From Muribaculaceae bacterium (GTDB lineage Bacteria > Bacteroidota > Bacteroidia > Bacteroidales > Muribaculaceae), in NCBI GenBank assembly GCA_017621055.1, contig JAGATX010000022.1, positions 18,715-82,714 of the forward strand: a stretch of DNA of 64,000 nucleotides, in the 5' to 3' direction. This document shows positions 1-64,000 of the stretch, piece after piece. The stretch's first letter is position 1, and each line of letters begins with the position of its first letter. The notes below the pieces were generated by a model. It was not told where the DNA came from, made no database searches, and was given only the letters and a program-made list of their open reading frames with translations. The position numbers were made by a program, and so were the translations under genes.

Positions 1-1
1 A

Positions 2-100
2 TGCGCCCAACTCCTGCACCTCCGCGGCGACCGCGAGGCCATAGCTTCCGGCGCCGCCGCCCGTGCCCTCATGTTACTGATGAAACAACTGACACTATGA
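2..100 (+). CDS. C-terminal end of an unidentified protein (partial)
   Basis: An open frame runs from the window edge to a TGA at 98-100. It encodes 32 residues that end in ALMLLMKQLTL. The stop overlaps the next start in an ATGA arrangement at 97-100, the usual translational coupling of operon genes in this window. The fragment has an amphipathic, alanine-rich helical character but is too short to assign to a family. I infer a real gene end from the coupling and from the lack of any other good frame upstream of the phosphatase. Confidence 0.5.
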   Translation, partial: CAQLLHLRGDREAIASGAAARALMLLMKQLTL

Positions 101-1374
101 AGATACTCCGCTATGCCGCCGCCGCGGCGCTCGCCCTGACGGCACTGATGGCCCACGCCGCCGATCCCACCGCCACCGGCTATACCTTCAGCCAGTGCGA
201 GGGTTCGCTCACGCCTTATCCCGAAGAGGTAACCTCCGTGGCCTTTCCGGACAGCCTCACGCCTGTGTTCATCAACCATGTGGGGCGTCACGGCGCCCGC
301 TACCCGGCATCGTCGGCAAACTGCCTGACTCTGCGCCGCGCCCTGCTGCGCGCCGACTCGCTGGGCACCATCACGCCGCTGGGCCGGCGCCTGGCGCAGC
401 TGAACGACAAGGTAATAGCGGCATCGGACAACCGCTGGGGTGCCCTCGACTCGGTGGGCATGGCCGAACAGCAGCAGATTGCCACACGCATGTTCATGAA
501 TTTTGCCGAGGTCTTCGCCAACGGCGCCACCGTCAAGGCCCTGTCGAGCTATTCGCCCCGCTCAATGATGAGCATGTACTCGTTCACCCACCAGCTCGAC
601 CGGCTCAACAACAGGCTGAGCTTCACCACCACCACGGGGCGCCTCAATTCGGCACTTATGAGACCCTTCGATACCGATGCCGCCTATCTGGAGTTCCGGC
701 GCGCCCGCACGTGGGAGCCTCCCTACCAGGAATATTTCGAGGCCACGTGCCCCCTTACAGCCATCAGGCGCGTCTTAGGCGATAATTACCCCTACGGCAG
801 CGATGCGGACGCCCGCACGCTCGCAATAACAGAGTACTATGTCGTTGCGGGTCTGGCCGCCATGGGCCTGCCGTCCGCCATGCAGACATATTTCACCTCC
901 GAGGAGGCCAATGCACTGTGGAGCTGCTTCAACCTGCGGCAGTACCTGCAGCGCGCCGCCAGCACCGTCAGCACCGTGCCCGCCGACATCGCCGCCGCCC
1001 TGGTGCTCGACCTCATAGAGACCACCGACCGCTTTGTGGAGGGCAACGGCGGCGACGGCGTGTGCGCCGTGCTGCGCTTCGGCCATGCCGAGACGCTCAT
1101 GCCCCTGCTGTCGCTGCTCAAACTGCCGGGATGCAGCTATCTGACAAATTATTTCGACACCGTACGCCTTCACTGGCGCGATTTCGACGTCGTTCCCATG
1201 GCTGCAAACATACAGTTCATCCTCTTCCGCGCCGCCCGGTCGGGCCGCTATTATGTCCGCGTAGACCTCAACGAGCGGCCTTTGGCCCTGCGCCGCGGCG
1301 ACAGCGACGTTTACTATCCCTGGGGCGAACTGCGCCGATATATGATGGACTGTGTGCCTCTCTACGCACAGTAG
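97..1374 (+). CDS. Secreted histidine acid phosphatase (MINPP/phytase-like)
   Basis: This 425-residue protein belongs to the histidine phosphatase superfamily, branch 2. The phosphate-binding RHGARYP motif lies at residues 64-70, with H65 as the expected nucleophile. A distal HAE motif (GHAETLMPL) supplies the second catalytic His and the acidic residue. Members hydrolyse phosphate monoesters, and Bacteroides relatives act on inositol phosphates. I chose the ATG at 97 because it gives a clean signal peptide (MKILRY, then an Ala/Leu core, then AHAAD), so the enzyme should be periplasmic or secreted. An upstream in-frame ATG at 1 would add an arginine-rich stretch that is really the end of the previous gene. 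It is followed by dnaG after 16 bases. Substrate preference cannot be read from the sequence. Confidence 0.85.
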   Translation: MKILRYAAAAALALTALMAHAADPTATGYTFSQCEGSLTPYPEEVTSVAFPDSLTPVFINHVGRHGARYPASSANCLTLRRALLRADSLGTITPLGRRLAQLNDKVIAASDNRWGALDSVGMAEQQQIATRMFMNFAEVFANGATVKALSSYSPRSMMSMYSFTHQLDRLNNRLSFTTTTGRLNSALMRPFDTDAAYLEFRRARTWEPPYQEYFEATCPLTAIRRVLGDNYPYGSDADARTLAITEYYVVAGLAAMGLPSAMQTYFTSEEANALWSCFNLRQYLQRAASTVSTVPADIAAALVLDLIETTDRFVEGNGGDGVCAVLRFGHAETLMPLLSLLKLPGCSYLTNYFDTVRLHWRDFDVVPMAANIQFILFRAARSGRYYVRVDLNERPLALRRGDSDVYYPWGELRRYMMDCVPLYAQ

Positions 1375-1390
1375 GAGCAAACTCTGAGAT

Positions 1391-3577
1391 ATGGGACGCA
1401 TCGACCGGGAAACCGTAAACCGAATTCTCGACACCGCCGACATCGTCGAGGTTGTCAGCGATTTCGTGAAGTTACGCCGCAGCGGCGCTAACTACAAGGG
1501 GTTGTGCCCGTTCCACAACGAGCGCACGCCCTCTTTCTCGGTGAACCGCGCCAGAAATATCTGCAAGTGTTTCAGCTGCGGCAAGGGCGGCTCGCCCGTG
1601 AACTTCATAATGGAGCACGAGCAGATGAGCTATCAGGAGGCCCTGCGGTATCTCGCCCGTAAATACAATATCGAGATAGTGGAGAAAGAACTCTCGCCGG
1701 AGGAGCGTCAGGCCGAGAGCGAACGCGAGGCCATGCTCGCCGTCAACGAGTTCGCGCTCAAGCACTTCGAGGATAATCTCACCAGCCGCCCGGAAGGCCG
1801 CGACATAGCGCTGCCATACTTCCGGCACCGCGGCATAAACGACGCCATGATAGCGCGTTTTCACCTCGGATATGCCATCGACCGCGGCGATGACCTGCTC
1901 AATGCTGCCACCACCGCCGGTTTCGATGCCCGCTACCTCGTTTCCACGGGTCTGGAGGTGGAGGCCGAGCGCGACGGCCATATGTCGCTCTACGACCGCT
2001 TCCGCGGACGTGTGATTTTCCCCATCCACAGCATCTCCGGGCGCGTGGTGGGCTTCGGCGGCCGAACCATGCGCACCGACAAGAATGTGGCCAAGTATGT
2101 GAACAGCCCGGAGAGCGTGATATACAAGAAAAACCTTGAGCTCTACGGTTTTTACCAGGCTAAAAGCGCCATCGCCCGGCGCGACAAGGCCATAATGGTG
2201 GAGGGCTACCTCGATGTGATATCCATGCATCAGGCCGGCGTGGAGAATGTGGTGGCCTCGTCGGGAACGTCGCTCACCGAGGGCCAGATCAGGGCCATCC
2301 GCAGGTTCACGACCAACGTCACCCTCATCTACGACGCCGATGCCGCCGGCATAAAGGCCTCGCTGCGAGGCATAAACATGCTCCTTGCCGAGAAGATGGA
2401 CGTTCACACCGTGCTGCTGCCGCCGGGCGACGACCCCGACTCGTTCGCGCAGAACCATACCGCCTCGGAGGTTGAGGAATACCTCGCCACCCACGAGACC
2501 GACATCATAACCTTCATGACCGGCATACTGATGAAGGACGTGGCGCCAAACGACCCCACGGGCAGGGCAAAGGTGGTGAACACCATCCTCGAGCCGGTGT
2601 CGTACATCGACGAACCTGTGAAACGTCAGGAATACATCTCTCAGTGCTCCCGCCTGTTAGGCTTGCGCGAAGAGGTGATAGTGCGCCAGCTCAACGTGCT
2701 TACAACCCGGCGCCTGGAGGCCGAAGACCGCAATTACCGGCGCGACAGCGCCCGGCAGACCATCGACGACGTCGTCGGACCGGCCGACGCCTCCGCACCG
2801 GAGGCTCCCGCCGCAGCGGCGCCGGCGGTGCCCGAAGAGGTCAATACGCTCAGACCTTACGAGGAGATGCTGGCGCGCTACCTCGTGCGCTACGGCCTTA
2901 AATTCATTGCCGATATAGCGCGACCTGACGGCACTCTCGAGCCGGGAACGGTGTACGACATCATCGCCGCCGACTTCGACTTCGACGGTCTGGCATTCAC
3001 CGTGCCGGCTTACCGCCGCATCTTCGAAGCCGTGGGCGAGCTGCGCCGAGGAGTCTGGAACGAGGACCGGCGCGCCTATGAGGCCACCCTCGACGAGGAA
3101 TGCCGGCGCCGTATGGACGAGGGACGCCGTGCCGCCGCCGCTGCCGGCGGCTCGCTGGCCGGCCTGGAAGAAGCTGAACGGCGCCTGAGCACCGAGGTCG
3201 ACGCCTTCCGCTGCGCCTCGCTCGACAACTTTGATATCCAGTACGTCCAGAACCGGCTTCTCAACAGCGACGACGATGAGATACGCCGCATAGCCAACGC
3301 TCTCGCCACCGAGCGGTATTCGCTCTCGAAAATCTACCTTCGTCAGAGCACAGTAGAGAACGAGCAGACGCAGCTGCCGCACCTTGTGCCGCGAGCCGTC
3401 AACGAGCTGCGCGGAGCGATACTGCGCAACATCATTGCCGGCATCAGCGACGAAATGGCAAAGCTCGGCGCCGGCGACGAGGCGCGGGCTGCCGAGCTGA
3501 TGGAGCAGTTAATTCAGTACAAAGACTTGCAGAAGAGGCTCGTAAAGACCCTCGGGGAGAGGATTATCTTGCCTTAG
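1391..3577 (+). CDS. dnaG: DNA primase
   Basis: This 728-residue bacterial primase synthesises RNA primers at the replication fork. The N-terminal CHC2 zinc-binding domain has C39, H42, C60 and C63 in the LCPFH and CFSCGKGG contexts. The catalytic core carries the TOPRIM signatures IMVEGYLDV (acidic residue) and YDADAAG (DxD-type metal site). The C-terminal third is variable, as expected for the helicase-interacting domain, and is preceded by an Ala/Pro-rich linker near residues 455-475. The start MGRIDRETVNRIL matches the family N-terminus. The 3' end overlaps the convergent SulP gene by 14 bases. The length is slightly above the usual 600-700 residues. Confidence 0.97.
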   Translation: MGRIDRETVNRILDTADIVEVVSDFVKLRRSGANYKGLCPFHNERTPSFSVNRARNICKCFSCGKGGSPVNFIMEHEQMSYQEALRYLARKYNIEIVEKELSPEERQAESEREAMLAVNEFALKHFEDNLTSRPEGRDIALPYFRHRGINDAMIARFHLGYAIDRGDDLLNAATTAGFDARYLVSTGLEVEAERDGHMSLYDRFRGRVIFPIHSISGRVVGFGGRTMRTDKNVAKYVNSPESVIYKKNLELYGFYQAKSAIARRDKAIMVEGYLDVISMHQAGVENVVASSGTSLTEGQIRAIRRFTTNVTLIYDADAAGIKASLRGINMLLAEKMDVHTVLLPPGDDPDSFAQNHTASEVEEYLATHETDIITFMTGILMKDVAPNDPTGRAKVVNTILEPVSYIDEPVKRQEYISQCSRLLGLREEVIVRQLNVLTTRRLEAEDRNYRRDSARQTIDDVVGPADASAPEAPAAAAPAVPEEVNTLRPYEEMLARYLVRYGLKFIADIARPDGTLEPGTVYDIIAADFDFDGLAFTVPAYRRIFEAVGELRRGVWNEDRRAYEATLDEECRRRMDEGRRAAAAAGGSLAGLEEAERRLSTEVDAFRCASLDNFDIQYVQNRLLNSDDDEIRRIANALATERYSLSKIYLRQSTVENEQTQLPHLVPRAVNELRGAILRNIIAGISDEMAKLGAGDEARAAELMEQLIQYKDLQKRLVKTLGERIILP

Positions 3578-5297
3578 CTATCTCGTTGGCCATAGCCACG
3601 GCCTTGGTGATGTGGTCGCAGATATTCTCGGGGTGCATCAGCCTGTCGATGCCGGCGTGCTCGAGCGACTGACGCACGCCCGGCCGAACACCCGACAGAA
3701 CGATGTGTATGCCCTCGCTGTGCGACGACCGTATAAGGATTTCGAGGTTGTGGATTGCCGTGGCGTCGATGAATGCCACCTTGCGCATGCGGATTATCCT
3801 CACCTTGGGCTTGTCGGCGAGGGTGGAGCGCATCATCTCGTCGAACTTGGTGGCGATGCCGAAGAAGAACGGGCCGTCGATTTCGTAGACGCTGACACCG
3901 GGGGCCACGTCCAGCACTTCGTGCATGCCCGTATCGGCTTCGGCCACATCGAGTTGCTCGGAGTAGACCTTTATCTGGGTGTTTTCCATCACCCGGCGCA
4001 TGAACAGCACCACGGCCAGCAGAAGGCCGATCTCGATGGCTATGGTGAGGTCGAAAATCACAGTGAGCAGGAAGGTGACAACGAGTACCGATATGTCGCT
4101 CTTGGGAGCGTGGAAAATGCCCACGATGGTACGCCAGCCGCTCATGTTGTATGCCACCACCATGAGCACGGCTGCCAGACATGCCAGCGGCACATAGTTT
4201 ATAAGGGGCATGGCGAAAAGGAAGATAATGAGAAGCACCAGGGCGTGGACGATGCCTGCCACAGGCGTGCGGCCTCCGTTGGTTATGTTTGTCATGGTGC
4301 GGGCGATGGCGCCGGTTACGGGTATTCCGCCGAAGAATGGCACGGTGATGTTTGCCAGTCCCTGACCGATGAGCTCGGTGTTGCTGTTTGTTCGCGAGCC
4401 GGTCACACCGTCGGCCACTGTGGCCGACAGCAGGCTCTCTATGGCGCCCAGCACCGCTATGGTGAACGCCGAGGGCAGCAGCAGGTTGATGGTGGCCATG
4501 TTGAGTGTGAAGCCGTGAGGCGTGGGGATGTCGGTGGCCATGGTGCCGAAGCGGTCGCCGATGGTCTCGACGGAGTACCAGTCGGTGAACGTGCCCAGCA
4601 CGAATGCGCCGGCGGTCACGGCAATGATAGCGATGAGTGCTCCCGGGAGCTTTTTGCTAAGATACGGCGCACCCACGATGATGCCGAGCGAGAGGGCGGC
4701 GGTGGCTACCGTGCACAGGTCGATATTACCTAAGTTGCTGAAGTACATGCCCCATTTGGGTATGAACTGGCCGGGAATGTCGCGCAGCCCGAGTCCTAAG
4801 AAATCGTTGATCTGAGTGGAGAAGATGGTCACGGCTATACCCGCGGTAAAGCCAACGACAATGGGGTAGGGGATGAATTTGATTATTGTTCCGAGGCGGA
4901 ACAGGCCCATCAGGACAAGGATTACGCCGGCCATGAAAGTGGCGATGGCCAGGCCGTGGAGCCCGAACTGGGCGATGATGTTGTAGACAATGACGATGAA
5001 TGCTCCGGTGGGACCGCCTATCTGCACGGTGTTGCCCCCGAGGGCCGACACCATGAAACCGCCTATGATGGCCGTGACGAGGCCGATGGTTGGACTCACG
5101 CCGCTGGCGATGGCAAAGGCTATTGCCAGCGGAAGGGCTACGATGCCGACGACAATACCGGCGATGATGTCGGTCTTGAGGCGCGCGGCATTGTAGTTGC
5201 GCAGTGCGGTGAAAAGTTTGGGGTGGAAATCGATGTAGTTGCGCGACTGCCCCGTGGCAGTCGCTTTGGGCAGCGTTGCCGTCTGTTCGTTTGCCAT
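3564..5297 (-). CDS. SulP family inorganic anion transporter with STAS domain
   Basis: This 577-residue inner-membrane protein of the SLC26/SulP family has about a dozen hydrophobic segments between residues 40 and 440. The conserved early region TDIIAGIVVGIVALPLAIAF is followed by a GGPTGAF segment in the transport core. A cytoplasmic STAS domain occupies roughly residues 455-565 (VYEIDGPFFFGIATKF; FIDATAIHNLE). Family members carry sulfate, bicarbonate, chloride or C4-dicarboxylates, so the substrate is undetermined. The gene is monocistronic, with its own -7 box 44 bases upstream, and overlaps the end of dnaG tail to tail. Confidence 0.93.
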   Translation of the reverse strand: MANEQTATLPKATATGQSRNYIDFHPKLFTALRNYNAARLKTDIIAGIVVGIVALPLAIAFAIASGVSPTIGLVTAIIGGFMVSALGGNTVQIGGPTGAFIVIVYNIIAQFGLHGLAIATFMAGVILVLMGLFRLGTIIKFIPYPIVVGFTAGIAVTIFSTQINDFLGLGLRDIPGQFIPKWGMYFSNLGNIDLCTVATAALSLGIIVGAPYLSKKLPGALIAIIAVTAGAFVLGTFTDWYSVETIGDRFGTMATDIPTPHGFTLNMATINLLLPSAFTIAVLGAIESLLSATVADGVTGSRTNSNTELIGQGLANITVPFFGGIPVTGAIARTMTNITNGGRTPVAGIVHALVLLIIFLFAMPLINYVPLACLAAVLMVVAYNMSGWRTIVGIFHAPKSDISVLVVTFLLTVIFDLTIAIEIGLLLAVVLFMRRVMENTQIKVYSEQLDVAEADTGMHEVLDVAPGVSVYEIDGPFFFGIATKFDEMMRSTLADKPKVRIIRMRKVAFIDATAIHNLEILIRSSHSEGIHIVLSGVRPGVRQSLEHAGIDRLMHPENICDHITKAVAMANEIAKAR

Positions 5298-5340
5298 AGC
5301 GAAAATGTGGCTGAAATGTTGTAAACCTAAAAAATCGCCG

Positions 5341-5348
5341 CAAAGTTA
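5341..5348 (-). promoter_or_regulatory. -7 promoter box for the SulP gene
   Basis: The minus strand reads TAACTTTG, an exact match to the Bacteroidota sigma-ABfr -7 consensus TAnnTTTG, 44 bases before the start codon. No convincing TTTG -33 element is seen at the right distance. Confidence 0.6.
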
Positions 5349-5424
5349 GTGAAAATTCTTTAAAGCGCCATAGCGCCCGACAAAAAAGCAACGTTTGCGG
5401 ACTCATCAAGCGAGCAACAAGCGA

Positions 5425-5459
5425 GAAAGCACCGCTTCCGGGGTGGAAGCAGTGCTTTC
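5425..5459 (-). terminator. Hairpin downstream of the carboxyltransferase gene
   Basis: GAAAGCACCGCTTCC at 5425-5439 pairs with GGAAGCAGTGCTTTC at 5445-5459, with one mismatch and a five-base loop. It lies about 40 bases past the stop of the minus-strand gene. The T-run is weak, so it may be a stability or Rho-dependent end rather than a classical terminator. Confidence 0.45.
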
Positions 5460-5496
5460 ATAGCGTTTTGTGGCATAGGCCGGTGCGGCCTGCCGC

Positions 5497-7362
5497 TTAT
5501 TCGAATTCTATCAGGAGAGCATCGGTGCCTACCACTTCGTCGGGCTTGACGAAGATGCGCTTCACCACTGCATCGCGGTCGGCGGTGACGTCGTTCTCCA
5601 TCTTCATGGCCTCATAGACCATGAGGACCTTGCCTTTGGAGACCTTGTCGCCGGGCTTGACGTTGATTTCGATGATGCGTCCGCCCATAGGCGCCGTTAT
5701 AGTGGGGCCGGTTACGGGCTCGGCGGATTCCGCTGCCTTTTCCTCCTCCTTTTCGGCTTCCTTGCCGGCGTGGGCGGCATCATATTCGGCCTGACGTACC
5801 TTGCGCAGGTATGTGCGGGCAACGTTGGGCAGCAGCTCGAGTAGCAGCTCCTCTTCCTTGTTGGCAGCCAGCTTCACCCCGCCGAGATCTTCGAGCACGG
5901 GGTTCTCGGGTTTCTTATAAGTGCTGACATCGTAGGGTTTCTCCACGGGGCTGCCGGTGATTTTCTCGCGGAAGGCTGGGTCGACGGGCACGGGGGTGTG
6001 GCCGTATTCGCCCTTGACCAGCGAGATGAACTGGTTGGAGGGGTTGGAATAGTCGGGCTGTCCTTTTTTGCGGTCTATGGCCACCGACACGGCCTGCGAG
6101 CCTACAATCTGCGAGGTGGGTGTCACCAGAGGCACCAGACCGGCGTCGCGGCGTACCATCGGGATGAGGCGCATGGCATCTTCGAGAAGGTCGGAGGCGC
6201 CGAGGGTCTTGAGCTGGGCAACCATGTTGGAGTACATACCGCCGGGCACTTCTGCAGCCTTGACTATTTCGTTGGGTTTGGGGAAACCGAAGTACTGTTC
6301 GATGATGTGGCAGGCGTCGAGGAGTGTTTCCTCGTCGAGGGCCTTGGCGGCAGCCACGGCGCGGTCGAGCTGGGCGTCGATTTCGGCAGGCAGTTCGTCG
6401 TGCAGGGGGTCGAATTCGCGGGGGAATGTGCCCAGATCGAAGGCTTTGAGGCTTTCGCGGGCGCCGCGCAGGTGTTTGCGTATTTCACCGACGGCTTCCA
6501 TGTTGACGTCGATTTCAACACCTAATTTTTTGCAGAAAAGGTAGATAAGCTCTATTGCGGGAGCTGCGGTACCGCCGCCGAACCACCATATGTTGGTGTC
6601 GAGGATATCCACGCCGTTGATGATTGCCATCACGCCCGAAGCGAGGCCGTAGCCGGGGGTGCAGTGGGTGTGGAAGTCGACAGGTACCTTGAGGGCGGCC
6701 TTGAGCTTGCCGATTATCGAGGCGGCGCGAAGCGGGTTGACCAGGCCGGCCATGTCCTTGAGGGTGATGATCTTGGCGCCGAGGCGTTCCATCTCGAGGG
6801 CTTTTTCCACGAAGTACTCGTCGGTGAATATCTTTTCGGGTTCTTCTTCCTTTTTGCCGAAGAGACGGCCGAAGAAGCCTTGTTTCTTTGCGGGAGCCTC
6901 GTTTTTTGGGTCTACGGTGTAGCACACGGCGCCGTCGGCAATGCCTCCCAGCTCGTTGATCATGCGGATGGAGTCCTTGACGTTGTCAATGTCGTTGAGA
7001 GCGTCGAAGATACGCATAACATTGAGTCCGTTGGCTATGGCTTCCTTGTAGAAGCCCTCCAGCACGCTGTTGGGGTACGGAACATAACCGAAAAGGTTGC
7101 GGCCGCGCGACAGAGCCGACAGTAGGCTCTTGCCTTTCATGGCCTTGGAGATGGTGCGCAGACGGTCCCAGGGCGACTCGTCGAGGTAGCGCATCACCGA
7201 GTCGGGCACGGCGCCGCCCCATACTTCCATGATGTAGAAGCCGGCATTCTCGTAGTAGGGCAGAAGTTTGTCTATTTCCTTCTGGCTCAGACGTGTTGCA
7301 AAGAGCGACTGCTGGCCGTCGCGCAGCGTAAGATCGCGGATTTTCAGTTTTCTTTGTTCCAT
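5497..7362 (-). CDS. Biotin-dependent carboxyltransferase (oxaloacetate decarboxylase alpha / pyruvate carboxylase subunit B type)
   Basis: This 621-residue protein has an N-terminal HMGL-like carboxyltransferase barrel (IRDLTLRDGQQSL; FDALNDIDN; DFHTHCTPG metal-site region), a conserved PYC/OADA domain in the middle, and a C-terminal biotinyl domain. The biotin lysine is K587 in EAMKMEN. A variable, lysine/glutamate-rich linker precedes the biotinyl domain. The enzyme moves CO2 between carboxybiotin and pyruvate/oxaloacetate. Whether it works in a sodium-pumping decarboxylase or as part of a carboxylase depends on partner subunits that are not in this window. A lysine-rich insert (FGRLFGKKEEE) near residue 170 is typical of Bacteroidales orthologues. 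Confidence 0.92.
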   Translation of the reverse strand: MEQRKLKIRDLTLRDGQQSLFATRLSQKEIDKLLPYYENAGFYIMEVWGGAVPDSVMRYLDESPWDRLRTISKAMKGKSLLSALSRGRNLFGYVPYPNSVLEGFYKEAIANGLNVMRIFDALNDIDNVKDSIRMINELGGIADGAVCYTVDPKNEAPAKKQGFFGRLFGKKEEEPEKIFTDEYFVEKALEMERLGAKIITLKDMAGLVNPLRAASIIGKLKAALKVPVDFHTHCTPGYGLASGVMAIINGVDILDTNIWWFGGGTAAPAIELIYLFCKKLGVEIDVNMEAVGEIRKHLRGARESLKAFDLGTFPREFDPLHDELPAEIDAQLDRAVAAAKALDEETLLDACHIIEQYFGFPKPNEIVKAAEVPGGMYSNMVAQLKTLGASDLLEDAMRLIPMVRRDAGLVPLVTPTSQIVGSQAVSVAIDRKKGQPDYSNPSNQFISLVKGEYGHTPVPVDPAFREKITGSPVEKPYDVSTYKKPENPVLEDLGGVKLAANKEEELLLELLPNVARTYLRKVRQAEYDAAHAGKEAEKEEEKAAESAEPVTGPTITAPMGGRIIEINVKPGDKVSKGKVLMVYEAMKMENDVTADRDAVVKRIFVKPDEVVGTDALLIEFE

Positions 7363-7426
7363 GTTCGTATTATGGTAGAGTTAGTGTTCGGTTCGGAAAC
7401 GTGCGTCGCCGCAGCGAGCACGACGG

Positions 7427-7434
7427 CAAATATA
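7427..7434 (-). promoter_or_regulatory. -7 promoter box for the carboxyltransferase gene
   Basis: The minus strand reads TATATTTG, matching TAnnTTTG, 65 bases upstream of the start. The remainder of the 7363-7519 gap is AT-rich and shows no gene, and no clear terminator for the 7520 gene. Confidence 0.55.
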
Positions 7435-7519
7435 ATACCTTTTTTTGAATTAAAGAATTATTTCTGTAAATTTATCAAAAAAGAGCTGCAAGAATTTCGG
7501 AAAGATTTGTCATATGCCG

Positions 7520-8635
7520 TTATCGGAGAGTGACGGTGAAGTTGAAGGGGGCGCCGGGGGGATTGAGGGCGATGGTGCCGCTGTGGAGACGCCCGTTGAA
7601 GATTTGGGGCGGTGCGGTGGCCGGCGCGGCGGCGGTGATGGTGCGCGGCGAGATTCTGAAGGTGCCGCGTGCGCCGGCGGCGGCATAGCGGGTGTAGAAA
7701 TCGAGGCACAGGCGACCCATTGTGCGCCGAAGGTTTATTTCGGCGAGAGCTATCCTGCCGGTGTGGCCGACGGTGAAGAAATCGATGCCAAGCGGCCCTG
7801 AGTATGCCGTGCCTATGATTTTTTGAAGCGCCGGCGCCATGGCATCGCGTACAGCGTCGAAGGCGGCGGTGCCGGCGGCCGCTTTTATCGTCTGCTCCAT
7901 ATCTTTCTGCGGCATAAGTATATTGCCTGCATAACCGGTGCATATATCGGACTGAAACAGGGATAGTCCCTGGAAAGTGGCCGTCCCGCCGGAGATGTCG
8001 AAGAGCATGGCGAAGTCGGTGCCTTTGTCGAGCTTGGGTTCGACCATTACCGAGCCTTGGCGGCGTATGGCGCCCTCTATTGAGGCACGGCGTGCCGCAA
8101 GTTCGGCGGCGCTGATGCCGAAAACGCCACGGCCGGACGAAGACCAGGGTAATTTCACCACGGCATCGCCGAGGCGCTGCATGGCATGATCCAATTCATC
8201 GACCGACTTCACCTCTATTGCCGCCGGTGTGAGATAGTGTTGAGGAAGGAGGGCGTGGAGGGCAGTTGCCGTACGGCGGTGTGACAGCTGCCGGATGGCA
8301 TCTATGGCCCGGGGCGAAGGCAGGGCGTCGGCCCCGTAACCCAGATGGAGAAAATCACTGCGCGCGGCCGCCGACCAGCCCCAAGGCTCCGGTACGAACA
8401 ATTCGGGCCGATAAGGAAAAACATCGACATCCATGCCGAAGGCTTCCCGCATGGCGTCGAGCCATCGGGCATCGGTGCCGGTGCTGACAAAGCGGTCGCC
8501 GTCGGCGCCGTACCACAGCGGCAGCGTCTGTCCGGCGGAGCGCAGACGCGCGGCAGCCGGCGGTGGTGTATAGTTGGCCAGATTGGCGGCCAGGGCGAGG
8601 TCGTTGTCGGGGTTAAAGAGGTGTAGCCGCTTCAT
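7520..8635 (-). CDS. ATP-grasp-like protein of unknown substrate
   Basis: This is a 371-residue cytoplasmic protein. It begins MKRLHLFNPDNDLALA, a signature seen at the start of a Bacteroidales-conserved family. The middle and C-terminal parts carry ATP-grasp-like features: VVKLPWSSSGRGVFGI (nucleotide-binding lysine and glycine-rich loop), MVEPKLDKGTDFAM, and LAEINLRRTMGRL, where the Glu and Asn would bind magnesium. ATP-grasp enzymes ligate carboxylates to amines or thiols; the actual substrate is unknown. The start overlaps the end of truA by 23 bases, so it is the last gene of the speA-truA operon. Alternative: a non-catalytic ATP-grasp relative. Confidence 0.7.
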   Translation of the reverse strand: MKRLHLFNPDNDLALAANLANYTPPPAAARLRSAGQTLPLWYGADGDRFVSTGTDARWLDAMREAFGMDVDVFPYRPELFVPEPWGWSAAARSDFLHLGYGADALPSPRAIDAIRQLSHRRTATALHALLPQHYLTPAAIEVKSVDELDHAMQRLGDAVVKLPWSSSGRGVFGISAAELAARRASIEGAIRRQGSVMVEPKLDKGTDFAMLFDISGGTATFQGLSLFQSDICTGYAGNILMPQKDMEQTIKAAAGTAAFDAVRDAMAPALQKIIGTAYSGPLGIDFFTVGHTGRIALAEINLRRTMGRLCLDFYTRYAAAGARGTFRISPRTITAAAPATAPPQIFNGRLHSGTIALNPPGAPFNFTVTLR

Positions 8636-9389
8636 AGTAGGGATACTCTATGTTCCATAGGAATAACGGCTCTCCGGGCATCGATGTTCCGGCGCTGCAC
8701 CGGTCGAGACTGTCGCGCACGGCTATGATGTCGGTTGGTTCGGTCTTGTGTCGTCCCACGTCCACGAGCGTACCCACCACTGCGCGCACCATATTGCGCA
8801 GAAAGCGGTCGGCGGTGATTTCAAAGAAAAAGCGCCTGGCGCCCATGGCATGCCAGCCTGCCGAGGTGACCGTGCATATGTTCGTCTTGGTGTCGGAGTG
8901 CAGCTTGGCGAAGGAGGTGAAATCATGGCGTCCGAGCAGCAGGGCGGCAGCCGCATTCATGGCCTCGAAGTCGAGGGTGGGAGGTGCCTGCCACGACAAA
9001 GCTCCGGCAAAGGGGTCCTTGCCGGTATGCACAAAGTATCGGTATGTACGGGCGGTGGCATCGAAGCGGGCGTGGGCGTCGGAGGCCACCTCAGTGAGCG
9101 AATATATCGCAATGTCCCGTCCTGTCAGGGCGTTGAGGCTCCGAAGAAAAGATGAGCTGTCGGCCACGATGGCACTTGCGGCATCGTCGGGGATATCCAC
9201 GTGCGCTATCATCATGCGGGCGTTGACGCCGGCATCGGTGCGGCCGGCGCCGGTGACTTCCACGTGGGGCAGGCGTAGCAACGTGGCGAAGGCGCGCTCC
9301 GTCATGCTCTGCACCGTCGGCTCCTGAGGCTGGCGCTGCCACCCGTGGAAAGGGGCGCCGCGGTAGGCCATGTGTATGAAGAAGCGCAT
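8613..9389 (-). CDS. truA: tRNA pseudouridine(38-40) synthase
   Basis: This 258-residue TruA-family enzyme isomerises uridines 38-40 in the tRNA anticodon arm. The catalytic aspartate is D52 in GAGRTDAGV. Other family stretches are YRGAPFHGWQRQP at the N-terminus and FLRNMVRAVVGTLVDVG near the C-terminus. The length matches the family. It starts 10 bases after speA ends and overlaps the downstream ATP-grasp-like gene, which indicates a single transcript. Confidence 0.95.
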   Translation of the reverse strand: MRFFIHMAYRGAPFHGWQRQPQEPTVQSMTERAFATLLRLPHVEVTGAGRTDAGVNARMMIAHVDIPDDAASAIVADSSSFLRSLNALTGRDIAIYSLTEVASDAHARFDATARTYRYFVHTGKDPFAGALSWQAPPTLDFEAMNAAAALLLGRHDFTSFAKLHSDTKTNICTVTSAGWHAMGARRFFFEITADRFLRNMVRAVVGTLVDVGRHKTEPTDIIAVRDSLDRCSAGTSMPGEPLFLWNIEYPYYEAATPL

Positions 9390-9399
9390 GGCCGGGCGG

Positions 9400-11295
9400 T
9401 TATTTTTCGAGGTAGGTATATCCGAAGAGGCCGGAACGGTAGGTGCTGATGAAGTCGCGGCCCTCCTCGGGCGTTATTTTTCCGGCTTTCATGCTCGCCG
9501 TTACCCAGGTCTCGACGTTGCGCACCAGCTTTTTGGGGTTGTACTGCACATAGTCGAGCACTTCATCGACGCTCTCGCCCTCGATAATCTGGTCTATTTC
9601 GTAGTGGTCCTTGTAAACGCTGATGTGCACCGCCGTGGTGTCGCCGAAGAGGTTGTGCATGTCTCCGAGAATTTCCTGATAAGCGCCGGTGAGGAAAATG
9701 CCGAGATAGTATGGCTCGCCGGCACGCAGCGGGTGGACGGGCAGCGACGGCGACGAGCCCCAGTTGCTGATGAAGTTGGCGATTTTGCCGTCGGAGTCGC
9801 AGGTAATGTCCTGGATTGTGCACGAGCGCGTGGGTTTCTCGTCGAGGCGCGACAGCGGCACGATGGGGAACATCTGGTCGATGGCCCACGAATCGGGCAG
9901 CGACTGGAAGAGCGAGAAGTTGCAGAAATACTTGTCGGGCAGCATCTTGGCGATTTTGCGCAGATCTTCGGGCGCGTGTTTCATGCCGGAGGCTATCTCG
10001 CTGACCTCGCGGGCTATGCTCCAGAAGAGTTTTTCTATCTGTGCACGTGTCTTGAGGTCCAGCATACCGAGCGAGAACAGGTCGAGGGCCTCCTCGCGTA
10101 TCTGCAGGGCGTCGTGCCAGCTTTCGAAGAGGCGAGCCTGGTCGAGACGGTCCCATATCTGGAAGAGCTCTTTGGCGAGTTCGTGGGCGTTGTCGTCGAT
10201 GGCCTCGTTGTCGCGCCATACGGGCAGCGAGGCGGTCTCAAGGGCCTCGATGACGAGCACCGAGTGATGGGCGGTGAGCGAACGGCCGCTTTCGGTGATG
10301 ATGTTGGGGTGGCGCAGCTCGTTTTTGGAGCAAACGTCCACGATAGCGTATATGGCGTCGTTGGCATACTCCTGGATGGAGTAGTTCATGGAGCTTTCGC
10401 TGGAGGAGCTGCGTGAGCCGTCGTAGTCCACGCCCAGACCGCCGCCGATATCTATGAAATCGATGTCGAAGCCTTGCTTGGAGAGCTGGACAAAGTACTG
10501 GGTAGCCTCGCGCAGGGCGTTCTTGATAACACGTATCTTGTTGATCTGGCTGCCGATGTGGAAATGGATGAGTTTGAGGCAGTCTTTCATGTCGCGTCGC
10601 TCCAGAATGTCGATAGCCTCGAGAAGTTCCGATGAATTGAGGCCGAATTTGCTCTGGTCGCCGCCGCTCTCGCTCCATTTTCCGGAGCCTGTGCTGCTTA
10701 GTTTTATGCGAATGCCGATGTTGGGGCGCACCTTCAGGCGCCGGGCAATGTCGGCGATCATGCGCAGCTCGTTGAGTTTCTCCACCACAAGGTAAATCCG
10801 GCGCCCCATCTTCTGTGCGAGGAGCGCCAGCTCAATGTATGCCGCGTCCTTGTAGCCGTTGCATATTATGAGGGCGTTTTCATCGATGTTTGTGGCCAGC
10901 ACGGCATGGAGCTCGGGCTTGGAGCCGGCCTCCAGGCCGATATTGAATTTTTTGCCGTAGCTCACTATCTCCTCCACCACCTGGCGCATCTGGTTTACCT
11001 TGATGGGGTAGATCATGTAGTTCTGGCCCTGGTAGTCGTAGGTCTTGGAGGCGATATCGAAGCAGTTCGATATCTTTTCTATGCGGTTGTCCAGAATATC
11101 GGGAAAACGGAGCAGCACGGGAGCCTGCACGTCGCGCACCTGCAGTTCGTCCATCAGTTCCTTGAGGTCTACGGTGGCATAACCGGCGCGCGGTGTAACG
11201 GTGATGTGGCCGTCGGCGTTGACCGAAAAATAGTTGCGGCCCCAGCCGGTAATGTTGTAGAGCTCCTCGCTGTCTTCAACTCTCCATTTTCTCAT
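9400..11295 (-). CDS. speA: Biosynthetic arginine decarboxylase
   Basis: This 631-residue fold-III PLP enzyme converts arginine to agmatine, the first step of spermidine synthesis in Bacteroidota. The PLP lysine is in YPIKVNQ. FHIGSQ (substrate/PLP contact), DIGGGLGVDY (glycine-rich phosphate loop) and the large insertion characteristic of SpeA are all present. The full length agrees with the family. It is the first gene of the speA-truA-ATP-grasp transcript, with a TAATTTTG box 50 bases upstream and a divergent OmpA-like gene beyond. Confidence 0.95.
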   Translation of the reverse strand: MRKWRVEDSEELYNITGWGRNYFSVNADGHITVTPRAGYATVDLKELMDELQVRDVQAPVLLRFPDILDNRIEKISNCFDIASKTYDYQGQNYMIYPIKVNQMRQVVEEIVSYGKKFNIGLEAGSKPELHAVLATNIDENALIICNGYKDAAYIELALLAQKMGRRIYLVVEKLNELRMIADIARRLKVRPNIGIRIKLSSTGSGKWSESGGDQSKFGLNSSELLEAIDILERRDMKDCLKLIHFHIGSQINKIRVIKNALREATQYFVQLSKQGFDIDFIDIGGGLGVDYDGSRSSSSESSMNYSIQEYANDAIYAIVDVCSKNELRHPNIITESGRSLTAHHSVLVIEALETASLPVWRDNEAIDDNAHELAKELFQIWDRLDQARLFESWHDALQIREEALDLFSLGMLDLKTRAQIEKLFWSIAREVSEIASGMKHAPEDLRKIAKMLPDKYFCNFSLFQSLPDSWAIDQMFPIVPLSRLDEKPTRSCTIQDITCDSDGKIANFISNWGSSPSLPVHPLRAGEPYYLGIFLTGAYQEILGDMHNLFGDTTAVHISVYKDHYEIDQIIEGESVDEVLDYVQYNPKKLVRNVETWVTASMKAGKITPEEGRDFISTYRSGLFGYTYLEK

Positions 11296-11344
11296 TTTTA
11301 TGTGCGGATATGTATGGTGTGGTTAGTAATCGTTTTTATGATTG

Positions 11345-11352
11345 CAAAATTA
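11345..11352 (-). promoter_or_regulatory. -7 promoter box for speA operon
   Basis: The minus strand reads TAATTTTG, an exact TAnnTTTG match. A TTTG lies 15 bases upstream (11368-11371), shorter than the usual 19-21 spacing. No matching box is visible for the divergent OmpA-like gene. Confidence 0.6.
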
Positions 11353-11421
11353 GTATAAATTTTCGAACAAACATAGTCGGGACCGCAGGTGTTTTAAAAT
11401 AAATATCTAACAAATACAATT

Positions 11422-12333
11422 ATGTTACGCAGATTACTAACGGCCACCATGGCAGCCGCCATCGTGCTGGCATCGCTCACCGGATGCGTGAGCAAAAAGA
11501 AATATGCGGCTCTGCAAGCCGAGCGCGACGGTCTATACAGCGACTGGACAACCATCAACAACAAATACAACGAGAGTCAGGCGCAGAACCAGACCATCCA
11601 GGCTCTTCTCGACGAGGCGCGCCGAAACAACGAGCAGTTGCGCGCCGACTATGCCACTCTGCAGCGGGCGCTCGACCAGAGCCTCAACAACACGAGCCAG
11701 GGCAGCGCGAACATAGCGCAACTCGTTGATCAGATAAACCAGAGCAACCAGTACATCCGCCGGCTCGTGGAGGCCAAGAACCGGTCCGACAGTCTCAACA
11801 TGGTGCTCACCACCAACCTCACGCGCTCGCTGACACCTGCCGAGATGAGCGATGTCAACATCAAGGTCATCAAGGGTGTGGTATACATCTCGCTTGCCGA
11901 CAACATGCTGTTCCGCTCCGGCAGCTATCAGATAAACTCGTCGGCAATGAACATTCTCAGCAAGATAGCCCGCATTATCCAGGACTACCGCGAGTATTCG
12001 GTTCTTGTTGAGGGCAACACCGACAATGTGCCTATCTCGCGCACCAATATCCGCAACAACTGGGATCTGAGCGCACTGCGCGCCTCGTCGGTTGTGCAGG
12101 CCCTGCAGAACGATTTCGGCATCGACCCCTCGCGGCTCACTGCCGGTGGCCGAGGCGAGTATAACCCCGTGGCCACCAACGCCACCGCCGACGGCCGTCA
12201 GCTCAACCGACGCACCGAAATCATAATAACCCCCAAACTCGACCAGTTCATGGACCTTATCGGGCAGGCACCCGCCGAAAGCGGCACAACCACGCCCGCG
12301 GAAGCACCGGCTGCCGTTCCTGCCGCCCGATAA
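11422..12333 (+). CDS. OmpA-family lipoprotein
   Basis: This is a 303-residue envelope protein. A signal peptide ends in a lipobox (ASLTGC, C22), so it should be lipid-anchored. Residues about 28-110 form a glutamine/asparagine-rich coiled coil. The C-terminal OmpA/MotB domain (about 190-280) has the peptidoglycan-binding pattern NTDNVPI, LSALRASSVVQAL and NRRTEI, which clamps diaminopimelate in the cell wall. A proline/alanine-rich tail follows. It is monocistronic and ends at a clear hairpin terminator. It probably tethers outer membrane to peptidoglycan. Confidence 0.9.
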   Translation: MLRRLLTATMAAAIVLASLTGCVSKKKYAALQAERDGLYSDWTTINNKYNESQAQNQTIQALLDEARRNNEQLRADYATLQRALDQSLNNTSQGSANIAQLVDQINQSNQYIRRLVEAKNRSDSLNMVLTTNLTRSLTPAEMSDVNIKVIKGVVYISLADNMLFRSGSYQINSSAMNILSKIARIIQDYREYSVLVEGNTDNVPISRTNIRNNWDLSALRASSVVQALQNDFGIDPSRLTAGGRGEYNPVATNATADGRQLNRRTEIIITPKLDQFMDLIGQAPAESGTTTPAEAPAAVPAAR

Positions 12334-12367
12334 TAACCTGGCACACACAAACATATTCATAATTCAC

Positions 12368-12400
12368 GCCGCCGAGGGCCAGTACCCCGGCGGCTTTTTT
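12368..12400 (+). terminator. Rho-independent terminator of the OmpA-like gene
   Basis: GCCGCCG at 12368-12374 pairs perfectly with CGGCGGC at 12388-12394, with extra GGG/CCC pairing inside the loop, and is followed by six T residues. Its T-run also forms part of the next promoter's -33 element. Confidence 0.85.
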
Positions 12401-12429
12401 GCGGTATTGCGAAAAAATGATTAATTTTG
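12398..12429 (+). promoter_or_regulatory. Promoter of the TPR-DUF4292-EnvC-flippase operon
   Basis: TTTG at 12398-12401 is followed after 20 bases by TAATTTTG at 12422-12429. This is the complete Bacteroidota -33/-7 pair. It lies 31 bases upstream of the ATG at 12461. Confidence 0.8.
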
Positions 12430-12460
12430 CAGACTGTAGCCCTACGTGCTGCCCACCACT

Positions 12461-14326
12461 ATGAAACAGACCATTTTTACAATAGTCGCGCTCATGCTGC
12501 TGCTGACGCTGGCACCGCTGCCGGGGTTGGCGCGGCGCAACGACGAGGCGGCACGCCGTCGCTCCGACTCTCTCAAAGCCGAATATATCTACATGGAGGC
12601 CGCGGCGCTGCAGAACGCCGGGCACAACGACAGCTACTACATGCTCATGCGCCATGCCCGCGCCATCGACCCCGCCAACATGACGGTACGCGGCGAGCTT
12701 GCCCGCTACAACGTGCTGATGCCCACTGTCGACAGCACCGACACCGAGGCTGCTTATGCCGATTTTCAGGCTTATTTCCGTCATAATCCCCTTGCCACCG
12801 GCAATGCAGAATTTCTGGCCGACATAGCCCGCAGGATGGGGCGTCCCGACGATTTCGTGTGGGTATGGCGTATGGTCGACAGCGCCAGCCGCGGACGGGT
12901 TGACCCGGCTTTAAACCTTGCCGACGCCCTTGTCTATCGCAGTCGCGTTACAGGCGACTCCGCCGACATCAACGAGGCCCTCGCCATCCTCTCGCACCTT
13001 CAGACCATGCGTCCCGGCGACATCCAGCTCGTGCACAAACAGCTCGTGATCAAGAATATGAGCTCTGACACCGCCGGCATGGTCCAACTGCTGCAAGAAC
13101 TGCGTCGGCAGGCGCCCGCAAATGCCGACGCCCAAATTTTCATCGGCTCTGTCTTTGCCGAACTTGGCATGACCGACAGCGCCCTCGCCGCCATAGACCG
13201 CGCCGGCGCGATAGCTCCCGACAACGGGCGAGTGAGTCTGGCACGCGCAGAGCTGCTGCGATATGCCGGCGACTCGGCGGCATACGATGCCGAGGTGTTC
13301 CGGGCTCTGGAGAGCCCTTCGCTTGAATTCGACCAGAAATTCGAGCTGATAGGCCGCTATGTCACCAATCTCTACGGCGACCCCGGGTACCGCGGACGAA
13401 TCGATTCACTGTTCCGCAAGCTGATTGAGGTCAATCCCGGCGAATACGGCGTACATGATTTCTATGCCACATATTATCTTGAAATCGACAGCTTTGCCCG
13501 GGCTGCCGAGCAGTACGAATATGCCGTGGAACTGGATCCCACGCAGCAGAGCAGCTGGCACGGCCTTCTGCAATCGCGCTCCATGAGCGGCGACACTCTT
13601 GGCATTATCAGCGCTGCGCGCCGCACCCTCGCCCTCTTCCCCGACGATGCCTACGCCGCACTCATGGGAGGCTCGGCATTATCTATGGCGGGGCGTCCGG
13701 GTCAGGCTGTGGCTTTTATCGACAGCCTCGACATGGAGAATGTGGACAACCCGCGCGGACTTTCCTATCTCCTCACCACGCGCTCCGATATTCTTGCGTC
13801 GATGGGCCAGGTAGACAGCGCTTTGGCCGGCTACAACCGCGCCATAGAACTTGACGCCGAGAATAACCTGGCGCTCAACAATGCCGCATATTTCATGGCC
13901 GAAAACGACAGCGACCTCAGCCGCGCCGAAGTCTATGCCTCGATAGCGTGTGCCGCAGAATCGGAAAATCCCACTTATATCGACACTTACGCCTGGGTGG
14001 CGTTCAAACGCAAACAATATCCTCGCGCAAAGGAGCTGATCGACCGTGCGTTAGAACTCTATGAGAACGACGCTGCGGACAACAACGCCCCGGACACGGA
14101 AGGCGAGGAAAGCACAACCGCCGACGAACCCGTCCGGCCTGCGGAAACAGATGAAACCGGCGAATCCGAAATCCCCGCCGAAATCCTCGACCATGCCGGC
14201 GATATCTATTTCATGAACGGCGAACACCTCAAAGCCGTGGAATTCTGGGAGCGTGCTCTCGCCAAGGAACCTGATAACGCCAAAATCCGGCGAAAAGTTG
14301 AAAACCGAACCTATTTCTTTGATTGA
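12461..14326 (+). CDS. Exported tetratricopeptide-repeat protein
   Basis: This 621-residue protein starts with a signal peptide (MKQTIFTIVALMLLLTL, cleavage after GLA) and is then built almost wholly of TPR-like helical pairs. Clear TPR units include AAEQYEYAVELDPTQQSSW, DSALAGYNRAIELDAENNLA and KAVEFWERALAKEPDNAKI. An acidic, low-complexity linker (about 540-570) separates the last repeat. I chose the ATG at 12461 over an upstream GTG because it fits the promoter and the signal peptide. It is first in an envelope operon with a DUF4292 lipoprotein and an EnvC-like protein, so it is probably a periplasmic scaffold. No enzymatic motif is seen. Confidence 0.85.
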   Translation: MKQTIFTIVALMLLLTLAPLPGLARRNDEAARRRSDSLKAEYIYMEAAALQNAGHNDSYYMLMRHARAIDPANMTVRGELARYNVLMPTVDSTDTEAAYADFQAYFRHNPLATGNAEFLADIARRMGRPDDFVWVWRMVDSASRGRVDPALNLADALVYRSRVTGDSADINEALAILSHLQTMRPGDIQLVHKQLVIKNMSSDTAGMVQLLQELRRQAPANADAQIFIGSVFAELGMTDSALAAIDRAGAIAPDNGRVSLARAELLRYAGDSAAYDAEVFRALESPSLEFDQKFELIGRYVTNLYGDPGYRGRIDSLFRKLIEVNPGEYGVHDFYATYYLEIDSFARAAEQYEYAVELDPTQQSSWHGLLQSRSMSGDTLGIISAARRTLALFPDDAYAALMGGSALSMAGRPGQAVAFIDSLDMENVDNPRGLSYLLTTRSDILASMGQVDSALAGYNRAIELDAENNLALNNAAYFMAENDSDLSRAEVYASIACAAESENPTYIDTYAWVAFKRKQYPRAKELIDRALELYENDAADNNAPDTEGEESTTADEPVRPAETDETGESEIPAEILDHAGDIYFMNGEHLKAVEFWERALAKEPDNAKIRRKVENRTYFFD

Positions 14327-14327
14327 T

Positions 14328-15206
14328 ATGATATTGACAAAAAGCATAAAACTTGTTATCATCGCCGTCGGGGTTGCCCTCGCACTCCTCGTCGGTAGCT
14401 GCGGCAGCAGCCGCCGCGCCGCAGCACCGCAGACGGAGCAACCTCAGGGCGCTGTCTCTGCCGAAACCGTATTTGCCGGCATGGCCGGAAGTTATGCGCC
14501 GTGGACAACCTTCACGGCACCCGTGCGCATGGATCTGACGGCGCCTATGCGCTTCACAGCCTCGGGAACGGCAACGATGGTGTGCGGCGCATCGATAGGC
14601 ATATCCATCAAGGTGCTGGGCTTCGAGGTCGGCGCCCTCTATGCCGACGCCGATTCGGTAACCGTTCTCATCAAGGTCAACAAGATGGGTTACACCGAGA
14701 GCATGGAGCGGTTTACTGCCGCAACCGGCATGGGTATCGCCGACCTGCAGAGCCTTTTGTTGGGGCAGGCCTTCACGCCGGGTGCAGGTACGATCACGTC
14801 CGAGGCCTTCCGCAGTTATGAGGTGAGCACGCCGGTCGCCGAGGTTGCCACCGAACAGTGGATTTTCCGTCCCGTCTGTTCGCGCGGTACTGTCGATATG
14901 GGATTTACTGCCATGGTGGACGGCGGCAATCCTGTGCTTGTGGCTATCGACGCCGATATTCCGGGGCAACGCACCATAGAATGCCGTTACAGCGGCCATG
15001 AGCCTGCCGAGGGCGGCACGGTGGCTGCCGATGTCAGTGTCAGCGCTGCGCTCAATCCATTGAATATAAATGCGTCTATGCGCTGGAACCTTGGGCGCGC
15101 CCGATGGAACGATGGCGCGGCACCGCGGCGCCTCACCATCCCCTCCGGCTATCGGCGCGTGAGCACAGAAACCCTTGTGAACTATCTCCGCAACAACCAC
15201 CGCTGA
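14328..15206 (+). CDS. DUF4292 family lipoprotein
   Basis: This 292-residue protein starts two bases after the TPR gene stops. A signal peptide leads to a lipobox, LLVGSCGSS. The mature part has the DUF4292 layout (FTAPVRMDLTAPM, then a beta-rich body), a Bacteroidota family thought to resemble the LolA/LolB fold. A role in lipoprotein or lipid handling is inferred from the fold only. In many Bacteroidota this gene sits next to an EnvC-like gene, as here, with the next start five bases downstream. Confidence 0.8.
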   Translation: MILTKSIKLVIIAVGVALALLVGSCGSSRRAAAPQTEQPQGAVSAETVFAGMAGSYAPWTTFTAPVRMDLTAPMRFTASGTATMVCGASIGISIKVLGFEVGALYADADSVTVLIKVNKMGYTESMERFTAATGMGIADLQSLLLGQAFTPGAGTITSEAFRSYEVSTPVAEVATEQWIFRPVCSRGTVDMGFTAMVDGGNPVLVAIDADIPGQRTIECRYSGHEPAEGGTVAADVSVSAALNPLNINASMRWNLGRARWNDGAAPRRLTIPSGYRRVSTETLVNYLRNNHR

Positions 15207-15211
15207 CCTCT

Positions 15212-16585
15212 ATGCGCAAGCTCGCGGCTCTCTTGCTGATTCTCGTCGTTGTCGGTATTGCCGGCGACGGGTCGTGGGGCGCCGCACGGCGCAATTCGCG
15301 CACGGTGCGCCGCGAACGCGCTGAAAACCAACGGCAGAGCCGCCGCACACGCGAACGTATTCAGGTCAATATAGAGCAGACAGAGCGCGAGTTGCTGCGA
15401 TACGAGCGCCTGCAGGCCGAAATTGCCAGGTCGGAGGAGAGCATAGCCATCCTGCAGCCGCGTGTCGACAGTCTACGGCGGCACAGCGCGGCGCTTGCCG
15501 ACAGCGTGAGCCGCACAGGTGCACGTGTGGAGAGCCTGCAGCGCAGCTATGCCGAAAGCCTGCGTGCCATCCGCCGGCAGCGGCAGATAAGTTCGCCGGC
15601 GGCTTTCATCTTTGCCTCGGAGAGTTTCAGCCAGGCTTGGCGCCGGCTACGCTATCTGCGGGAACTGGCCCGCTCAAACCGCGATAAAGGCCGTAGGCTC
15701 AAGGAGGAAAAAGAACGCCTCGAAGCCGAGCAGGTGCGCCTCGACAGTATCCGAAACCGTCAGGAACGTGCTGTGGCTCTTCTGGAAAGACGCCGCGAGA
15801 CTTTACGGCGTCAGAGTGCCGATTCCGAGCAACTCATAGCGTCGCTGCGCGCACAGGCCGGAAATCTCAATAGTATTTTCGCGCGTCAGCAGCAGCAATC
15901 CCGGGAACTTGACCGCGAACTGGAGCGTGCTCTCGAGCAGGAAGCCGAGCAAGCACGACGCATAGAAGCGGAACGCCGCGAGGCAGAACGCCGTGAGGCA
16001 GAACGCCGCCGCGAAGCCGAGCGCCGTCGCCATGAGCGCGACAGCATAGCTGCGGCACGTCGGAATAATTCCGGCACGGTCGTTCCCGCACCTGCCGACG
16101 GCGCGCGGCCCCAACCTGAACCGGAGCCTGAACCGGCGCCGAGTCCGGCGCGGCCTGTCGCTCTGGAGAACCTTACGGCTGCATTCGAGGGTGCGCGCGG
16201 TCGTCTGCCCATGCCGGTCAGCGGCAACGCCGTGATTGTAAATAATTTCGGACGCCGTGCGCACGCCGAGTTCTCGAGAGTGGAGGTGCAGAACAATGGC
16301 GTGGACATCGATGCTGCCGCCGGTGCAAAGGCTAAAGCGGTGTTCGACGGCACTGTGTCGATGGTAATCGTCATGGAGGGGTATCATAATGTGGTGCTTG
16401 TGCGACATGGCGAATACCTCACCGTCTATGCAGGCATCGACAACCTTGAAGTGCGCAAAGGTCAGCACGTATCGGCCGGACAAAGCCTGGGTACCGTCCG
16501 CACATCGGCCTCCGGCAACGCGCGCCTCCACTTCGAGGTGCGGCATGAAAAGGAAAAGCTCGATCCGCAGTCATGGCTCAGGTAA
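15212..16585 (+). CDS. EnvC-like murein hydrolase activator (degenerate LytM/M23 domain)
   Basis: This is a 457-residue periplasmic protein with a signal peptide, a long coiled coil (about 35-310, arginine/glutamate-rich with repeated EAERRE-type heptads), a proline-rich hinge, and a C-terminal LytM domain (about 350-457). The metal and catalytic positions of M23 peptidases look changed. The HxxxD site reads NNGVD instead of HxGID, and the HLH motif reads RLHFEVR. Such degeneracy is typical of EnvC, which activates amidases rather than cutting peptidoglycan itself. I therefore call it an activator. The gene overlaps the following flippase by 13 bases. Confidence 0.85.
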   Translation: MRKLAALLLILVVVGIAGDGSWGAARRNSRTVRRERAENQRQSRRTRERIQVNIEQTERELLRYERLQAEIARSEESIAILQPRVDSLRRHSAALADSVSRTGARVESLQRSYAESLRAIRRQRQISSPAAFIFASESFSQAWRRLRYLRELARSNRDKGRRLKEEKERLEAEQVRLDSIRNRQERAVALLERRRETLRRQSADSEQLIASLRAQAGNLNSIFARQQQQSRELDRELERALEQEAEQARRIEAERREAERREAERRREAERRRHERDSIAAARRNNSGTVVPAPADGARPQPEPEPEPAPSPARPVALENLTAAFEGARGRLPMPVSGNAVIVNNFGRRAHAEFSRVEVQNNGVDIDAAAGAKAKAVFDGTVSMVIVMEGYHNVVLVRHGEYLTVYAGIDNLEVRKGQHVSAGQSLGTVRTSASGNARLHFEVRHEKEKLDPQSWLR

Positions 16586-18018
16586 CAGGCTCCCCGTCGC
16601 GCCGCGGCATCCGTTCGCGGGTGTTCAAGGCGCTGAGTGTGTTCGGCTTTGTTCAGGCCCTCACTGTGTTGTGCCAGGTGGTGCGCACAAAGTTCACAGC
16701 CTTGTGGATAGGCGCCGTAGGCACCGGCGTGATTGGGCTCTACAACTCCACTATGGACATCCTCACCAATCTCTGCCAGCTCAATCTGCGGCAGAGCGCC
16801 GTGGCCGACATATCGGCGGCCACCGACGATGAGCGACGGGCCCTTCTGGCAGTCTCGGTGCGCCGGGTGATGTTTCTGACGGGCCTTGCCGGAACATTAG
16901 TTGCCGGCGCCTTGGCGCCGCTGCTGAGCCGCTGGACATTCGGCGACAGCGCTCATACCGGCACCTTCCTTCTTCTGGCGCCCATGATGCTGTTCAGCGC
17001 TGTGACCGCCTCCGAGCAGGCCGTGATGCAGGCCTACGACCGGCTGACGGCTCTGGCGCGCTCGTCGGCGCTGGCTACGGTGACTGCCGTGGCCATCAGT
17101 CTGCCATTGCTTTATTTCTACCGGTTTGCCGCCATCGGCCCGGTGCTTCTTCTCTATTCGGTGACCAACTGCGCTTTTGCCCTCATTTACCGAGTGCGGG
17201 GAATTCGCACGCAACAGCGCCCTTCGCTCCGCCATACCCTTGGCGCCGTGCGCCGCATGGTATCGTTAGGGTTCTACATGACGGCATGTTACACCGCCGA
17301 CCTCGTTTTCTCGTGGTTTTTTGCAATATATCTCAACAAATACTATGGCACGGCTGACGTGGGTATCTATCGTTCGGGCTTCACGCTGGTGAATACATAT
17401 ATCGGCGTGGTATTCACGGCGATATCGATGGAGTACTTTCCGCGTCTGGCCTCCGGCATAGGCCGGCGGCTGCTCACCAGAGTGACAGTCGATTATCAGT
17501 CTATGCTGTCGATGGGCGTGGTCGCGCCTCTGATTGTGCTGTTCGTGGTCTTCTGCCCGCTCATTGTGCGGTTGCTTTTCAGCCCCGAATTCGATGCCAT
17601 GACGCCATTTGTAAGCATCGCCATGGCCGCAATACCCATGCGGGCGGTGTCGTGGTGCATGGCCTTCACCCTCCTTGCCAAAGGCGACGGTCCCGCATAC
17701 GCCGTTACGGAGACCATAAGCGGCGCCGTATGCCTTGCATTCAACATTCTGTTTTTCCGCTGGTGGGGCTTTGCAGGCCTGGGCTATGCCTATTTTGCCT
17801 GGTATGCCGTTTACATCGCCATGATTTACGGGGTGTACCGTTTCCGTTATGGGCTTAAACTCGGCAAAGCCACGCTGTTCAGCCTTTTAGGCGTCACGGT
17901 GGCATCGTGGCTGTGCCTCGTCTGCAACAGGGTGCTCGGACAGTGGTATACTTTGGCCATTTTTCTGCCGGCAGCCTTGATCTACGGTGCCGGCGTCTGG
18001 CGCGTGTCGCGCCGTTAG
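16573..18018 (+). CDS. Oligosaccharide flippase family protein (Wzx-like, MOP superfamily)
   Basis: This 481-residue integral membrane protein has about 12-14 hydrophobic segments and little soluble sequence. The first segments (FVQALTVLCQVVRTKFTALW; GTGVIGLYNS) resemble the polysaccharide-transport family that flips lipid-linked glycans across the inner membrane. The central GFYMTACYTADLV and FVSIAMAAIPMRAVSW stretches fit the same fold. The start lies inside the end of the EnvC-like gene. No glycosyltransferases are adjacent, so the glycan is unknown. Confidence 0.82.
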   Translation: MAQVTGSPSRRGIRSRVFKALSVFGFVQALTVLCQVVRTKFTALWIGAVGTGVIGLYNSTMDILTNLCQLNLRQSAVADISAATDDERRALLAVSVRRVMFLTGLAGTLVAGALAPLLSRWTFGDSAHTGTFLLLAPMMLFSAVTASEQAVMQAYDRLTALARSSALATVTAVAISLPLLYFYRFAAIGPVLLLYSVTNCAFALIYRVRGIRTQQRPSLRHTLGAVRRMVSLGFYMTACYTADLVFSWFFAIYLNKYYGTADVGIYRSGFTLVNTYIGVVFTAISMEYFPRLASGIGRRLLTRVTVDYQSMLSMGVVAPLIVLFVVFCPLIVRLLFSPEFDAMTPFVSIAMAAIPMRAVSWCMAFTLLAKGDGPAYAVTETISGAVCLAFNILFFRWWGFAGLGYAYFAWYAVYIAMIYGVYRFRYGLKLGKATLFSLLGVTVASWLCLVCNRVLGQWYTLAIFLPAALIYGAGVWRVSRR

Positions 18019-18043
18019 AGCTTGCTTCCCGGTATTTGTGAGG

Positions 18044-19339
18044 TTACCAGCTTCCGGTGGCGCCTCCACCGCCGGTAAGACCGCCGCCGAAGCCGCCGCC
18101 GCCGAAACCGCCGCCGCCGCCGAAACCTCCGCCGCGGCTGCCGCCGAGCGCCGATCCCAGAATAGCCCCTGCGGCGGCGCCCGCCAGCGCCGAATTGTCT
18201 TCGCGGCGGGGAATGTCGTAGTGGTCATCGTGCCGGTATCCGCAGGCACGGCAGGCATATTCCCTCACACCCAGGCCTTTGCTGCGCGTGGTGGCCGGCG
18301 TTATAATCCTGTCGCGGGTAAGCGCATAGGCGCGCACGCCGCAACGAGGGCAGGCCTTGTAGGCCGATGTGCGACTCACATACGGCTCGATGTCTGTTTC
18401 TCCGCATTTGGGACAGAGCCATACGTCGTAGTCCACTGAACCGAGCTGTTCTTCAAGGTCCTGGCCCGGACTCAGATAGTTGTTGTCGTTGATTTCGTCC
18501 ACTTTTTGCATGGCAGTGCCGCAATGGTTGCATTTGCGGGGCTTGTTGCGCCAGTATTGCAGCAGTACCACCAGCGGAAGGGCGGCTATCAGCGGAACCC
18601 CCATGCCCAGAAACGACATCGCCAGATAGACGGGCCGCATAGGTGCCAGACTGACGTATTTTTCGTGCAGATCCTTGCCGCGCAGCGTGGTGAGGCGATA
18701 CAGCAGCAAAATTAGCATCGCAACGGCAAGACCGATGCAGAAATACATGTAAATTCGGAATGGCCGGTCGGCATCCCGTTCGGCAACGGCACGGTCGGCG
18801 TCGCGCTCGCCGCTCCTTATCTCGGCGATGGCCTCGGGAGTGCCCAGCACCTCGGCGATAGCCTCCGTGGCGGCGATGAGACCGCCGTCGTAGTCACCCT
18901 CGCGAAAGTGCGGTGCCATGTCCCGGCGTATTATCCGGCCGCAGACCACGTCGGGAAGCACTCCTTCGAGGCCATAGCCTGCCCGGATAGTTGCCGATCT
19001 CCGTGCCGTTGATACCAGCACGAGAAAACCGTTGTCACGGTCGCCCTTTCCGGGAGCCCACGCCTCGAATAGGTCGGTGGCGAATTCATCGGGATCGCTT
19101 TCGATGTCGTCCACAACGACAATCACTCCCTCGGCGGTGGTACGGTGTCGAATGTCGCGCACTATTCCGTCGAGGCGGCTGACTGCCGTAGCACTGAGAA
19201 TTCCGTCAGGGTTGCTGACAAAGCGAGTGCTGTCGACAAGATGTACATTGGGTATATCGTCCACGCTGCGGACGGTGCCGGAGGCCGTAGTGGCCAGGAA
19301 AAGAACCGTTATGATCAGATATATGTGCAGGGATTTCAT
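18044..19339 (-). CDS. TPM-domain membrane protein with zinc-ribbon-like cysteines and glycine-rich tail
   Basis: This is a 431-residue protein with a signal peptide (MKSLHIYLIITVLFLATT), an extracytoplasmic TPM domain (about 30-165; FVSNPDGILS, RSATIRAGYGLEGVLPD), and two membrane segments near residues 195 and 240. A long tail then holds four Cys pairs (CNHCG, CPKCG, CPRCG, CRACG), as in tandem zinc ribbons. The C-terminus is almost pure Gly/Phe (residues about 395-431), a feature of YgcG-type TPM proteins. The ATG at 19339 is chosen because upstream codons in the frame are non-coding AT-rich DNA. Function is unknown; some TPM proteins act in photosystem repair or as phosphatases. Confidence 0.85.
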   Translation of the reverse strand: MKSLHIYLIITVLFLATTASGTVRSVDDIPNVHLVDSTRFVSNPDGILSATAVSRLDGIVRDIRHRTTAEGVIVVVDDIESDPDEFATDLFEAWAPGKGDRDNGFLVLVSTARRSATIRAGYGLEGVLPDVVCGRIIRRDMAPHFREGDYDGGLIAATEAIAEVLGTPEAIAEIRSGERDADRAVAERDADRPFRIYMYFCIGLAVAMLILLLYRLTTLRGKDLHEKYVSLAPMRPVYLAMSFLGMGVPLIAALPLVVLLQYWRNKPRKCNHCGTAMQKVDEINDNNYLSPGQDLEEQLGSVDYDVWLCPKCGETDIEPYVSRTSAYKACPRCGVRAYALTRDRIITPATTRSKGLGVREYACRACGYRHDDHYDIPRREDNSALAGAAAGAILGSALGGSRGGGFGGGGGFGGGGFGGGLTGGGGATGSW

Positions 19340-19359
19340 TTCAGGGATTGCGTTTGGTG

Positions 19360-19367
19360 CAAAGGTA
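19360..19367 (-). promoter_or_regulatory. -7 promoter box for the TPM-domain gene
   Basis: The minus strand reads TACCTTTG, 20 bases before the start codon. It lies just downstream of the T-tract of the small transcription unit at 19370-19436. Confidence 0.6.
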
Positions 19368-19369
19368 CA

Positions 19370-19436
19370 AAAAAAAATTGATTGTCTCCCGACAACCAAT
19401 CCATTTTTAACCTTAAATCTATACCATGAAAAACAC
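19370..19436 (-). ncRNA. Candidate small RNA (promoter plus terminator unit, about 65 nt)
   Basis: On the minus strand TACCTTTG at 19441-19448 is preceded by TTG at 19469-19471 with 20 bases between, a complete promoter. About 40 bases past its predicted start is a hairpin (TTGATTGTC 19378-19386 with GACAACCAA 19391-19399, one G-U pair) followed by nine U residues. The product would be about 65 nt. Directly after it comes the promoter of the TPM gene. It could instead be a leader or attenuator for that gene. The rest of 19450-19645 is AT-rich and I see no gene in it. Confidence 0.45.
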
Positions 19437-19645
19437 GATGCAAAGGTATAATGAAAGAGAACGGAGTACAAGAAATTCGGCAACAAATTGACGTGGTATT
19501 AACATTAATTAAAGTTGTAAACGACAAAACGAGGGTTTTAACTGGAAAATTATCGATAAAGAGGTAGAACCGGTTGCAAATTGTTTTTATTGATATTTTT
19601 GTAAGCGTCTGAGCTTGAAACAACATATTTAACCGATATTAACAA

Positions 19646-19679
19646 CCGGGGCGGCATCCTTGATCGGATGTCACCCCGG
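19646..19679 (-). terminator. Hairpin downstream of the GH13 gene
   Basis: CCGGGG at 19646-19651 pairs with CCCCGG at 19674-19679, and GCATCC pairs with GGATGT inside. It lies 34 bases past the minus-strand stop at 19713. The trailing U content is modest. Confidence 0.55.
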
Positions 19680-19712
19680 ACGTTGATAGTCAGAAAGTTG
19701 TTGAGTTGCGGA

Positions 19713-22523
19713 TTATCGAACCACTACCTTATGCGAGGTACCGTCGACGCGCACGATGTAGATGCCGGCCGGCAGGTTTTCGGTGCCGAAGGCTCGGCCG
19801 CTGAGGTCATAGACGGCGGCATTGGTGTATTCGCCATTGATAATGATTTGACCTTGGGTGCCGAAGACAGTCACATTATTGCCGTCGGCAATGATTTCGC
19901 TGTCATCGATGCCGGTGACATTCTTCGTGGCGAAGATAGCAAAGGCGCCGGCGGGAACGGTGACGGAGACATTGCCGCTGCCGTTGTCGCTGATGGTGGC
20001 GTTAAAGCCCTGCGAAGCGCATATGAGCTGACTGTTGGCGGCGCTGAGCATTGATACCGGCACGCTGACATTTACGCCGCCACCCGTTACGGACGGATTG
20101 ACAAAGAGTACTGCTTCCTTGTTTCCGGCGGTGAGGCGGATATAGCGCGGGTCGCGGAACTGATTGTTGAGCATCGAAGCCTGGAAGGTGGCGTTGCGGG
20201 CAAAGAGCTCGGGGTTGTCCATGCGCAGGTTGATGATGGTGGAATAGATGTTGTGGAGGGCCATTCGGTCAGGATCGTCGAGGTAGTTCCAGCAAACGAT
20301 CTTGGCTCCGGTATCGTTGCCGCCCGAGGTCTGTTTGGTTGTCTGTCCGTTGCCGAGTTCGCCGAACTGCCATACCATCTTCGGACCGGGAGTCATGAGC
20401 ATCTGTGCGGCGAGTGTGCCGAGACGGCGCAGGCTGCCGGGGGTGATGGTTTCGTCGGAGCCGGCGGGCAGTTTGATGCCGGCGTTGCCGTATGCGGCAT
20501 TCTTGTAGGCCATGCGTTCTTCGTCGTGGCTTTCGGCATAGCTCACTGTCGAGCCCCAGGGACGGCCGCCGTCGCGCGACGACAAGAAGCGGTAGAGGTT
20601 ATTGTTGCCGGTATCCCAGCCCATGGTGAACTGGCACGAGGCGTCGTTGATGTTTGCCCACTGGAGCTGACCGTCGTTGCCGAGCGCTTTTTCTTCCTGA
20701 GCGCCGCCGAGCAGTTCGTTGATGTGTATGCCGTTGGGCTTCACGCTCTTGATAACGTTGTGCAGGCGGATCATACGGTTCACGCGGCTCTGGTTGTATG
20801 CCTCGGTGCCGTTGGCATAGCTGTCGTTGTCGCCAAGACCCTTGACGAGGTCGAAACGGAAGCCGTCGACGTTATATTCGGTAAGCCAGTATTTGAGAAC
20901 GTCGGTCCACTGCTGCTGAACGAGGGGGAAGCCCTGGTTCCAGTCGTTGAGCACGCTCCACTGGTGCGGTGCTTCCTTGTTATAGAAGGGGTTCGAGCCG
21001 GGTTCGTACATCATGTACCAGGGGTGGAGGCCGTCGCTCTGGTTGAAGACAATGTCGAGAATTACGGCAATGCCGAGGCGGTGGCATTCTTCGATGAAAT
21101 CCTTATAGTCGGTAGGAGAGCCGTAGGCCTTGTCGGGTGCCATGTAGAAGTTGGTGTTGTAGCCCCAGGAGTTGTTTCCGCCGAATTCCATGATGGGCAT
21201 GAGTTCGATGGCGTTGAAGCCCAGCGCCTTGATGTAGGGCAGGCGCTCGATGGCGGCGCGCACGGTGCCGTTGGCGGCGGCGAAGCCGGTGAGGCCGGTG
21301 AAGTCGCGCAGCAGCAGTTCGTAGATAACGAGGTTATCGTGCTCGGGAATGGTGAAGGGCGAGAACTGATATTGTTCGGTGTCGTGGCGGTAGACGGCCA
21401 GCATTATGCCCGAGAGCTGGTCGTAAGGGTAACGCGGACGGTCGCGCCACGACTGGTTGAGCTGAGAGGCACGGTCGTTCCAGGGATCGAGCACCAGATG
21501 TGCATAGGGGTCGGCTACCTTATATGTATCGTCTACGATATAATAGTAGGGGTACCATTCGTTGTCGTTGAGGCCGCTGACGGTGGTCCAGAAGTAGCGG
21601 TTGCCTTTGTAGTCCTGATATTTCATCAGGTTTTTGTCAAGCAACTCGTAATTGTCCCACGAGCCTACTATCATCACCGATGTTTTGCCGGGAGCTGCCA
21701 GACAGAACGTTACCGTTCCGTCGTTGTTGCGCACGGCGCCCATTGTGGGTATGCCGCCGGGATAATCCTGCTGCAGCGATGCCTTGGGATATGTGAAATT
21801 GAGCGTTTTTTTGTAGTCGCGCCCGCCGTAGGTGGCCGTGGCGGTAACCACATAGCTGCCTTCGGCGCTGAAGGTGAATGGCTTGGTGAAGTCTGTCACG
21901 GCGGTGGCGCTGCCGAACTCCGTGCCGTTGACGTCGAGTTTGATGTCGGCGGCGGCAGTGGTCGATACCGTGAAATTCACCGTTGTGGGCCTGTTGAACA
22001 CATCGTTCGTGGCGTCGGAGGTCAGCGCCATCTGGAAGCCGTCGGCCAGCACATCGATGAGAATGTCGCCGTTGGTGTTGGTCTTACCTTCCTGGCGGCC
22101 GTCGGCTGTACGGAACACTACGGCGATTTTCTTGATATTCTCCGTGGGGGAGGTTATGCCGAAATAAGTACGCATATCACCGATTTCGAGGGTGTAGGTG
22201 TTGGGCCCTACATAGGTGAGGCGGTTTTTATCCAGATTGGCCTGCTGCTGGTTGGAGGTAGTGGGCCACGGAGCCACTACGTGTTTCCAGTCGGCGTTGG
22301 AGGTGCTGAGGTTGGTGATTACGCCGATATGGGCATAGACGTCGGTGCTCTGAGGCAGCCCGGCGAGGCCCCGGTTTCCTAACGGCGAGTCGGCGTGATA
22401 GGTGAGTACCACGCCCTGACTGCCTTCCTGAAGAAGGGCGGGCTGGGTGCTGACAAGTTGTGCCGAGGCGCCGAGACCGGCAAGCACAAGAAGCCACACG
22501 AGGGCAAAATGTAATTTTGTCAT
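19713..22523 (-). CDS. Secreted GH13 (alpha-amylase superfamily) enzyme with C-terminal sorting-type tail
   Basis: This 936-residue protein has a signal peptide (MTKLHFALVWLLVLAGLGAS), two beta-sandwich-like domains (about 25-310, the second resembling CBM48/E-set), and a GH13 barrel (about 390-780). The four GH13 regions read DIVFNQ, GFRFDLVKG (nucleophile Asp), HINELLG (acid/base Glu) and ESHDEE (transition-state Asp). The usual His of region I (DVVYNH) is Gln. A C-terminal beta domain follows, ending in YDLSGRAFGTENLPAGIYIV and a basic tail, the pattern of Bacteroidota type A sorting domains. It should act on alpha-glucans at the cell surface. I chose the ATG at 22523 for its signal peptide; upstream codons in the frame overlap the promoter. 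Confidence 0.9.
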   Translation of the reverse strand: MTKLHFALVWLLVLAGLGASAQLVSTQPALLQEGSQGVVLTYHADSPLGNRGLAGLPQSTDVYAHIGVITNLSTSNADWKHVVAPWPTTSNQQQANLDKNRLTYVGPNTYTLEIGDMRTYFGITSPTENIKKIAVVFRTADGRQEGKTNTNGDILIDVLADGFQMALTSDATNDVFNRPTTVNFTVSTTAAADIKLDVNGTEFGSATAVTDFTKPFTFSAEGSYVVTATATYGGRDYKKTLNFTYPKASLQQDYPGGIPTMGAVRNNDGTVTFCLAAPGKTSVMIVGSWDNYELLDKNLMKYQDYKGNRYFWTTVSGLNDNEWYPYYYIVDDTYKVADPYAHLVLDPWNDRASQLNQSWRDRPRYPYDQLSGIMLAVYRHDTEQYQFSPFTIPEHDNLVIYELLLRDFTGLTGFAAANGTVRAAIERLPYIKALGFNAIELMPIMEFGGNNSWGYNTNFYMAPDKAYGSPTDYKDFIEECHRLGIAVILDIVFNQSDGLHPWYMMYEPGSNPFYNKEAPHQWSVLNDWNQGFPLVQQQWTDVLKYWLTEYNVDGFRFDLVKGLGDNDSYANGTEAYNQSRVNRMIRLHNVIKSVKPNGIHINELLGGAQEEKALGNDGQLQWANINDASCQFTMGWDTGNNNLYRFLSSRDGGRPWGSTVSYAESHDEERMAYKNAAYGNAGIKLPAGSDETITPGSLRRLGTLAAQMLMTPGPKMVWQFGELGNGQTTKQTSGGNDTGAKIVCWNYLDDPDRMALHNIYSTIINLRMDNPELFARNATFQASMLNNQFRDPRYIRLTAGNKEAVLFVNPSVTGGGVNVSVPVSMLSAANSQLICASQGFNATISDNGSGNVSVTVPAGAFAIFATKNVTGIDDSEIIADGNNVTVFGTQGQIIINGEYTNAAVYDLSGRAFGTENLPAGIYIVRVDGTSHKVVVR

Positions 22524-22580
22524 GTAAATAAGTAAGAATGTATTAGATATTTGTTTTGAGTCGGTGTTTGAAACGTGGTG

Positions 22581-22588
22581 CAAATATA
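22581..22588 (-). promoter_or_regulatory. -7 promoter box for the GH13 gene
   Basis: The minus strand reads TATATTTG, 57 bases upstream of the start codon. It is an exact consensus match. Confidence 0.6.
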
Positions 22589-22681
22589 CTAAAAATGAAA
22601 CAATCGGCAAAATATCCATGTTCTCGGGCATTTCTGCCTGAAAAGGCCGCCGACCAAGGTCCGTTTTTTGCATTTCGTTGT

Positions 22682-22697
22682 CAAACCCCGGGGTTTG
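22682..22697. promoter_or_regulatory. Perfect 16-bp palindrome between divergent genes (possible operator)
   Basis: CAAACCCCGGGGTTTG is perfectly self-complementary. It lies about 95 bases upstream of the GH13 -7 box and 66 bases upstream of the -7 box of the operon on the other side. A regulator-binding site is an inference from symmetry and position. Confidence 0.35.
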
Positions 22698-22762
22698 GTG
22701 GATAAATCCCGCATGTTCACACGATATTCAGTGATTTTGAGCTATTTTCACTTTTGCTTTAT

Positions 22763-22770
22763 TAACTTTG
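22763..22770 (+). promoter_or_regulatory. -7 promoter box for the four-gene envelope operon
   Basis: TAACTTTG lies 24 bases before the ATG at 22795. A TTTG at 22736-22739 sits 23 bases upstream, slightly longer than the usual spacing. Confidence 0.6.
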
Positions 22771-22794
22771 CAGCATAAAGTTAAAAAAAGCACA

Positions 22795-24117
22795 ATGAAA
22801 AGACTCATAATTTCGATAATTCTCGCCATTTTGGTTGCCGGCGTACCCCGGGCGCAGGAAATAACCGCTGAGGCACCGCAACGTACCGCCGACGCCGACC
22901 ATTACCGTCGCAGTTCCCTGTGTCTCATTCTTCTTGCCCACACTGACAAACAGTATGCCGAAGCCATGAGCCGTGTATTCTCGTCGTTTCCCATGCCGGC
23001 CCGGTACAATAATCACAATATCGAAGAAGTGCGCGTTGTCCGTGTCCGCGGCAGGCAGTCGCGCCGCGATATCGAAAATATGCTGAACAACAAGCAGGTG
23101 GCGCGGCGTCTGGTTGAACGCTGGTTCAACCGCGATCCGCGCACCGGCCGCATGAACCTCGATCTTGTGCACCGTCGCGGCGGTTTCGGCGCCTTCTATG
23201 ACGATTATCTCCGTGCCGGCCGCACCGTGCGCGGCACCGCCCTGCTCCGGGAGGAAGGCATCGAGTTGCTGGAGAATACTTATGTACTTGTGTGCGACAT
23301 GGACTACTACGACCGCAGCAAGGGTTTCAGATGGGGCGCCTTTGCCCTCAATCTGGCGTCGGGCGTCATGGCGGGTGTAAGCGCAGCCATGGATTATCAG
23401 GCCGCCGAGGCTTATGCCAACGGCAACTATGACGAGGCCAGCCGCCGCGAAAACCAGTCGGCGGCATGGAATATCGGCGCCGCCGGCGCTGCCGCCGCCG
23501 GTGCCGTGGTCGGCGACCTCGGAGGCTTCAGTGTAAAGATCAAGGCATACCTTTACCATCTCAAATGGGACGAAAGTGCCACGGCGAACGTCTACGACTG
23601 GTACTGGGTGGACGAAAACACACCCTCCGACGAGGCCGTGCGCCGCCGCAACCTCTGGAATACCTCATATTTCAATCTTGAATATGTGGGCGACTACAAG
23701 GCCAAGAGCGGCAAGACAATACTCCGAAGCTGGAGCAACGAGGACGAGGTTATCCTCGACGTATGCCAGCGCACGGTGGAGAAGAGCATTCACAGCCTTT
23801 GCAAGAAGTTCCCCATGTTCCGTCCGCGCACACCCTTCATTGCCGGCAGCGGTGTGATATACTCTCACATAGGAACTAAGGAGGATGTGCGTCCCGGCGA
23901 CCGCTACGAGGTCGTGCGCCGCGAGCGCGATGGCCGCGGACGCCTCAAATACAAGAAGATCGGCGAAGTCGAGGCTCTCAACGTCTGGAATAACCGCAAC
24001 ATCAGTTTCGACAATTATTTCGACCCTGCCGAGCAAGGTTCCTGTTTTGTGGTCACAAAAGGCCGGTTCGAAGAATTCGCCATGGAACCCGGACTGCAGA
24101 TACGTGAAAAACGATAA
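22795..24117 (+). CDS. Exported protein of unknown function, first gene of a four-gene envelope operon
   Basis: This 440-residue protein has a signal peptide (MKRLIISIILAILVAGVPRAQ). The middle (about 190-245) contains an Ala/Gly-rich, helix-prone stretch that could be membrane-associated. The C-terminal part has a conserved-looking beta domain (HIGTKEDVRPGDRYEVV), a pattern also found in extracytoplasmic domains that follow CsgG/FlgT-like modules. From memory it resembles a Bacteroides family found beside DUF6175 genes, which cannot be confirmed here. No catalytic motif is visible. Spacing to the next gene is 12 bases. Confidence 0.75.
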   Translation: MKRLIISIILAILVAGVPRAQEITAEAPQRTADADHYRRSSLCLILLAHTDKQYAEAMSRVFSSFPMPARYNNHNIEEVRVVRVRGRQSRRDIENMLNNKQVARRLVERWFNRDPRTGRMNLDLVHRRGGFGAFYDDYLRAGRTVRGTALLREEGIELLENTYVLVCDMDYYDRSKGFRWGAFALNLASGVMAGVSAAMDYQAAEAYANGNYDEASRRENQSAAWNIGAAGAAAAGAVVGDLGGFSVKIKAYLYHLKWDESATANVYDWYWVDENTPSDEAVRRRNLWNTSYFNLEYVGDYKAKSGKTILRSWSNEDEVILDVCQRTVEKSIHSLCKKFPMFRPRTPFIAGSGVIYSHIGTKEDVRPGDRYEVVRRERDGRGRLKYKKIGEVEALNVWNNRNISFDNYFDPAEQGSCFVVTKGRFEEFAMEPGLQIREKR

Positions 24118-24129
24118 TAAGATATAGTT

Positions 24130-24633
24130 ATGACAATCAGACTTACAACCCTCAGCACCCTGCTGCTTACAGTGATGGCATTCCTGACGGGCACCGTCGC
24201 AGCCTCTGCGCGCCAGAATGTGCCGCCGGCCTACGATATAGAGATTGCCGGGCAGGCCGACGGTGGCCGTTACCTTGTGCGGGTCACCACCGTGCTCGAC
24301 AAAAACCAGAAGAACGATGCCCGCGAGTGGCTGCGCCGTCTGGCCGTCGACGGCGTGATGTTCCACGGCCTTGCTCCCGCCGGCGGATACAGCGCCCAGG
24401 CGCCCTTGATAGCCGACCCGCTGGTGCGCTCACAGAAGGCCGAGTTTTTCACGGCGTTCAACAACGAGAAACTCTACAACAACTATGCCGACCTGGAGAA
24501 CTCGTCGATTATCATGACCAAGCTTCCCAAGAAGAAGTGGGAGGTGTCGGCGCTGATAACCGTCGATAAGGAAAATCTGCTGCATTTCCTCAACGAGCAC
24601 GGCATTGTCGAGGGCTTCGGCAATCTATGGTAA
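24130..24633 (+). CDS. Small exported protein, paralogue of the next gene product
   Basis: This 167-residue protein has a signal peptide (cleavage near AASA) and a compact alpha/beta body. The C-terminal two thirds align by eye with the downstream gene: AVDGVMFHGLAPAGG matches AVEAVMFGYITAGAG, AEFFTAF matches QYFDKFF, and VSALITVDKENLLHFL matches VMMEITVDRAKLVRQL. The two are therefore probably an ancient tandem duplication. The pattern recalls LPP20/FlgP-like envelope domains, but this is only a resemblance. Confidence 0.7.
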   Translation: MTIRLTTLSTLLLTVMAFLTGTVAASARQNVPPAYDIEIAGQADGGRYLVRVTTVLDKNQKNDAREWLRRLAVDGVMFHGLAPAGGYSAQAPLIADPLVRSQKAEFFTAFNNEKLYNNYADLENSSIIMTKLPKKKWEVSALITVDKENLLHFLNEHGIVEGFGNLW

Positions 24634-24656
24634 ACCCCCGTTTCACCTTATATGAT

Positions 24657-25139
24657 ATGAACAGACTCATTTATGTTTTTGCAATAGCGGCCGCCTTGCT
24701 TGCCGGCGCATGTGCCGGCAAGCGCCCGGCGACGACGGCGGCATATATTGCCGACCGCACCGTGGAGTGCCTCGGTCAGGATGCCGGCGGAGCGCAGCGT
24801 GTGCGCGTGTGGGGTCGTGGCCGCGACTTCGGCGCCGCCAAGGCCGATGCCGCCAAGACTGCCGTCGAAGCCGTGATGTTCGGATATATCACCGCCGGCG
24901 CCGGTAACTGCAACGCTTGGCCGGTGATCGACAATGAGGGCGCGGCCCGCCGCGCGAACCCGCAGTACTTCGACAAGTTTTTCCGCAACGGCGGCAAATA
25001 CAAGAAATTCGTCAAATCCGAGCGGGTATCGCGCTCCGAAGCCCACTACGGCGGCGACGGCGTGGCCGTGATGATGGAGATTACAGTAGACCGCGCAAAA
25101 CTGGTGCGCCAACTCACAAAAGACCATATACTGCAATGA
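24657..25139 (+). CDS. Small lipoprotein, LPP20/FlgP-like in pattern
   Basis: This 160-residue protein has a signal peptide and lipobox ALLAGACAG. After it comes a single alpha/beta domain with the helix AAKADAAKTAVEAVMF and the terminal strand-helix VAVMMEITVDRAKLVRQL. It looks related to the protein encoded directly upstream. The ATG at 24657 is chosen for the signal peptide. Its stop overlaps the next start (ATGA at 25136-25139), so translation is coupled. Confidence 0.72.
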   Translation: MNRLIYVFAIAAALLAGACAGKRPATTAAYIADRTVECLGQDAGGAQRVRVWGRGRDFGAAKADAAKTAVEAVMFGYITAGAGNCNAWPVIDNEGAARRANPQYFDKFFRNGGKYKKFVKSERVSRSEAHYGGDGVAVMMEITVDRAKLVRQLTKDHILQ

Positions 25140-26074
25140 AAATACGATTATTAGCCCTTGCCGCCCTGGCGGCTGCAGCGCTGACAGCCGGCGCCCAACG
25201 GCTGATGACTCCTCCCCATGTCCTTATAGTGCCCGACATGCCCTATTGTTCGGCCAACGGTTATATCCAGGACGCCCCGGACGGCAGCGGACGCACCGTC
25301 GCCGACTATGAGCGGGCTCTCGCCGAGGATGGCACCCTCCACAGCGCCCTCACGCAGGTGGCGCAGCTCATCAATGAGCGCAATTCCGACATTGTTATCG
25401 TCGATCTGTCGCAGGCTATCGAGCTGGCACGCAACGATGCTGCCCTTGCCGCCGCAAATGGTGCCGTAGAGACTGCCGAAGAGCGCATTATCCGCAACTC
25501 CAATGCCGATATCCTCGTGAAAGTGAACTACGACCTGCTGCGCACCGGGCCCGTGAGCCGTATCAACTATACACTGCGGGCCACCGACGCATACACCGGC
25601 CGGAATTTCGCGCCCCTCGAGGGTTTAGGCCCCGAAGCCACGGCGTCCAATCCTGCCGTGCTGCTTCGCGAGGCCATCTACGGCGGAATGGATTCTTTCC
25701 TCAACCGCATTCTGGCATACTATAACGGCATGCGCGAGCATGGCCGCATGGTGGCGTTCGACATAACTGTGGCTGCCGGCTCCGCACGCACCATGGGCAG
25801 CCGTGTGGGCGACGTCAGTCTCCGCGAATTTATCGAGGATTATCTCTATGACCACAGCGTAGACGGCAGCGGCCTTGAGCGTGTTCGCGGCGGCGAGGCC
25901 TTCCTCCATTACGACGGAGTATATATCCCCTTGACCACCACCGTGCGTGGCCGTCAGCGCCGCCAGGGCGCCAAGGATGTGGCGCAGGGTCTGGTGACGG
26001 CCCTTGCCGACGCCGGTGTCGCCGCCGATTTCAGCATTGTGGGTCTCGGCAGGGCCAACATCAGCATCCGCTGA
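25136..26074 (+). CDS. DUF6175-like exported protein
   Basis: This 312-residue protein has a signal peptide (LAALAAAALTAGAQ). The first half (about 25-160) has an alternating beta/alpha layout with HVLIVPDMPY, SDIVIVDLSQAIELA and NADILVKVNYDLL, reminiscent of CsgG/TolB-N-type domains. From memory it matches the Bacteroidales DUF6175 family in its start (a VPD motif), its ILVKV core and its C-terminal LGRANISIR. Function is unknown. It ends the operon and meets the minus-strand beta-barrel gene with no spacer. Confidence 0.72.
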   Translation: MKIRLLALAALAAAALTAGAQRLMTPPHVLIVPDMPYCSANGYIQDAPDGSGRTVADYERALAEDGTLHSALTQVAQLINERNSDIVIVDLSQAIELARNDAALAAANGAVETAEERIIRNSNADILVKVNYDLLRTGPVSRINYTLRATDAYTGRNFAPLEGLGPEATASNPAVLLREAIYGGMDSFLNRILAYYNGMREHGRMVAFDITVAAGSARTMGSRVGDVSLREFIEDYLYDHSVDGSGLERVRGGEAFLHYDGVYIPLTTTVRGRQRRQGAKDVAQGLVTALADAGVAADFSIVGLGRANISIR

Positions 26075-26764
26075 TTATCTGAGGCGGAAATTGTAGCCCA
26101 CGGTCATCTCGAGGGTCATGTGGCGGCTGGCGCCGAAGGTATCGGCCTTCGACGAGGGGAACATATTGCCAAGGCCATAGTAAAAACGGCCCTCGAGGCT
26201 CACCGAGTGGCTCGGATGCACCCAGAACTCGAAGCCGAGGCCGGCGGTGATGCCGTAGTCGAAACGGCCGGTGATATCGGCATAAAGCTGCTCTGTCTGC
26301 CTGTTTTTCGGGAAATCGGGCACCTGCAGAGGGTCGCGGTAGTCGAAATCGGCCGTTATTTTGTCGCCCAGCCGCATCGATACGCTCGGCCCCAGGTTGA
26401 CAAAGCACTTGAATCGTCGGCTGCCGAAGTATATGTGGGTCATCACCGGCAGGGTGAGGTAGGTGACCGAGCGGCTGTAGCTGAACGGCGCGCCTTTGAA
26501 GTCCTCGCGCCAGCCGCGTGTGGTCCAGCCCAGTTCTGCCACCAGCCCGAAGAGCTTTTCCTCGGTGTATCGGAATGTCAGGGCGCCGCAGCTGCCCGTT
26601 ATCCACGTCTGCGGTATCGACGGCGAGAACGAGGCGCGGCTCATGGTTGCGCCGGCACGGGCGCCGATGCTGATGTGCGGCCGGTAGTGGGTCTCGGCCA
26701 TGCCGCTCACACACGCCGCGAGCAACATAAAGACCATAAACAGGCGGTGCGGCCACGTTTTCAT
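26075..26764 (-). CDS. PorT-family outer-membrane beta-barrel protein
   Basis: This 229-residue protein has a signal peptide (MVFMLLAACVSGMAE) and eight or so amphipathic strands with aromatic girdles. Examples are ISIGARAGATMSRASF, LVAELGWTTRGW, YLTLPVMTHIYFG and the C-terminal TLEMTVGYNFRLR, which ends in the Arg/aromatic pattern of Bacteroidota barrels. The PorT-like fold fits. It overlaps the end of the LysM gene by four bases (ATGA), so it is the second gene of that transcript. Confidence 0.82.
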   Translation of the reverse strand: MKTWPHRLFMVFMLLAACVSGMAETHYRPHISIGARAGATMSRASFSPSIPQTWITGSCGALTFRYTEEKLFGLVAELGWTTRGWREDFKGAPFSYSRSVTYLTLPVMTHIYFGSRRFKCFVNLGPSVSMRLGDKITADFDYRDPLQVPDFPKNRQTEQLYADITGRFDYGITAGLGFEFWVHPSHSVSLEGRFYYGLGNMFPSSKADTFGASRHMTLEMTVGYNFRLR

Positions 26765-28218
26765 ATCACTCGCGCCTCCATGCGGCCGCCGGGAAGATAG
26801 CGGATAATATAAAGCGCGGTGTTGACAAATCCGCCGCCACCCACGCGCTCAAAGCGGAAGGTGCTTTGGATGCCGCGGTATTCGGGTGTATACTCCGGGT
26901 CGAAGTGGCCGCCGGCATTCTGCAGGCTCTTGATGATGTAGCAGCCGGCATCGTAGCCCAGCAGTCCCTGTGATGGCACGCTCTCCATCATGGGCCGGCC
27001 GTACCAGCGGCGGAAATCGTCGTTGATGTTGCGCGATGAAAAGCTCATTGCGTCGTCGTAGAACCGCGAGTAGATTGTGGCGCCCAGAGTGTGGAGGAGT
27101 TCTTCGGCCTCGCCGCGGAAAGCCAGCCAGTCGGGGTAGCCGAAGACTTCGAGGCTCTTGAGGGGTATGTCGCCTGCAATGCCTGTGGTGTCGGCCTCGG
27201 CGGCAAGGGCGCTCTCTCCCGCAAGAGTGGCGCGGTAGTTTGCCACAACGTGGGCGAAGCGGTTGAATTCGGCGAGGGTGCCGCTGCTGGGCACCAGCAC
27301 ATAGCGGCGTGCCGACGCCAGCGGCGCCAGATCGGCGGTGACGAGGTTGCCCTCGTAGGTGACCTGAAGATATTCTATGGCGCGGCGGCTGCAGTGCGAC
27401 ACCAGGGCGGCCGTGAACGGGTCTTTCTCGTTGCGGCCCGATATGTTTCGCACTATCACCGGCACACAGTCGGGATAGAGTTCGAACAGCCCCTCGATGG
27501 CTTTGGTGTACATGCTGATGGCCGGGATGTTGGCCTGCATGACGTATGGATTGGTCATATAGAGGGTATCGCGGGTGTCGAAGAGATTGAGCACATAAGT
27601 GCCGGCATCGGCGGCGCGGCGCGCAAGGTCGGCGAAGCCGGCGTCGTCGGGGGCTATCAGTACGGAGACGCGGCGCAGAATACTGTCGGGCACGCCGGCG
27701 CTGTAATCGCGGGCGTCCACCACTATGCGGCCGGGGCGGTCGCACAGCGTGTCTGCGGCGATGAGGAATCCCTTGTAGAAATCAATGAAGTGCTGGTTGC
27801 GGCGCGAGGGCTCGGGGGCGCCCAGGCCGAAAGGCAGCGCAAGTTCCACCATAGAGGTCTTTTCCTCCACTACGGGAGCCGGTGCCGCCTCGGAGGCGCT
27901 CGTGTCGCCCGTGGGTGCGAGACCGGCAGGAGGCACGGGTGCGGCGTCGATATCGTCGGGCTCGTCGCCGGCATATTCGGCCACAGGGAAGTACAGTGTG
28001 CTGCCCCGGCGCAGACCGTCGGCGGCCGCCGGATTGTGGCGCACGATGTCGGCGCGGCTTATTCCCAGGCGCTGCGACACGCCGTAGACGGTCTCGTTTT
28101 TCTTCACCTCATAGTAATAGTACTGCACGCCGTTGATGGTGCGTACGGGGAGGTCGAGGGCTGTCGCCGTGGCTACGGCGAGCACCGCGGCCGCAAGGAT
28201 TGCTGCTATTCTCTTCAT
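26761..28218 (-). CDS. LysM protein with periplasmic-binding-protein-like domain
   Basis: This is a 485-residue exported protein with a signal peptide (MKRIAAILAAAVLAVATATA). A LysM peptidoglycan-binding domain follows at about 35-85 (YYEVKKNETVYGVSQRLGIS, ADIVRHNPAA). After an acidic/proline linker comes a type-1 periplasmic-binding fold (about 125-480; HFIDFYKGFLIAADTL, VSVLIAPDDAGF, LLGYDAGCYIIKSLQNAGG). This pairing is common in Bacteroidales and is thought to sense or scaffold at the cell wall. The start lies only eight bases from its -7 box, so the mRNA should be nearly leaderless. Confidence 0.85.
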   Translation of the reverse strand: MKRIAAILAAAVLAVATATALDLPVRTINGVQYYYYEVKKNETVYGVSQRLGISRADIVRHNPAAADGLRRGSTLYFPVAEYAGDEPDDIDAAPVPPAGLAPTGDTSASEAAPAPVVEEKTSMVELALPFGLGAPEPSRRNQHFIDFYKGFLIAADTLCDRPGRIVVDARDYSAGVPDSILRRVSVLIAPDDAGFADLARRAADAGTYVLNLFDTRDTLYMTNPYVMQANIPAISMYTKAIEGLFELYPDCVPVIVRNISGRNEKDPFTAALVSHCSRRAIEYLQVTYEGNLVTADLAPLASARRYVLVPSSGTLAEFNRFAHVVANYRATLAGESALAAEADTTGIAGDIPLKSLEVFGYPDWLAFRGEAEELLHTLGATIYSRFYDDAMSFSSRNINDDFRRWYGRPMMESVPSQGLLGYDAGCYIIKSLQNAGGHFDPEYTPEYRGIQSTFRFERVGGGGFVNTALYIIRYLPGGRMEARVI

Positions 28219-28226
28219 AACAGGCG

Positions 28227-28234
28227 CAAAGGTA
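28227..28234 (-). promoter_or_regulatory. -7 promoter box for the LysM gene
   Basis: The minus strand reads TACCTTTG, eight bases before the ATG at 28218. No -33 element is visible in the AT-rich repeat upstream. Confidence 0.6.
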
Positions 28235-28326
28235 CGGAGAAAATTTAAAATTTAAAATTTATAATTTAAAATTCATGCCGTGGCGGGTACCCGCAAAACA
28301 GCGCTCAATTTTCAATTTTCAATTCA
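28227..28326 (-). repeat. Promoter-carrying intergenic repeat, copy A
   Basis: Read on the minus strand, this element runs from the pyrD stop through AATTG/AAAATTG repeats, GAGCGCTG, a GGGTACCCGCCACGGCATG core, an AAATTTTAAATT array, and then TACCTTTGC. The same order recurs on the plus strand at 47843-47944. The core includes a 12-bp perfect palindrome, GCGGGTACCCGC, at 28283-28294. Confidence 0.75.
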
Positions 28327-29229
28327 CACCACGCCCCGGATCTCGTCGAGCGAGGTCAGGCTCTCGCGGCGGCAGTAGTCGGCGAGCCCGGATGCTATGT
28401 CGGCGGCAATGCGCGGGTTCACGAAGTTGGCGGTGCCGATCTGCACTGCCATGGCGCCCGCCATGATGAACTCGAGGGCGTCGCGTACACTGCATATGCC
28501 GCCGAGGCCCACCACGGGAACTTTAACAGCCTTTGCCACCTGCCACACCATGCGCACGGCCACCGGACGCACCGCCGGACCTGACAGACCGCCGGTGACG
28601 GTGCTCAGCGCGGGCCGACGCCGTTCCACATCCACGGCCATGCCTAACAGAGTGTTGATCAGCGACAGCGAGTCGGCGCCGGCGTCCTCGGCGGCACGCG
28701 CTATCGCCACGATGTCGGTGACGTTTGGCGAGAGTTTCACCATCAGGTGGCGCGGCCACACACGGCGCACGGCGCCCACCACCTCGGCGGCGGCCGTGCA
28801 GTCGGTACCGAATGCCATGCCGCCCTGGCGAACGTTCGGGCACGAGATATTAAGCTCTATGGCGTGGATTTTCCCGAGGTCGGCAAGGCGTTCGGCGGCG
28901 GCGCAGTAGGCGGCGACGGAGGAACCGGACACGTTGACAATCACCTCGGTGCCGAGGCCGTGTAGGGTAGGGTAGATTTCTGTGGCGAAGTGCTCCACGC
29001 CCTTGTTCTGCAGCCCTACGGCGTTGAGCATGCCCGAGGGCGTCTCTGCCATGCGGGGATAGGGGTTGCCCTGGCGGGGTTCCGCCGTTGTGCCCTTCAC
29101 TATTATGCCGCCGAGGGCCGAAAGATCCATGAAGTCGGCATATTCGTGGCCGTAGCCGAAGGTGCCTGAGGCCGTGAGCACCGGGTTTTTGAGGCGCAGG
29201 CCGCCTAAATCAACAGTGAGGTTCACCAT
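28324..29229 (-). CDS. pyrD: Dihydroorotate dehydrogenase B, catalytic subunit
   Basis: This 301-residue class 1B enzyme oxidises dihydroorotate to orotate in pyrimidine synthesis. FMN-barrel motifs include LTASGTFGYG, ELNISCPNVRQGG (with the catalytic Cys of class 1 enzymes), VKLSPNV and VVGLGGICS. It partners with PyrK, whose gene lies directly upstream with a seven-base overlap. The ATG at 29229 (MVNLTVDLGGL) is the family start; a longer frame upstream runs inside pyrK. Downstream is repeat copy A. Confidence 0.95.
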   Translation of the reverse strand: MVNLTVDLGGLRLKNPVLTASGTFGYGHEYADFMDLSALGGIIVKGTTAEPRQGNPYPRMAETPSGMLNAVGLQNKGVEHFATEIYPTLHGLGTEVIVNVSGSSVAAYCAAAERLADLGKIHAIELNISCPNVRQGGMAFGTDCTAAAEVVGAVRRVWPRHLMVKLSPNVTDIVAIARAAEDAGADSLSLINTLLGMAVDVERRRPALSTVTGGLSGPAVRPVAVRMVWQVAKAVKVPVVGLGGICSVRDALEFIMAGAMAVQIGTANFVNPRIAADIASGLADYCRRESLTSLDEIRGVV

Positions 29230-29972
29230 GTCAGTTCGTTTATGTTGAAAACGGGACCGTCGGTGCACACACACCGGTTGCCCGTCGTAGTATTCTCCAC
29301 GCAGCAGAGGCAGGCGCCCAGACCGCACGCCATTTTGTTCTCGAGCGAAACCTGGCATGGCACGGCGGCGGTACGCGCTGCGCCGGCCACGGCCTTCATC
29401 ATCGGCAGAGGGCCGCAGACCTGCACCATGTCGGCGTCGATGTGCTGCAGCGCGGGGGCGGCGCAAACGTTGCCGCGGATGCCCTCGCTGCCGTCGTCGG
29501 TGCATACCGTCACCTCGGCATAGCGGGCGTAAAGGTCCTTGAGCAGCTGCGACGGCGCCGTGCGGAAGCCGGCGATGAGCCGCGGGCGCACACCCTGCGC
29601 GCTGTACCGCCGCGCCAGCAGATACAGGGGCGCCAGTCCTACGCCGCCGCCGACGAGCAGCGGACGGCGCCCGTCCATGGCGAAGCCCCGGCCCAACGGC
29701 CCCACAACGCTGAGCGCGGTGCCCGGCTGTATGTGTGCCAGCACGTCGGTGGCGCGGCCGGCGGCGCGCACCAGCAGGCTCAGCCGCCCGGTGTCGCTGT
29801 CGAATACCGATATGGGGCGGCGCAGCAGCACGCCGGCGCCCGGCACTTCTACTTCGACGAATTGTCCCGGCAGCATGGCCGGGCAGTCGGGACCGCTGAG
29901 GGTCAGCACGCTCATGCCGTCGCCGGCATCGGTGTTGCTCTCAACGGTGAGGGTCAAGATCTGTTTGCGCAT
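29223..29972 (-). CDS. pyrK: Dihydroorotate dehydrogenase B, electron transfer subunit
   Basis: This 249-residue ferredoxin-reductase-like protein passes electrons from PyrD to NAD. It has an FAD-binding barrel (about 10-100; LRRPISVFD), an NAD-binding domain (LLVGGGVGLAPLYLLA) and a C-terminal [2Fe-2S] site with cysteines in MACGLGACLCC and RCVC. It is co-transcribed with pyrD. No -7 box is visible in the short gap between its start and the tRNA-Met terminator, so its promoter is unclear. Confidence 0.94.
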   Translation of the reverse strand: MRKQILTLTVESNTDAGDGMSVLTLSGPDCPAMLPGQFVEVEVPGAGVLLRRPISVFDSDTGRLSLLVRAAGRATDVLAHIQPGTALSVVGPLGRGFAMDGRRPLLVGGGVGLAPLYLLARRYSAQGVRPRLIAGFRTAPSQLLKDLYARYAEVTVCTDDGSEGIRGNVCAAPALQHIDADMVQVCGPLPMMKAVAGAARTAAVPCQVSLENKMACGLGACLCCVENTTTGNRCVCTDGPVFNINELTW

Positions 29973-29992
29973 AGTTGGGTGGATGCGGGTAT

Positions 29993-30028
29993 GAAAAATG
30001 CCGTTGTGCTCGGCGGCGCAACGGCATT
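29993..30028 (-). terminator. Terminator of tRNA-Met
   Basis: On the minus strand AATGCCGTTG (from 30028) pairs with CAACGGCATT (to 29997), a 10-bp perfect stem, followed by U residues. It sits 20 bases past the tRNA 3' end. Confidence 0.75.
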
Positions 30029-30048
30029 GTGTCTAACAAAAAGATGTG

Positions 30049-30122
30049 TGGCGGGAACGAGAATTGAACTCGTGACCTCCGGGTTATGAATCCGACGCTC
30101 TAACCAGCTGAGCTATCCCGCC
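30049..30122 (-). tRNA. tRNA with CAT anticodon (elongator Met type)
   Basis: This 74-nt cloverleaf has acceptor GGCGGGA/TCCCGCC, D-arm GCTCAGCTGGTTAGAGC, anticodon loop TTCATAA and T-arm with TTCAATT. Discriminator is A and CCA is not encoded. G1-C72 pairs, so it is not an initiator. A lysidine-modified isoleucine tRNA also carries CAT and cannot be excluded. Confidence 0.92.
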
Positions 30123-30134
30123 GTTTTGCGAGTG

Positions 30135-30142
30135 CAAAGTTA
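30135..30142 (-). promoter_or_regulatory. -7 promoter box for tRNA-Met
   Basis: The minus strand reads TAACTTTG, 12 bases upstream of the tRNA 5' end. Confidence 0.65.
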
Positions 30143-30184
30143 TTGCTTTTTTTTCATACCGCCAAATTTTTTTTGATTTTTTAA

Positions 30185-30256
30185 TGTGACGGATGTGGTT
30201 TATGTGGTTTATGTGGCTGATGCACATCAGTTACATCAGTCACATCAGTTACATCA
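30185..30256. repeat. Nonamer repeat array with inverted halves
   Basis: The DNA repeats with period nine: two to three units of TATGTGGTT/GCT on the left and three to four units of CAGTTACAT/CAGTCACAT on the right. The right units are near reverse complements of the left. The centre is CTGATGCACATCAG. The array ends in the stop codon of the glycosyltransferase gene, so it may also form a terminator-like stem. A related element is at 33306-33342. Confidence 0.6.
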
Positions 30257-31309
30257 TCGCAGGCGCCGGTACAGGTCCAGGTATTTGTCGACCGTGCGCC
30301 CGATTCCGTATCGGGCGGCGAAGTCGCGGGCGTCGGCGGCGCGACGCAGCGCCGCCGGGTATTCGGCCATCATGGCCTCTATGGCGTCGGCGAGGCCGGC
30401 CACGTCGCCAAGGTCTATTGAGCTGCACAGGCGTCCGCGGTCGGCCACTTCCCAGGGGCCGTCGTGGCGGGTGACTATGAGCGGCAGCCCGGCGATCATG
30501 GCCTCGGCGATTATGAGGCCGAAACCCTCGTAGCGCGAGGGGTGCACCATGGCGTCGTAGTCGGCGAGACGGCGGTATACCTCGTCGCGGTCCATGGGTC
30601 CGACGAAATTCACGGCGTCGGCCACGCCGAGACGCTCGGCGCGTTGCCGCAGCGGGTCGGCCGACACGCCGCCGCCGATAAAGTCTACGGTAATGTCGCG
30701 GTGCCCGCGGCGGCGCAGCTCGGCGAGGGCGTCGATAAGTATGTCCTGACCTTTTTTCTCGTAGTTGAGGCGTGCCAGCTGGACGATGCGGAAATTCGCC
30801 GGGTCGGGCAAGCGGCCGGGACGCGGCGCTATGGCGTCGGTGCATATGCCGTTGAGAAGAACCTCTACCCGCGCGGCCGGCCGCTGCCGCAGTATGTCGG
30901 CACGAACTGCGTCGGTGATAGCGGCCATGGGGCAGGCGCCGTCCACATGTTCCAGTGGTGTGTTGATGTCGTGGACGGTGAGCACCTGACGGTTGCGGTA
31001 CACACGCAGCAATTTGCGGAAATTGGGCTGGTGGAGGTGCACCACATCGGGACGCAGCCGCGCCACAAGGAGGTTGAGACGCGCCATCATCAGCAGGGGC
31101 ATGCTGCCGCGCCGACGCCGCATGGTTATCACCGATACCGTCGGCGCGAACCGCCGTATCATCAGCGGGTCGATCTCGTCGTTGACCACCACCACGGTGA
31201 CGCGCAGGCCGCGGCGGCTCTGCTCGTTGGCAATGTCGGCGAGCATGGTCTCCATTCCGCCGAGATGGAGCTGATATATAAGGTGAAGGATGTGTTGCGG
31301 TTCTTGCAT
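30254..31309 (-). CDS. GT4 family glycosyltransferase
   Basis: This 351-residue cytoplasmic/peripheral enzyme has two Rossmann-like halves. The N-terminal LIYQLHLGGMETMLADIA holds the glycine loop. The C-terminal half has IVQLARLNYEKKGQDILIDA and the family EX7E motif in HPSRYEGFGLIIAEAM. It would transfer a sugar from a nucleotide donor to a glycan or lipid; donor and acceptor are unknown. The ATG at 31309 (MQEPQHILHLIYQL) fits the family. A much longer frame upstream is antisense to other genes. It stands alone, divergent from the DUF362 gene. Confidence 0.88.
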   Translation of the reverse strand: MQEPQHILHLIYQLHLGGMETMLADIANEQSRRGLRVTVVVVNDEIDPLMIRRFAPTVSVITMRRRRGSMPLLMMARLNLLVARLRPDVVHLHQPNFRKLLRVYRNRQVLTVHDINTPLEHVDGACPMAAITDAVRADILRQRPAARVEVLLNGICTDAIAPRPGRLPDPANFRIVQLARLNYEKKGQDILIDALAELRRRGHRDITVDFIGGGVSADPLRQRAERLGVADAVNFVGPMDRDEVYRRLADYDAMVHPSRYEGFGLIIAEAMIAGLPLIVTRHDGPWEVADRGRLCSSIDLGDVAGLADAIEAMMAEYPAALRRAADARDFAARYGIGRTVDKYLDLYRRLR

Positions 31310-31396
31310 GGTTCTTTTATAACGCCGCATTCGGCATTTTATTGAAAAAAATGTAAAAAAACGCATCCGGGCGCCGACAGTGACCGCCATTTTTGT

Positions 31397-31404
31397 TATT
31401 TTTG
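31397..31404 (+). promoter_or_regulatory. -7 promoter box for the DUF362 gene
   Basis: TATTTTTG matches TAnnTTTG and lies 25 bases before the ATG at 31430. Confidence 0.6.
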
Positions 31405-31429
31405 CACAAAACCCTCTAAAACCGAAAAA

Positions 31430-32347
31430 ATGAGCGAAAATGTGGCACCCGCCACCGTCTACTTCTGTCCGCGCATCACCGCCGACAACCTTGTGAACGT
31501 CTACAATGCCCTGGGTCGCCAGGCCAGAGGCCGAGTGGCCATCAAACTGAGCACCGGCGAGGCCGGAAACCCCAACCACCTGAGCGTCGACGTCATCAAG
31601 CGTCTGGTGCATCTCGTGGAGGGCACTATCGTGGAGTGCAACACCGCCTACGAAGGGCGCCGCTGCAATGCCGCCGACCACCTGCAGACTGCCGCCGAGC
31701 ACGGTTTTACGGCCATCGCCGAGGTCGACATCATGGATGCCGACGGCGACGTGGCGCTGCCCGTGCGCAACGGACGCCATCTCAAGGAGAACTATGTGGG
31801 CAAAAACTGGCTGAACTATGATTTCACCATCGTGCTCTCTCACTTCAAGGGTCATCCCATGGCCGGTTTCGGCGGCGCTCTCAAGAATGTGGCCATAGGC
31901 ATGGCTTCCGCCGAAGGCAAGGCATGGATCCACACCGCCGGCGCCTCCAGGACCGTGCCCGTCGACTGGTCGAACGTGCCGCCGCAGAACGATTTCCTCG
32001 AGTCCATGGCCGAAGCCTGCGAGAGCGTGTTCGACCGCGCCGGCGAGAACATCCTCTATATCAGCGTGGCAAACAACCTGTCGGTAGACTGCGACTGCGT
32101 TGCCGAGCCGGAGACAATCCATATGGAGGACATCGGCATCCTGGCATCGCTGGACCCCGTAGCCCTCGACAGCGCCTGCGTCGACATGGTCTACAACTCG
32201 CCCGACCCCGGAAAATCGCACCTGATAGAGCGCATGGAGTCGCGCGGCGCAACCCATATTCTGGACTATGCCGAACAGCTCGGCCTGGGCACGCGCAAGT
32301 ACCGCATTGTCAACGTGGAGCCGGCGGCAGTAGATGCAGCCTTCTGA
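31430..32347 (+). CDS. DUF362 domain protein
   Basis: This 305-residue cytoplasmic protein has the DUF362 core: VAIKLSTGEAGNPNHLSVD, TIVECNTAYEG, VLSHFKGHPMAGFGGALKNV and ASLDPVALDSACVD. Many DUF362 proteins carry ferredoxin-like 4Fe-4S clusters, but this one lacks a CxxCxxC insert, so it is a short, cluster-free form. The biochemical role of such forms is not established. The 3' end overlaps the following kinase gene by 14 bases. Confidence 0.85.
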   Translation: MSENVAPATVYFCPRITADNLVNVYNALGRQARGRVAIKLSTGEAGNPNHLSVDVIKRLVHLVEGTIVECNTAYEGRRCNAADHLQTAAEHGFTAIAEVDIMDADGDVALPVRNGRHLKENYVGKNWLNYDFTIVLSHFKGHPMAGFGGALKNVAIGMASAEGKAWIHTAGASRTVPVDWSNVPPQNDFLESMAEACESVFDRAGENILYISVANNLSVDCDCVAEPETIHMEDIGILASLDPVALDSACVDMVYNSPDPGKSHLIERMESRGATHILDYAEQLGLGTRKYRIVNVEPAAVDAAF

Positions 32348-32864
32348 GCTGCCGACTCCAGTCACCCTCGGGGAGCTGCCGGCGGCTGTCGCCGGCAGCC
32401 GTCTTGTCCTGCTCAGCGGCATCAGCGGCTCAGGTAAGACCACCGGCGCCGCCCTCCTCGCCGACGGCGGCTTCGCCATTGTCAGCGCCGACGCCCTGGC
32501 GTGGGAGCGCTGCGGCGATGCCTTCGCCGGGTTCTCGCCCGACCGCCAGCGCGAGGTATTCGCCCTGGTCAACGCCGATATCGACGCCGAAGTGGGGCGC
32601 CTCCTCGGCGAGGGGCGTCGCGTGGCCGTCGACGCCACTAACTGCCGCCGTAGCCGCCGCGACGCCCTGCGCGCCCTCGCCGCGCGGCATGATGCGCCCG
32701 TACGGCTGGTGTTCTTCGACACCGACGCCGCCGAACTGCACCGCCGCATGGCACTGCGCCGCGGCAACGGCCCGCACGACCAGATTGTCCCCCCCGACCG
32801 CCTCGACGCCTTCATCGCCGGCTTCGACTGCCCCACCCCGGACGAAAACCCGGTGGTGGTGTGA
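32334..32864 (+). CDS. P-loop ATPase/kinase (polynucleotide-kinase-like)
   Basis: This 176-residue protein has a Walker A motif GISGSGKTTG near residue 32, a DATN motif (VAVDATNCRRSRRDALR), and an Arg-rich lid helix (ELHRRMALRRGNGPHDQI). This layout matches small AAA_33/zeta-toxin/polynucleotide-kinase-type proteins that phosphorylate nucleic acid ends or small molecules. The substrate is unknown. The N-terminal 20 residues are proline-rich and may be dispensable. It overlaps the DUF362 gene and ends just before a REP palindrome. Confidence 0.75.
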   Translation: MQPSELPTPVTLGELPAAVAGSRLVLLSGISGSGKTTGAALLADGGFAIVSADALAWERCGDAFAGFSPDRQREVFALVNADIDAEVGRLLGEGRRVAVDATNCRRSRRDALRALAARHDAPVRLVFFDTDAAELHRRMALRRGNGPHDQIVPPDRLDAFIAGFDCPTPDENPVVV

Positions 32865-32866
32865 AG

Positions 32867-32886
32867 GGGCGCGATATATCACGCCC
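32867..32886. repeat. REP-like palindrome 1
   Basis: GGGCGCGATATATCACGCCC is a near-perfect 20-bp palindrome with one mismatched pair, three bases after the kinase stop. It is the inverted orientation of the palindrome at 33151-33170. Confidence 0.65.
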
Positions 32887-32940
32887 GCCGACACCCCCGC
32901 AGACATGCCCGCCGACGATGACGGCATAGATCATAATGGT

Positions 32941-33294
32941 TTGCAATCTTGCTCCGAGGATATTTCACAAAACCGGAAGAGAAAGTATGGACGTCTGCGG
33001 CCAAACAAAGAACAGAACGATAAGAATCTCCATCACAATAGCACGCTTGCAACAATAATAGGTTCGTATAAAGCGGCCGTAACAAGACAAGCCCGAAGAA
33101 ATAATCTGATTGTAACCCGGGATAGCCTTTCGCAGTCTGATGCAACATGCGGGCGCGATGTATCGCGCCCCTACAAGGTCTGGCAACGTTCATTCCATGA
33201 CCGTATTATCCGTTCACAACAGGCGCTCGACAATATTATGTTCTATGTGGATGATAATGTTCGCCGCTGGAGCGAAGACTGCTTTAGAGAATAA
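32941..33294 (+). pseudogene. Remnant of a REP-associated tyrosine transposase (C-terminal part)
   Basis: This frame keeps only the end of an IS200-like RAYT. The stretches LATIIGSYKAAVTRQARR, WQRSFHDRIIR and NIMFYVDDNVRRW match the typical C-terminal pattern (TLGTIIGNYKSAVTRHA, WQxRFHDHIIR, YIxNNPxxW). The catalytic N-terminal half with its HUH pair is absent. A REP palindrome (33151-33170) interrupts it in frame, giving the foreign residues ATCGRDVSRPY. The fragment is much lower in G+C than the genes on either side. It cannot be functional. Confidence 0.7.
33151..33170. repeat. REP-like palindrome 2 inside the transposase remnant
   Basis: GGGCGCGATGTATCGCGCCC has perfect 9-bp arms with a GT centre and is followed by CCTACA. 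It is in frame with the transposase remnant. Confidence 0.65.
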
Positions 33295-33305
33295 CTTATG
33301 CGGCG

Positions 33306-33342
33306 GATGTGACTTATGCACATCAGCCACATAAGTCACATC
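33306..33342. repeat. Inverted repeat related to the nonamer array
   Basis: GATGTGACTTATG at 33306-33318 pairs perfectly with CATAAGTCACATC at 33330-33342 across an 11-base loop holding ACATCAGC. The words GATGTG, TTATG and CACATCAG are shared with 30185-30256. It follows the transposase remnant and precedes a poly-T tract. Confidence 0.55.
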
Positions 33343-33388
33343 AATCACATTTTTTTTTGCCTCTTTTCAAAAAAAATCTGCAAAAACG

Positions 33389-33419
33389 TTGTGAATGTGA
33401 AATTTTGTTTATAATTTTG
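33389..33419 (+). promoter_or_regulatory. Strong promoter upstream of structured RNA region
   Basis: TTG at 33389-33391, 20 bases, then TAATTTTG at 33412-33419. This complete -33/-7 pair directs transcription starting near 33425, about 400 bases before the protease start. Confidence 0.75.
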
Positions 33420-33424
33420 GGGCG

Positions 33425-33769
33425 CAGACCGTACCGCAGAAGCCCGGTCAAGGGGCGGAGGCGGGTAGGAAAGCACGGCGTGCCGCGCGGCATGCCGGTA
33501 CTTCGATGAAAAAAAGGCGTTTACAACGACGCTCTTCTTGACGCATGGAAATCTGGTAAATTTCAATCTCAGTCAAGAGTGAGACAACGGTAAGCAGCCA
33601 TGTGGATATGTCGACGATACATCGGAGACGGAGTGCGAGAGCACTTCCGCCCCGATGCCGAGCATATTCTGCGTGAGGCTTCTGCACGTTGTCCGTTCTA
33701 CTGAGATGGGCAATACCAGAGCCTCCATGCGTGAACGGGCAACAAGTATGGCTCTCACGCACTTTTTTT
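33425..33769 (+). ncRNA. Candidate structured RNA or long regulatory leader ahead of the protease operon
   Basis: Between a full promoter and a T7 tract the sequence has no good frame but many stems. CTTGAC (33532-33541 area) pairs with GTCAAG near 33574. CATCGG...CCGATG around 33620-33660 encloses GGAGTGC-GAGA-GCACTTCC. GTTGTCCGTTC (33688-33698) pairs with GAACGGGCAAC (33733-33743). CTCACGCA (33754-33761), directly before the T-run, can pair with TGCGTGAG (33670-33677) or, competing, TGCGTGA (33728-33734). This is attenuator-like. I could not match it to RNase P, tmRNA, SRP or known riboswitches. It may be an independent RNA or a leader of the protease gene 57 bases further on. Confidence 0.5.
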
Positions 33770-33828
33770 ATAAACCAGTCACACAAAAGCAAGCCGGAAG
33801 AGAGGGCCCTCCGGCAGCGACTCATACC

Positions 33829-36800
33829 ATGAGCTACAAATCCATAGCGACCGCCTTGCTGCTCTCCGCCGCCACCTGCACATGGGCCACGGCACCGGCA
33901 GGCACCGCCCCCGGCGACTGCGACGTGGCTACCGTCGACGCCGCACGCACCCGGGGCGCCTATGTTCCGAACCAAGTAATTGTCAAGCTCCGCGACAGCA
34001 GCGCCGCCCGTGTGGTGGCCGGCCGTCATGCTCCCGCCGCCACGCGTGTGGCAGCCCTCGACGAGGCCTTCCGCGCCGCCGGCGTCGACGCCATAGAGCC
34101 GCTCATGCCCCTCACCGGTGGTCAGACCTTCGCCCGGCGCGCCCGTGCCTTCAACGGCGCCGTGGTAGAGGCGCCCTCGCTGGAGCGCGCCTATGTGCTC
34201 ACCGTCAGCGCCGACGTGCCCGCCGCCCTCGCCGCCCTCGAGGCCGTGGCCGATGTGGAATACGCCGAGCCCAACTACCTGGCCTATGCCCTCGATGCCG
34301 CACCCGACATCAACGATCCCTATTACTCGCTGCAGTGGGGCATTGCCGACATAAACCTCTATCAGCTGTGGGGCCAGCCCGTGCTCACCAAAGAAGGACC
34401 CGTGATAGCAATTATCGATACGGGCGTGGACCTCGAGCACCCCGACCTTGCCCCCAACCTGTGGACAAACCCGCGTGAGGGTGCCGGCGCGGAAGGATAC
34501 GACGACGATGGCAACGGATACACCGACGACGTCCACGGCTACGACTTCGTGAACCAGACGGGCCGCGTGGCCGACTATAACGGCCACGGCACCCACTGCG
34601 CCGGCATTGCCGCCGCACGCGGATACAACGGTATCGGCATTATCGGCGCCAACCCGGACGCCCGCATCATGGCCCTGTCGGTGCTCCAGAGCAACGGCAC
34701 CGGCGATATCGCCACAATCATAAAGGCTATCGACTATGCCGCCGCCAACGGCGCCGACGTGCTGAGCATGAGCCTCGGCACATACTCCGAGTCCATAGCC
34801 CTTCGCGAGGCCCTGGGCCGCGCTTACCAGAAGGCCGTGATTGTGGCCGCCGCCGGCAACGACGGGTACTGCCTCAATCACCGCCACCCTGAGCGCGGCC
34901 AGATGCAGCCCATGCCGATGTTCCCCGCGGCATATAACTTTGTGCTGGGCGTGCAGGCGGCAACCACCGCCGGCGGCCTCGCCCAGTTCTCGAACTACGA
35001 TGACGACGGCCCCGTGTTCAGCCCCTACTCCGAGGAAGAGCTCTATAACTACGAGATCACCGCTCCCGGCGTGGGAATAATGTCCACCTACCCCGGCGGC
35101 CAGTACAAGAACCTCAACGGCACATCGATGGCCACGCCCTTAGTTGCCGGCGCTGTGTCGCGCCTCCTTCAGGCCAAGGAATATGCCAACAAGGAAGAGC
35201 TCTTCGGCGACCTTATCAATTCGGTCACCGACAAGGGTAATCTCGACATCTACCGCGCCTATACCATCACCGCCGCCGACCGCCGCCCCGAACTCCAGTT
35301 CGTGAGCTTCGACATGGTCGACGCCGACGGCGACGGCCGCCCCGATGCCGGCGAGACCCTTGAATTCTACCCCGTGATCCGCAACGCATGGGGCAATGTC
35401 TCGGACATCAAGGTGCGAATAGAGTGCGCCGAGACCGCAAACACCTTCTGCGAGTTCCTTGCCTCCGAGGCCGACTTCGGCAACTCTCTGAGCAGCTACA
35501 GCAAGGCGCGCTCCGCCAACCCTCTGCGTCTGAAGATCAACGACGGTGTTGTGGACGGCCGCATCTGCCGCCTCCGCTTCATAGCCTCGGCACCTAATGC
35601 TCAGACCATAGAGCAGGAGTTCGAAATCAATGTGGAGAACGGCGTGGAGATCGGCGGCGTCCTCGGCGAGGACATGACCCTCCATGCTGGCGTGCACTAT
35701 ATCGTCACCACCCCACTTGCCATTCCCGAGGGTGTGACCGTCACCATCGAACCCGGCGCTGTCATAAAGTTCAAGGATAACACCGGTCTGCTTTGCGGAG
35801 GCACGCTTAATGCGGTCGGCCAACCGGGGAATATGATTACTTTCACGAAGGCAGACTTTGCATTGGGGGAAATCACATCTTTTAGGGTGAGCTCTCCAAG
35901 CATTCTCAAATATTGCATAATTGAGAATTTAGCGTTTTTAAATATGAATAATCAAAGTGTTTACGGTGAGAATGTTATATATAGAAACTGCAAAGGTCAT
36001 TACCCCCTAATGGGCTTTATCTTCGATAAAAGTAATTATTATAACCTAACTGCAACCATATCAAATCACGGTGGCAGACGAAGTACAAGCAATATAATTA
36101 ATTTATGGCAGAAACAATTTCATGTAGGACAGCCTGCTGTCAATATTGAAGGAACGAGCAATTCTAATTGTTTCGGCAATTTCGTTGATGGGCACTTTAT
36201 ATCTGTCTCGTTAGTAGACGAATTTACAGCCTCTAAATACACCCCCTCGGAGCCGAGCTATCTGGGTTCGGGACGGCAGGATATCGTCCGCTCGCATGTG
36301 GTTGACATCAACTGGCCCGGTAGCGGCAGCTTCGGCGAGCTGGATCTCTCGAACATGCTGACACGTCCTGTTGCCGAAGCCCACGGCATTGTGTGGAAGG
36401 TGGTTGTCGACGGCTACGACGCTCAGGACGAGTTCGACCTTCTGCCGGCTCTCGGCGTGGCACGCCATAAGTTCGAAGTATACTTCAACAGGCCGATGAA
36501 CAAGGCCGTGGCGCCCACCGTCGCCATGGGCGTGCGTCCGCCCTACACGCAAACCTCCATCGGCGAGGACGGCGCATGGAACGAGGCCGGCGACATATAC
36601 ACCGCCTACCTCACCATCAGCGGACGCGAGAACATCGACGGCCTCAACCGCATCTACGTCTCCGGCGCCGAGGACGACGAGTTCTTTGAAATCCCCGTGG
36701 AGAACACCCGCTTCAACGTCAACGTCCAGGCTGCCGGCTCGCTCTCCACAGGCTTTGCCGGCGAGGCAGGCCTCGGCCGCGTAAACCTCGAGTGGGAGGA

Positions 36801-37713
36801 CATGGACGTGAATTTCGAGGATATCCTCGGTTACAACATGTACCGTATCAATCCGGCCGCCGAGGGCGCTCCCGCCGACACCGTGATGCTCAACCAGCGC
36901 CTTATCGACGCCGGCACAACGACGATGACCGACTACGACGTTACCCCCGGCAACACCTACCGCTACTACTACAAGGTGATGACCACCGCCATGCGCGAAA
37001 CCGACCCGTCGCGCACCATCGCCGTGACGCCCCTGACGGCCACACGCGGCGACGCCAACGGCAGCGGTGACGTCGACGTGGCCGACGTGCTCGCAACCGT
37101 GAGCTTCGCCTCGGGCTACAGCCCCAAGCCCTTTATCTTCGAGGCCGCCGACATGAACGCCGACTCCGACATCGATATTGTCGACGTCGTGGGCATCATC
37201 AACGTGATTATGGGCACACCGGATCCGTCGATGCTGCAGAGCACCGCCGAGGCCACGCTCACCGTCGAGGACGGCGTGCTGTGGATCGACTCGCCCGTTG
37301 AGTTCGCCGGCGTGCAGTTCGACCTCACCACCGACCCCGCAAACCGCATCAGCGTGCTCGAGGCCCTCGCCGGCTTCGAGACCACCGGCTCGTGGCATGC
37401 CGACGATACCTACCGCTTCATGGCATATAACCTCGCCGGACGCACCATCGGCGCCGGCCGCCACGCCCTGCTGCGCATCGGCGACGCCCGCGTGGCCGAC
37501 GCCCGCATGAGCTCGCCGCTGGGCGAGAACATCGAGGTGAACTTCGGCAATACGTCGGGCATCGACGTAACCGACCTCGACGGACAGCGCGTGGAAGGCG
37601 CACGCCGTGGCGTTTACAACATCATGGGTGTGAAAGTGGGCGACAGCGAGGCCGACCTCGACCGTCTGCCCGCCGGCATCTACATTGTCAACGGCTGGAA
37701 GGTGATTAAATGA
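33829..37713 (+). CDS. Large secreted subtilisin-like (S8) protease with dockerin-like module and sorting tail
   Basis: This 1294-residue protein has a signal peptide (MSYKSIATALLLSAATCTWA), a propeptide-like region (about 45-155), and an S8 domain (about 160-450) with D197 (IIDTGVD), H253 (NGHGTH), N344 (AAAGND) and S433 (GTSMATP), so it should be active. A beta-rich middle follows, including a right-handed-helix-like stretch at about 660-810. Then come a fibronectin-like part, a dockerin-type module (about 1074-1130; GDANGSGDVDVADV, DMNADSDIDIVDV), a cohesin-like sandwich (about 1135-1255), and a tail ending LPAGIYIVNGWKVIK. Residues about 670-804 are encoded by much more AT-rich DNA. It is the first of three coupled genes. 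Confidence 0.9.
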   Translation: MSYKSIATALLLSAATCTWATAPAGTAPGDCDVATVDAARTRGAYVPNQVIVKLRDSSAARVVAGRHAPAATRVAALDEAFRAAGVDAIEPLMPLTGGQTFARRARAFNGAVVEAPSLERAYVLTVSADVPAALAALEAVADVEYAEPNYLAYALDAAPDINDPYYSLQWGIADINLYQLWGQPVLTKEGPVIAIIDTGVDLEHPDLAPNLWTNPREGAGAEGYDDDGNGYTDDVHGYDFVNQTGRVADYNGHGTHCAGIAAARGYNGIGIIGANPDARIMALSVLQSNGTGDIATIIKAIDYAAANGADVLSMSLGTYSESIALREALGRAYQKAVIVAAAGNDGYCLNHRHPERGQMQPMPMFPAAYNFVLGVQAATTAGGLAQFSNYDDDGPVFSPYSEEELYNYEITAPGVGIMSTYPGGQYKNLNGTSMATPLVAGAVSRLLQAKEYANKEELFGDLINSVTDKGNLDIYRAYTITAADRRPELQFVSFDMVDADGDGRPDAGETLEFYPVIRNAWGNVSDIKVRIECAETANTFCEFLASEADFGNSLSSYSKARSANPLRLKINDGVVDGRICRLRFIASAPNAQTIEQEFEINVENGVEIGGVLGEDMTLHAGVHYIVTTPLAIPEGVTVTIEPGAVIKFKDNTGLLCGGTLNAVGQPGNMITFTKADFALGEITSFRVSSPSILKYCIIENLAFLNMNNQSVYGENVIYRNCKGHYPLMGFIFDKSNYYNLTATISNHGGRRSTSNIINLWQKQFHVGQPAVNIEGTSNSNCFGNFVDGHFISVSLVDEFTASKYTPSEPSYLGSGRQDIVRSHVVDINWPGSGSFGELDLSNMLTRPVAEAHGIVWKVVVDGYDAQDEFDLLPALGVARHKFEVYFNRPMNKAVAPTVAMGVRPPYTQTSIGEDGAWNEAGDIYTAYLTISGRENIDGLNRIYVSGAEDDEFFEIPVENTRFNVNVQAAGSLSTGFAGEAGLGRVNLEWEDMDVNFEDILGYNMYRINPAAEGAPADTVMLNQRLIDAGTTTMTDYDVTPGNTYRYYYKVMTTAMRETDPSRTIAVTPLTATRGDANGSGDVDVADVLATVSFASGYSPKPFIFEAADMNADSDIDIVDVVGIINVIMGTPDPSMLQSTAEATLTVEDGVLWIDSPVEFAGVQFDLTTDPANRISVLEALAGFETTGSWHADDTYRFMAYNLAGRTIGAGRHALLRIGDARVADARMSSPLGENIEVNFGNTSGIDVTDLDGQRVEGARRGVYNIMGVKVGDSEADLDRLPAGIYIVNGWKVIK

Positions 37714-39749
37714 GAACCCTTGATCTGAAAAAGGCGGTGACGGCGATATTCCTCGCCCTCACCGGCTTTATGAGCCACGCCGCAATGGAGGTTACGCTCA
37801 CCGACGCCTCGGCAGCCGGCGGCAGCGCCGCAACTGTCGAGGTGGAGCTCACCGCCGACACTCCGCTGAGCGGCCTGCAGCTGCTCTTCGATGTTCCCGG
37901 GGGCTGCGACATCAGCCTGGGGAACGCCGAGGGCGCCGGGCGCGCCGCCGCTTTCTCGGCGAGCGCCGGCATCCGCGAGGGCCGCGGCTCGGTGATGCTC
38001 TTCAATGCATCGGGCGCCACCATCGCCGCCGGCAAGGGGCTGGTGGCACGTTTTGCCGTGAATTACGGCAACAAGCCCCTCGACGCCACGGTGGGAGTGA
38101 CGGTGAAGGCCGTCGACGCCGCCGGCGCCATGGTCGCCGTGCCGTCCGCCTCGCTGCGTCTGCTCTGCCGGCAGCCTCAGGCCACCTACTCCGTGCGCGC
38201 GATCGATTTCGGGCGTGTGCCTCTCGGCACGGCGCCCACGCTCTCGATGAACGTCACCAACGAGGGCACGGCACCGCTCACGGTGTCCGGCCTGGAGTTC
38301 GACAATGCCGAGTTCACCAGCACGGCCGTCCTGCCGTTCACCGTGGCCCCCGGCGCCGCAATGCCCCTGGAGGTGAAATTCGCACCCTCGGAACGAGGAA
38401 CGGTCGATGCCGCCGTGAAAGTGCTGTGCAACAGTCCGCAGACTTACAACACCGTGCGGCTCCTCGGCCGGCCTTTTGCCGTGAACGAGGTGCACGTGGC
38501 CGATGCCGCCGGCACTGCCGGCGACGAGGTGACTGTGGCCCTGAATATGAACAATATGGACGCCGTGAACGGCTTCACCATGGAGTTCGACCTGCCCGAC
38601 GCTCTCGAATACGTTCCCGGCAGCTTTGTCCTCGGCGAGCGCGGCGCCGCCCACTCGCTGAGCGTGAACTGCACGGGCAAGCGTCTGGTGGCTAACGCCT
38701 ATTCGCTGACCAACGAGCCGTTCGCCGGCAGCGACGGCGCCGTAGCCACCTTCCGCGTGCGGCTTCAGGGCAAGGGCTACCACTCGCTGGCGCTCAAAAA
38801 GTGCCGCCTCAGCGCCTTCTATCGCGGCGAGATCATGGATGTGACCTCCGATACCTATGCCGGTGGTATTTCCATCAGTTATCCGTCGATATCGGTGCAG
38901 AGCGACCTCTCGCTGGGCCGTACGCCCGTTACGCAGACCGCAAACACCGAGCTGGAAATCCATAACTACGGCAATGCGCCGCTCACCATAGAGCGCGCAG
39001 TGCCGGACAACGACAACGTAGAGGTGGCCACGCCGTTGCCCCTCACCGTCGAGCCATGGTCCACGGCCACGCTCCGTCTCTCCATCGGCAATGCCTACCG
39101 CGGCGACGTCGACGGCCGGCTGAGCATATACAGCAACGACCCCGAGCGCAAGATGGTGGATGTGGCATTCACCGGCAACCGGTATTCGCCCAATGAGCTG
39201 CACTTCGGCGTTGCCCGCGCCGCGGCGGCCGGCGCCGACGGCATGGTGGCCGTGGTGCTCGCCAACAACGACGCCGTGAGCGGCCTCCAGTTCGACGTGC
39301 GCACCGCCGGTGGCGTTTCGCTCGGCGACGCCGCGGCCACGGCGCGGATGGACGGTTTCACCGTCACACGGCGCACCCTCGCCGACGGCACCGAGCGCTT
39401 CTTTGTCTACTCGCTCGGCGGCGCCGCTGTGGCGCGCGGCAGCGGCCTGGTGCTCAATATCCCCTATTCGGCCACCGCTGCCGCTGAGCAGCCTTTCGAG
39501 GTGTGCAACGTCCGCATCTCCACGCCCGACCTGGAGAATGTGTCGTCGCTCGTCACCGGACACCACTTCCTCCTCGGCGATGTCGACGCCAACGGCACCG
39601 TAAATGTGGTGGATATAACGAGCCTTGCACGCCATATTTCGCAAGGACTGATTTCTCTGTTGAACTCCTTTGCTACTGATGTCAATTTTGACTCGGCTGT
39701 CAATGTCGCCGATATAACAGGAACGGCGAATATAATTCTACAAAAGTAA
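37710..39749 (+). CDS. Secreted modular protein with cohesin-like, ASH-like and dockerin-like domains
   Basis: This 679-residue protein starts in an ATGA overlap with the protease stop. After a signal peptide (KKAVTAIFLALTGFMSHA) come a cohesin-like sandwich (PLSGLQLLFDVPGG, about 25-150), an ASH/choice-of-anchor-D-like domain (IDFGRVPLGTAPTLSMNVTN, about 160-255), a second cohesin-like domain (VNGFTMEFDLPDAL, about 258-395), a second ASH-like domain (about 405-500), a third cohesin-like domain (VSGLQFDVRTAGG, about 505-610), and a C-terminal dockerin-type pair (GDVDANGTVNVVDI, DVNFDSAVNVADI). It has no catalytic motif and looks like a scaffold. The domain calls are by pattern and need profile confirmation. 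Confidence 0.78.
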   Translation: MRTLDLKKAVTAIFLALTGFMSHAAMEVTLTDASAAGGSAATVEVELTADTPLSGLQLLFDVPGGCDISLGNAEGAGRAAAFSASAGIREGRGSVMLFNASGATIAAGKGLVARFAVNYGNKPLDATVGVTVKAVDAAGAMVAVPSASLRLLCRQPQATYSVRAIDFGRVPLGTAPTLSMNVTNEGTAPLTVSGLEFDNAEFTSTAVLPFTVAPGAAMPLEVKFAPSERGTVDAAVKVLCNSPQTYNTVRLLGRPFAVNEVHVADAAGTAGDEVTVALNMNNMDAVNGFTMEFDLPDALEYVPGSFVLGERGAAHSLSVNCTGKRLVANAYSLTNEPFAGSDGAVATFRVRLQGKGYHSLALKKCRLSAFYRGEIMDVTSDTYAGGISISYPSISVQSDLSLGRTPVTQTANTELEIHNYGNAPLTIERAVPDNDNVEVATPLPLTVEPWSTATLRLSIGNAYRGDVDGRLSIYSNDPERKMVDVAFTGNRYSPNELHFGVARAAAAGADGMVAVVLANNDAVSGLQFDVRTAGGVSLGDAAATARMDGFTVTRRTLADGTERFFVYSLGGAAVARGSGLVLNIPYSATAAAEQPFEVCNVRISTPDLENVSSLVTGHHFLLGDVDANGTVNVVDITSLARHISQGLISLLNSFATDVNFDSAVNVADITGTANIILQK

Positions 39750-39755
39750 TACGAT

Positions 39756-40451
39756 ATGAATCACATACTTAAAACCGGCATAGCAACTGCCGTACTCCTC
39801 TTCGGCGATCTTGCGATGGTCGCAGAGGATGAGAATCCCGGAACGTTCACAATTCCCGATGTTCGTTTCGATGAAGAAGGTCGTGCCACGGTCGAAGTGT
39901 ATTTTGAATCTGATATAGAGGGATATAACGGCTTGCAGATGGACTTCTGGATGCCGGCGGAGATTACCATCGAATCGGATGAATACGGGCCGATATGTGA
40001 TGTGAATCCACGTTTCGCACGCGGATACTCATTCATAGGTGCAGACCGAACCCACACCACCGACCCTGCTCTGGTGGAGGAAGGAGTGCACTTCTATCGC
40101 CTTGTTGGTTTCTCGGCAAGACCTATTCCCAGCCCGTGCAGAGGCTTGTTCTACTCATTCACCGTGCTTGCCTCCACAGCTCGAACTGCCACTGATGAAC
40201 CCGTCAACGTTCACGTAACGAACATAGAATTTAGCCCGCAGCAGGGCGATGCTCCCGCCTACCTCAACACCTTCCCTGATATGGATTTCAAGATCGAGCC
40301 GTATCAGCAGACGGGTGTCGAGCTGAATCCCATGGAAACCGTCACCGACGGCACCATCTACGATACGCAGGGCCGATGCCTCGGCACCGACGTCGATGTG
40401 CAGCAGCCCGGCGTATACATCATTGGCGGCCGCAAGGTCCTCGTTCGCTGA
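39756..40451 (+). CDS. Small secreted cohesin-like protein with sorting-type tail
   Basis: This 231-residue protein follows the scaffold gene after six bases. It has a signal peptide (IATAVLLFGDLAMVAE) and one cohesin-like domain (about 30-165; EGYNGLQMDFWMPAEI matches the GLQFDV strand of the upstream gene's modules). It ends in a tail with IYDTQGRCL and PGVYIIGGRKVLVR, typical of Bacteroidota type A sorting signals. It may anchor dockerin-bearing partners to the cell surface. The 5' two thirds are less G+C-rich than neighbouring genes. It is the last gene of the operon and is followed by a long hairpin. Confidence 0.75.
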   Translation: MNHILKTGIATAVLLFGDLAMVAEDENPGTFTIPDVRFDEEGRATVEVYFESDIEGYNGLQMDFWMPAEITIESDEYGPICDVNPRFARGYSFIGADRTHTTDPALVEEGVHFYRLVGFSARPIPSPCRGLFYSFTVLASTARTATDEPVNVHVTNIEFSPQQGDAPAYLNTFPDMDFKIEPYQQTGVELNPMETVTDGTIYDTQGRCLGTDVDVQQPGVYIIGGRKVLVR

Positions 40452-40476
40452 CACACAAAACCCCTTACGTATACTT

Positions 40477-40517
40477 TTACTCCCGCACGGGCGGCGCCGC
40501 CGCCCGTGCGGGAGTAA
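40477..40517 (+). terminator. Perfect 19-bp hairpin terminator of the protease-cohesin operon
   Basis: The arms 40477-40495 and 40499-40517 are fully complementary around a three-base GCC loop and end in TTAC/GTAA, followed by TTTTG. The symmetry is exceptional for this window. T residues lie on both sides, so it could act in both directions. The intergenic region continues to 40793 with a REP-like hairpin and AT-rich repeats but no gene that I can support. Confidence 0.8.
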
Positions 40518-40558
40518 TTTTGAATGCTGAATGTTGAATTGGGGTGTGGGATCCCATC

Positions 40559-40586
40559 CCCCGGGTGCCGCTGCGCTTACCCGGGG
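40559..40586. repeat. REP-like hairpin CCCCGGGT...ACCCGGGG
   Basis: The 8-bp arms at 40559-40566 and 40579-40586 are perfectly complementary around GCCGCTGCGCTT. It is flanked on the left by GAATGCTGAATGTTGAATTG and on the right, at 40744-40785, by an AATTTTAAATTTT array, an arrangement like that of the repeat at 28227 and 47843. Confidence 0.5.
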
Positions 40587-40793
40587 TTGGGCACGGGGCA
40601 CTTCCGCGAGGTGCTGATGTGGTCACGATAGTTTCAGACATGGTTATGCGAGTGTGGCCGGCGGTTGGTTATCGCGAAGCGCTTTGCTCTGCAAAGAAAA
40701 CCGCCTTTCCATTGAGAGTGAACCCTCGCCGTTGCGAGGGCGTTTTAATTTTAAATTTTTAATTTTAAATTTTCAATTTTCAAACTCCCGTCT

Positions 40794-41405
40794 ATGAAAA
40801 AGTTACTCGCCATTGCCCTGTTCTGCTCGCTGCTGTGGGCGTGCAGCCCTTACGCGCTGGTAAACAGCGAGACATACAACAATGCCGACCTTGCCGACTA
40901 CCATACCTTCCGCATAGTATCGCCCGCCGACGGTCATCTGCCGCCCGGCATGGAGATGGTGACATATTACAACATCGCCGCCGCCATCCGCGAGCAGATG
41001 CTCGAGCGCGGTTTCACCGAGGACTCTGCATCGCCGCTGCTCATCAACATCGGCCTGACCGTCCACCGCGAAATCGAGACCGAACCGGCCATGCCTCCTG
41101 GCTATGTGCCCTATGCCGGTCCGTACTACAACGGCTTCTACCCCTATTTCATGTACCCGCGCATGAGCTACTGGCAGAACTACTACTCCAACGCGCAGGT
41201 TATCACCGGAATGTACAAGGAAGGCGTGCTGACAATGGATATGGTGAACATCCGCACCATGACGCCCCTCTATTCGGCATCGGTAGCTACGATCGTGGAT
41301 AACGGCCAGGGCCGCTTCCGCAATCTGGCGGGCATCGCCGAGGCCGTGCAGACCCTGTTCTCGCGCTTCCCCGTACCGCTGGAGGCCCGCTATCAGCGCA
41401 GATAG
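40794..41405 (+). CDS. DUF4136 family lipoprotein
   Basis: This 203-residue protein has a signal peptide and lipobox LLWACSPYA. The mature domain has the DUF4136 layout: a strand YHTFRIV, a helix NIAAAIREQMLERGF with a variable hydrophobic core, LLINIGLTV, a Tyr/Pro-rich loop (about 97-128), and a terminal helix AEAVQTLFSRFP. Function of the family is unknown; it is predicted to sit in the outer membrane inner leaflet. Its 3' end overlaps the convergent gene by 13 bases. Confidence 0.85.
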   Translation: MKKLLAIALFCSLLWACSPYALVNSETYNNADLADYHTFRIVSPADGHLPPGMEMVTYYNIAAAIREQMLERGFTEDSASPLLINIGLTVHREIETEPAMPPGYVPYAGPYYNGFYPYFMYPRMSYWQNYYSNAQVITGMYKEGVLTMDMVNIRTMTPLYSASVATIVDNGQGRFRNLAGIAEAVQTLFSRFPVPLEARYQRR

Positions 41406-42166
41406 CCCTCCTCACCGGCCCCGAAGAGGGCGAAATCATAGACCGTAGGGTCGTCGGCACGGTAGCGGCGCAGTACCGCCGTCACCTCCTCGACGGCCCT
41501 GCGGTCGTTTGCCTTGCGTGCGAGCAGCCCTAAGGCGCGCGCGGTGTTGCCGCTGTGTACGTCGAGGGGCAGAAAGAGCTGCGCGGGCTTCAGCAGCGAC
41601 CATACGCCGAGGTCCACTATGCCGTCGCGCCTCACCAGCCACCGCAGGGCCATATTGAAGCGCTTGAGGGCCGTGACGCGCATGTCGGCTGGCAGACAGC
41701 GCGAGCCGCCGGCAGGGCAGGCGCCGCCGTTGGCGTCGGATATTATTGCCGCCAGCGCCGATGCTATCTCCCAAGCCGGCGCCTCGGCAGTGTCGGCCTT
41801 TATGTGAGCGGCGAGACCCTCGAGGCTGCCGTAGCGGCTGTATACCTCGCGCAGCCCTCTCAGGTAGTGGCGCAGATGGCGCCCGAAAAAAGTGCGGTGG
41901 ATGTTGCCGTCGCCTATGGCATCGATATCGCCGCCGGCGACAAAGGCGTAGGGCTCACCGCCCAGCAGGCCGTGGAGCCGTTCGGCGTCGCGAAGAATCA
42001 TCGGGCGCCGTCCCCATGCTATGGTGGAGGTCAGCAGCGCCGAGATCTCGATGTCGCGGGGGTCGGTGTACCGCCGCGGGAACTGCACGGGGTCGGCGGC
42101 GGCGAATGCCGGCCGGTTGTATCGCTCCACCAGAGCGTCCAAGGTGCCTTTCAGTCCGTTATCCAT
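41393..42166 (-). CDS. TIGR02757 family protein
   Basis: This 257-residue cytoplasmic protein is conserved across Bacteroidota. Characteristic stretches are LVERYNRPAF, PRDIEISALLTSTIAWGRR, KRFNMALRWLVR and QLFLPLDVHSGNTARALGL. The last resembles the helix-hairpin region of DNA glycosylases, so a nucleic-acid role is possible but unproven. It lies between the DUF4136 gene and tRNA-His, and has no visible -7 box. Confidence 0.88.
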   Translation of the reverse strand: MDNGLKGTLDALVERYNRPAFAAADPVQFPRRYTDPRDIEISALLTSTIAWGRRPMILRDAERLHGLLGGEPYAFVAGGDIDAIGDGNIHRTFFGRHLRHYLRGLREVYSRYGSLEGLAAHIKADTAEAPAWEIASALAAIISDANGGACPAGGSRCLPADMRVTALKRFNMALRWLVRRDGIVDLGVWSLLKPAQLFLPLDVHSGNTARALGLLARKANDRRAVEEVTAVLRRYRADDPTVYDFALFGAGEEGYLR

Positions 42167-42199
42167 AAAAGCTGATCATCGCTGAGCGAAGTAATGAGT

Positions 42200-42237
42200 A
42201 AAAAAACACCGCCGGACAGCGATTGCTGCCGGCGGTG
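42200..42237 (-). terminator. Terminator of tRNA-His
   Basis: On the minus strand CACCGCCGG (from 42237) ... CCGGCGGTG (to 42207) form a 9-bp perfect stem extended by CAGC/GCTG, followed by seven U residues. It lies just past the tRNA 3' end. Confidence 0.88.
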
Positions 42238-42245
42238 AGCCTTAG

Positions 42246-42320
<75 letters not shown>

Positions 42321-42336
42321 ATTTGGAAAAGCACTG

Positions 42337-42344
42337 CAAAGGTA
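42337..42344 (-). promoter_or_regulatory. -7 promoter box for tRNA-His
   Basis: The minus strand reads TACCTTTG, 16 bases upstream of the tRNA 5' end. Confidence 0.65.
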
Positions 42345-42469
42345 CGCATTTTTTTTGAAACTGCAATACCTTGGCTCATTTTTCCGCAAAAAATGATGAA
42401 AAAGTATCAAAAAAGCGATGCCCTCTATCATCGCTGACGGAGGGCACCAATCCTGAGATTAATAAATTA

Positions 42470-44419
42470 TCAATAAATTATCTTACGTACTGAGGAGCCG
42501 CGCCGTTGGATGTAAAGCTGACCTTCGACGGGGTTCTCCACGCGAATACCTTCGATAGTAAAGTACTCGGTCTCGACATCTGCATTGATGCCGGGCTCGA
42601 CGATGCCGTTTGTGCCGAAACCGCCGATTTCCATTCTTATGCGGGGAGCTGCCTGGGCTTCGGGCGAGAGCAGCGTCATGTCGAGATAGGCGCGGTTGGA
42701 TTTGAGCACCGCGTTCTCGGCAAGCTGGTAGAAGCCGACATTGCCTTCGGCGTTGACGCCGAACACGCGCATGGCGGTGGCATCGTAGCGGGTATAACCC
42801 TCGTCGGCGTAATCATTGGTTACCTCGACAGCGCCGGTAATTTCCACTGTGTTGAGCTGGAATACGCCTTTGAGGAGGTTGCCGTCGGCCACCGAGGCGT
42901 CGATGCGGCTGTCATCGGGTTCAAGAGGTATGAGACGGTTCTGGGGCGTGAGGCCGTTGCCGTCGTAGCCCTTGAGGTACTCGGTGAGGTCGGTAGGCTG
43001 CTGACATTTGATGAGTACAGCCGTGTTGGCCGGCACTATGCCGTTCTCGATTTTTTTGAGCGAGAGCACTGTAACGCCGTTCTCCACGCGCGATGCATCG
43101 ACGATGTAGGCTTCGTGGCCGTCTTCCTCGACGAGCTCATATGGGAAAGAGGTGTACATCGACTCCCAGTATCCGCCGTCGAAGAACATGGATTCATCGG
43201 GGCAGGCTCCGAACCAGTGGCGGTCGCGGTCCATGGTCTCTCGGCTGACTTTGTTTATCTCGAACTGGCTGTTTATGCCGTTTTGATTCGAAGAGGCTTT
43301 CAGGGTACCCCAGCCTACGTGCGGGACGCCCGAATCGAAAAGATGCTTAAGAAGGGCAGGGTTTGAATACAGCTTATAGTATCCGGGGTTGTCGATCCAT
43401 TGTATACTCAGGGTATTGTTGGGGAAGAATTCTTTCGAGTTCACGCCCTGGCCGGAGAGGGTAACGTCGGACAACACCGTCTGATCGGCTGAATAGGTTG
43501 TTGTATAAGTGCCCGTGGTACCCGAAATATGAATGATGCCCGAGGGATCGTTGTATATATTGTCTGTGCCTAACCAGTTGTTAATCTGATCATAGTTGCT
43601 ATATGGATTGAGTACAAGGCCCACATCGGTGAGAACGCAAACATTGGAAGCGCTCAGGCGCAGTTTCACTTTGCCGGCGACCCGCACCATGGCGTCGGCA
43701 CTCGTCCAGATACGGTAATAACCGTTGCCGTCGACTTCGGCCTCAACCTCGTACATTGCGGTATAGATACCTTTGTTTTCTTCGGTGATGGTGAACGTAT
43801 AGTTCTGTTCGGTCGATACTATCTCACCGGCGGAATTTTTCCACCCTATGAACCTGATGTTCTTATTCGGTTGCCGCCCATATTTATTGATGAAAGAAGC
43901 GTAATCGTAAACTTCAGCGGCAGGAGTGCCGTAGAGCGTGATTTCATCGCCCACAGCATTCTCGAAGGCACTCAGCGACGGGCTGCCCAGTTCCTGAGGT
44001 TCGGCAACCACACGCACCGGCGACTCGCGGTCGAAGATGGCGTAATATGTTTTGGTGAGAGGATTAGCCTCTTCTTTGGTTGAACATTGTATCTCGAAAT
44101 TGTATGGGTTTTCGGTCGACAGTACATTGGAGCCGTCGGCCTTGTCCGACCAGCAGCGGAACACATATCCTTCGTCGGGAAGGGCGTGGAGGTAGAACGG
44201 TACGTTGCCCACACTGTTGCCACCCGAGGCGGAGTTGACCATCTCGTGGTCGTAACTGAAACTCGAGGCTGCGGGGACGGTTGCCGTTTTCGAAACATAA
44301 ACCTTGCCTTTGCCGGACTGTCCGTGAGCTACAGCCTTGGCATAATAAGTCCCTGCTGATGCTGCCGGCGCGATCGCCAGACAGAAAAGGAGCATGAAGA
44401 TTTTGATAATTTTATTCAT
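42470..44419 (-). CDS. Large secreted protein with sorting-type C-terminus, function unknown
   Basis: This 649-residue protein has a signal peptide (IFMLLFCLAIAPAASAG). The N-terminal part holds two beta repeats of similar layout (FRCWSDKADGSNVLSTENPY and FIGWKNSAGEIVSTEQNY), as in Bacteroidetes surface proteins with InlB-like or Listeria-type repeats. The body is beta-rich without catalytic motifs. The C-terminus ends FTIEGIRVENPVEGQLYIQR plus a basic tail, a variant of the sorting signal seen in four other proteins of this window. It is the third gene of an operon and overlaps the end of the Lnb-like gene by eight bases. Confidence 0.78.
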   Translation of the reverse strand: MNKIIKIFMLLFCLAIAPAASAGTYYAKAVAHGQSGKGKVYVSKTATVPAASSFSYDHEMVNSASGGNSVGNVPFYLHALPDEGYVFRCWSDKADGSNVLSTENPYNFEIQCSTKEEANPLTKTYYAIFDRESPVRVVAEPQELGSPSLSAFENAVGDEITLYGTPAAEVYDYASFINKYGRQPNKNIRFIGWKNSAGEIVSTEQNYTFTITEENKGIYTAMYEVEAEVDGNGYYRIWTSADAMVRVAGKVKLRLSASNVCVLTDVGLVLNPYSNYDQINNWLGTDNIYNDPSGIIHISGTTGTYTTTYSADQTVLSDVTLSGQGVNSKEFFPNNTLSIQWIDNPGYYKLYSNPALLKHLFDSGVPHVGWGTLKASSNQNGINSQFEINKVSRETMDRDRHWFGACPDESMFFDGGYWESMYTSFPYELVEEDGHEAYIVDASRVENGVTVLSLKKIENGIVPANTAVLIKCQQPTDLTEYLKGYDGNGLTPQNRLIPLEPDDSRIDASVADGNLLKGVFQLNTVEITGAVEVTNDYADEGYTRYDATAMRVFGVNAEGNVGFYQLAENAVLKSNRAYLDMTLLSPEAQAAPRIRMEIGGFGTNGIVEPGINADVETEYFTIEGIRVENPVEGQLYIQRRGSSVRKIIY

Positions 44420-45572
44420 AGTATTTGAGAATGATTGGAATATAATGGGAGAGAACTCTCAGGGCGATTGCGGCGGACAGGAGTGAACTCCATGTTCCGG
44501 CGTTGGAGGTGAACAGCGGAGCGGCGACGAAAAGAGCGGCCGCAACGCCGTAGACCAAGAAGAATATCGGCGCCCATCTTCGCCGGCGCCATACAAGCCA
44601 TACTATTGCCGGCAGCGGGTTGAGCGGGATATAGAGCCAGTTCCAGGTGCCTCCGATGCTGAGAGGCAATACCGAGACGGCGATAAGGGCGAGCGACGTC
44701 ACCGTGAGCAGAACCAGCGCTGTGCGGTCGGCGATGGCGACGAGCCGCGGGAGGCGATGGCGCAGATCGGCGAGCGATACCGCGACGGAGAGAACCAGTA
44801 TGGCGGCAAAAACGGCGCCGGGAGTGGCGGCCGGGCTGTCATCTGTAGCCTTGGCAGCCAAGACCACCGGTTCTCCGGCAAGCAGGGGGCGGCTGGTGCC
44901 GTCGGCCGAACATATTGTCGCGGTGGGGAGCATTGCCGGCATGGCCGTCGGTACCATCCGCGTGCGCCATGAGTCGGTATCGCCGCAATCGGCTCCAAGA
45001 GCGGCGGTGAGCACCAGTGCCGCCCATGGCCTTGACGGCAGGAGGATGGCTTTCAGGGCGTCGCCGTTGTCGAGGGTGACCAGACTGTCGCGTGCCACGA
45101 CGATGGATTCGCCGCCGAGGGCTGCCGCAATCTTGTCGAATGCCGCCGAGTTGCAGTTTCGCCACCTGATGTTGAAATTGCTCTCTGCGCCCTGCTCGGC
45201 ATCGCCGTCGCAGAACATCCACAGACGGCGTATCTGGCTGTCGGTGAGGTTCAGCGGGTAGGAGGTTATGCCTCGGCCCTCGTCGATGAACTCGCGGCAG
45301 TAGTCGGAGAAGGCTATTCGCGAATACCGGCCCTTGGCACGTCCGAAAACCTGTCCGGCAAGGGAGCCGCGGTCGGTTTCGTAGCTGAACACATTGTCCA
45401 GACCGTATGCCGGGCATTCAAGCCTGATGGCGACGTGGCCGGTGCATTGAAACACCTTGTCGCCGGGCGATGCGACCAGAAGCGAGACCTTCACGGGCTC
45501 CGCGGTGCCGTGGGCACTGCAGATGCCCGCGAAGATCAAGAGGATTGCAATACAGGCTTTCGCTGCCGGCAT
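44412..45572 (-). CDS. DUF4105 / Lnb-like membrane protein
   Basis: This 386-residue protein has a signal peptide, a periplasmic DUF4105 domain (about 25-200) and four or five membrane segments at the C-terminus. A His in QCTGHVAIRLECP and a Cys in WRNCNSAAF fit the NlpC/P60-like Cys-His pair of this family. In Bacteroides a DUF4105 protein (Lnb) was identified as a lipoprotein N-acyltransferase. Whether this copy does that is uncertain. It is sandwiched between two secreted-protein genes, 14 bases after the first and overlapping the second, which suggests a linked function in export or modification. Confidence 0.8.
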   Translation of the reverse strand: MPAAKACIAILLIFAGICSAHGTAEPVKVSLLVASPGDKVFQCTGHVAIRLECPAYGLDNVFSYETDRGSLAGQVFGRAKGRYSRIAFSDYCREFIDEGRGITSYPLNLTDSQIRRLWMFCDGDAEQGAESNFNIRWRNCNSAAFDKIAAALGGESIVVARDSLVTLDNGDALKAILLPSRPWAALVLTAALGADCGDTDSWRTRMVPTAMPAMLPTATICSADGTSRPLLAGEPVVLAAKATDDSPAATPGAVFAAILVLSVAVSLADLRHRLPRLVAIADRTALVLLTVTSLALIAVSVLPLSIGGTWNWLYIPLNPLPAIVWLVWRRRRWAPIFFLVYGVAAALFVAAPLFTSNAGTWSSLLSAAIALRVLSHYIPIILKYYE

Positions 45573-45586
45573 AGGCGATGCGCTGC

Positions 45587-47650
45587 TCAGCGGACGAATA
45601 CCTTGCGGCCGTTGAGGATATAGATGTTGCCGTGAGCGGGAGTGATTACGCGGCGGCCCTGGAGATCGTAGAATACGTCGGCCGAGGGATTGGCGACTTC
45701 AACACCTATCACCCCTGTGGGGGTCTCGGGTTCACCGTCGACGGGCACACCCAGGCTGATGGCGTTTTTGTTCTTGCGTTTTGCGGCAACGATAATGGCG
45801 CTGTTGGCGGGAATGAAGGGCGCTTCGTTGAACCAGGGCGTGGTCACCGTCATGCCGTTGAGGTCATCGTCGGTGTTGGCTGTATAGGTCTTTGTGCCGA
45901 ACACATATGCGCTGTGGTCGTTCTCGAAGTCGCCTTCTATGCCGCAATAGCCCTTGAGGCGTTCGGTTGTTGCGGGCGTGGCAAGGAGGATGCCGTGGGC
46001 CGAGCCGGGTTCACCGGTGGCGGGAGCATGCTGGTCGGTGATAACATCATCGCCCACAGGCAGGCCGGGAGTTACGGTGGCTTCGGGGTCATAATCGCCG
46101 TCCTGGGCTTCCCATACTATTTTCACCTTGTTTGCCGAAACCTCGTCGGAGTTGACGGACAGCTCGACCAGAGCGGGGCTGAGGCGCGGAACCGATGCTG
46201 CTTCGGCCTCGAGGTCGACATATTCTATCGAACCGAAGTTCGTCAGCGTAGTCATGCTCAGCGACGAGGGCGTGAAGGTGTGGAACTTGACGTCGCTGCC
46301 GGCAATGGCCTCGATGGGGAAGTCGTAGTACACGGCTGCCATGCGGCGATAGTCGCTGCCGATTTCAATGGTGGCGGCAGGCGCAATGGCGAAATAATCG
46401 TTCGCTGAGTTCTCGTCGACAGGACGAAGCACCCACTTGGCGGCGTTGCCGGCGGCGTTGGCCTGTGTTTCGGCGAGCAGGCCGAATTCGGAGGAGTTGT
46501 CGCTGACGGTGCCCACGGTGCTGAAAATATTCACACCATCGCTGAAACGGCCGTTTGTGAGATATAGCTTCTGTCCTTCCTGTATGCTGGGAATATATTT
46601 GAGAAATCCCTGCATGATTTCGTGGCGCTGCATCTCGGTGGCGAAGTCCTTGAAGTTTATGCCCAGAATTGTGACGTTGGGGGCCTTTTCGGGGTCGAGC
46701 ATACGCTCGATGTTCATTTTCAGCCAGTTGTAGAGCAGCTCGTGGTCGGCGAAGATGAGCTCGTAGGACAGTTCGTACTGGTGCTTTTCGGTGTTGTAAT
46801 AGCTTGCGTATTTTGTGGATATGTCATATCCCCAGCTCTGCCAGAGTGCGGCTTCGTTGTCGTCGATATTCTCGCCGGAAGCAAGGCCGTTCTTGCCGTT
46901 CATATACTGGCGCATGCATTCAAAACCGATTTCGAACGACCGCTTGTTCTTTTCGTTTGCAAGATAGAACTCGGAAGCCTTTGTGCAGTCGATCCAGTTG
47001 AAATAGAGACGGTATTCATTTTCGACACCGGTGGGCTCGAGGTAAGCGAAGAGATCCATCTGCTCGCTCACTTCGGTGTTGAAGCGGCGTGCGAACTCGG
47101 CGAGCGATTCCTGGTCGGCGGTGATGCCCAGCTGTTCTTTCTGTTCGGCGGTGAGTCGGCCTATCTCCTGGTCGAGACGTCCGGCAACCATTTCGAACAC
47201 GGCTTCGATGAGGAGGCGCCCGGTGGAAATGTAACCGGCGTTGCCGGCAGTGGCGGCCATATTGTAGGCCATCATGTTGAAGTCGCCGGTCTGGATGTTG
47301 GCGACGAGCTCGTTGAGAGCGGCGTCGATATCTGTCTGTGGAGCACCGAAAACTTCGATGCCCTGGCTGCTGAGATTGCCGATTTTGTATCTCAGCTGAC
47401 CGTTGACGGTTTCGGGAATTGCGCGGAGACGCATTATGGTACCTGCGTTTGTCAGAGCATCGTTGAGCATGACATCGGGGGCCGTGGTGAGGGGACCATT
47501 GACGGCGACGATGCCGCTACCGTCGGAGGCGCCCAGGGCGCTCTGTACGCGGTAATAACCCTGAATTGCCTGTTCAGCTGCTGTGGACGACGCGGCTGTA
47601 AGCGCTAATCCGGCTGCTAATGAGCAGATTTTTAGGAAGTAATGGTTCAT
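45587..47650 (-). CDS. Large secreted protein with sorting-type C-terminus, function unknown
   Basis: This 687-residue protein has a signal peptide (LAAGLALTAASSTAAE), a helical N-terminal half with several Met/Glu-rich helices (for example LLIEAVFEMVAGRLDQEIGR), and a beta-rich C-terminal half. It ends VFYDLQGRRVITPAHGNIYI and LNGRKVFVR, a clear type A sorting pattern. No family is recognised. The ATG at 47650 follows a TAACTTTG box by 60 bases. It is the first gene of the operon with the Lnb-like protein and a second secreted protein. Confidence 0.8.
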   Translation of the reverse strand: MNHYFLKICSLAAGLALTAASSTAAEQAIQGYYRVQSALGASDGSGIVAVNGPLTTAPDVMLNDALTNAGTIMRLRAIPETVNGQLRYKIGNLSSQGIEVFGAPQTDIDAALNELVANIQTGDFNMMAYNMAATAGNAGYISTGRLLIEAVFEMVAGRLDQEIGRLTAEQKEQLGITADQESLAEFARRFNTEVSEQMDLFAYLEPTGVENEYRLYFNWIDCTKASEFYLANEKNKRSFEIGFECMRQYMNGKNGLASGENIDDNEAALWQSWGYDISTKYASYYNTEKHQYELSYELIFADHELLYNWLKMNIERMLDPEKAPNVTILGINFKDFATEMQRHEIMQGFLKYIPSIQEGQKLYLTNGRFSDGVNIFSTVGTVSDNSSEFGLLAETQANAAGNAAKWVLRPVDENSANDYFAIAPAATIEIGSDYRRMAAVYYDFPIEAIAGSDVKFHTFTPSSLSMTTLTNFGSIEYVDLEAEAASVPRLSPALVELSVNSDEVSANKVKIVWEAQDGDYDPEATVTPGLPVGDDVITDQHAPATGEPGSAHGILLATPATTERLKGYCGIEGDFENDHSAYVFGTKTYTANTDDDLNGMTVTTPWFNEAPFIPANSAIIVAAKRKNKNAISLGVPVDGEPETPTGVIGVEVANPSADVFYDLQGRRVITPAHGNIYILNGRKVFVR

Positions 47651-47710
47651 AACAGTTGTTACTTGGTCGTGTTTTTTTGAGAAATTAGCGTAATGAAAGG
47701 TTTTAGTGCG

Positions 47711-47718
47711 CAAAGTTA
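47711..47718 (-). promoter_or_regulatory. -7 promoter box for the secreted-protein/Lnb operon
   Basis: The minus strand reads TAACTTTG, 60 bases upstream of the start at 47650. The rest of the gap up to 47842 is AT-rich with a C7 run and no gene. Confidence 0.6.
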
Positions 47719-47842
47719 AATATTAGTTAACAAATTACCCCCCCTAAAAGTTAAATGAAGTTAAACAATTGGTTGATTAACATAACTTAATGGATTGCTG
47801 CTATGTAGTATATGATTAGCGGGCTGTTTTTGCGGAGGGGTG

Positions 47843-47944
47843 TGAATTGGAAATTGGAAATTGAAAATTGAGCGCTGGTTTGGTACCCGCCACGGCATGA
47901 ATTTTAAATTATAAATTCTAAATTTTAATTTTTTTGTACCTTTG
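47843..47944 (+). repeat. Promoter-carrying intergenic repeat, copy B
   Basis: On the plus strand this reads TGAATTGG, AAATTGG and AAATTG units, GAAAATTGAGCGCTG, then GGTACCCGCCACGGCATGAA, an AAATTATAAATTCTAAATTTT array, and TACCTTTGC. It matches the reverse complement of 28227-28326 with few differences, including the promoter box. The palindrome of copy A is partly lost (GGTTTGGTACCC). Confidence 0.75.
47937..47944 (+). promoter_or_regulatory. -7 promoter box for the LtaS-like gene
   Basis: TACCTTTG ends seven bases before the ATG at 47952, so the transcript should start almost at the start codon. Confidence 0.6.
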
Positions 47945-47951
47945 CAGGGTT

Positions 47952-49685
47952 ATGAAACTTCTGGAAGGAAATTTTTGCGGCTTGCCCCGGTCCGTTCCGG
48001 CCGCATATATATTATGTGTGGCGGCGCTGTGGGGTATCTTCGTGGTGTTCACTCTCGGCCTGGGCCAGGAGGTGCGCATACAATATGAGATGATGTATTT
48101 TGCCGGCGACGCCGCACTGATGGCCGCGCCGGCATTGCTGTTGCCGCGCCGCTGGCGTATGGTCATGCTCTTGCCGGTGGCACTGACGGCGCTTTATCTG
48201 ATGGCGAGTCAGGCTTATTTCCAGTACTGGCACGATACGCTGCCACTCGACCTTGTTTTCCGCAGCGCGTCGTGGAACGGTTTCGTAGCCGATGCCGCCG
48301 GCACGCTGTTCGGCGCCACACAATGGGCCATTATGCTCATCACGGCGGCCTACGGCGTTGGCTTGTGGCTGACAGGACGAAAACGCGCCGGTGTATACTG
48401 CCTGCGCGGACGTCTGCTGTGGCTCGCCGGAGCTGTGGCGTTCTTTCTTTTGATATCGTGTGCCGGGATTTTTCAGATGAGAAACTACATGCGCAGTATC
48501 GGCGAAAATCCCGCTGTTGCAGAGGTTATGAGGGTGAAGCTCGAAATAAGCGGCAGCATAAAGGCCGATAATTTCGTCAAAAGTCCTCTATTGTATTTTT
48601 GTTTCGAAATATCGGACATCGGCTCGGTGGATATAGTGGAACTGACGGAGGATGAGACGCTTTTTATTGAGAGAACCATTGGAGAAAGCTCCACTTCAGG
48701 ACTTATTTCAGGAAATGAAGGAAAAAATCTGATATTCATAATTGTAGAGTCGCTGAATGCGGATGTCATAGGAGCGCGCTATGGCGGCTGGAGCGTAACG
48801 CCCGTGCTCGACAGCCTTCTGGCCGACAGCATGACTTTTGCCGCGCTGAACGTAAGAACGCAGGTAGGCGTGGGCGGCAGCAGCGACGGTCAGATGATAT
48901 ATAACACCGGGCTTCTGCCGGTATACAGGGATGTCGCCGCAATGACATTCGGCGGAAACCGCACATTCCCGTCGCTTGCCGGAAGCCTGCCGGCGGCCGA
49001 TGCGTGTGAGTATGTGGCCGAGGGAGGTTCATGCTGGAATCACTATGCCACAAGCGTGGCATATGGTTACTCGGCACTCAATGATGCCGACAGCATTGCG
49101 GCGCTCGGTATCGATGCCGAGCAAGTGGGCCTTGACCGCGCGGTGTTCGAGATGGCGTTGAGACTTATGCCGTCAATGCGGCAACCTTTCCTTGCTGAGA
49201 TAGTCACACTGTCGATGCACTATCCGTACATCGACGAAGGAGCTCCGCGTCGCCGCTGGATAGATTCCTTGCCGGACATCGCGACACTGGAGCGCAATTA
49301 CCTTCAGACCCTCAATTATTTCGACGGCGAACTCGGCCATTTCCTCGAAAGGCTAAAGGGCGAAGGGCTCTACGACAATTCGGTGATAGTCCTTGCCTCC
49401 GACCACGACCAGGCATATAAAACCAATTCGCGCAACGCCGCCGAACGCCATCCGATAGCGTTCATAGCCCTGAACAGCGGGGTCGGGAGGCGAATAGAAC
49501 ATCAGGCCTACCAGATGGACGTATATCCCACAATCCTCGACATGATGGGTTGGCGCGGCGACGGCTACCGCGGCATGGGCCGCAGCCTCCTTGCCGGTGA
49601 TTACTGCATGACCGACAGCATGGCCGCCGAGCGCCGGCGTGCCTCGGACCTGATTATCCGTTCGGATTATTTCAAGGGAAAATGA
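47952..49685 (+). CDS. LtaS/sulfatase-fold membrane protein (phosphoglycerol transferase-like)
   Basis: This 577-residue protein has five membrane segments in residues 15-180 and a periplasmic alkaline-phosphatase-superfamily domain (about 255-540). Metal and active-site patterns are IFIIVESLNADV, GVGGSSDGQMIYNTGL, SMHYPY and VLASDHDQAYK. In LtaS and relatives the nucleophile is Thr in a G-T-S-D context; here the corresponding position is Ser. Such enzymes transfer phosphoglycerol or phosphoethanolamine to envelope glycans or lipids. A stretch around 48560-48760 is more AT-rich than the rest of the gene. It is followed by engB after 43 bases. Confidence 0.82.
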   Translation: MKLLEGNFCGLPRSVPAAYILCVAALWGIFVVFTLGLGQEVRIQYEMMYFAGDAALMAAPALLLPRRWRMVMLLPVALTALYLMASQAYFQYWHDTLPLDLVFRSASWNGFVADAAGTLFGATQWAIMLITAAYGVGLWLTGRKRAGVYCLRGRLLWLAGAVAFFLLISCAGIFQMRNYMRSIGENPAVAEVMRVKLEISGSIKADNFVKSPLLYFCFEISDIGSVDIVELTEDETLFIERTIGESSTSGLISGNEGKNLIFIIVESLNADVIGARYGGWSVTPVLDSLLADSMTFAALNVRTQVGVGGSSDGQMIYNTGLLPVYRDVAAMTFGGNRTFPSLAGSLPAADACEYVAEGGSCWNHYATSVAYGYSALNDADSIAALGIDAEQVGLDRAVFEMALRLMPSMRQPFLAEIVTLSMHYPYIDEGAPRRRWIDSLPDIATLERNYLQTLNYFDGELGHFLERLKGEGLYDNSVIVLASDHDQAYKTNSRNAAERHPIAFIALNSGVGRRIEHQAYQMDVYPTILDMMGWRGDGYRGMGRSLLAGDYCMTDSMAAERRRASDLIIRSDYFKGK

Positions 49686-49728
49686 GCAGGAGCGCCGTTA
49701 TAAATGTTATATGAATAAACTTTGAAAT

Positions 49729-50328
49729 ATGATAGTAAATACAGCACGCTTTGTGGTGAGCAACACCGACGTTACGAAGTGTCCCGACGACCGGCGCCAC
49801 GAATATGCCTTCATCGGGCGCTCCAACGTGGGCAAGAGCACGCTAATCAATATGCTCACCGGCAAGAAAAACCTGGCGATGACGTCGGCCACCCCAGGCA
49901 AGACCATGCTTATAAACCATTTTCTGGTGGACGACAGCTGGTATATTGTCGATCTTCCCGGCTACGGCTACGCGCAGCGCAGCAAGGCCGACCGCGCGCG
50001 CCTCGAGAAGATTATAAAATCATATATCCTCAACCGTGAGCAGATGACCAACCTGTTCGTGCTTGTGGACAGCCGCCACAAACCCCAGAAAATCGACCTG
50101 GAGTTCATGGCGTGGCTTGGCGAGAACGGCGTGCCTTTCAGCCTGGTTTTCACAAAGATGGACAAACAGAGCCCGACGGCCGGTGCCAAACAGACCGCCG
50201 CATACCTCGAAACGATGCTGGAGCAATGGGAGGAGTTGCCGCCCGTATTCCGCACGTCGGCCGCCGACGGTCGCGGACGCGGCGAAATTCTCGACTATAT
50301 CGAGCAGTTGAACCGTCTGCCCCTGTGA
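49729..50328 (+). CDS. engB: YihA/EngB family ribosome-biogenesis GTPase
   Basis: This 199-residue GTPase of the TrmE-Era-EngA-EngB group acts in 50S assembly. G1 is [10 protein letters not shown]2 TPGKT, G3 DLPGYGYA, G4 TKMD and G5 TSAADGRG. The length and the MIVNTARFV start agree with the family. A 49-residue protein follows 41 bases later. Confidence 0.95.
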
Positions 50329-50369
50329 GCGTTTATATTTCATCACACGAACAAAAAAACTGATGAATT

Positions 50370-50519
50370 ATGGACAAGGACAATAATGCCGTGAGCGGCA
50401 ACGGGAAAAAATATCCCGGCGTGGCCATCAACAAGGCCGACCACAACAAAGTAGATAAGGAACTGGTGAAGGAGCGTACGCGCACCCTCGACAGCAATCC
50501 TCGCAACGACGACAGATAG
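50370..50519 (+). CDS. Conserved-looking 49-residue hydrophilic protein
   Basis: The frame runs from ATG at 50370 to TAG at 50517-50519. The product is highly charged, with NKADHNKVDKELVKERTRTL and a terminal NPRNDDR, and has no signal or membrane segment. Codon use is like that of neighbouring genes. It sits between engB and a strong bidirectional hairpin, which supports a real gene. I recall similar small proteins next to engB in Bacteroidales but cannot confirm this here. Confidence 0.65.
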   Translation: MDKDNNAVSGNGKKYPGVAINKADHNKVDKELVKERTRTLDSNPRNDDR

Positions 50520-50553
50520 ACAGCCCCCTTTCCCGCGCAAGGGGCGGGTATTA

Positions 50554-50599
50554 AAACTTCAGGCTTGCAGGTCCGTATGAACTTGCAAGCCTGAAGTTT
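50554..50599. terminator. Bidirectional hairpin between convergent genes
   Basis: The 16-base arms AAACTTCAGGCTTGCA (50554-50569) and TGCAAGCCTGAAGTTT (50584-50599) are perfectly complementary with a 14-base loop. The A/T ends serve both strands, terminating the 49-residue gene and the DUF4293 operon. Confidence 0.82.
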
Positions 50600-50614
50600 A
50601 TAGGGAAAAGGCTC

Positions 50615-51010
50615 TTAACGGAGGCGGTCGGCGGCAGCGAGGAGCCTGCGGTCCTTAGCCATGAAACGGCGTGCGAACCACGTCATTACCAGGGCGGCGA
50701 CGGTGAATGGTACGCCGAAGAAAGTGAACGACAGGTCGGGACCGGTGTAGACCACACATCCGAGGCCTACCGACACGGCAAGGAGGATGATGGCGATGAG
50801 TGCCACAGTCATCTGCAGCTTGAGGTTTTTGAACAGGAAGATGTCGATGAGGAGCAGTACGCCGATAACGATGTTGAGGATGAAAAATCCGGTGTTTTGC
50901 CATACATAGACGGGAGTAGCGCCCAGATATGCCATGGGTGTGAGGATGAACACCACCATCAGGGCGAGGGCGAAAAGCAGCATAACAGTCTGCCAGCGTT
51001 GAAGTACCAT
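50615..51010 (-). CDS. DUF4293 family membrane protein
   Basis: This 131-residue protein has four membrane segments (about 8-30, 38-58, 65-87 and 92-112) and a basic C-terminus. The start MVLQRWQTVMLLFALALM matches the DUF4293 family of Bacteroidota, whose function is unknown. A TAACTTTC sequence eight bases upstream (51019-51026) differs by one base from the -7 consensus. Confidence 0.82.
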   Translation of the reverse strand: MVLQRWQTVMLLFALALMVVFILTPMAYLGATPVYVWQNTGFFILNIVIGVLLLIDIFLFKNLKLQMTVALIAIILLAVSVGLGCVVYTGPDLSFTFFGVPFTVAALVMTWFARRFMAKDRRLLAAADRLR

Positions 51011-51058
51011 AGTTTTATGAAAGTTAGTAAGTTGAAAAGTCGGCGAATGTCAAGTCCG

Positions 51059-53242
51059 TCATAGCGGACCGAGCGGCGAGGGGCCGGTACGGTAGCGAAG
51101 GGCTGCCGGCAGCAGGGCGACGGCATCGGCAGGAACGGTGCCCCCCATGCGGTAGTAATGAAGCAGGCGGTGCCGTATGTCGCGGGCCACGGCATCGAAG
51201 CCGTCGTCGGCGACGCTGTCGGCCAGGACATCGAGCGCCTGCGGGCGTCGGCCGGCGAGCCACAGCGCCACAGCGGCATCCACGTTCAGCTCCTGATCCG
51301 CTCGCACCGGCGCTATTTTTTCGAAAATGTCGGCGGCGCCATCGTAATCACCGGCCATAAGCTTTGTTGCGGCCAGCAGGTGCTGAGGACGGGTGGCACG
51401 GCTGTCGCTGACGAAAGCAAGGTGGTGGAAATAGCGCTCGGCGCCCTCGAAATCGCGGCTGTAGAGTGCCGCCAGCCCTGCAAGTTCAAAAAATTCGGGG
51501 TCGTCGCCGGCACTGTCGGCAAAAGGTTCGAGGATGCCGGCGAGGTCGTCGGTCCATGCGCCGTACTTGGCGTAGCGAACCACGCCGAGGGCGGCATCGC
51601 GGTTATCGCGGTCGGTGAGCCGTGCCTCCAGATAGAAGTTGAACGCGTCGTCGGGTCTGTCGGCGGCAATGCAGATTTCGGCTTTGAGAACGAGGTCGTC
51701 GGACGTCGGGTCCGGGTATAACGTATCGAATATTTCCAGCGCGTCGGCGGCATTGCCGTTGGCTGTCATGAGTCTGAGAGCCTTTTCCCGGCGGTCACCG
51801 GTAATTTCTGTGTCGAAAAACTCCAGCGACCGGTTTGTGGTGGCATATCTGCCGAAAACTTCGGCGGCTTTGCCGAAGCGCGTGGCGAAGCGGAAAATGT
51901 CGCGCACCAGCAGGTTGTATATCCGGTTGGCCTTCATGTTTTCGTTCATGCTGTCGAGGGCCTCGCGTGCGTCGCCGTCATCGAAGAGCGACGCCAGAGG
52001 ACCGGCAGTGCTTTCGAGCATACGGCGCCTCATGCTCTCGGGTGCTTCGGCGGCAGAGAGCACAAGGGCATACTTGTCGCCGTCGGTGAGCATGGGCATG
52101 GCCGTGAGTACTTCGGCCAGAGCAATACCCTCGCTGTCCACCACAGGCGCCAGAGCGCTGTTCTCGGGGTGGAAGGGCAGGAACCAGTTGCTCACCTGAC
52201 CGAAGAAAGGCGACGAGCGCATGGCGCCGAGTGTGCCGTAGAGAACATCGTCTCCGGCCATGGCTGCGTCGTTGAATTGCCTGAGTTTGTCGAAGGTGCC
52301 TTGGGGCATATCGGCCATAGCGGCATCTGTACGCGCCGAGAAGTCCATGTCGGCGCCGCCGTTGCTGAACCGGCGCCCCAGTTCGCCCAGTTCGCTCCCC
52401 ATGTCGCGGCTGAAACGCCGCGAGAGGTCGCCGGCGCCAAGGGCGCGTATTTTTTCGATGATTATATCAACGATGTCGGAGGCGAGGGCGGGTTTGAGGG
52501 TGTGCACAAAGGCGGAAATCACGTCGCGGAGGTCATCGTTGTCGGCATGGATGTCGATAGCCGTTGCAAGCCATACCTTTGCGGTGGAAGAAATGTATAT
52601 GTCGGGGTCGCGCGCCAGAGTCGCCAGAAAGATAGCACGGTTGCTGTTCCAGCGGCGGACAAGGCCGAGACCCGCGGCGGCTATCCACAGTCGGCGGTCG
52701 TAGGCGGCGATGTCGGCGTCGGTGATGAATGCCATGGCGGCCTGCGATACATCTTCGTCGAAAAAGAGGTCGGTCCACAGCAGATTGAAGATGTCGGAGG
52801 CTATCTGCTCGAGTTCTTTTCGGCTTCGTGTGTCGGTCAGCGCCGTCACGTCGGTGCTCAGCCGCTTCTGCTCCATCACATAGTCGGCCATAAGGCTCTC
52901 CAGCGAGTCGTCGGGACGCATTCGCACAAAGCGCACGGTGCTCCAGAACAGCGAGGGGTCGTCGGCGGCATGGATATCGAAGTTCATGGTGTCGGCAAGG
53001 CGCGTTATGGCGAGCGCCATGGCCGTTTTCTCGGCGTTGACGTCGGCATCGGCGGGAGCGCCCATGAGATAGCGCAACATGTAGAAGAAACGGCCCTCGA
53101 GGGCATTGATACGCGGCCCGTAACTATTTGTGGCGGGGTGGCCGGCCAGTTGGCGAAGCCCTTCGAAGCAACGGTCGAAGCGGTTGCTGGCGGCGTCGGC
53201 GGCGATCTGTCGGCTTATGCTGTCGGAGCTTGTGTAGTCCAT
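51059..53242 (-). CDS. Large cytoplasmic helical-repeat protein
   Basis: This 727-residue protein has no signal peptide and is mostly alpha-helical. The C-terminal third shows TPR-like pairs (DAFNFYLEARLTDRDNRDAA; FEGAERYFHHLAFV; YDGAADIFEKIAPV). The N-terminal part (about 1-330) is a separate helical domain with no recognised motif. It is likely a scaffold. It follows the membrane-protein gene after six bases and belongs to the mltG-M3 peptidase operon. Confidence 0.75.
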   Translation of the reverse strand: MDYTSSDSISRQIAADAASNRFDRCFEGLRQLAGHPATNSYGPRINALEGRFFYMLRYLMGAPADADVNAEKTAMALAITRLADTMNFDIHAADDPSLFWSTVRFVRMRPDDSLESLMADYVMEQKRLSTDVTALTDTRSRKELEQIASDIFNLLWTDLFFDEDVSQAAMAFITDADIAAYDRRLWIAAAGLGLVRRWNSNRAIFLATLARDPDIYISSTAKVWLATAIDIHADNDDLRDVISAFVHTLKPALASDIVDIIIEKIRALGAGDLSRRFSRDMGSELGELGRRFSNGGADMDFSARTDAAMADMPQGTFDKLRQFNDAAMAGDDVLYGTLGAMRSSPFFGQVSNWFLPFHPENSALAPVVDSEGIALAEVLTAMPMLTDGDKYALVLSAAEAPESMRRRMLESTAGPLASLFDDGDAREALDSMNENMKANRIYNLLVRDIFRFATRFGKAAEVFGRYATTNRSLEFFDTEITGDRREKALRLMTANGNAADALEIFDTLYPDPTSDDLVLKAEICIAADRPDDAFNFYLEARLTDRDNRDAALGVVRYAKYGAWTDDLAGILEPFADSAGDDPEFFELAGLAALYSRDFEGAERYFHHLAFVSDSRATRPQHLLAATKLMAGDYDGAADIFEKIAPVRADQELNVDAAVALWLAGRRPQALDVLADSVADDGFDAVARDIRHRLLHYYRMGGTVPADAVALLPAALRYRTGPSPLGPL

Positions 53243-53248
53243 CTATAT

Positions 53249-53803
53249 TTAAACTTTGAAAGTTGTCATCTTGTTCAGTAGGTCGATGGTACCCGGGGGC
53301 AGTGCGTCGGCGGGCGCCGTCAGCAGCCTCACGCCGTCGGCGCGGCCTTTCCGGAGCCATATGGCCACGGCCCTTCCGCCGGCATCGATTGCCGTCACCT
53401 CGCCGGGCGTGAACGTCAGCGTACCGGCGGCACGGAGCGAGGCTTCGGCGGCTTCATCGCTCTCCATGGCGGTGAACGGATAGAACGTTATCACAATCGC
53501 GCCGTCGGAGCGGCGTGCCCAGCGCTGGGGGCGCGTCAGCAGTGCCGTTGCCGGGCGGGCGCCGTGGGTGAGCCACACCATGACGAGCACCATCGGATAG
53601 ACGATAAGAGCAAAAATTATGCCAACAAAAGCAAAACGGAGGTCGGACAGCGCCGCCACACCGCAACCGCCGAGGACGAGAAGCGCTATCCATATGTTCC
53701 GCACGATTGCACGGCGCGTGAGCAGCCCTATGTAGCGGGCGGCATCAGGTCGGAAGAGGGTGGCGCTGCCGGTGTCGCCGGGCGTGGGCGTGGAGGTGTT
53801 CAT
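53249..53803 (-). CDS. Membrane protein with two TM segments, function unknown
   Basis: This 184-residue protein has two hydrophobic segments (about 36-55 and 58-78) and a C-terminal soluble part of beta character (AIVITFYPFTAM, GTLTFTPGEVTAIDAGG), a layout like YcxB-type proteins. The family is not certain. It sits 10 bases after the M3 peptidase gene and six bases before the helical-repeat gene, so all are co-transcribed. Confidence 0.72.
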   Translation of the reverse strand: MNTSTPTPGDTGSATLFRPDAARYIGLLTRRAIVRNIWIALLVLGGCGVAALSDLRFAFVGIIFALIVYPMVLVMVWLTHGARPATALLTRPQRWARRSDGAIVITFYPFTAMESDEAAEASLRAAGTLTFTPGEVTAIDAGGRAVAIWLRKGRADGVRLLTAPADALPPGTIDLLNKMTTFKV

Positions 53804-53813
53804 CCGTTGGCTG

Positions 53814-55952
<2,139 letters not shown>

Positions 55953-55978
55953 ACTGACAGTTTTTTTTGCGGATGTTT

Positions 55979-56992
55979 TCAGAGGCCGCGGGCCGCGAGG
56001 GCGCGGTGGTATCGGGCGGCATTGATGCGGTGTCGGTTGTAATCGGCGGCAAAATCGTGGTAGCCCGAAAAATCGGGGCGTGCGCACATATAAAGATAGT
56101 TGTGGACGGGTGCCGACAGCACGGCGTCGAGCGTCGAAGCCTCGGCAATGCGTATCGGGCCGGGTGGCAGGCCTTCGTTGCGGTAGGTATTGTACGGCGA
56201 GTCGACGGAGAGGTGGCTGCCGGTGATGCGTCGTAGCCCGAAGTCGCCGAGGGCGAATTTCACAGTGGGGTCGGCCTGCAGGGGCATGTCCCGCTGCAAC
56301 CGGTTGATGTACAGTCGCGCCACGGCGCCGCGCTCGTCGGTCTTGTTTGTTTCTTCCTCCACTATCGAGGCAATGACGGCTACATCGACGGGCGTGAGGC
56401 CGAGGCTGTCGGCGGCGGCGCGACGGCTTTCGGTCCAGAAATCGTCGCGGTAGTTCAACATTGTCTGAAGAACCAGGGCCGGGTCGGCTGTCCAGTAGAA
56501 TTCGTAGGTATCGGGCAGCACGGCGGCGGCATACTGCTCGGGGGTATAGCCGGCGGTGCCGAACACGCTGTCGGCGGCGGCGGCAAAGGCTGCGCTGTCG
56601 GCCTCGAAACGGCTGCCGGCACGCGCGGCGAGCTGGCCGAAGGTGCGCATATTGTTGAAGGTGAAGCGTATGGGCGTTTCGCTGCCGCGGACAATGGCAC
56701 GGCTCAGCGTCAGCGCCTGCATGCCCGGCTCGGCGACGTACGAACCCCGCGAGCGGGCGGCGTCGCCGTCCTGCAGCTCCCATAGGCGTGCCACTTTAGC
56801 GCCGTAAGCACCGAGATTGGCCGTGAGGGTGTCGCGCACGGCAGCGGCGGTAGCGCCGGAGGGTATATATATCCGGCAGGGCTCGCCTTCATATGTTGCC
56901 GCACACAGTATTCGCCATACTCCGAAGACTGCACCGGTCAGTATGATGATTGTGGTTAGGCTCCACAACAATATTCGTCTGGATTTCATCAT
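55979..56992 (-). CDS. mltG: Endolytic murein transglycosylase
   Basis: This 337-residue YceG-family protein is anchored by an N-terminal membrane segment (WSLTTIIILTGAVFGVW). It cuts nascent glycan strands to end their growth. Family signatures are LPDTYEFYW, VIASIVEEET (catalytic Glu), LQADPTVKFALG and SPYNTYRNEGLPPGPI. It heads the five-gene operon running to 50615, preceded by a TAATTTTG box. Confidence 0.94.
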   Translation of the reverse strand: MMKSRRILLWSLTTIIILTGAVFGVWRILCAATYEGEPCRIYIPSGATAAAVRDTLTANLGAYGAKVARLWELQDGDAARSRGSYVAEPGMQALTLSRAIVRGSETPIRFTFNNMRTFGQLAARAGSRFEADSAAFAAAADSVFGTAGYTPEQYAAAVLPDTYEFYWTADPALVLQTMLNYRDDFWTESRRAAADSLGLTPVDVAVIASIVEEETNKTDERGAVARLYINRLQRDMPLQADPTVKFALGDFGLRRITGSHLSVDSPYNTYRNEGLPPGPIRIAEASTLDAVLSAPVHNYLYMCARPDFSGYHDFAADYNRHRINAARYHRALAARGL

Positions 56993-57018
56993 TGCTCGAA
57001 ATGGATGTAATTATTTTT

Positions 57019-57026
57019 CAAAATTA
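57019..57026 (-). promoter_or_regulatory. -7 promoter box for the mltG operon
   Basis: The minus strand reads TAATTTTG, 26 bases before the start at 56992. A TTG lies 16 bases upstream, closer than usual. Confidence 0.6.
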
Positions 57027-57103
57027 CATTATTTATTTCAAACAATAAGCAAATCACTTACTAATAATACTTAAAACGGGAAACAAACGAGGAAAAACGC
57101 AGA

Positions 57104-58156
57104 TCAGTCGAGCATGAGCGAGATGTATGGGCGGCGGGTGGGTAGCCCGAAGATGTCGCCGGTGGCCGGCGCGCTGAAAAGGATTGCCGTCAAGGTGGTG
57201 ATGTCGGCTTCGAGGTCGGGCCGTCGCGGCCGCTCGTCGTCGCGGGTGCATACGCCGTCGCGCAGCCGGTAGACACCGCTGTTTTCGGGCAATATGGGGT
57301 CATGGAGAACGATGGAGAAACACAGTGAGGGGTTGGCGGCGGCGAGGGCGCCGAGCACGGCGTCGGCGTCGACAATACGGAGCATGGCACGCGGCCGCAG
57401 ACCAGTGGCGGCGGCGCTCCGAGACGGGGGTGCCCATACCGTCAGCGACCTCTTTCCCACACGCTTTCTCACGTCGGCGAGCACGGTCTCAGCGGCCTCG
57501 GTGTTGTCGGCCAGCAGCGCGCGCACGCACACCGGCGTGGCGGCGTTACCGTCGGTGTCGACCGCCACAGCAATGGCGCTCCCCGCGCCGTTGCATGCCG
57601 CCGTCATGAACGAACCTTTGTCAAGACTAAGATCGGTGAGAATGTATTTGAAATCGTCGGCACTGTGGAGCACACCGCAGCCATGCCGCAGTTCCAGATC
57701 ATGGAGCAACTCAAAAGTCGGTTCAACTACCTCGCCGCATTCATCGAACCGGTGGATGGCAGTATAGTGCAGCGATTCGACATAGAAGACGGTGGCAAAG
57801 CCGGCGGAGCGCCGGTAATAGTCGAACAGGTGGGGCTCTGCGGGGATAAGTTCTGCAAGCGCCGTGCCGGCAGAGCGGGCGCGCCGCAGACAGCCGGCGA
57901 GCAGGGCGGTGGCGTGGCCGTGGCCACGAGCCTGGGGGAGGGTGCCCACGCAGCTTATGTATGCCGATGTGAGCGTGGCGCCCGCGTAGGCAGAGGAATA
58001 TCGCTGCATCAGTGCGCCGCTGACCGTTTTGCCGTCGGCCTCGACGGTGACGACATCGTCATCGCGCGCTATGGAGCTGAAGAACCAGTTTGTCCATCGG
58101 CGTGGCTCGTCGAAGCAGACGTCGAAAATCTCTCGCAGTTGTCGTGTGTTGGCCAT
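57104..58156 (-). CDS. GNAT acetyltransferase of the Eis type
   Basis: This 350-residue protein has an N-terminal GNAT fold (about 1-150) with the acetyl-CoA loop VGTLPQARGHGHATALL, a second GNAT-like part, and a C-terminal SCP2-like domain (about 255-350; ANPSLCFSIVLHDPILPENSGV). This three-part layout matches Eis-related proteins, which acetylate amines. The substrate is unknown. The start overlaps the stop of the NDH-2 gene by one base (TGATG). Confidence 0.82.
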   Translation of the reverse strand: MANTRQLREIFDVCFDEPRRWTNWFFSSIARDDDVVTVEADGKTVSGALMQRYSSAYAGATLTSAYISCVGTLPQARGHGHATALLAGCLRRARSAGTALAELIPAEPHLFDYYRRSAGFATVFYVESLHYTAIHRFDECGEVVEPTFELLHDLELRHGCGVLHSADDFKYILTDLSLDKGSFMTAACNGAGSAIAVAVDTDGNAATPVCVRALLADNTEAAETVLADVRKRVGKRSLTVWAPPSRSAAATGLRPRAMLRIVDADAVLGALAAANPSLCFSIVLHDPILPENSGVYRLRDGVCTRDDERPRRPDLEADITTLTAILFSAPATGDIFGLPTRRPYISLMLD

Positions 58157-59433
58157 CAGTCGTTCCAGTAAGAGCGTACGGGGTATTTGCCTGGGCGCAG
58201 CATCAGGCGCAGACCCGACGAGAAAGTGAAGTAGCTGTACGTCCAGTTCACAAGCACCACTATCTTGTTGCGCATGCCCAGCAGCGAGATGAGGTGGATG
58301 AACATCCACGCCATCCAGGCCAGACGGCCGGACAGGTGCATTTTCCCCATGTCCACCACTGCGCGGTTGCGTCCGATAGTTGCCATGGAGCCTTTGTCGT
58401 GGTATTCGAACGGTTTTCGGCTGTCGGGGCGGCTGAGGTTGCGCGCCAGTGTGCGTCCCTGCTGTATGGCCACCTGAGCCACCTGCGGGTGTCCCTTGGG
58501 GTATTTTTCGTCCATATGCAGGGCAATGTCGCCGATGGCATACACATCGTCGAGTCCCCGGACGGCATTGTACTCGTCCACGTCGAAACGTCCGCCGAAC
58601 GACGGCTTGACATCGGTGTTCTCAAGGTCGAAAGCCACACCTTGAACGCCTGCTGTCCATATCACGGTGTCGGCGGCGAAAGTTTCGCCGCCCTCGAGCT
58701 CGACGATGCCCTTGGTGTAACTTTTCGTCATTGTGTGCAGCCGAACTTCCACACCGAGCTGGTCGAGGGCTTTTGCGGCGTCGGCGCTGCTGCGCGCGCT
58801 CATCGTTCTGAGCAGCCGGTCGGTACCCTCGATGAGTATGACCTTTACTTCGTTCTCTTTTATGCCCGGATATTCCTTTTTGAGCACAAAGCGCTTGAGT
58901 TCGCCGAGAGCGCCGGCAATCTCCACGCCGGTTGGTCCGCCGCCTATCACAGCGAAGGTCAGCAGCCGGCGTCGGGCGCCGGCGTCGGCGGTAAGCGATG
59001 CCCGCTCGAGGCGGTCGAGGATTTCGTTTCGGCAGCGTATGGCCTGTGGCGTGCTCTTGAGAGTATATACGTGCTTTTCCAACTCCGTGTTACCGAAGAA
59101 ATTGTTGGTGGTGCCGGCGGCTATGACCAGCACGTCGTATGGTATGTCCTCGTACTGCGTGCGCACCAGCTTTGCCGAGGCGTCGATGGCGCGGACGTCG
59201 CCCATATGGTAGCGGCAGCCGCGGTAACAGCGGCGTGTGAGTTCGCGGCGAAGCGGAAAGCTGATGCTTGCCGGCTCCAGACCCGACGATGCTACCTGAT
59301 AAAACAGCGGCGGGAAACTGTGGTAGTTGTGGCGGTCCACCACCGTCACGTCGTATAGCGTTTTATCTATGTTTTTGGCGACATTCAGACCGGCGAAGCC
59401 TCCGCCGATTATCACCAGGCGTTTTTTCTGCAT
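58156..59433 (-). CDS. ndh: Type II NADH dehydrogenase
   Basis: This 425-residue FAD enzyme passes electrons from NADH to quinone without pumping protons. It has two Rossmann motifs, IIGGGFAGLNVAKN (FAD) and VIGGGPTGVEIAGAL (NADH), the quinone-side AIQQG motif in QVAIQQGRTLARNL, and YAIGDIA. The C-terminal amphipathic/membrane stretch (about 375-410) anchors it to the inner membrane. The ATG at 59433 is the family start. Confidence 0.93.
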   Translation of the reverse strand: MQKKRLVIIGGGFAGLNVAKNIDKTLYDVTVVDRHNYHSFPPLFYQVASSGLEPASISFPLRRELTRRCYRGCRYHMGDVRAIDASAKLVRTQYEDIPYDVLVIAAGTTNNFFGNTELEKHVYTLKSTPQAIRCRNEILDRLERASLTADAGARRRLLTFAVIGGGPTGVEIAGALGELKRFVLKKEYPGIKENEVKVILIEGTDRLLRTMSARSSADAAKALDQLGVEVRLHTMTKSYTKGIVELEGGETFAADTVIWTAGVQGVAFDLENTDVKPSFGGRFDVDEYNAVRGLDDVYAIGDIALHMDEKYPKGHPQVAQVAIQQGRTLARNLSRPDSRKPFEYHDKGSMATIGRNRAVVDMGKMHLSGRLAWMAWMFIHLISLLGMRNKIVVLVNWTYSYFTFSSGLRLMLRPGKYPVRSYWND

Positions 59434-59492
59434 AATTCGTGAAGTTTTGCAATTAAAACACGCCTGCGGCGGCAAATGTTGAGGCGGGGTTC

Positions 59493-60149
59493 TCAAGGCT
59501 CGAGTACGAGAGCGGCGATCTGGTCGGGCGTGGACACTATGTGGTCGGCCATAGCCTCTTTGAGCTCGTGGATTGTGCGGAATCCCCATGTCACGCCGCA
59601 GCTCTCCACACATGCGCGGCGCGCCGTTTCCATATCCACGCCGGAGTCGCCGACATAGAGCACGTCGGCCTTAGGCGTGGGGCACATGCCCAGAGCCTTG
59701 AACACTATCGAAGGGTCGGGCTTGCGGGGCATGCCGTCCTCGTTGCCGAGGATGGCGCGGAAGTTGGCGTCCGGAAAATAATGGTTTATGATTTTCGTCA
59801 CGGCCTCCTGATATTTGTTCGACGTCACCGCCAGGTTTATGCCGCGCGCCGTAAGGTCGGCCAGCAGACCGTCGATGCCGGGGTAGGGCGTTGTGGCGTC
59901 GCAGCAGTGCTCGTTGTAATATTCGGTGAAGTGCGCCAGGGCGGCGCGGATGTTCTTTTCGGAGCGTGCGTCGTCGGGCAGGGCGCGTTCTATCAGTTTT
60001 GTCACGCCGTTGCCCACCATGTTGGGGTATACCCACATTCCGTGCTGCGGGAAATCCATTGCCGCCAGGGCGTGGTTGGTGGCCTGCGCAAGGTCGTCGA
60101 TGGAGTTGAGTAGCGTGCCGTCGAGGTCGAAGATAACGTAACTTTTCAT
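59493..60149 (-). CDS. HAD-superfamily phosphatase (phosphoglycolate phosphatase-like)
   Basis: This 218-residue HAD hydrolase has motif I FDLDGTLLNS, motif II VTSNK, motif III RKPDPSIVFKAL and motif IV GDSGVDMETA. The helical cap after motif I fits the Gph/PgpB group. Exact substrate is unknown. I use the ATG at 60149 and not the upstream TTG. It starts seven bases after tamL ends. Confidence 0.9.
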   Translation of the reverse strand: MKSYVIFDLDGTLLNSIDDLAQATNHALAAMDFPQHGMWVYPNMVGNGVTKLIERALPDDARSEKNIRAALAHFTEYYNEHCCDATTPYPGIDGLLADLTARGINLAVTSNKYQEAVTKIINHYFPDANFRAILGNEDGMPRKPDPSIVFKALGMCPTPKADVLYVGDSGVDMETARRACVESCGVTWGFRTIHELKEAMADHIVSTPDQIAALVLEP

Positions 60150-60156
60150 ATTCAAC

Positions 60157-62517
60157 TTAGAAGGGGTAGCCCACGGCGAAGTGGAAATTGGCGTCGCGGC
60201 TCCACTTGGGATGAACGATTGGCCATGCCTCCTGGTTCATGGCGGGGTTGTGGGCTTTCATGCCCAGGTCGAAGCGCAGCAGGAAGTATGTGAAGTCCAT
60301 ACGGAGTCCCACGCCGTAGGCCAGGGCTATTTCTTTATAAAAACTGTTGAATTGGAAAAGACCGCCGGGCTGGTTTTCGTAGTCCTTGATAGTCCATATG
60401 TTACCGGCGTCGATGAACACGGCGCCCTCAAAGACCCAGAAGAGCTTGGCGCGGTACTCCACGCTCATGTCCAGGCGTATGTCGCCGCACTGGTTGATGA
60501 AGTCGGTCACGGAGTTGCGGGCGTCGTAGCGTCCCGGGCCCAGCGAGCGCACGCCCCAGCCGCGCACGCCGTTGGCGCCCCCGGCATAGAACCTCTTCTC
60601 GAAGGGGACCATGCTGGAGTTGCCGTAAGGATAGCATATGCCGGCGCCGACGTGGAACGATAGCGACGAGCGACCCGACAGCGCGTGGGTGTACGTATAG
60701 TCGGCCTCGCCCTTTACGTACTGGGCATACTGTATGCCCAGAAGTTTGTACACTCCGTCGGAGCGGCGCTGGCGGGCTATGCTGCTGATGGCATAGAGCA
60801 GATTGCCGGCGGTCTCCACCGAGCCGCGGAAGCTGTAGACCGACGGCTGGTAGTAGTTGCGGGCGTCGGTGGCCGACGGCAGACGCCGGTTGGTGATGGA
60901 GTAGGTATACCCCATGCGAACGATGAAGTGGTCCTCGTAGCTATAGCGCAGCAAAGGGTTCGACGGCGCTATCTGGTCGATGAAATCGATGGTGGAGCGG
61001 GGCAGCCGCACATAGTTGATGTCGATGAGGTCGAAGGTATGACGGCGCAGGGCGCGGCGGCGCTGCTGCTGCCACTTCCAGCGCCACGAGCCGCCGGCGA
61101 TGATGCGGGTGTACTCGGGGCGTTCCTGATAGTTGAACGATACGGCGAACTCCGTCGACGCCAGTATCCTCTGTTTGAACGAGCGCGACAGGAAAGGGCA
61201 CTTGAATACCGGGAAGGTGAGGCCAACCTCGGCGGCATATTCGGTGTAGCGTTTGTTCACCAGACCGTCGAACTTGCCGGAGAGGCTCTCGTAGTTTGCG
61301 CGCAGCTTGGCGGAGAGGAGTTCGGAGCCTTTGGCGAGGTTGCGGTGCTGATAACCGAGCCCTATGCCGAAGCCGAGGTCGCCCTCGCTGTTGGTGCCTT
61401 CGAGCTCGGCGGTGACACTCTGTTTTTTGTTTCGCGAGAGCACGATGTCGGCATCGAGCAGACCGATGTCGCCCAAGGTGCCGGCGGGGTTGAGCCGCAC
61501 GTTCACGAACTTGACGATGGCGAGGCGCCCGAGGGCCTCGTAGACGCGCTCCATGCTCCGGGCGCTGTAGGTGTCGCCGCTGTTGAGGGGGCACATCTCA
61601 TAGAGGAGTCCGGGACGCAGGTAGTGGTCGGCGCCATAGTAGAACGAGGCGCCGCGGTAATCCACGGTGTCGCGGGCGCCGGCTCCCCCCGGCTCGCAGT
61701 CGATATAGTAGTTGACGCGCCGTATCATATACCGGTGGTGTTGGCGGTCGGCAAGGAGCGCCGAGTCGGGCGTGGCGGCCGCTGTCGCCGCCGGCGCGTG
61801 GATATTCATTATCAGGGCTGTGAGAGGGCTGCCTGCCACGGTGTCGGCCGTATAATTGATGTTTTCGCGCGAAAAGCGGTAATATCCGCGGTTCTGGAGC
61901 ATGCGGGCAATGCGCGAGCGCTCGTTGTCGAGGGCAGTGCGGTCCAGGAGCATGCCCGGGCGCAATGTGCCCTCGGCGGCGACGTCGGCAAGGACTATGC
62001 GGCGCAGTGCCGTGTCGGCAATGTTGTAGCCCACGCTCTGCACGCGGCGGGGCGTGCCCGGCGCTATGGTGTATACCACTTTCATGCGGCGGTCGCCTCT
62101 GTGGATGGTGTCGGCGGCCACGCGCGCGTCCATGTATCCGCTATTCACCATTGCCTGGGTGAGCTGGCGCCGCGAGGCCTCGGTGAGGACGCTGTCGTAG
62201 ATAACCGGCGGCTGACCCACGCGCCGCAGCCACCGGTTGTACCACTTCGTGGTGTCGGTGCCTGACAGACTGTAGGTTGCCAGCGACAGCTTGGCGAATC
62301 CCAGCACCTTGTGGTTCGGGGTCTGACGAAGGAAGTTGACGAGTTCGACGGTACTCACACCCTCGGCGTCGGCGGGGCGCCCGGCGCTGTCGACCAGCGT
62401 GACCTTGACGTCGTCGAGCAGGTAGCTGCCCGTCGGCACATGGCGCACCGACGAGCACCCCGCAAGGAGCGCCGCGGCTATAACAAGGAGGGCAATTGCT
62501 GCCGTAGTGGTTTTCAC
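60157..62517 (-). CDS. tamL: BamA-family outer-membrane lipoprotein TamL
   Basis: This 786-residue protein belongs to the Omp85/BamA superfamily and is the lipoprotein TamL of Bacteroidota. A signal peptide ends in a lipobox (ALLAGCSS). POTRA-like units span about 25-400. The C-terminal barrel (about 410-786) includes FYAGGANGVRGWGVRSLGPG with the conserved VRGW loop, and ends FHFAVGYPF, a classic barrel signal. It inserts proteins or lipids in the outer membrane with TamB. The start is a GTG five bases after the -7 box, with an in-frame stop inside the box, so no earlier start is possible. Confidence 0.92.
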   Translation of the reverse strand: MKTTTAAIALLVIAAALLAGCSSVRHVPTGSYLLDDVKVTLVDSAGRPADAEGVSTVELVNFLRQTPNHKVLGFAKLSLATYSLSGTDTTKWYNRWLRRVGQPPVIYDSVLTEASRRQLTQAMVNSGYMDARVAADTIHRGDRRMKVVYTIAPGTPRRVQSVGYNIADTALRRIVLADVAAEGTLRPGMLLDRTALDNERSRIARMLQNRGYYRFSRENINYTADTVAGSPLTALIMNIHAPAATAAATPDSALLADRQHHRYMIRRVNYYIDCEPGGAGARDTVDYRGASFYYGADHYLRPGLLYEMCPLNSGDTYSARSMERVYEALGRLAIVKFVNVRLNPAGTLGDIGLLDADIVLSRNKKQSVTAELEGTNSEGDLGFGIGLGYQHRNLAKGSELLSAKLRANYESLSGKFDGLVNKRYTEYAAEVGLTFPVFKCPFLSRSFKQRILASTEFAVSFNYQERPEYTRIIAGGSWRWKWQQQRRRALRRHTFDLIDINYVRLPRSTIDFIDQIAPSNPLLRYSYEDHFIVRMGYTYSITNRRLPSATDARNYYQPSVYSFRGSVETAGNLLYAISSIARQRRSDGVYKLLGIQYAQYVKGEADYTYTHALSGRSSLSFHVGAGICYPYGNSSMVPFEKRFYAGGANGVRGWGVRSLGPGRYDARNSVTDFINQCGDIRLDMSVEYRAKLFWVFEGAVFIDAGNIWTIKDYENQPGGLFQFNSFYKEIALAYGVGLRMDFTYFLLRFDLGMKAHNPAMNQEAWPIVHPKWSRDANFHFAVGYPF

Positions 62518-62521
62518 ACCG

Positions 62522-62529
62522 CAAAGTTA
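62522..62529 (-). promoter_or_regulatory. -7 promoter box for tamL
   Basis: The minus strand reads TAACTTTG and ends four bases before the GTG start, which implies a leaderless mRNA. The TAA of the box is an in-frame stop relative to tamL. Confidence 0.65.
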
Positions 62530-62530
62530 C

Positions 62531-62589
62531 GCCAAAACCGCCAATCGGCAATGATATCGGGGCAAAAAAGTCGGATTGGCGGTTTTGGC
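62531..62589. repeat. 16-bp perfect inverted repeat between two minus-strand genes
   Basis: GCCAAAACCGCCAATC at 62531-62546 is the reverse complement of 62574-62589, with a 27-base loop. It lies 11 bases past the stop of the 62600 gene and touches the tamL promoter. It may be a terminator or a binding site for a regulator of tamL. Confidence 0.55.
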
Positions 62590-62599
62590 CTTACCCCGC

Positions 62600-62998
62600 T
62601 CAGACAATGCATCGGCCGGGCGTCCGCTCTATCCTGAAGCGGCAGCCCTCGTCGAGCAGGCACTCGGTGATTTCCTTGAAGCAGTCGCGGGCCTCGCGGA
62701 AATTGGCGTTCACTATCTCGCGCCATTCGCTGAGACAGTCGGCGATGAAGCCGGGGAGGTCGCTGTGCGCCACGCCGTTGCGTCGCGCCATGGTGCGCGA
62801 GTCATCGGGATTGACGAGAATGATTGCGGAGCTGTCGGAGCAGCGGTCCTCGTAGTCGTAGCAATCGATGGTTATTGCCAGTTGCCCCTCGGGGGTGAAC
62901 CCTGTGCAGATTTCGGCGACTATGGGCTGGTCGTCGTCGGTGCCCATCACAAGGCGCAGACCGCTTAGGCGGTCGCAATAATGCTCTTTTCGTTTCAT
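62600..62998 (-). CDS. Small acidic protein of unknown function
   Basis: This 132-residue cytoplasmic protein has seven cysteines (for example AEICTGFTP, DCYDYEDRCS, DCFKEITECL) and no signal peptide. It looks like a single alpha/beta domain with a basic-acidic helix at the C-terminus. I recognise no family. A -7 box at 63129-63136 would give it a leader of about 125 bases that contains a long-range stem (63003-63102). Confidence 0.68.
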   Translation of the reverse strand: MKRKEHYCDRLSGLRLVMGTDDDQPIVAEICTGFTPEGQLAITIDCYDYEDRCSDSSAIILVNPDDSRTMARRNGVAHSDLPGFIADCLSEWREIVNANFREARDCFKEITECLLDEGCRFRIERTPGRCIV

Positions 62999-63002
62999 AA
63001 AA

Positions 63003-63102
63003 GCTTACAGATTAAATCAAAGAACTATTTTGCTCATCGACGGGCAGGGGCGTGCACAAAGGCACACCGCCGGTGGCGATGGCTGTTTTTTGATCTGTAA
63101 GC
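63003..63102 (-). promoter_or_regulatory. Long-range stem in the mRNA leader of the 62600 gene
   Basis: In the minus-strand transcript GCTTACAGAT (63102-63093) followed by CAAA can pair with TTTG and ATCTGTAAGC (63012-63003). The stem closes directly before UUUUAUG, which places the start codon at its base. A smaller stem (CACCGGCGGTG area) is inside. This could control translation or terminate early. Confidence 0.4.
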
Positions 63103-63128
63103 GGTAGGGGGAGGGCCTTATTTGGCGG

Positions 63129-63136
63129 CAAAGTTA
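63129..63136 (-). promoter_or_regulatory. -7 promoter box for the 62600 gene
   Basis: The minus strand reads TAACTTTG. It lies about 130 bases upstream of the start at 62998, in the gap that follows the DUF1919 gene. Confidence 0.55.
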
Positions 63137-63154
63137 GTCAAAAATCTGATAGAG

Positions 63155-63790
63155 TCAGTCAATTTTTTTGATAGAATTTGCGTGGGCGGCGAAATTATAG
63201 TGCAGATCGGCGTTTTTCCAGTATTTTCCCAGCTGAGCGTCGCCGGCGAACTCGGGGATCGGCACCACCGAGGGCAGTTCGGGGTGCGGGTCGGTGGTGA
63301 AGCACACCTTGTGGGCGTATGGCAGCGCGTCGAAGCGCCGTATGTGCCCGAGGGTGCAACCGTTGTTCTGCGAGAACTTCACTATGCAGTTGTTCCAGTC
63401 GATGCGGCGGGTGCGACGTGTCCATTTCTCCAGTGCCTCGTCGGCGCTGCCGTAGTGGAGAAAGTGGATTTCTATCCCGCCCGGCAGAATGCCTAACGGA
63501 TAGCCTTTGGCGGCGACGTCGAGCTGCGGGGCATAGCGCGAGTGCGTGGAGTCCGTCATCGTCATGGACTGCGTCATCACCTCGGGGTGCTCGAGCAGAG
63601 CCAGATAGTCGTCGGGCATCACGAACAGCCCCGCGAACGGCGAATTGAACGGTATGCCGTAGAACCGGTACATGAACGAACTGAAACAGTCGTTGCTGAT
63701 AATCGACACCGAGGTATTGCGCAACTGCCGCCGCCTCAGGGGCAGCAACATGCGGTAGAGGGTACGGTTGACGGCGGCGCGCAGGTTCAT
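63155..63790 (-). CDS. DUF1919 family protein
   Basis: This 211-residue protein has the DUF1919 core: RNTSVSIISNDCFSSFMYRF, YGIPFNSPFAGLFV, GGIEIHFLHYGSADEALEKW and a WNNCIVKFSQNNGCT stretch. The family is found in exopolysaccharide and capsule clusters, often beside glycosyltransferases, but its reaction is not known. I use the ATG at 63790 (MNLRAAVNRTLYRML). A TAATTTCG sequence five bases upstream (63796-63803) is one base off the -7 consensus, so this start too would be nearly leaderless. Confidence 0.85.
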   Translation of the reverse strand: MNLRAAVNRTLYRMLLPLRRRQLRNTSVSIISNDCFSSFMYRFYGIPFNSPFAGLFVMPDDYLALLEHPEVMTQSMTMTDSTHSRYAPQLDVAAKGYPLGILPGGIEIHFLHYGSADEALEKWTRRTRRIDWNNCIVKFSQNNGCTLGHIRRFDALPYAHKVCFTTDPHPELPSVVPIPEFAGDAQLGKYWKNADLHYNFAAHANSIKKID

Positions 63791-64000
63791 GGCCGCGAAA
63801 TTACTAAAAAATGCCCATAACCGAAAAAAAATGAGTTCTTTTGCAGAAGAATACAGACAAGAAAGATTCCAATAAGAAGTGCAACGGTTATTCTCCTCAC
63901 TCCTCCTCAGGGGAAGGCCGCGCGCCGAGGGGGCTGAGCAAGCCCCCGTTGAGCGCATCAGCGACAGAGGTAATCTTTCGTCAGATTCAGTCTGCGACAC
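63791..64000. other. Non-coding window end with one hairpin
   Basis: After the DUF1919 start the sequence is AT-rich, then G+C-rich. GGGGGCT and AGCCCCC near 63926-63945 form a short hairpin. I see no gene with a plausible start, and no terminator with a T-run. Confidence 0.4.

Follow-up and report, generated by a model that had tools for sequence, protein, structure and literature searches.

Three genes on the same strand at positions 33829–40451 probably specify a cell-surface protease assembly that follows the cellulosome design and uses T9SS, with docking predicted among a dockerin-bearing subtilase (P1), a multi-cohesin scaffold (P2) and a candidate anchoring cohesin protein (P3). The genes lie within the window, the whole 64,000-nucleotide stretch of Muribaculaceae DNA that was analysed, and the modules described there in the initial annotation were confirmed to be present. 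Its interpretation (the module assignments, the order of the genes, their tails and a self-contained system) is supported at the level of sequence. The present analysis adds three points: the operon is conserved across the Bacteroidales, its T9SS signals are of the short kind, and the P2 dockerin is linked with a P3-type neighbour. The features are as follows.

33829–37713, + strand: P1 (1294 aa), a secreted subtilase of family S8 that carries a dockerin, a cohesin-like module and a short T9SS tail
34393–35244, + strand: P1 Peptidase_S8 domain (residues 189–472; D197, H253, S433; PF00082, E 1.9e-52)
37048–37215, + strand: P1 dockerin (residues 1074–1129; calcium loops at 1075 and 1108)
37228–37557, + strand: P1 cohesin-like module (about residues 1134–1243), C-terminal to the dockerin
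37558–37710, + strand: P1 short T9SS C-terminal signal (51 aa)
37710–39749, + strand: P2, scaffold protein with three cohesin modules, two ASH modules and a C-terminal dockerin (679 aa)
37785–38168, + strand: P2 cohesin module 1 (residues 26–153)
38169–38471, + strand: P2 ASH / choice-of-anchor D module 1 (residues 154–254; NF012200, 84.3 bits; PF15780)
38472–38882, + strand: P2 cohesin module 2 (residues 255–391; PF00963, 24.7 bits, cut-off 24.1)
38883–39185, + strand: P2 ASH module 2 (residues 392–492; second stretch matching PF15780 and NF012200)
39186–39548, + strand: P2 cohesin module 3 (residues 493–613)
39573–39746, + strand: P2 C-terminal dockerin (residues 622–679; PF00404, 28.5 bits, cut-off 22.9), with no T9SS tail following
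39756–40451, + strand: P3, candidate anchoring cohesin protein (231 aa)
39840–40307, + strand: P3 cohesin-type module (residues 29–184)
40314–40448, + strand: P3 short T9SS C-terminal signal (45 aa)

The start of P1 was placed at 33829, where the sequence reads as a signal peptide; the longest P1 frame begins at 33655. The three genes had been described as translationally coupled, which fits the P1/P2 junction (4 nt overlap) but not P2/P3, where the spacing is merely close (6 nt gap).

P1 is a predicted protease on both its family score (Peptidase S8, 178.8 bits) and its catalytic triad. The triad residues D197, H253 and S433, already called intact, are kept not only in the window but also in 18 of 19 aligned homologues; the nineteenth (G056) ends at a contig edge ahead of them. 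The paired calcium loops proposed for the P1 and P2 dockerins also hold up: loops lacking ligands had been named as an outcome against the dockerin reading, and all four carry D, N or S at positions 1, 3, 5, 9 and 12. The proposed Pfam comparison gave a divided answer, with PF00404 matching P2 but not P1 of the window, and PF00963 matching P2 module 2 but not P3. The whole window P1 gave no Dockerin match at E up to 1, and its dockerin scored below the PF00404 cut-off of 22.9 bits both as a C-terminal piece (15.0 bits) and in the genome search (14.5 bits). A scan at E up to 0.2 found a Dockerin match in 17 of 18 P1 proteins (best 9.7e-8), the window P1 being the sole exception. The dockerin aligns in the window and 19 homologues with its ligands conserved, and dockerin-domain entries were among its matches to PDB profiles (best E 0.0049). 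The P1 tail falls below the cut-offs of TIGR04183 (14.6 of 23 bits) and PF18962 (15.3 of 27 bits). By our reading, it fits motifs B, D and E of the short CTD, for which the available text of PMC11969387 gives a length of 43–55 aa; some P1 orthologues carry a long T9SS-type tail at the same position.

The scaffold P2, annotated with three cohesin-like domains and its own dockerin, is recognized by Pfam at module 2 and the dockerin, and by profile comparison at modules 1 and 3, which align with module 2 at hhalign probabilities of 99.8% and 98.6%, respectively. In the genome search the PF00963 score of module 2 was 22.3 bits, and comparison of its profile with the PDB found no cohesin. The top PDB matches of module 1 were entries named as cellulosomal scaffoldin protein (E 0.031), and those of module 3 were the Clostridium perfringens NagJ entries 2jh2 and 2ozn (E 0.012–0.036), which we take to be cohesin modules of secreted glycosidases. 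For the cohesin modules other than P2 module 2 the PDB E-values, which range from 0.0095 to 0.95, are weak, and the lower matches include unrelated entries. Among P2 orthologues, PF00963 at E up to 0.05 matched 21 of 25 in one set and 18 of 31 in another, and in one orthologue (L075) it matched three stretches at 38.4 bits. A contig scan with P2 as query returned no relatives. A scaffoldin with several cohesins and a dockerin-bearing enzyme, one of the features expected of a cellulosome, are both found at sequence level, in P2 and P1.

P3 had been described as a small cohesin-like protein with a sorting tail. The window P3 itself has no match in Pfam or NCBIfam, and its cohesin call is made because of its relatives, in which PF00963 scores 21.9, 24.1 and 25.0 bits (L117, L188 and L189), and because of profiles. 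Its module aligned at 97.8% with P2 module 2 and 98.9% with P2 module 3 but at 3.8% with an ASH control, and its top PDB match is named as a scaffoldin protein (5n5p, E 0.0095). The 45-aa tail, which we read against motifs B, D and E as given in PMC11969387, fits the short CTD in motifs and length, and one P3 relative (L189) scores 24.7 bits with PF18962 (cut-off 27). Both parts of the description are upheld by the relatives, the profiles and the motif reading.

The organism's own genome (93.5% complete) agrees with a self-contained system, as had been suggested, since its two credible dockerins are those of P1 and P2. A third apparent dockerin, located within DNA topoisomerase I, was rejected, and a cohesin match of 14.3 bits was not counted; it belongs to a protein of 1557 aa whose end is T9SS-like. 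Apart from P3 itself, the P3 profile matches nothing in this genome but two P2 modules and one stretch interrupted by stop codons (E 0.099). No dockerin-bearing carbohydrate-active enzyme was found in this genome, and an ordinary carbohydrate cellulosome was rejected because it holds no further credible dockerin enzyme. The T9SS translocon is represented by SprA (SprA_N, E 1.6e-182), and T9SS tail matches number 20 at E up to 0.1, of which 10 are above cut-off.

P1 and P2 form a conserved gene pair in which P1 retains its dockerin. Within the window's family P1 occurs in 17 of 297 genomes, and 16 of these 17 also hold a full-length P2 (at most 3 or 4 candidates were scored per genome); in the seventeenth (G062) P1 meets the contig end. 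In a wide Bacteroidales set, P2 lies within 3 kb downstream of P1 at 68 of 79 loci, and within 300 nt at 63 of the 68. All 74 P1 frames of this set that are closed at their end contain a dockerin, although that of L138 is P2-type. The dockerins fall into two classes, with 76 of 77 P1 and 23 of 24 P2 dockerins scoring better in their own class. L064 (stop within P2) and L069 (masked) were omitted from the P2 alignment (A3), and L149, identical to L145, was omitted from set A12.

The module that follows the P1 dockerin bears on which partner that dockerin uses. It occupies this place in the window as in each of the 19 homologues aligned, and it resembles P2 module 3 (97.3%), as would be expected if the dockerin packed against this neighbouring module in its own chain or among P1 copies, in an X-module-like dyad or in P1–P1 chains, with P2 a separate surface adhesin of the same operon. 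We consider this arrangement unlikely: every full-length P2 locus of the family (19 of 19) has P1 directly upstream of the multi-cohesin P2, the P1 module does not resemble P2 module 2 (8.4%), and P1 already has its own tail. Because both a tail and a cohesin-like module accompany the P1 dockerin, some self-docking or internal packing of P1 is nonetheless possible.

P2 relatives end either with a dockerin or without one, in the latter case often with a T9SS-type tail. The two endings were compared at 56 of the 79 wide loci plus the window; the loci set aside were 11 that lack a P2 in the 3 kb downstream of P1, 10 whose P2 continues past the contig end, the masked L119, and L127, whose P2 is interrupted by a stop. 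Of the 26 rows in which P2 bears a dockerin, 13 have a P3-type gene after P2, versus 0 of 31 others (Fisher 4e-6); L079, with an internal dockerin, is counted with the former, and counting it as lacking gives 12/25 versus 1/32. With full-length neighbours, a kinship-aware comparison yields 5 independent contrasts, of which 4–5 agree and 0 are opposed (sign test 0.0625–0.125), a value that misses 0.05 because 5 contrasts cannot reach it. When full-length neighbours were surveyed at the dockerin-P2 loci, a P3-type gene followed P2 in 18 of 25 testable cases and was absent from the neighbourhood at seven (L125, L130, L133, L134, L137, L146 and L151). Among six Prevotella loci, three (L111, L122 and L128) have after P2 a gene that, at full length, combines cohesin, dockerin and P3-type modules with a T9SS-like tail. 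At L123 the end of the next gene is masked, with cohesin and dockerin visible, and a tailed P3-type protein lies three genes past P2. The P3-type call at L129 was made from coordinates, and L120, cut at a contig end, was not counted. P3-type cohesins outside P2 (E up to 1e-6) were found in all 13 dockerin-P2 genomes without such a neighbour in the first survey. The other loci were covered by a whole-genome search of 30 genomes with P2 lacking a dockerin; 7 of these hold a P3-type cohesin elsewhere at the same threshold, and none shows a P3-type match beside P2 except L104, where we read the match in the next frame as the remainder of a P2 split by a frame shift. The presence of a dockerin on P2 is associated with that of a P3-type neighbour.

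This co-occurrence also bears on whether P1 is instead a maturation protease, with P2 and P3 its substrates or surface-layer structural proteins and the modules merely calcium-stabilised structural units. Post-translational processing or nitrogen recycling has been proposed for cellulosomal peptidases (PMC12484212, available text), and the P2 ASH modules appear structural; but the pairing of the P2 dockerin with a P3-type neighbour and the presence of tandem-cohesin proteins in dockerin-rich relatives make such a role quite improbable. That the modules are generic immunoglobulin-like folds which do not dock specifically, their EF-hand-like loops having arisen by chance, is suggested by the weak scores of single window sequences and weak PDB E-values, but is highly improbable in the face of hhalign controls that set cohesin modules apart from ASH modules, the PF00963 matches among P2 orthologues and the conserved calcium ligands.

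In the favoured cell-surface assembly, P1, P2 and P3 would enter the periplasm by Sec signals, and the T9SS tails of P1 and P3 would direct their export and anchoring. The P1 dockerin is predicted to plug into P2 cohesins, so that one scaffold may carry up to three proteases, and P2 would be kept at the surface by its own dockerin bound to the P3 cohesin. In related lineages P2 would be anchored directly by its own T9SS-type tail, without a P3-type gene after it; the two modes would parallel scaffoldins and anchoring scaffoldins of cellulosomes, but with T9SS. Concentrated surface proteolysis may provide peptides, or it may serve to trim proteins of the host or the diet. We infer the dockerin–cohesin pairing, stoichiometry, export route and substrate from these features. 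A speculative extension, to which we give rather little credence, is that the P2 dockerin serves as a ticket for T9SS export and anchoring: P2, its own T9SS tail lost, would have no route to the surface other than docking onto tail-bearing P3 while still in the periplasm, and the folded complex would cross the T9SS pore. If true, such hitch-hiking would also account for those dockerin proteins of dockerin-rich rumen relatives that leave no space for a tail; in two such genomes, 23 of 32 sampled complete dockerin ORFs end within 10 residues past the dockerin. A permissive tail regular expression was discarded for these ORFs, as it matched dockerin ends.

Cohesin–dockerin assemblies, the paradigm for enzyme complexes of modular build, are regarded as essentially clostridial, with Gram-positive anchoring in Clostridium thermocellum. 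The nearest published parallel is the proposal for Candidatus Stygibacter (Cloacimonadota), whose available text (PMC8542988) describes signal-peptide enzymes with C-terminal dockerins, one of them a peptidase with an S8/S53 domain, like P1, and, like P2, a scaffold of tandem cohesins, whose conserved C-terminal domain serves to attach it to the cell's own surface. Candidatus Stygibacter belongs to another phylum, however, and has one 3,755-aa scaffold with carbohydrate-binding modules and several enzymes; that text describes no separate protease–scaffold–anchor operon. The C. thermocellum S8 protease with the double dockerin dDoc_0689 (probably PDB 8x39, a match in this analysis) resembles P1 and is reported to prefer the cohesin of a cell-bound scaffoldin, but is one accessory protein within a cellulase complex (PMC12484212, available text). 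The Limousia mucinolysome is a gut cohesin–dockerin complex that includes dockerin-bearing peptidases as well as an anchoring scaffoldin, but is described as Gram-positive, sortase-anchored and mainly composed of glycosidases (PMC12997984, available text). Dockerins, joined in some Bacteroidetes by cohesins, are reported from rumen Bacteroidota and gut relatives, including Sodaliphilus with 63–107 dockerins (PMC10872696), Prevotella MAGs (PMC7480376) and camel rumen bins (PMC6071333). These reports give counts or domain lists, and their available texts describe neither a protease–scaffold operon nor a T9SS anchoring logic; the Prevotella paper states that the functional role is undefined (PMC7480376). 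The combination of cohesin and dockerin in Bacteroidetes was called surprising and in need of investigation in a 2026 paper (PMC12997984, available text).

The operon would place a plug-and-socket design of the cellulosome type, with predicted binding, in the Bacteroidota, a phylum without accepted assemblies of this kind. It is a minimal version, a single genome holding two credible dockerins and two cohesin proteins; it is conserved across the Bacteroidales, and it includes a natural swap between direct anchoring of P2 and anchoring through a partner; the Bacteroidota question is therefore directly testable with three proteins. It also raises the question of how proteins without a T9SS tail exit the cell, and may provide a source of surface-display parts for gut Bacteroidales.

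The three same-strand genes proposed by the initial annotation were recovered at the following coordinates.

33829-37713, plus strand: P1, S8 subtilase of 1294 aa
37710-39749, plus strand: P2, scaffold protein of 679 aa
39756-40451, plus strand: P3, candidate anchoring cohesin protein of 231 aa

P1 matches PF00082 at 178.8 bits in the Pfam scan, in agreement with the proposed subtilisin-like protease, and is organized as a fervidolysin-like propeptide, the S8 domain, a long middle region that by reading appears partly beta-helix-like, a dockerin, a cohesin-like module, and a C-terminal tail. In P2, three cohesin modules alternate with two ASH (choice-of-anchor D) modules, and the dockerin forms the extreme C-terminus. 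P3 consists of a signal peptide identified by eye, one module, and a tail.

In the evaluation against PF00963 and PF00404, P2 scored above the Pfam cut-offs for both cohesin and dockerin. The P1 dockerin of the window fell under the PF00404 cut-off, but its calcium ligands are conserved in an alignment of the window with 19 homologues, and PF00404 was matched (E up to 0.2) in 17 of 18 P1 proteins, the window being the sole non-match. In profile comparisons, P2 module 2 was linked at 99.8% with module 1, at 98.6% with module 3 and at 97.8% with the P3 module; the link between module 3 and the P3 module reached 98.9%. ASH control modules gave 0.1%, 1.7% and 3.8% against module 2, module 3 and P3, respectively. 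These links support the three cohesin-like domains proposed for the scaffold and the one proposed for the small protein. In a profile search of 177,635 distinct PDB sequences, the best match of both the P3 module (E 0.0095) and P2 module 1 (E 0.031) was 5n5p, named a cellulosomal scaffoldin protein, and that of P2 module 3 was NagJ (E 0.012); module 2 had no cohesin match. Weaker matches for P3 were mixed, comprising a coat protein (E 0.2) and two cell-wall anchoring proteins (E 0.44-0.49). We take 5n5p, NagJ and the cell-wall anchoring proteins to be cohesins. Two relatives of P3 reached the Pfam cohesin cut-off, L188 exactly (24.1 bits) and L189 with 25.0 bits; L189 also has a T9SS (type IX secretion system) tail match of 24.7 bits (tail cut-off 27). 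Cohesin was matched at E up to 0.05 in 21/25 dockerin-ended P2 proteins and 18/31 lacking a terminal dockerin, and three cohesin stretches were matched in the P2 orthologue at locus L075.

The dockerins separate into two classes. A P1-dockerin profile was the better fit for 76/77 P1 dockerins (62/63 outside the seed genomes), and a P2 profile for 23/24 P2 dockerins (16/17). The sole P1 exception, L138, has a P2-type dockerin at its end; this P1 relative (L138:5621-9055, plus strand) has neither a P1-type dockerin nor the cohesin-like module and the tail. The split fits two predicted plug types, in which P1 would dock on P2 and P2 on P3.

A P2 search of the 297 family genomes returned 19 full-length homologues beyond the window, all with P1 directly upstream; the 4-nt P1-P2 overlap of the window recurs in six. 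P1 occurs in just 17 of the 297 genomes, with P2 alongside in 16, and the operon is therefore sporadic in the family. Across a wider set of 79 loci, retained from 141 relatives and taking in Muribaculaceae, Paludibacteraceae, Prevotella, Lentimicrobiaceae and others, all 74 P1 frames that are complete at the 3' end carry a dockerin, and P2 lies within 3 kb downstream in 68 loci.

The probable mode of P2 anchoring was compared in 57 rows, window included. P2 ends in a dockerin in 25, and L079 additionally has an internal dockerin. Por_Secre_tail (Pfam) was matched in 9 of the 31 P2 proteins without a terminal dockerin and was absent among the matches listed (25 families) for the 25 dockerin-ended ones. 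A P3-type gene (profile >15 bits, start within 700 nt of P2) follows P2 in 13/26 dockerin-P2 rows vs 0/31 others (Fisher 4e-6); five of the 13 are profile seeds (the window, L077, and L094, L106 and L136, copies of one genome) and eight are not. Full-length neighbours added five Prevotella loci, three verified (L111, L122, L128) and two weaker (L123, L129), giving 18/25 dockerin-P2 loci, with L120, which is cut by the contig end, left out. After correction for kinship, 4-5 of 5 independent contrasts agreed and none opposed (p 0.0625-0.125), which is suggestive of a link between P3-type neighbour and P2 dockerin, not proof. P3-type cohesins outside P2 (E up to 1e-6) were found in 13/13 dockerin-P2 genomes searched and in 7/30 genomes whose P2 lacks a dockerin. 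With at most 150 candidates scored per genome, dockerin-P2 genomes contain 2-29 dockerins with a P3-type neighbour (13 genomes) and 13-140 without (7 genomes; Mann-Whitney p 0.0007).

In four Prevotella loci (L206:2498-9472, L207:1927-9978, L208:2864-10849, L209:3111-10697) the gene after P2 encodes a protein of 2324-2683 aa. The stretches read resemble leucine-rich repeats, and the protein ends in a cohesin, a dockerin, a P3-type module and a T9SS-like tail (the L209 end is masked); in three of them, 251-263-aa cohesin-plus-dockerin proteins come next. The P2 relative at L104:9886-12681 (plus strand) has no terminal dockerin or visible tail, and a further module lies in the next frame, as though the P2 frame had been broken.

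The C-terminal signals of P1 (51 aa) and P3 (45 aa) resemble the short T9SS signals of Prevotella intermedia, which are 43-55 aa with motifs B, D and E according to PMC11969387. Aligned P1 orthologues have either this short form or a long T9SS-type tail at the same position, and Pfam called Por_Secre_tail in 7/18 P1 proteins (E up to 0.2). SprA is present in the window's own genome (E 1.6e-182) and in 286/297 family genomes. At an E threshold of 0.1 the own genome yields 20 T9SS tail matches, ten of them above cut-off, and the P1 tail is the weakest of the 20. Elsewhere in the window, the frame at 19713-22673 (minus strand), with a TIGR04183 match (G000:C30:38433-38609), likely encodes another T9SS cargo protein. 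The protein encoded at 44412-45572 (minus strand) is distantly related to the lipoprotein N-acyltransferase Lnb, scoring 73 bits against a cut-off of 550, and the neighbouring protein at 42470-44419 (minus strand) has an InlB-type repeat and, by reading, a short T9SS-like tail.

The window's own genome measures 2.03 Mb and is 93.5% complete; a dockerin search allowing E up to 1 hit P2, P1 and topoisomerase I, the last rejected as spurious. The cohesin search hit P2 and, weakly, a further protein of T9SS type, and the P3 profile matched P3 itself, two modules of P2 and a single stretch interrupted by stop codons (E 0.099). With all non-spurious dockerin matches in P1 and P2, the system is self-contained, as had been suggested. 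The literature searched, with subscription papers and preprints mostly outside it, yielded no description of the P1-P2-P3 operon or of cohesin-dockerin complexes anchored through the T9SS in Bacteroidota; the closest published parallel is a proposal for Cloacimonadota (PMC8542988).

Some other members of the family are rich in dockerins. In genus g17, probably Sodaliphilus as inferred from PMC10872696, the first-look count of dockerin candidates ranged from 69 to 318 per genome, of which no more than 21 were scored. With 150 candidates scored, four dockerin-rich genomes had 104-140 that matched at E up to 0.01. Domains seen in a sample of ten dockerin proteins include C10 peptidase with Spi inhibitor, amylase, amidase, BspA-type LRR, NAGPA and FGE-sulfatase. 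Three proteins of genome G309 with FGE-sulfatase-type domains (L158 by Pfam; L161 and L162 by reading) carry a dockerin at the N-terminus; such clients are unusual in cohesin-dockerin systems. A 916-aa protein of the same genome (L180, G309:C1) has six tandem cohesin-type modules and a C-terminal dockerin by our profiles, of which Pfam calls the dockerin only, and a protein of a further genome (L074, G193:C7) has four Pfam cohesin stretches and a C-terminal dockerin (111.3 bits). With tandem-cohesin proteins and up to ~140 dockerin matches per genome in these rumen relatives, a full cellulosome-like system may exist in Bacteroidota.
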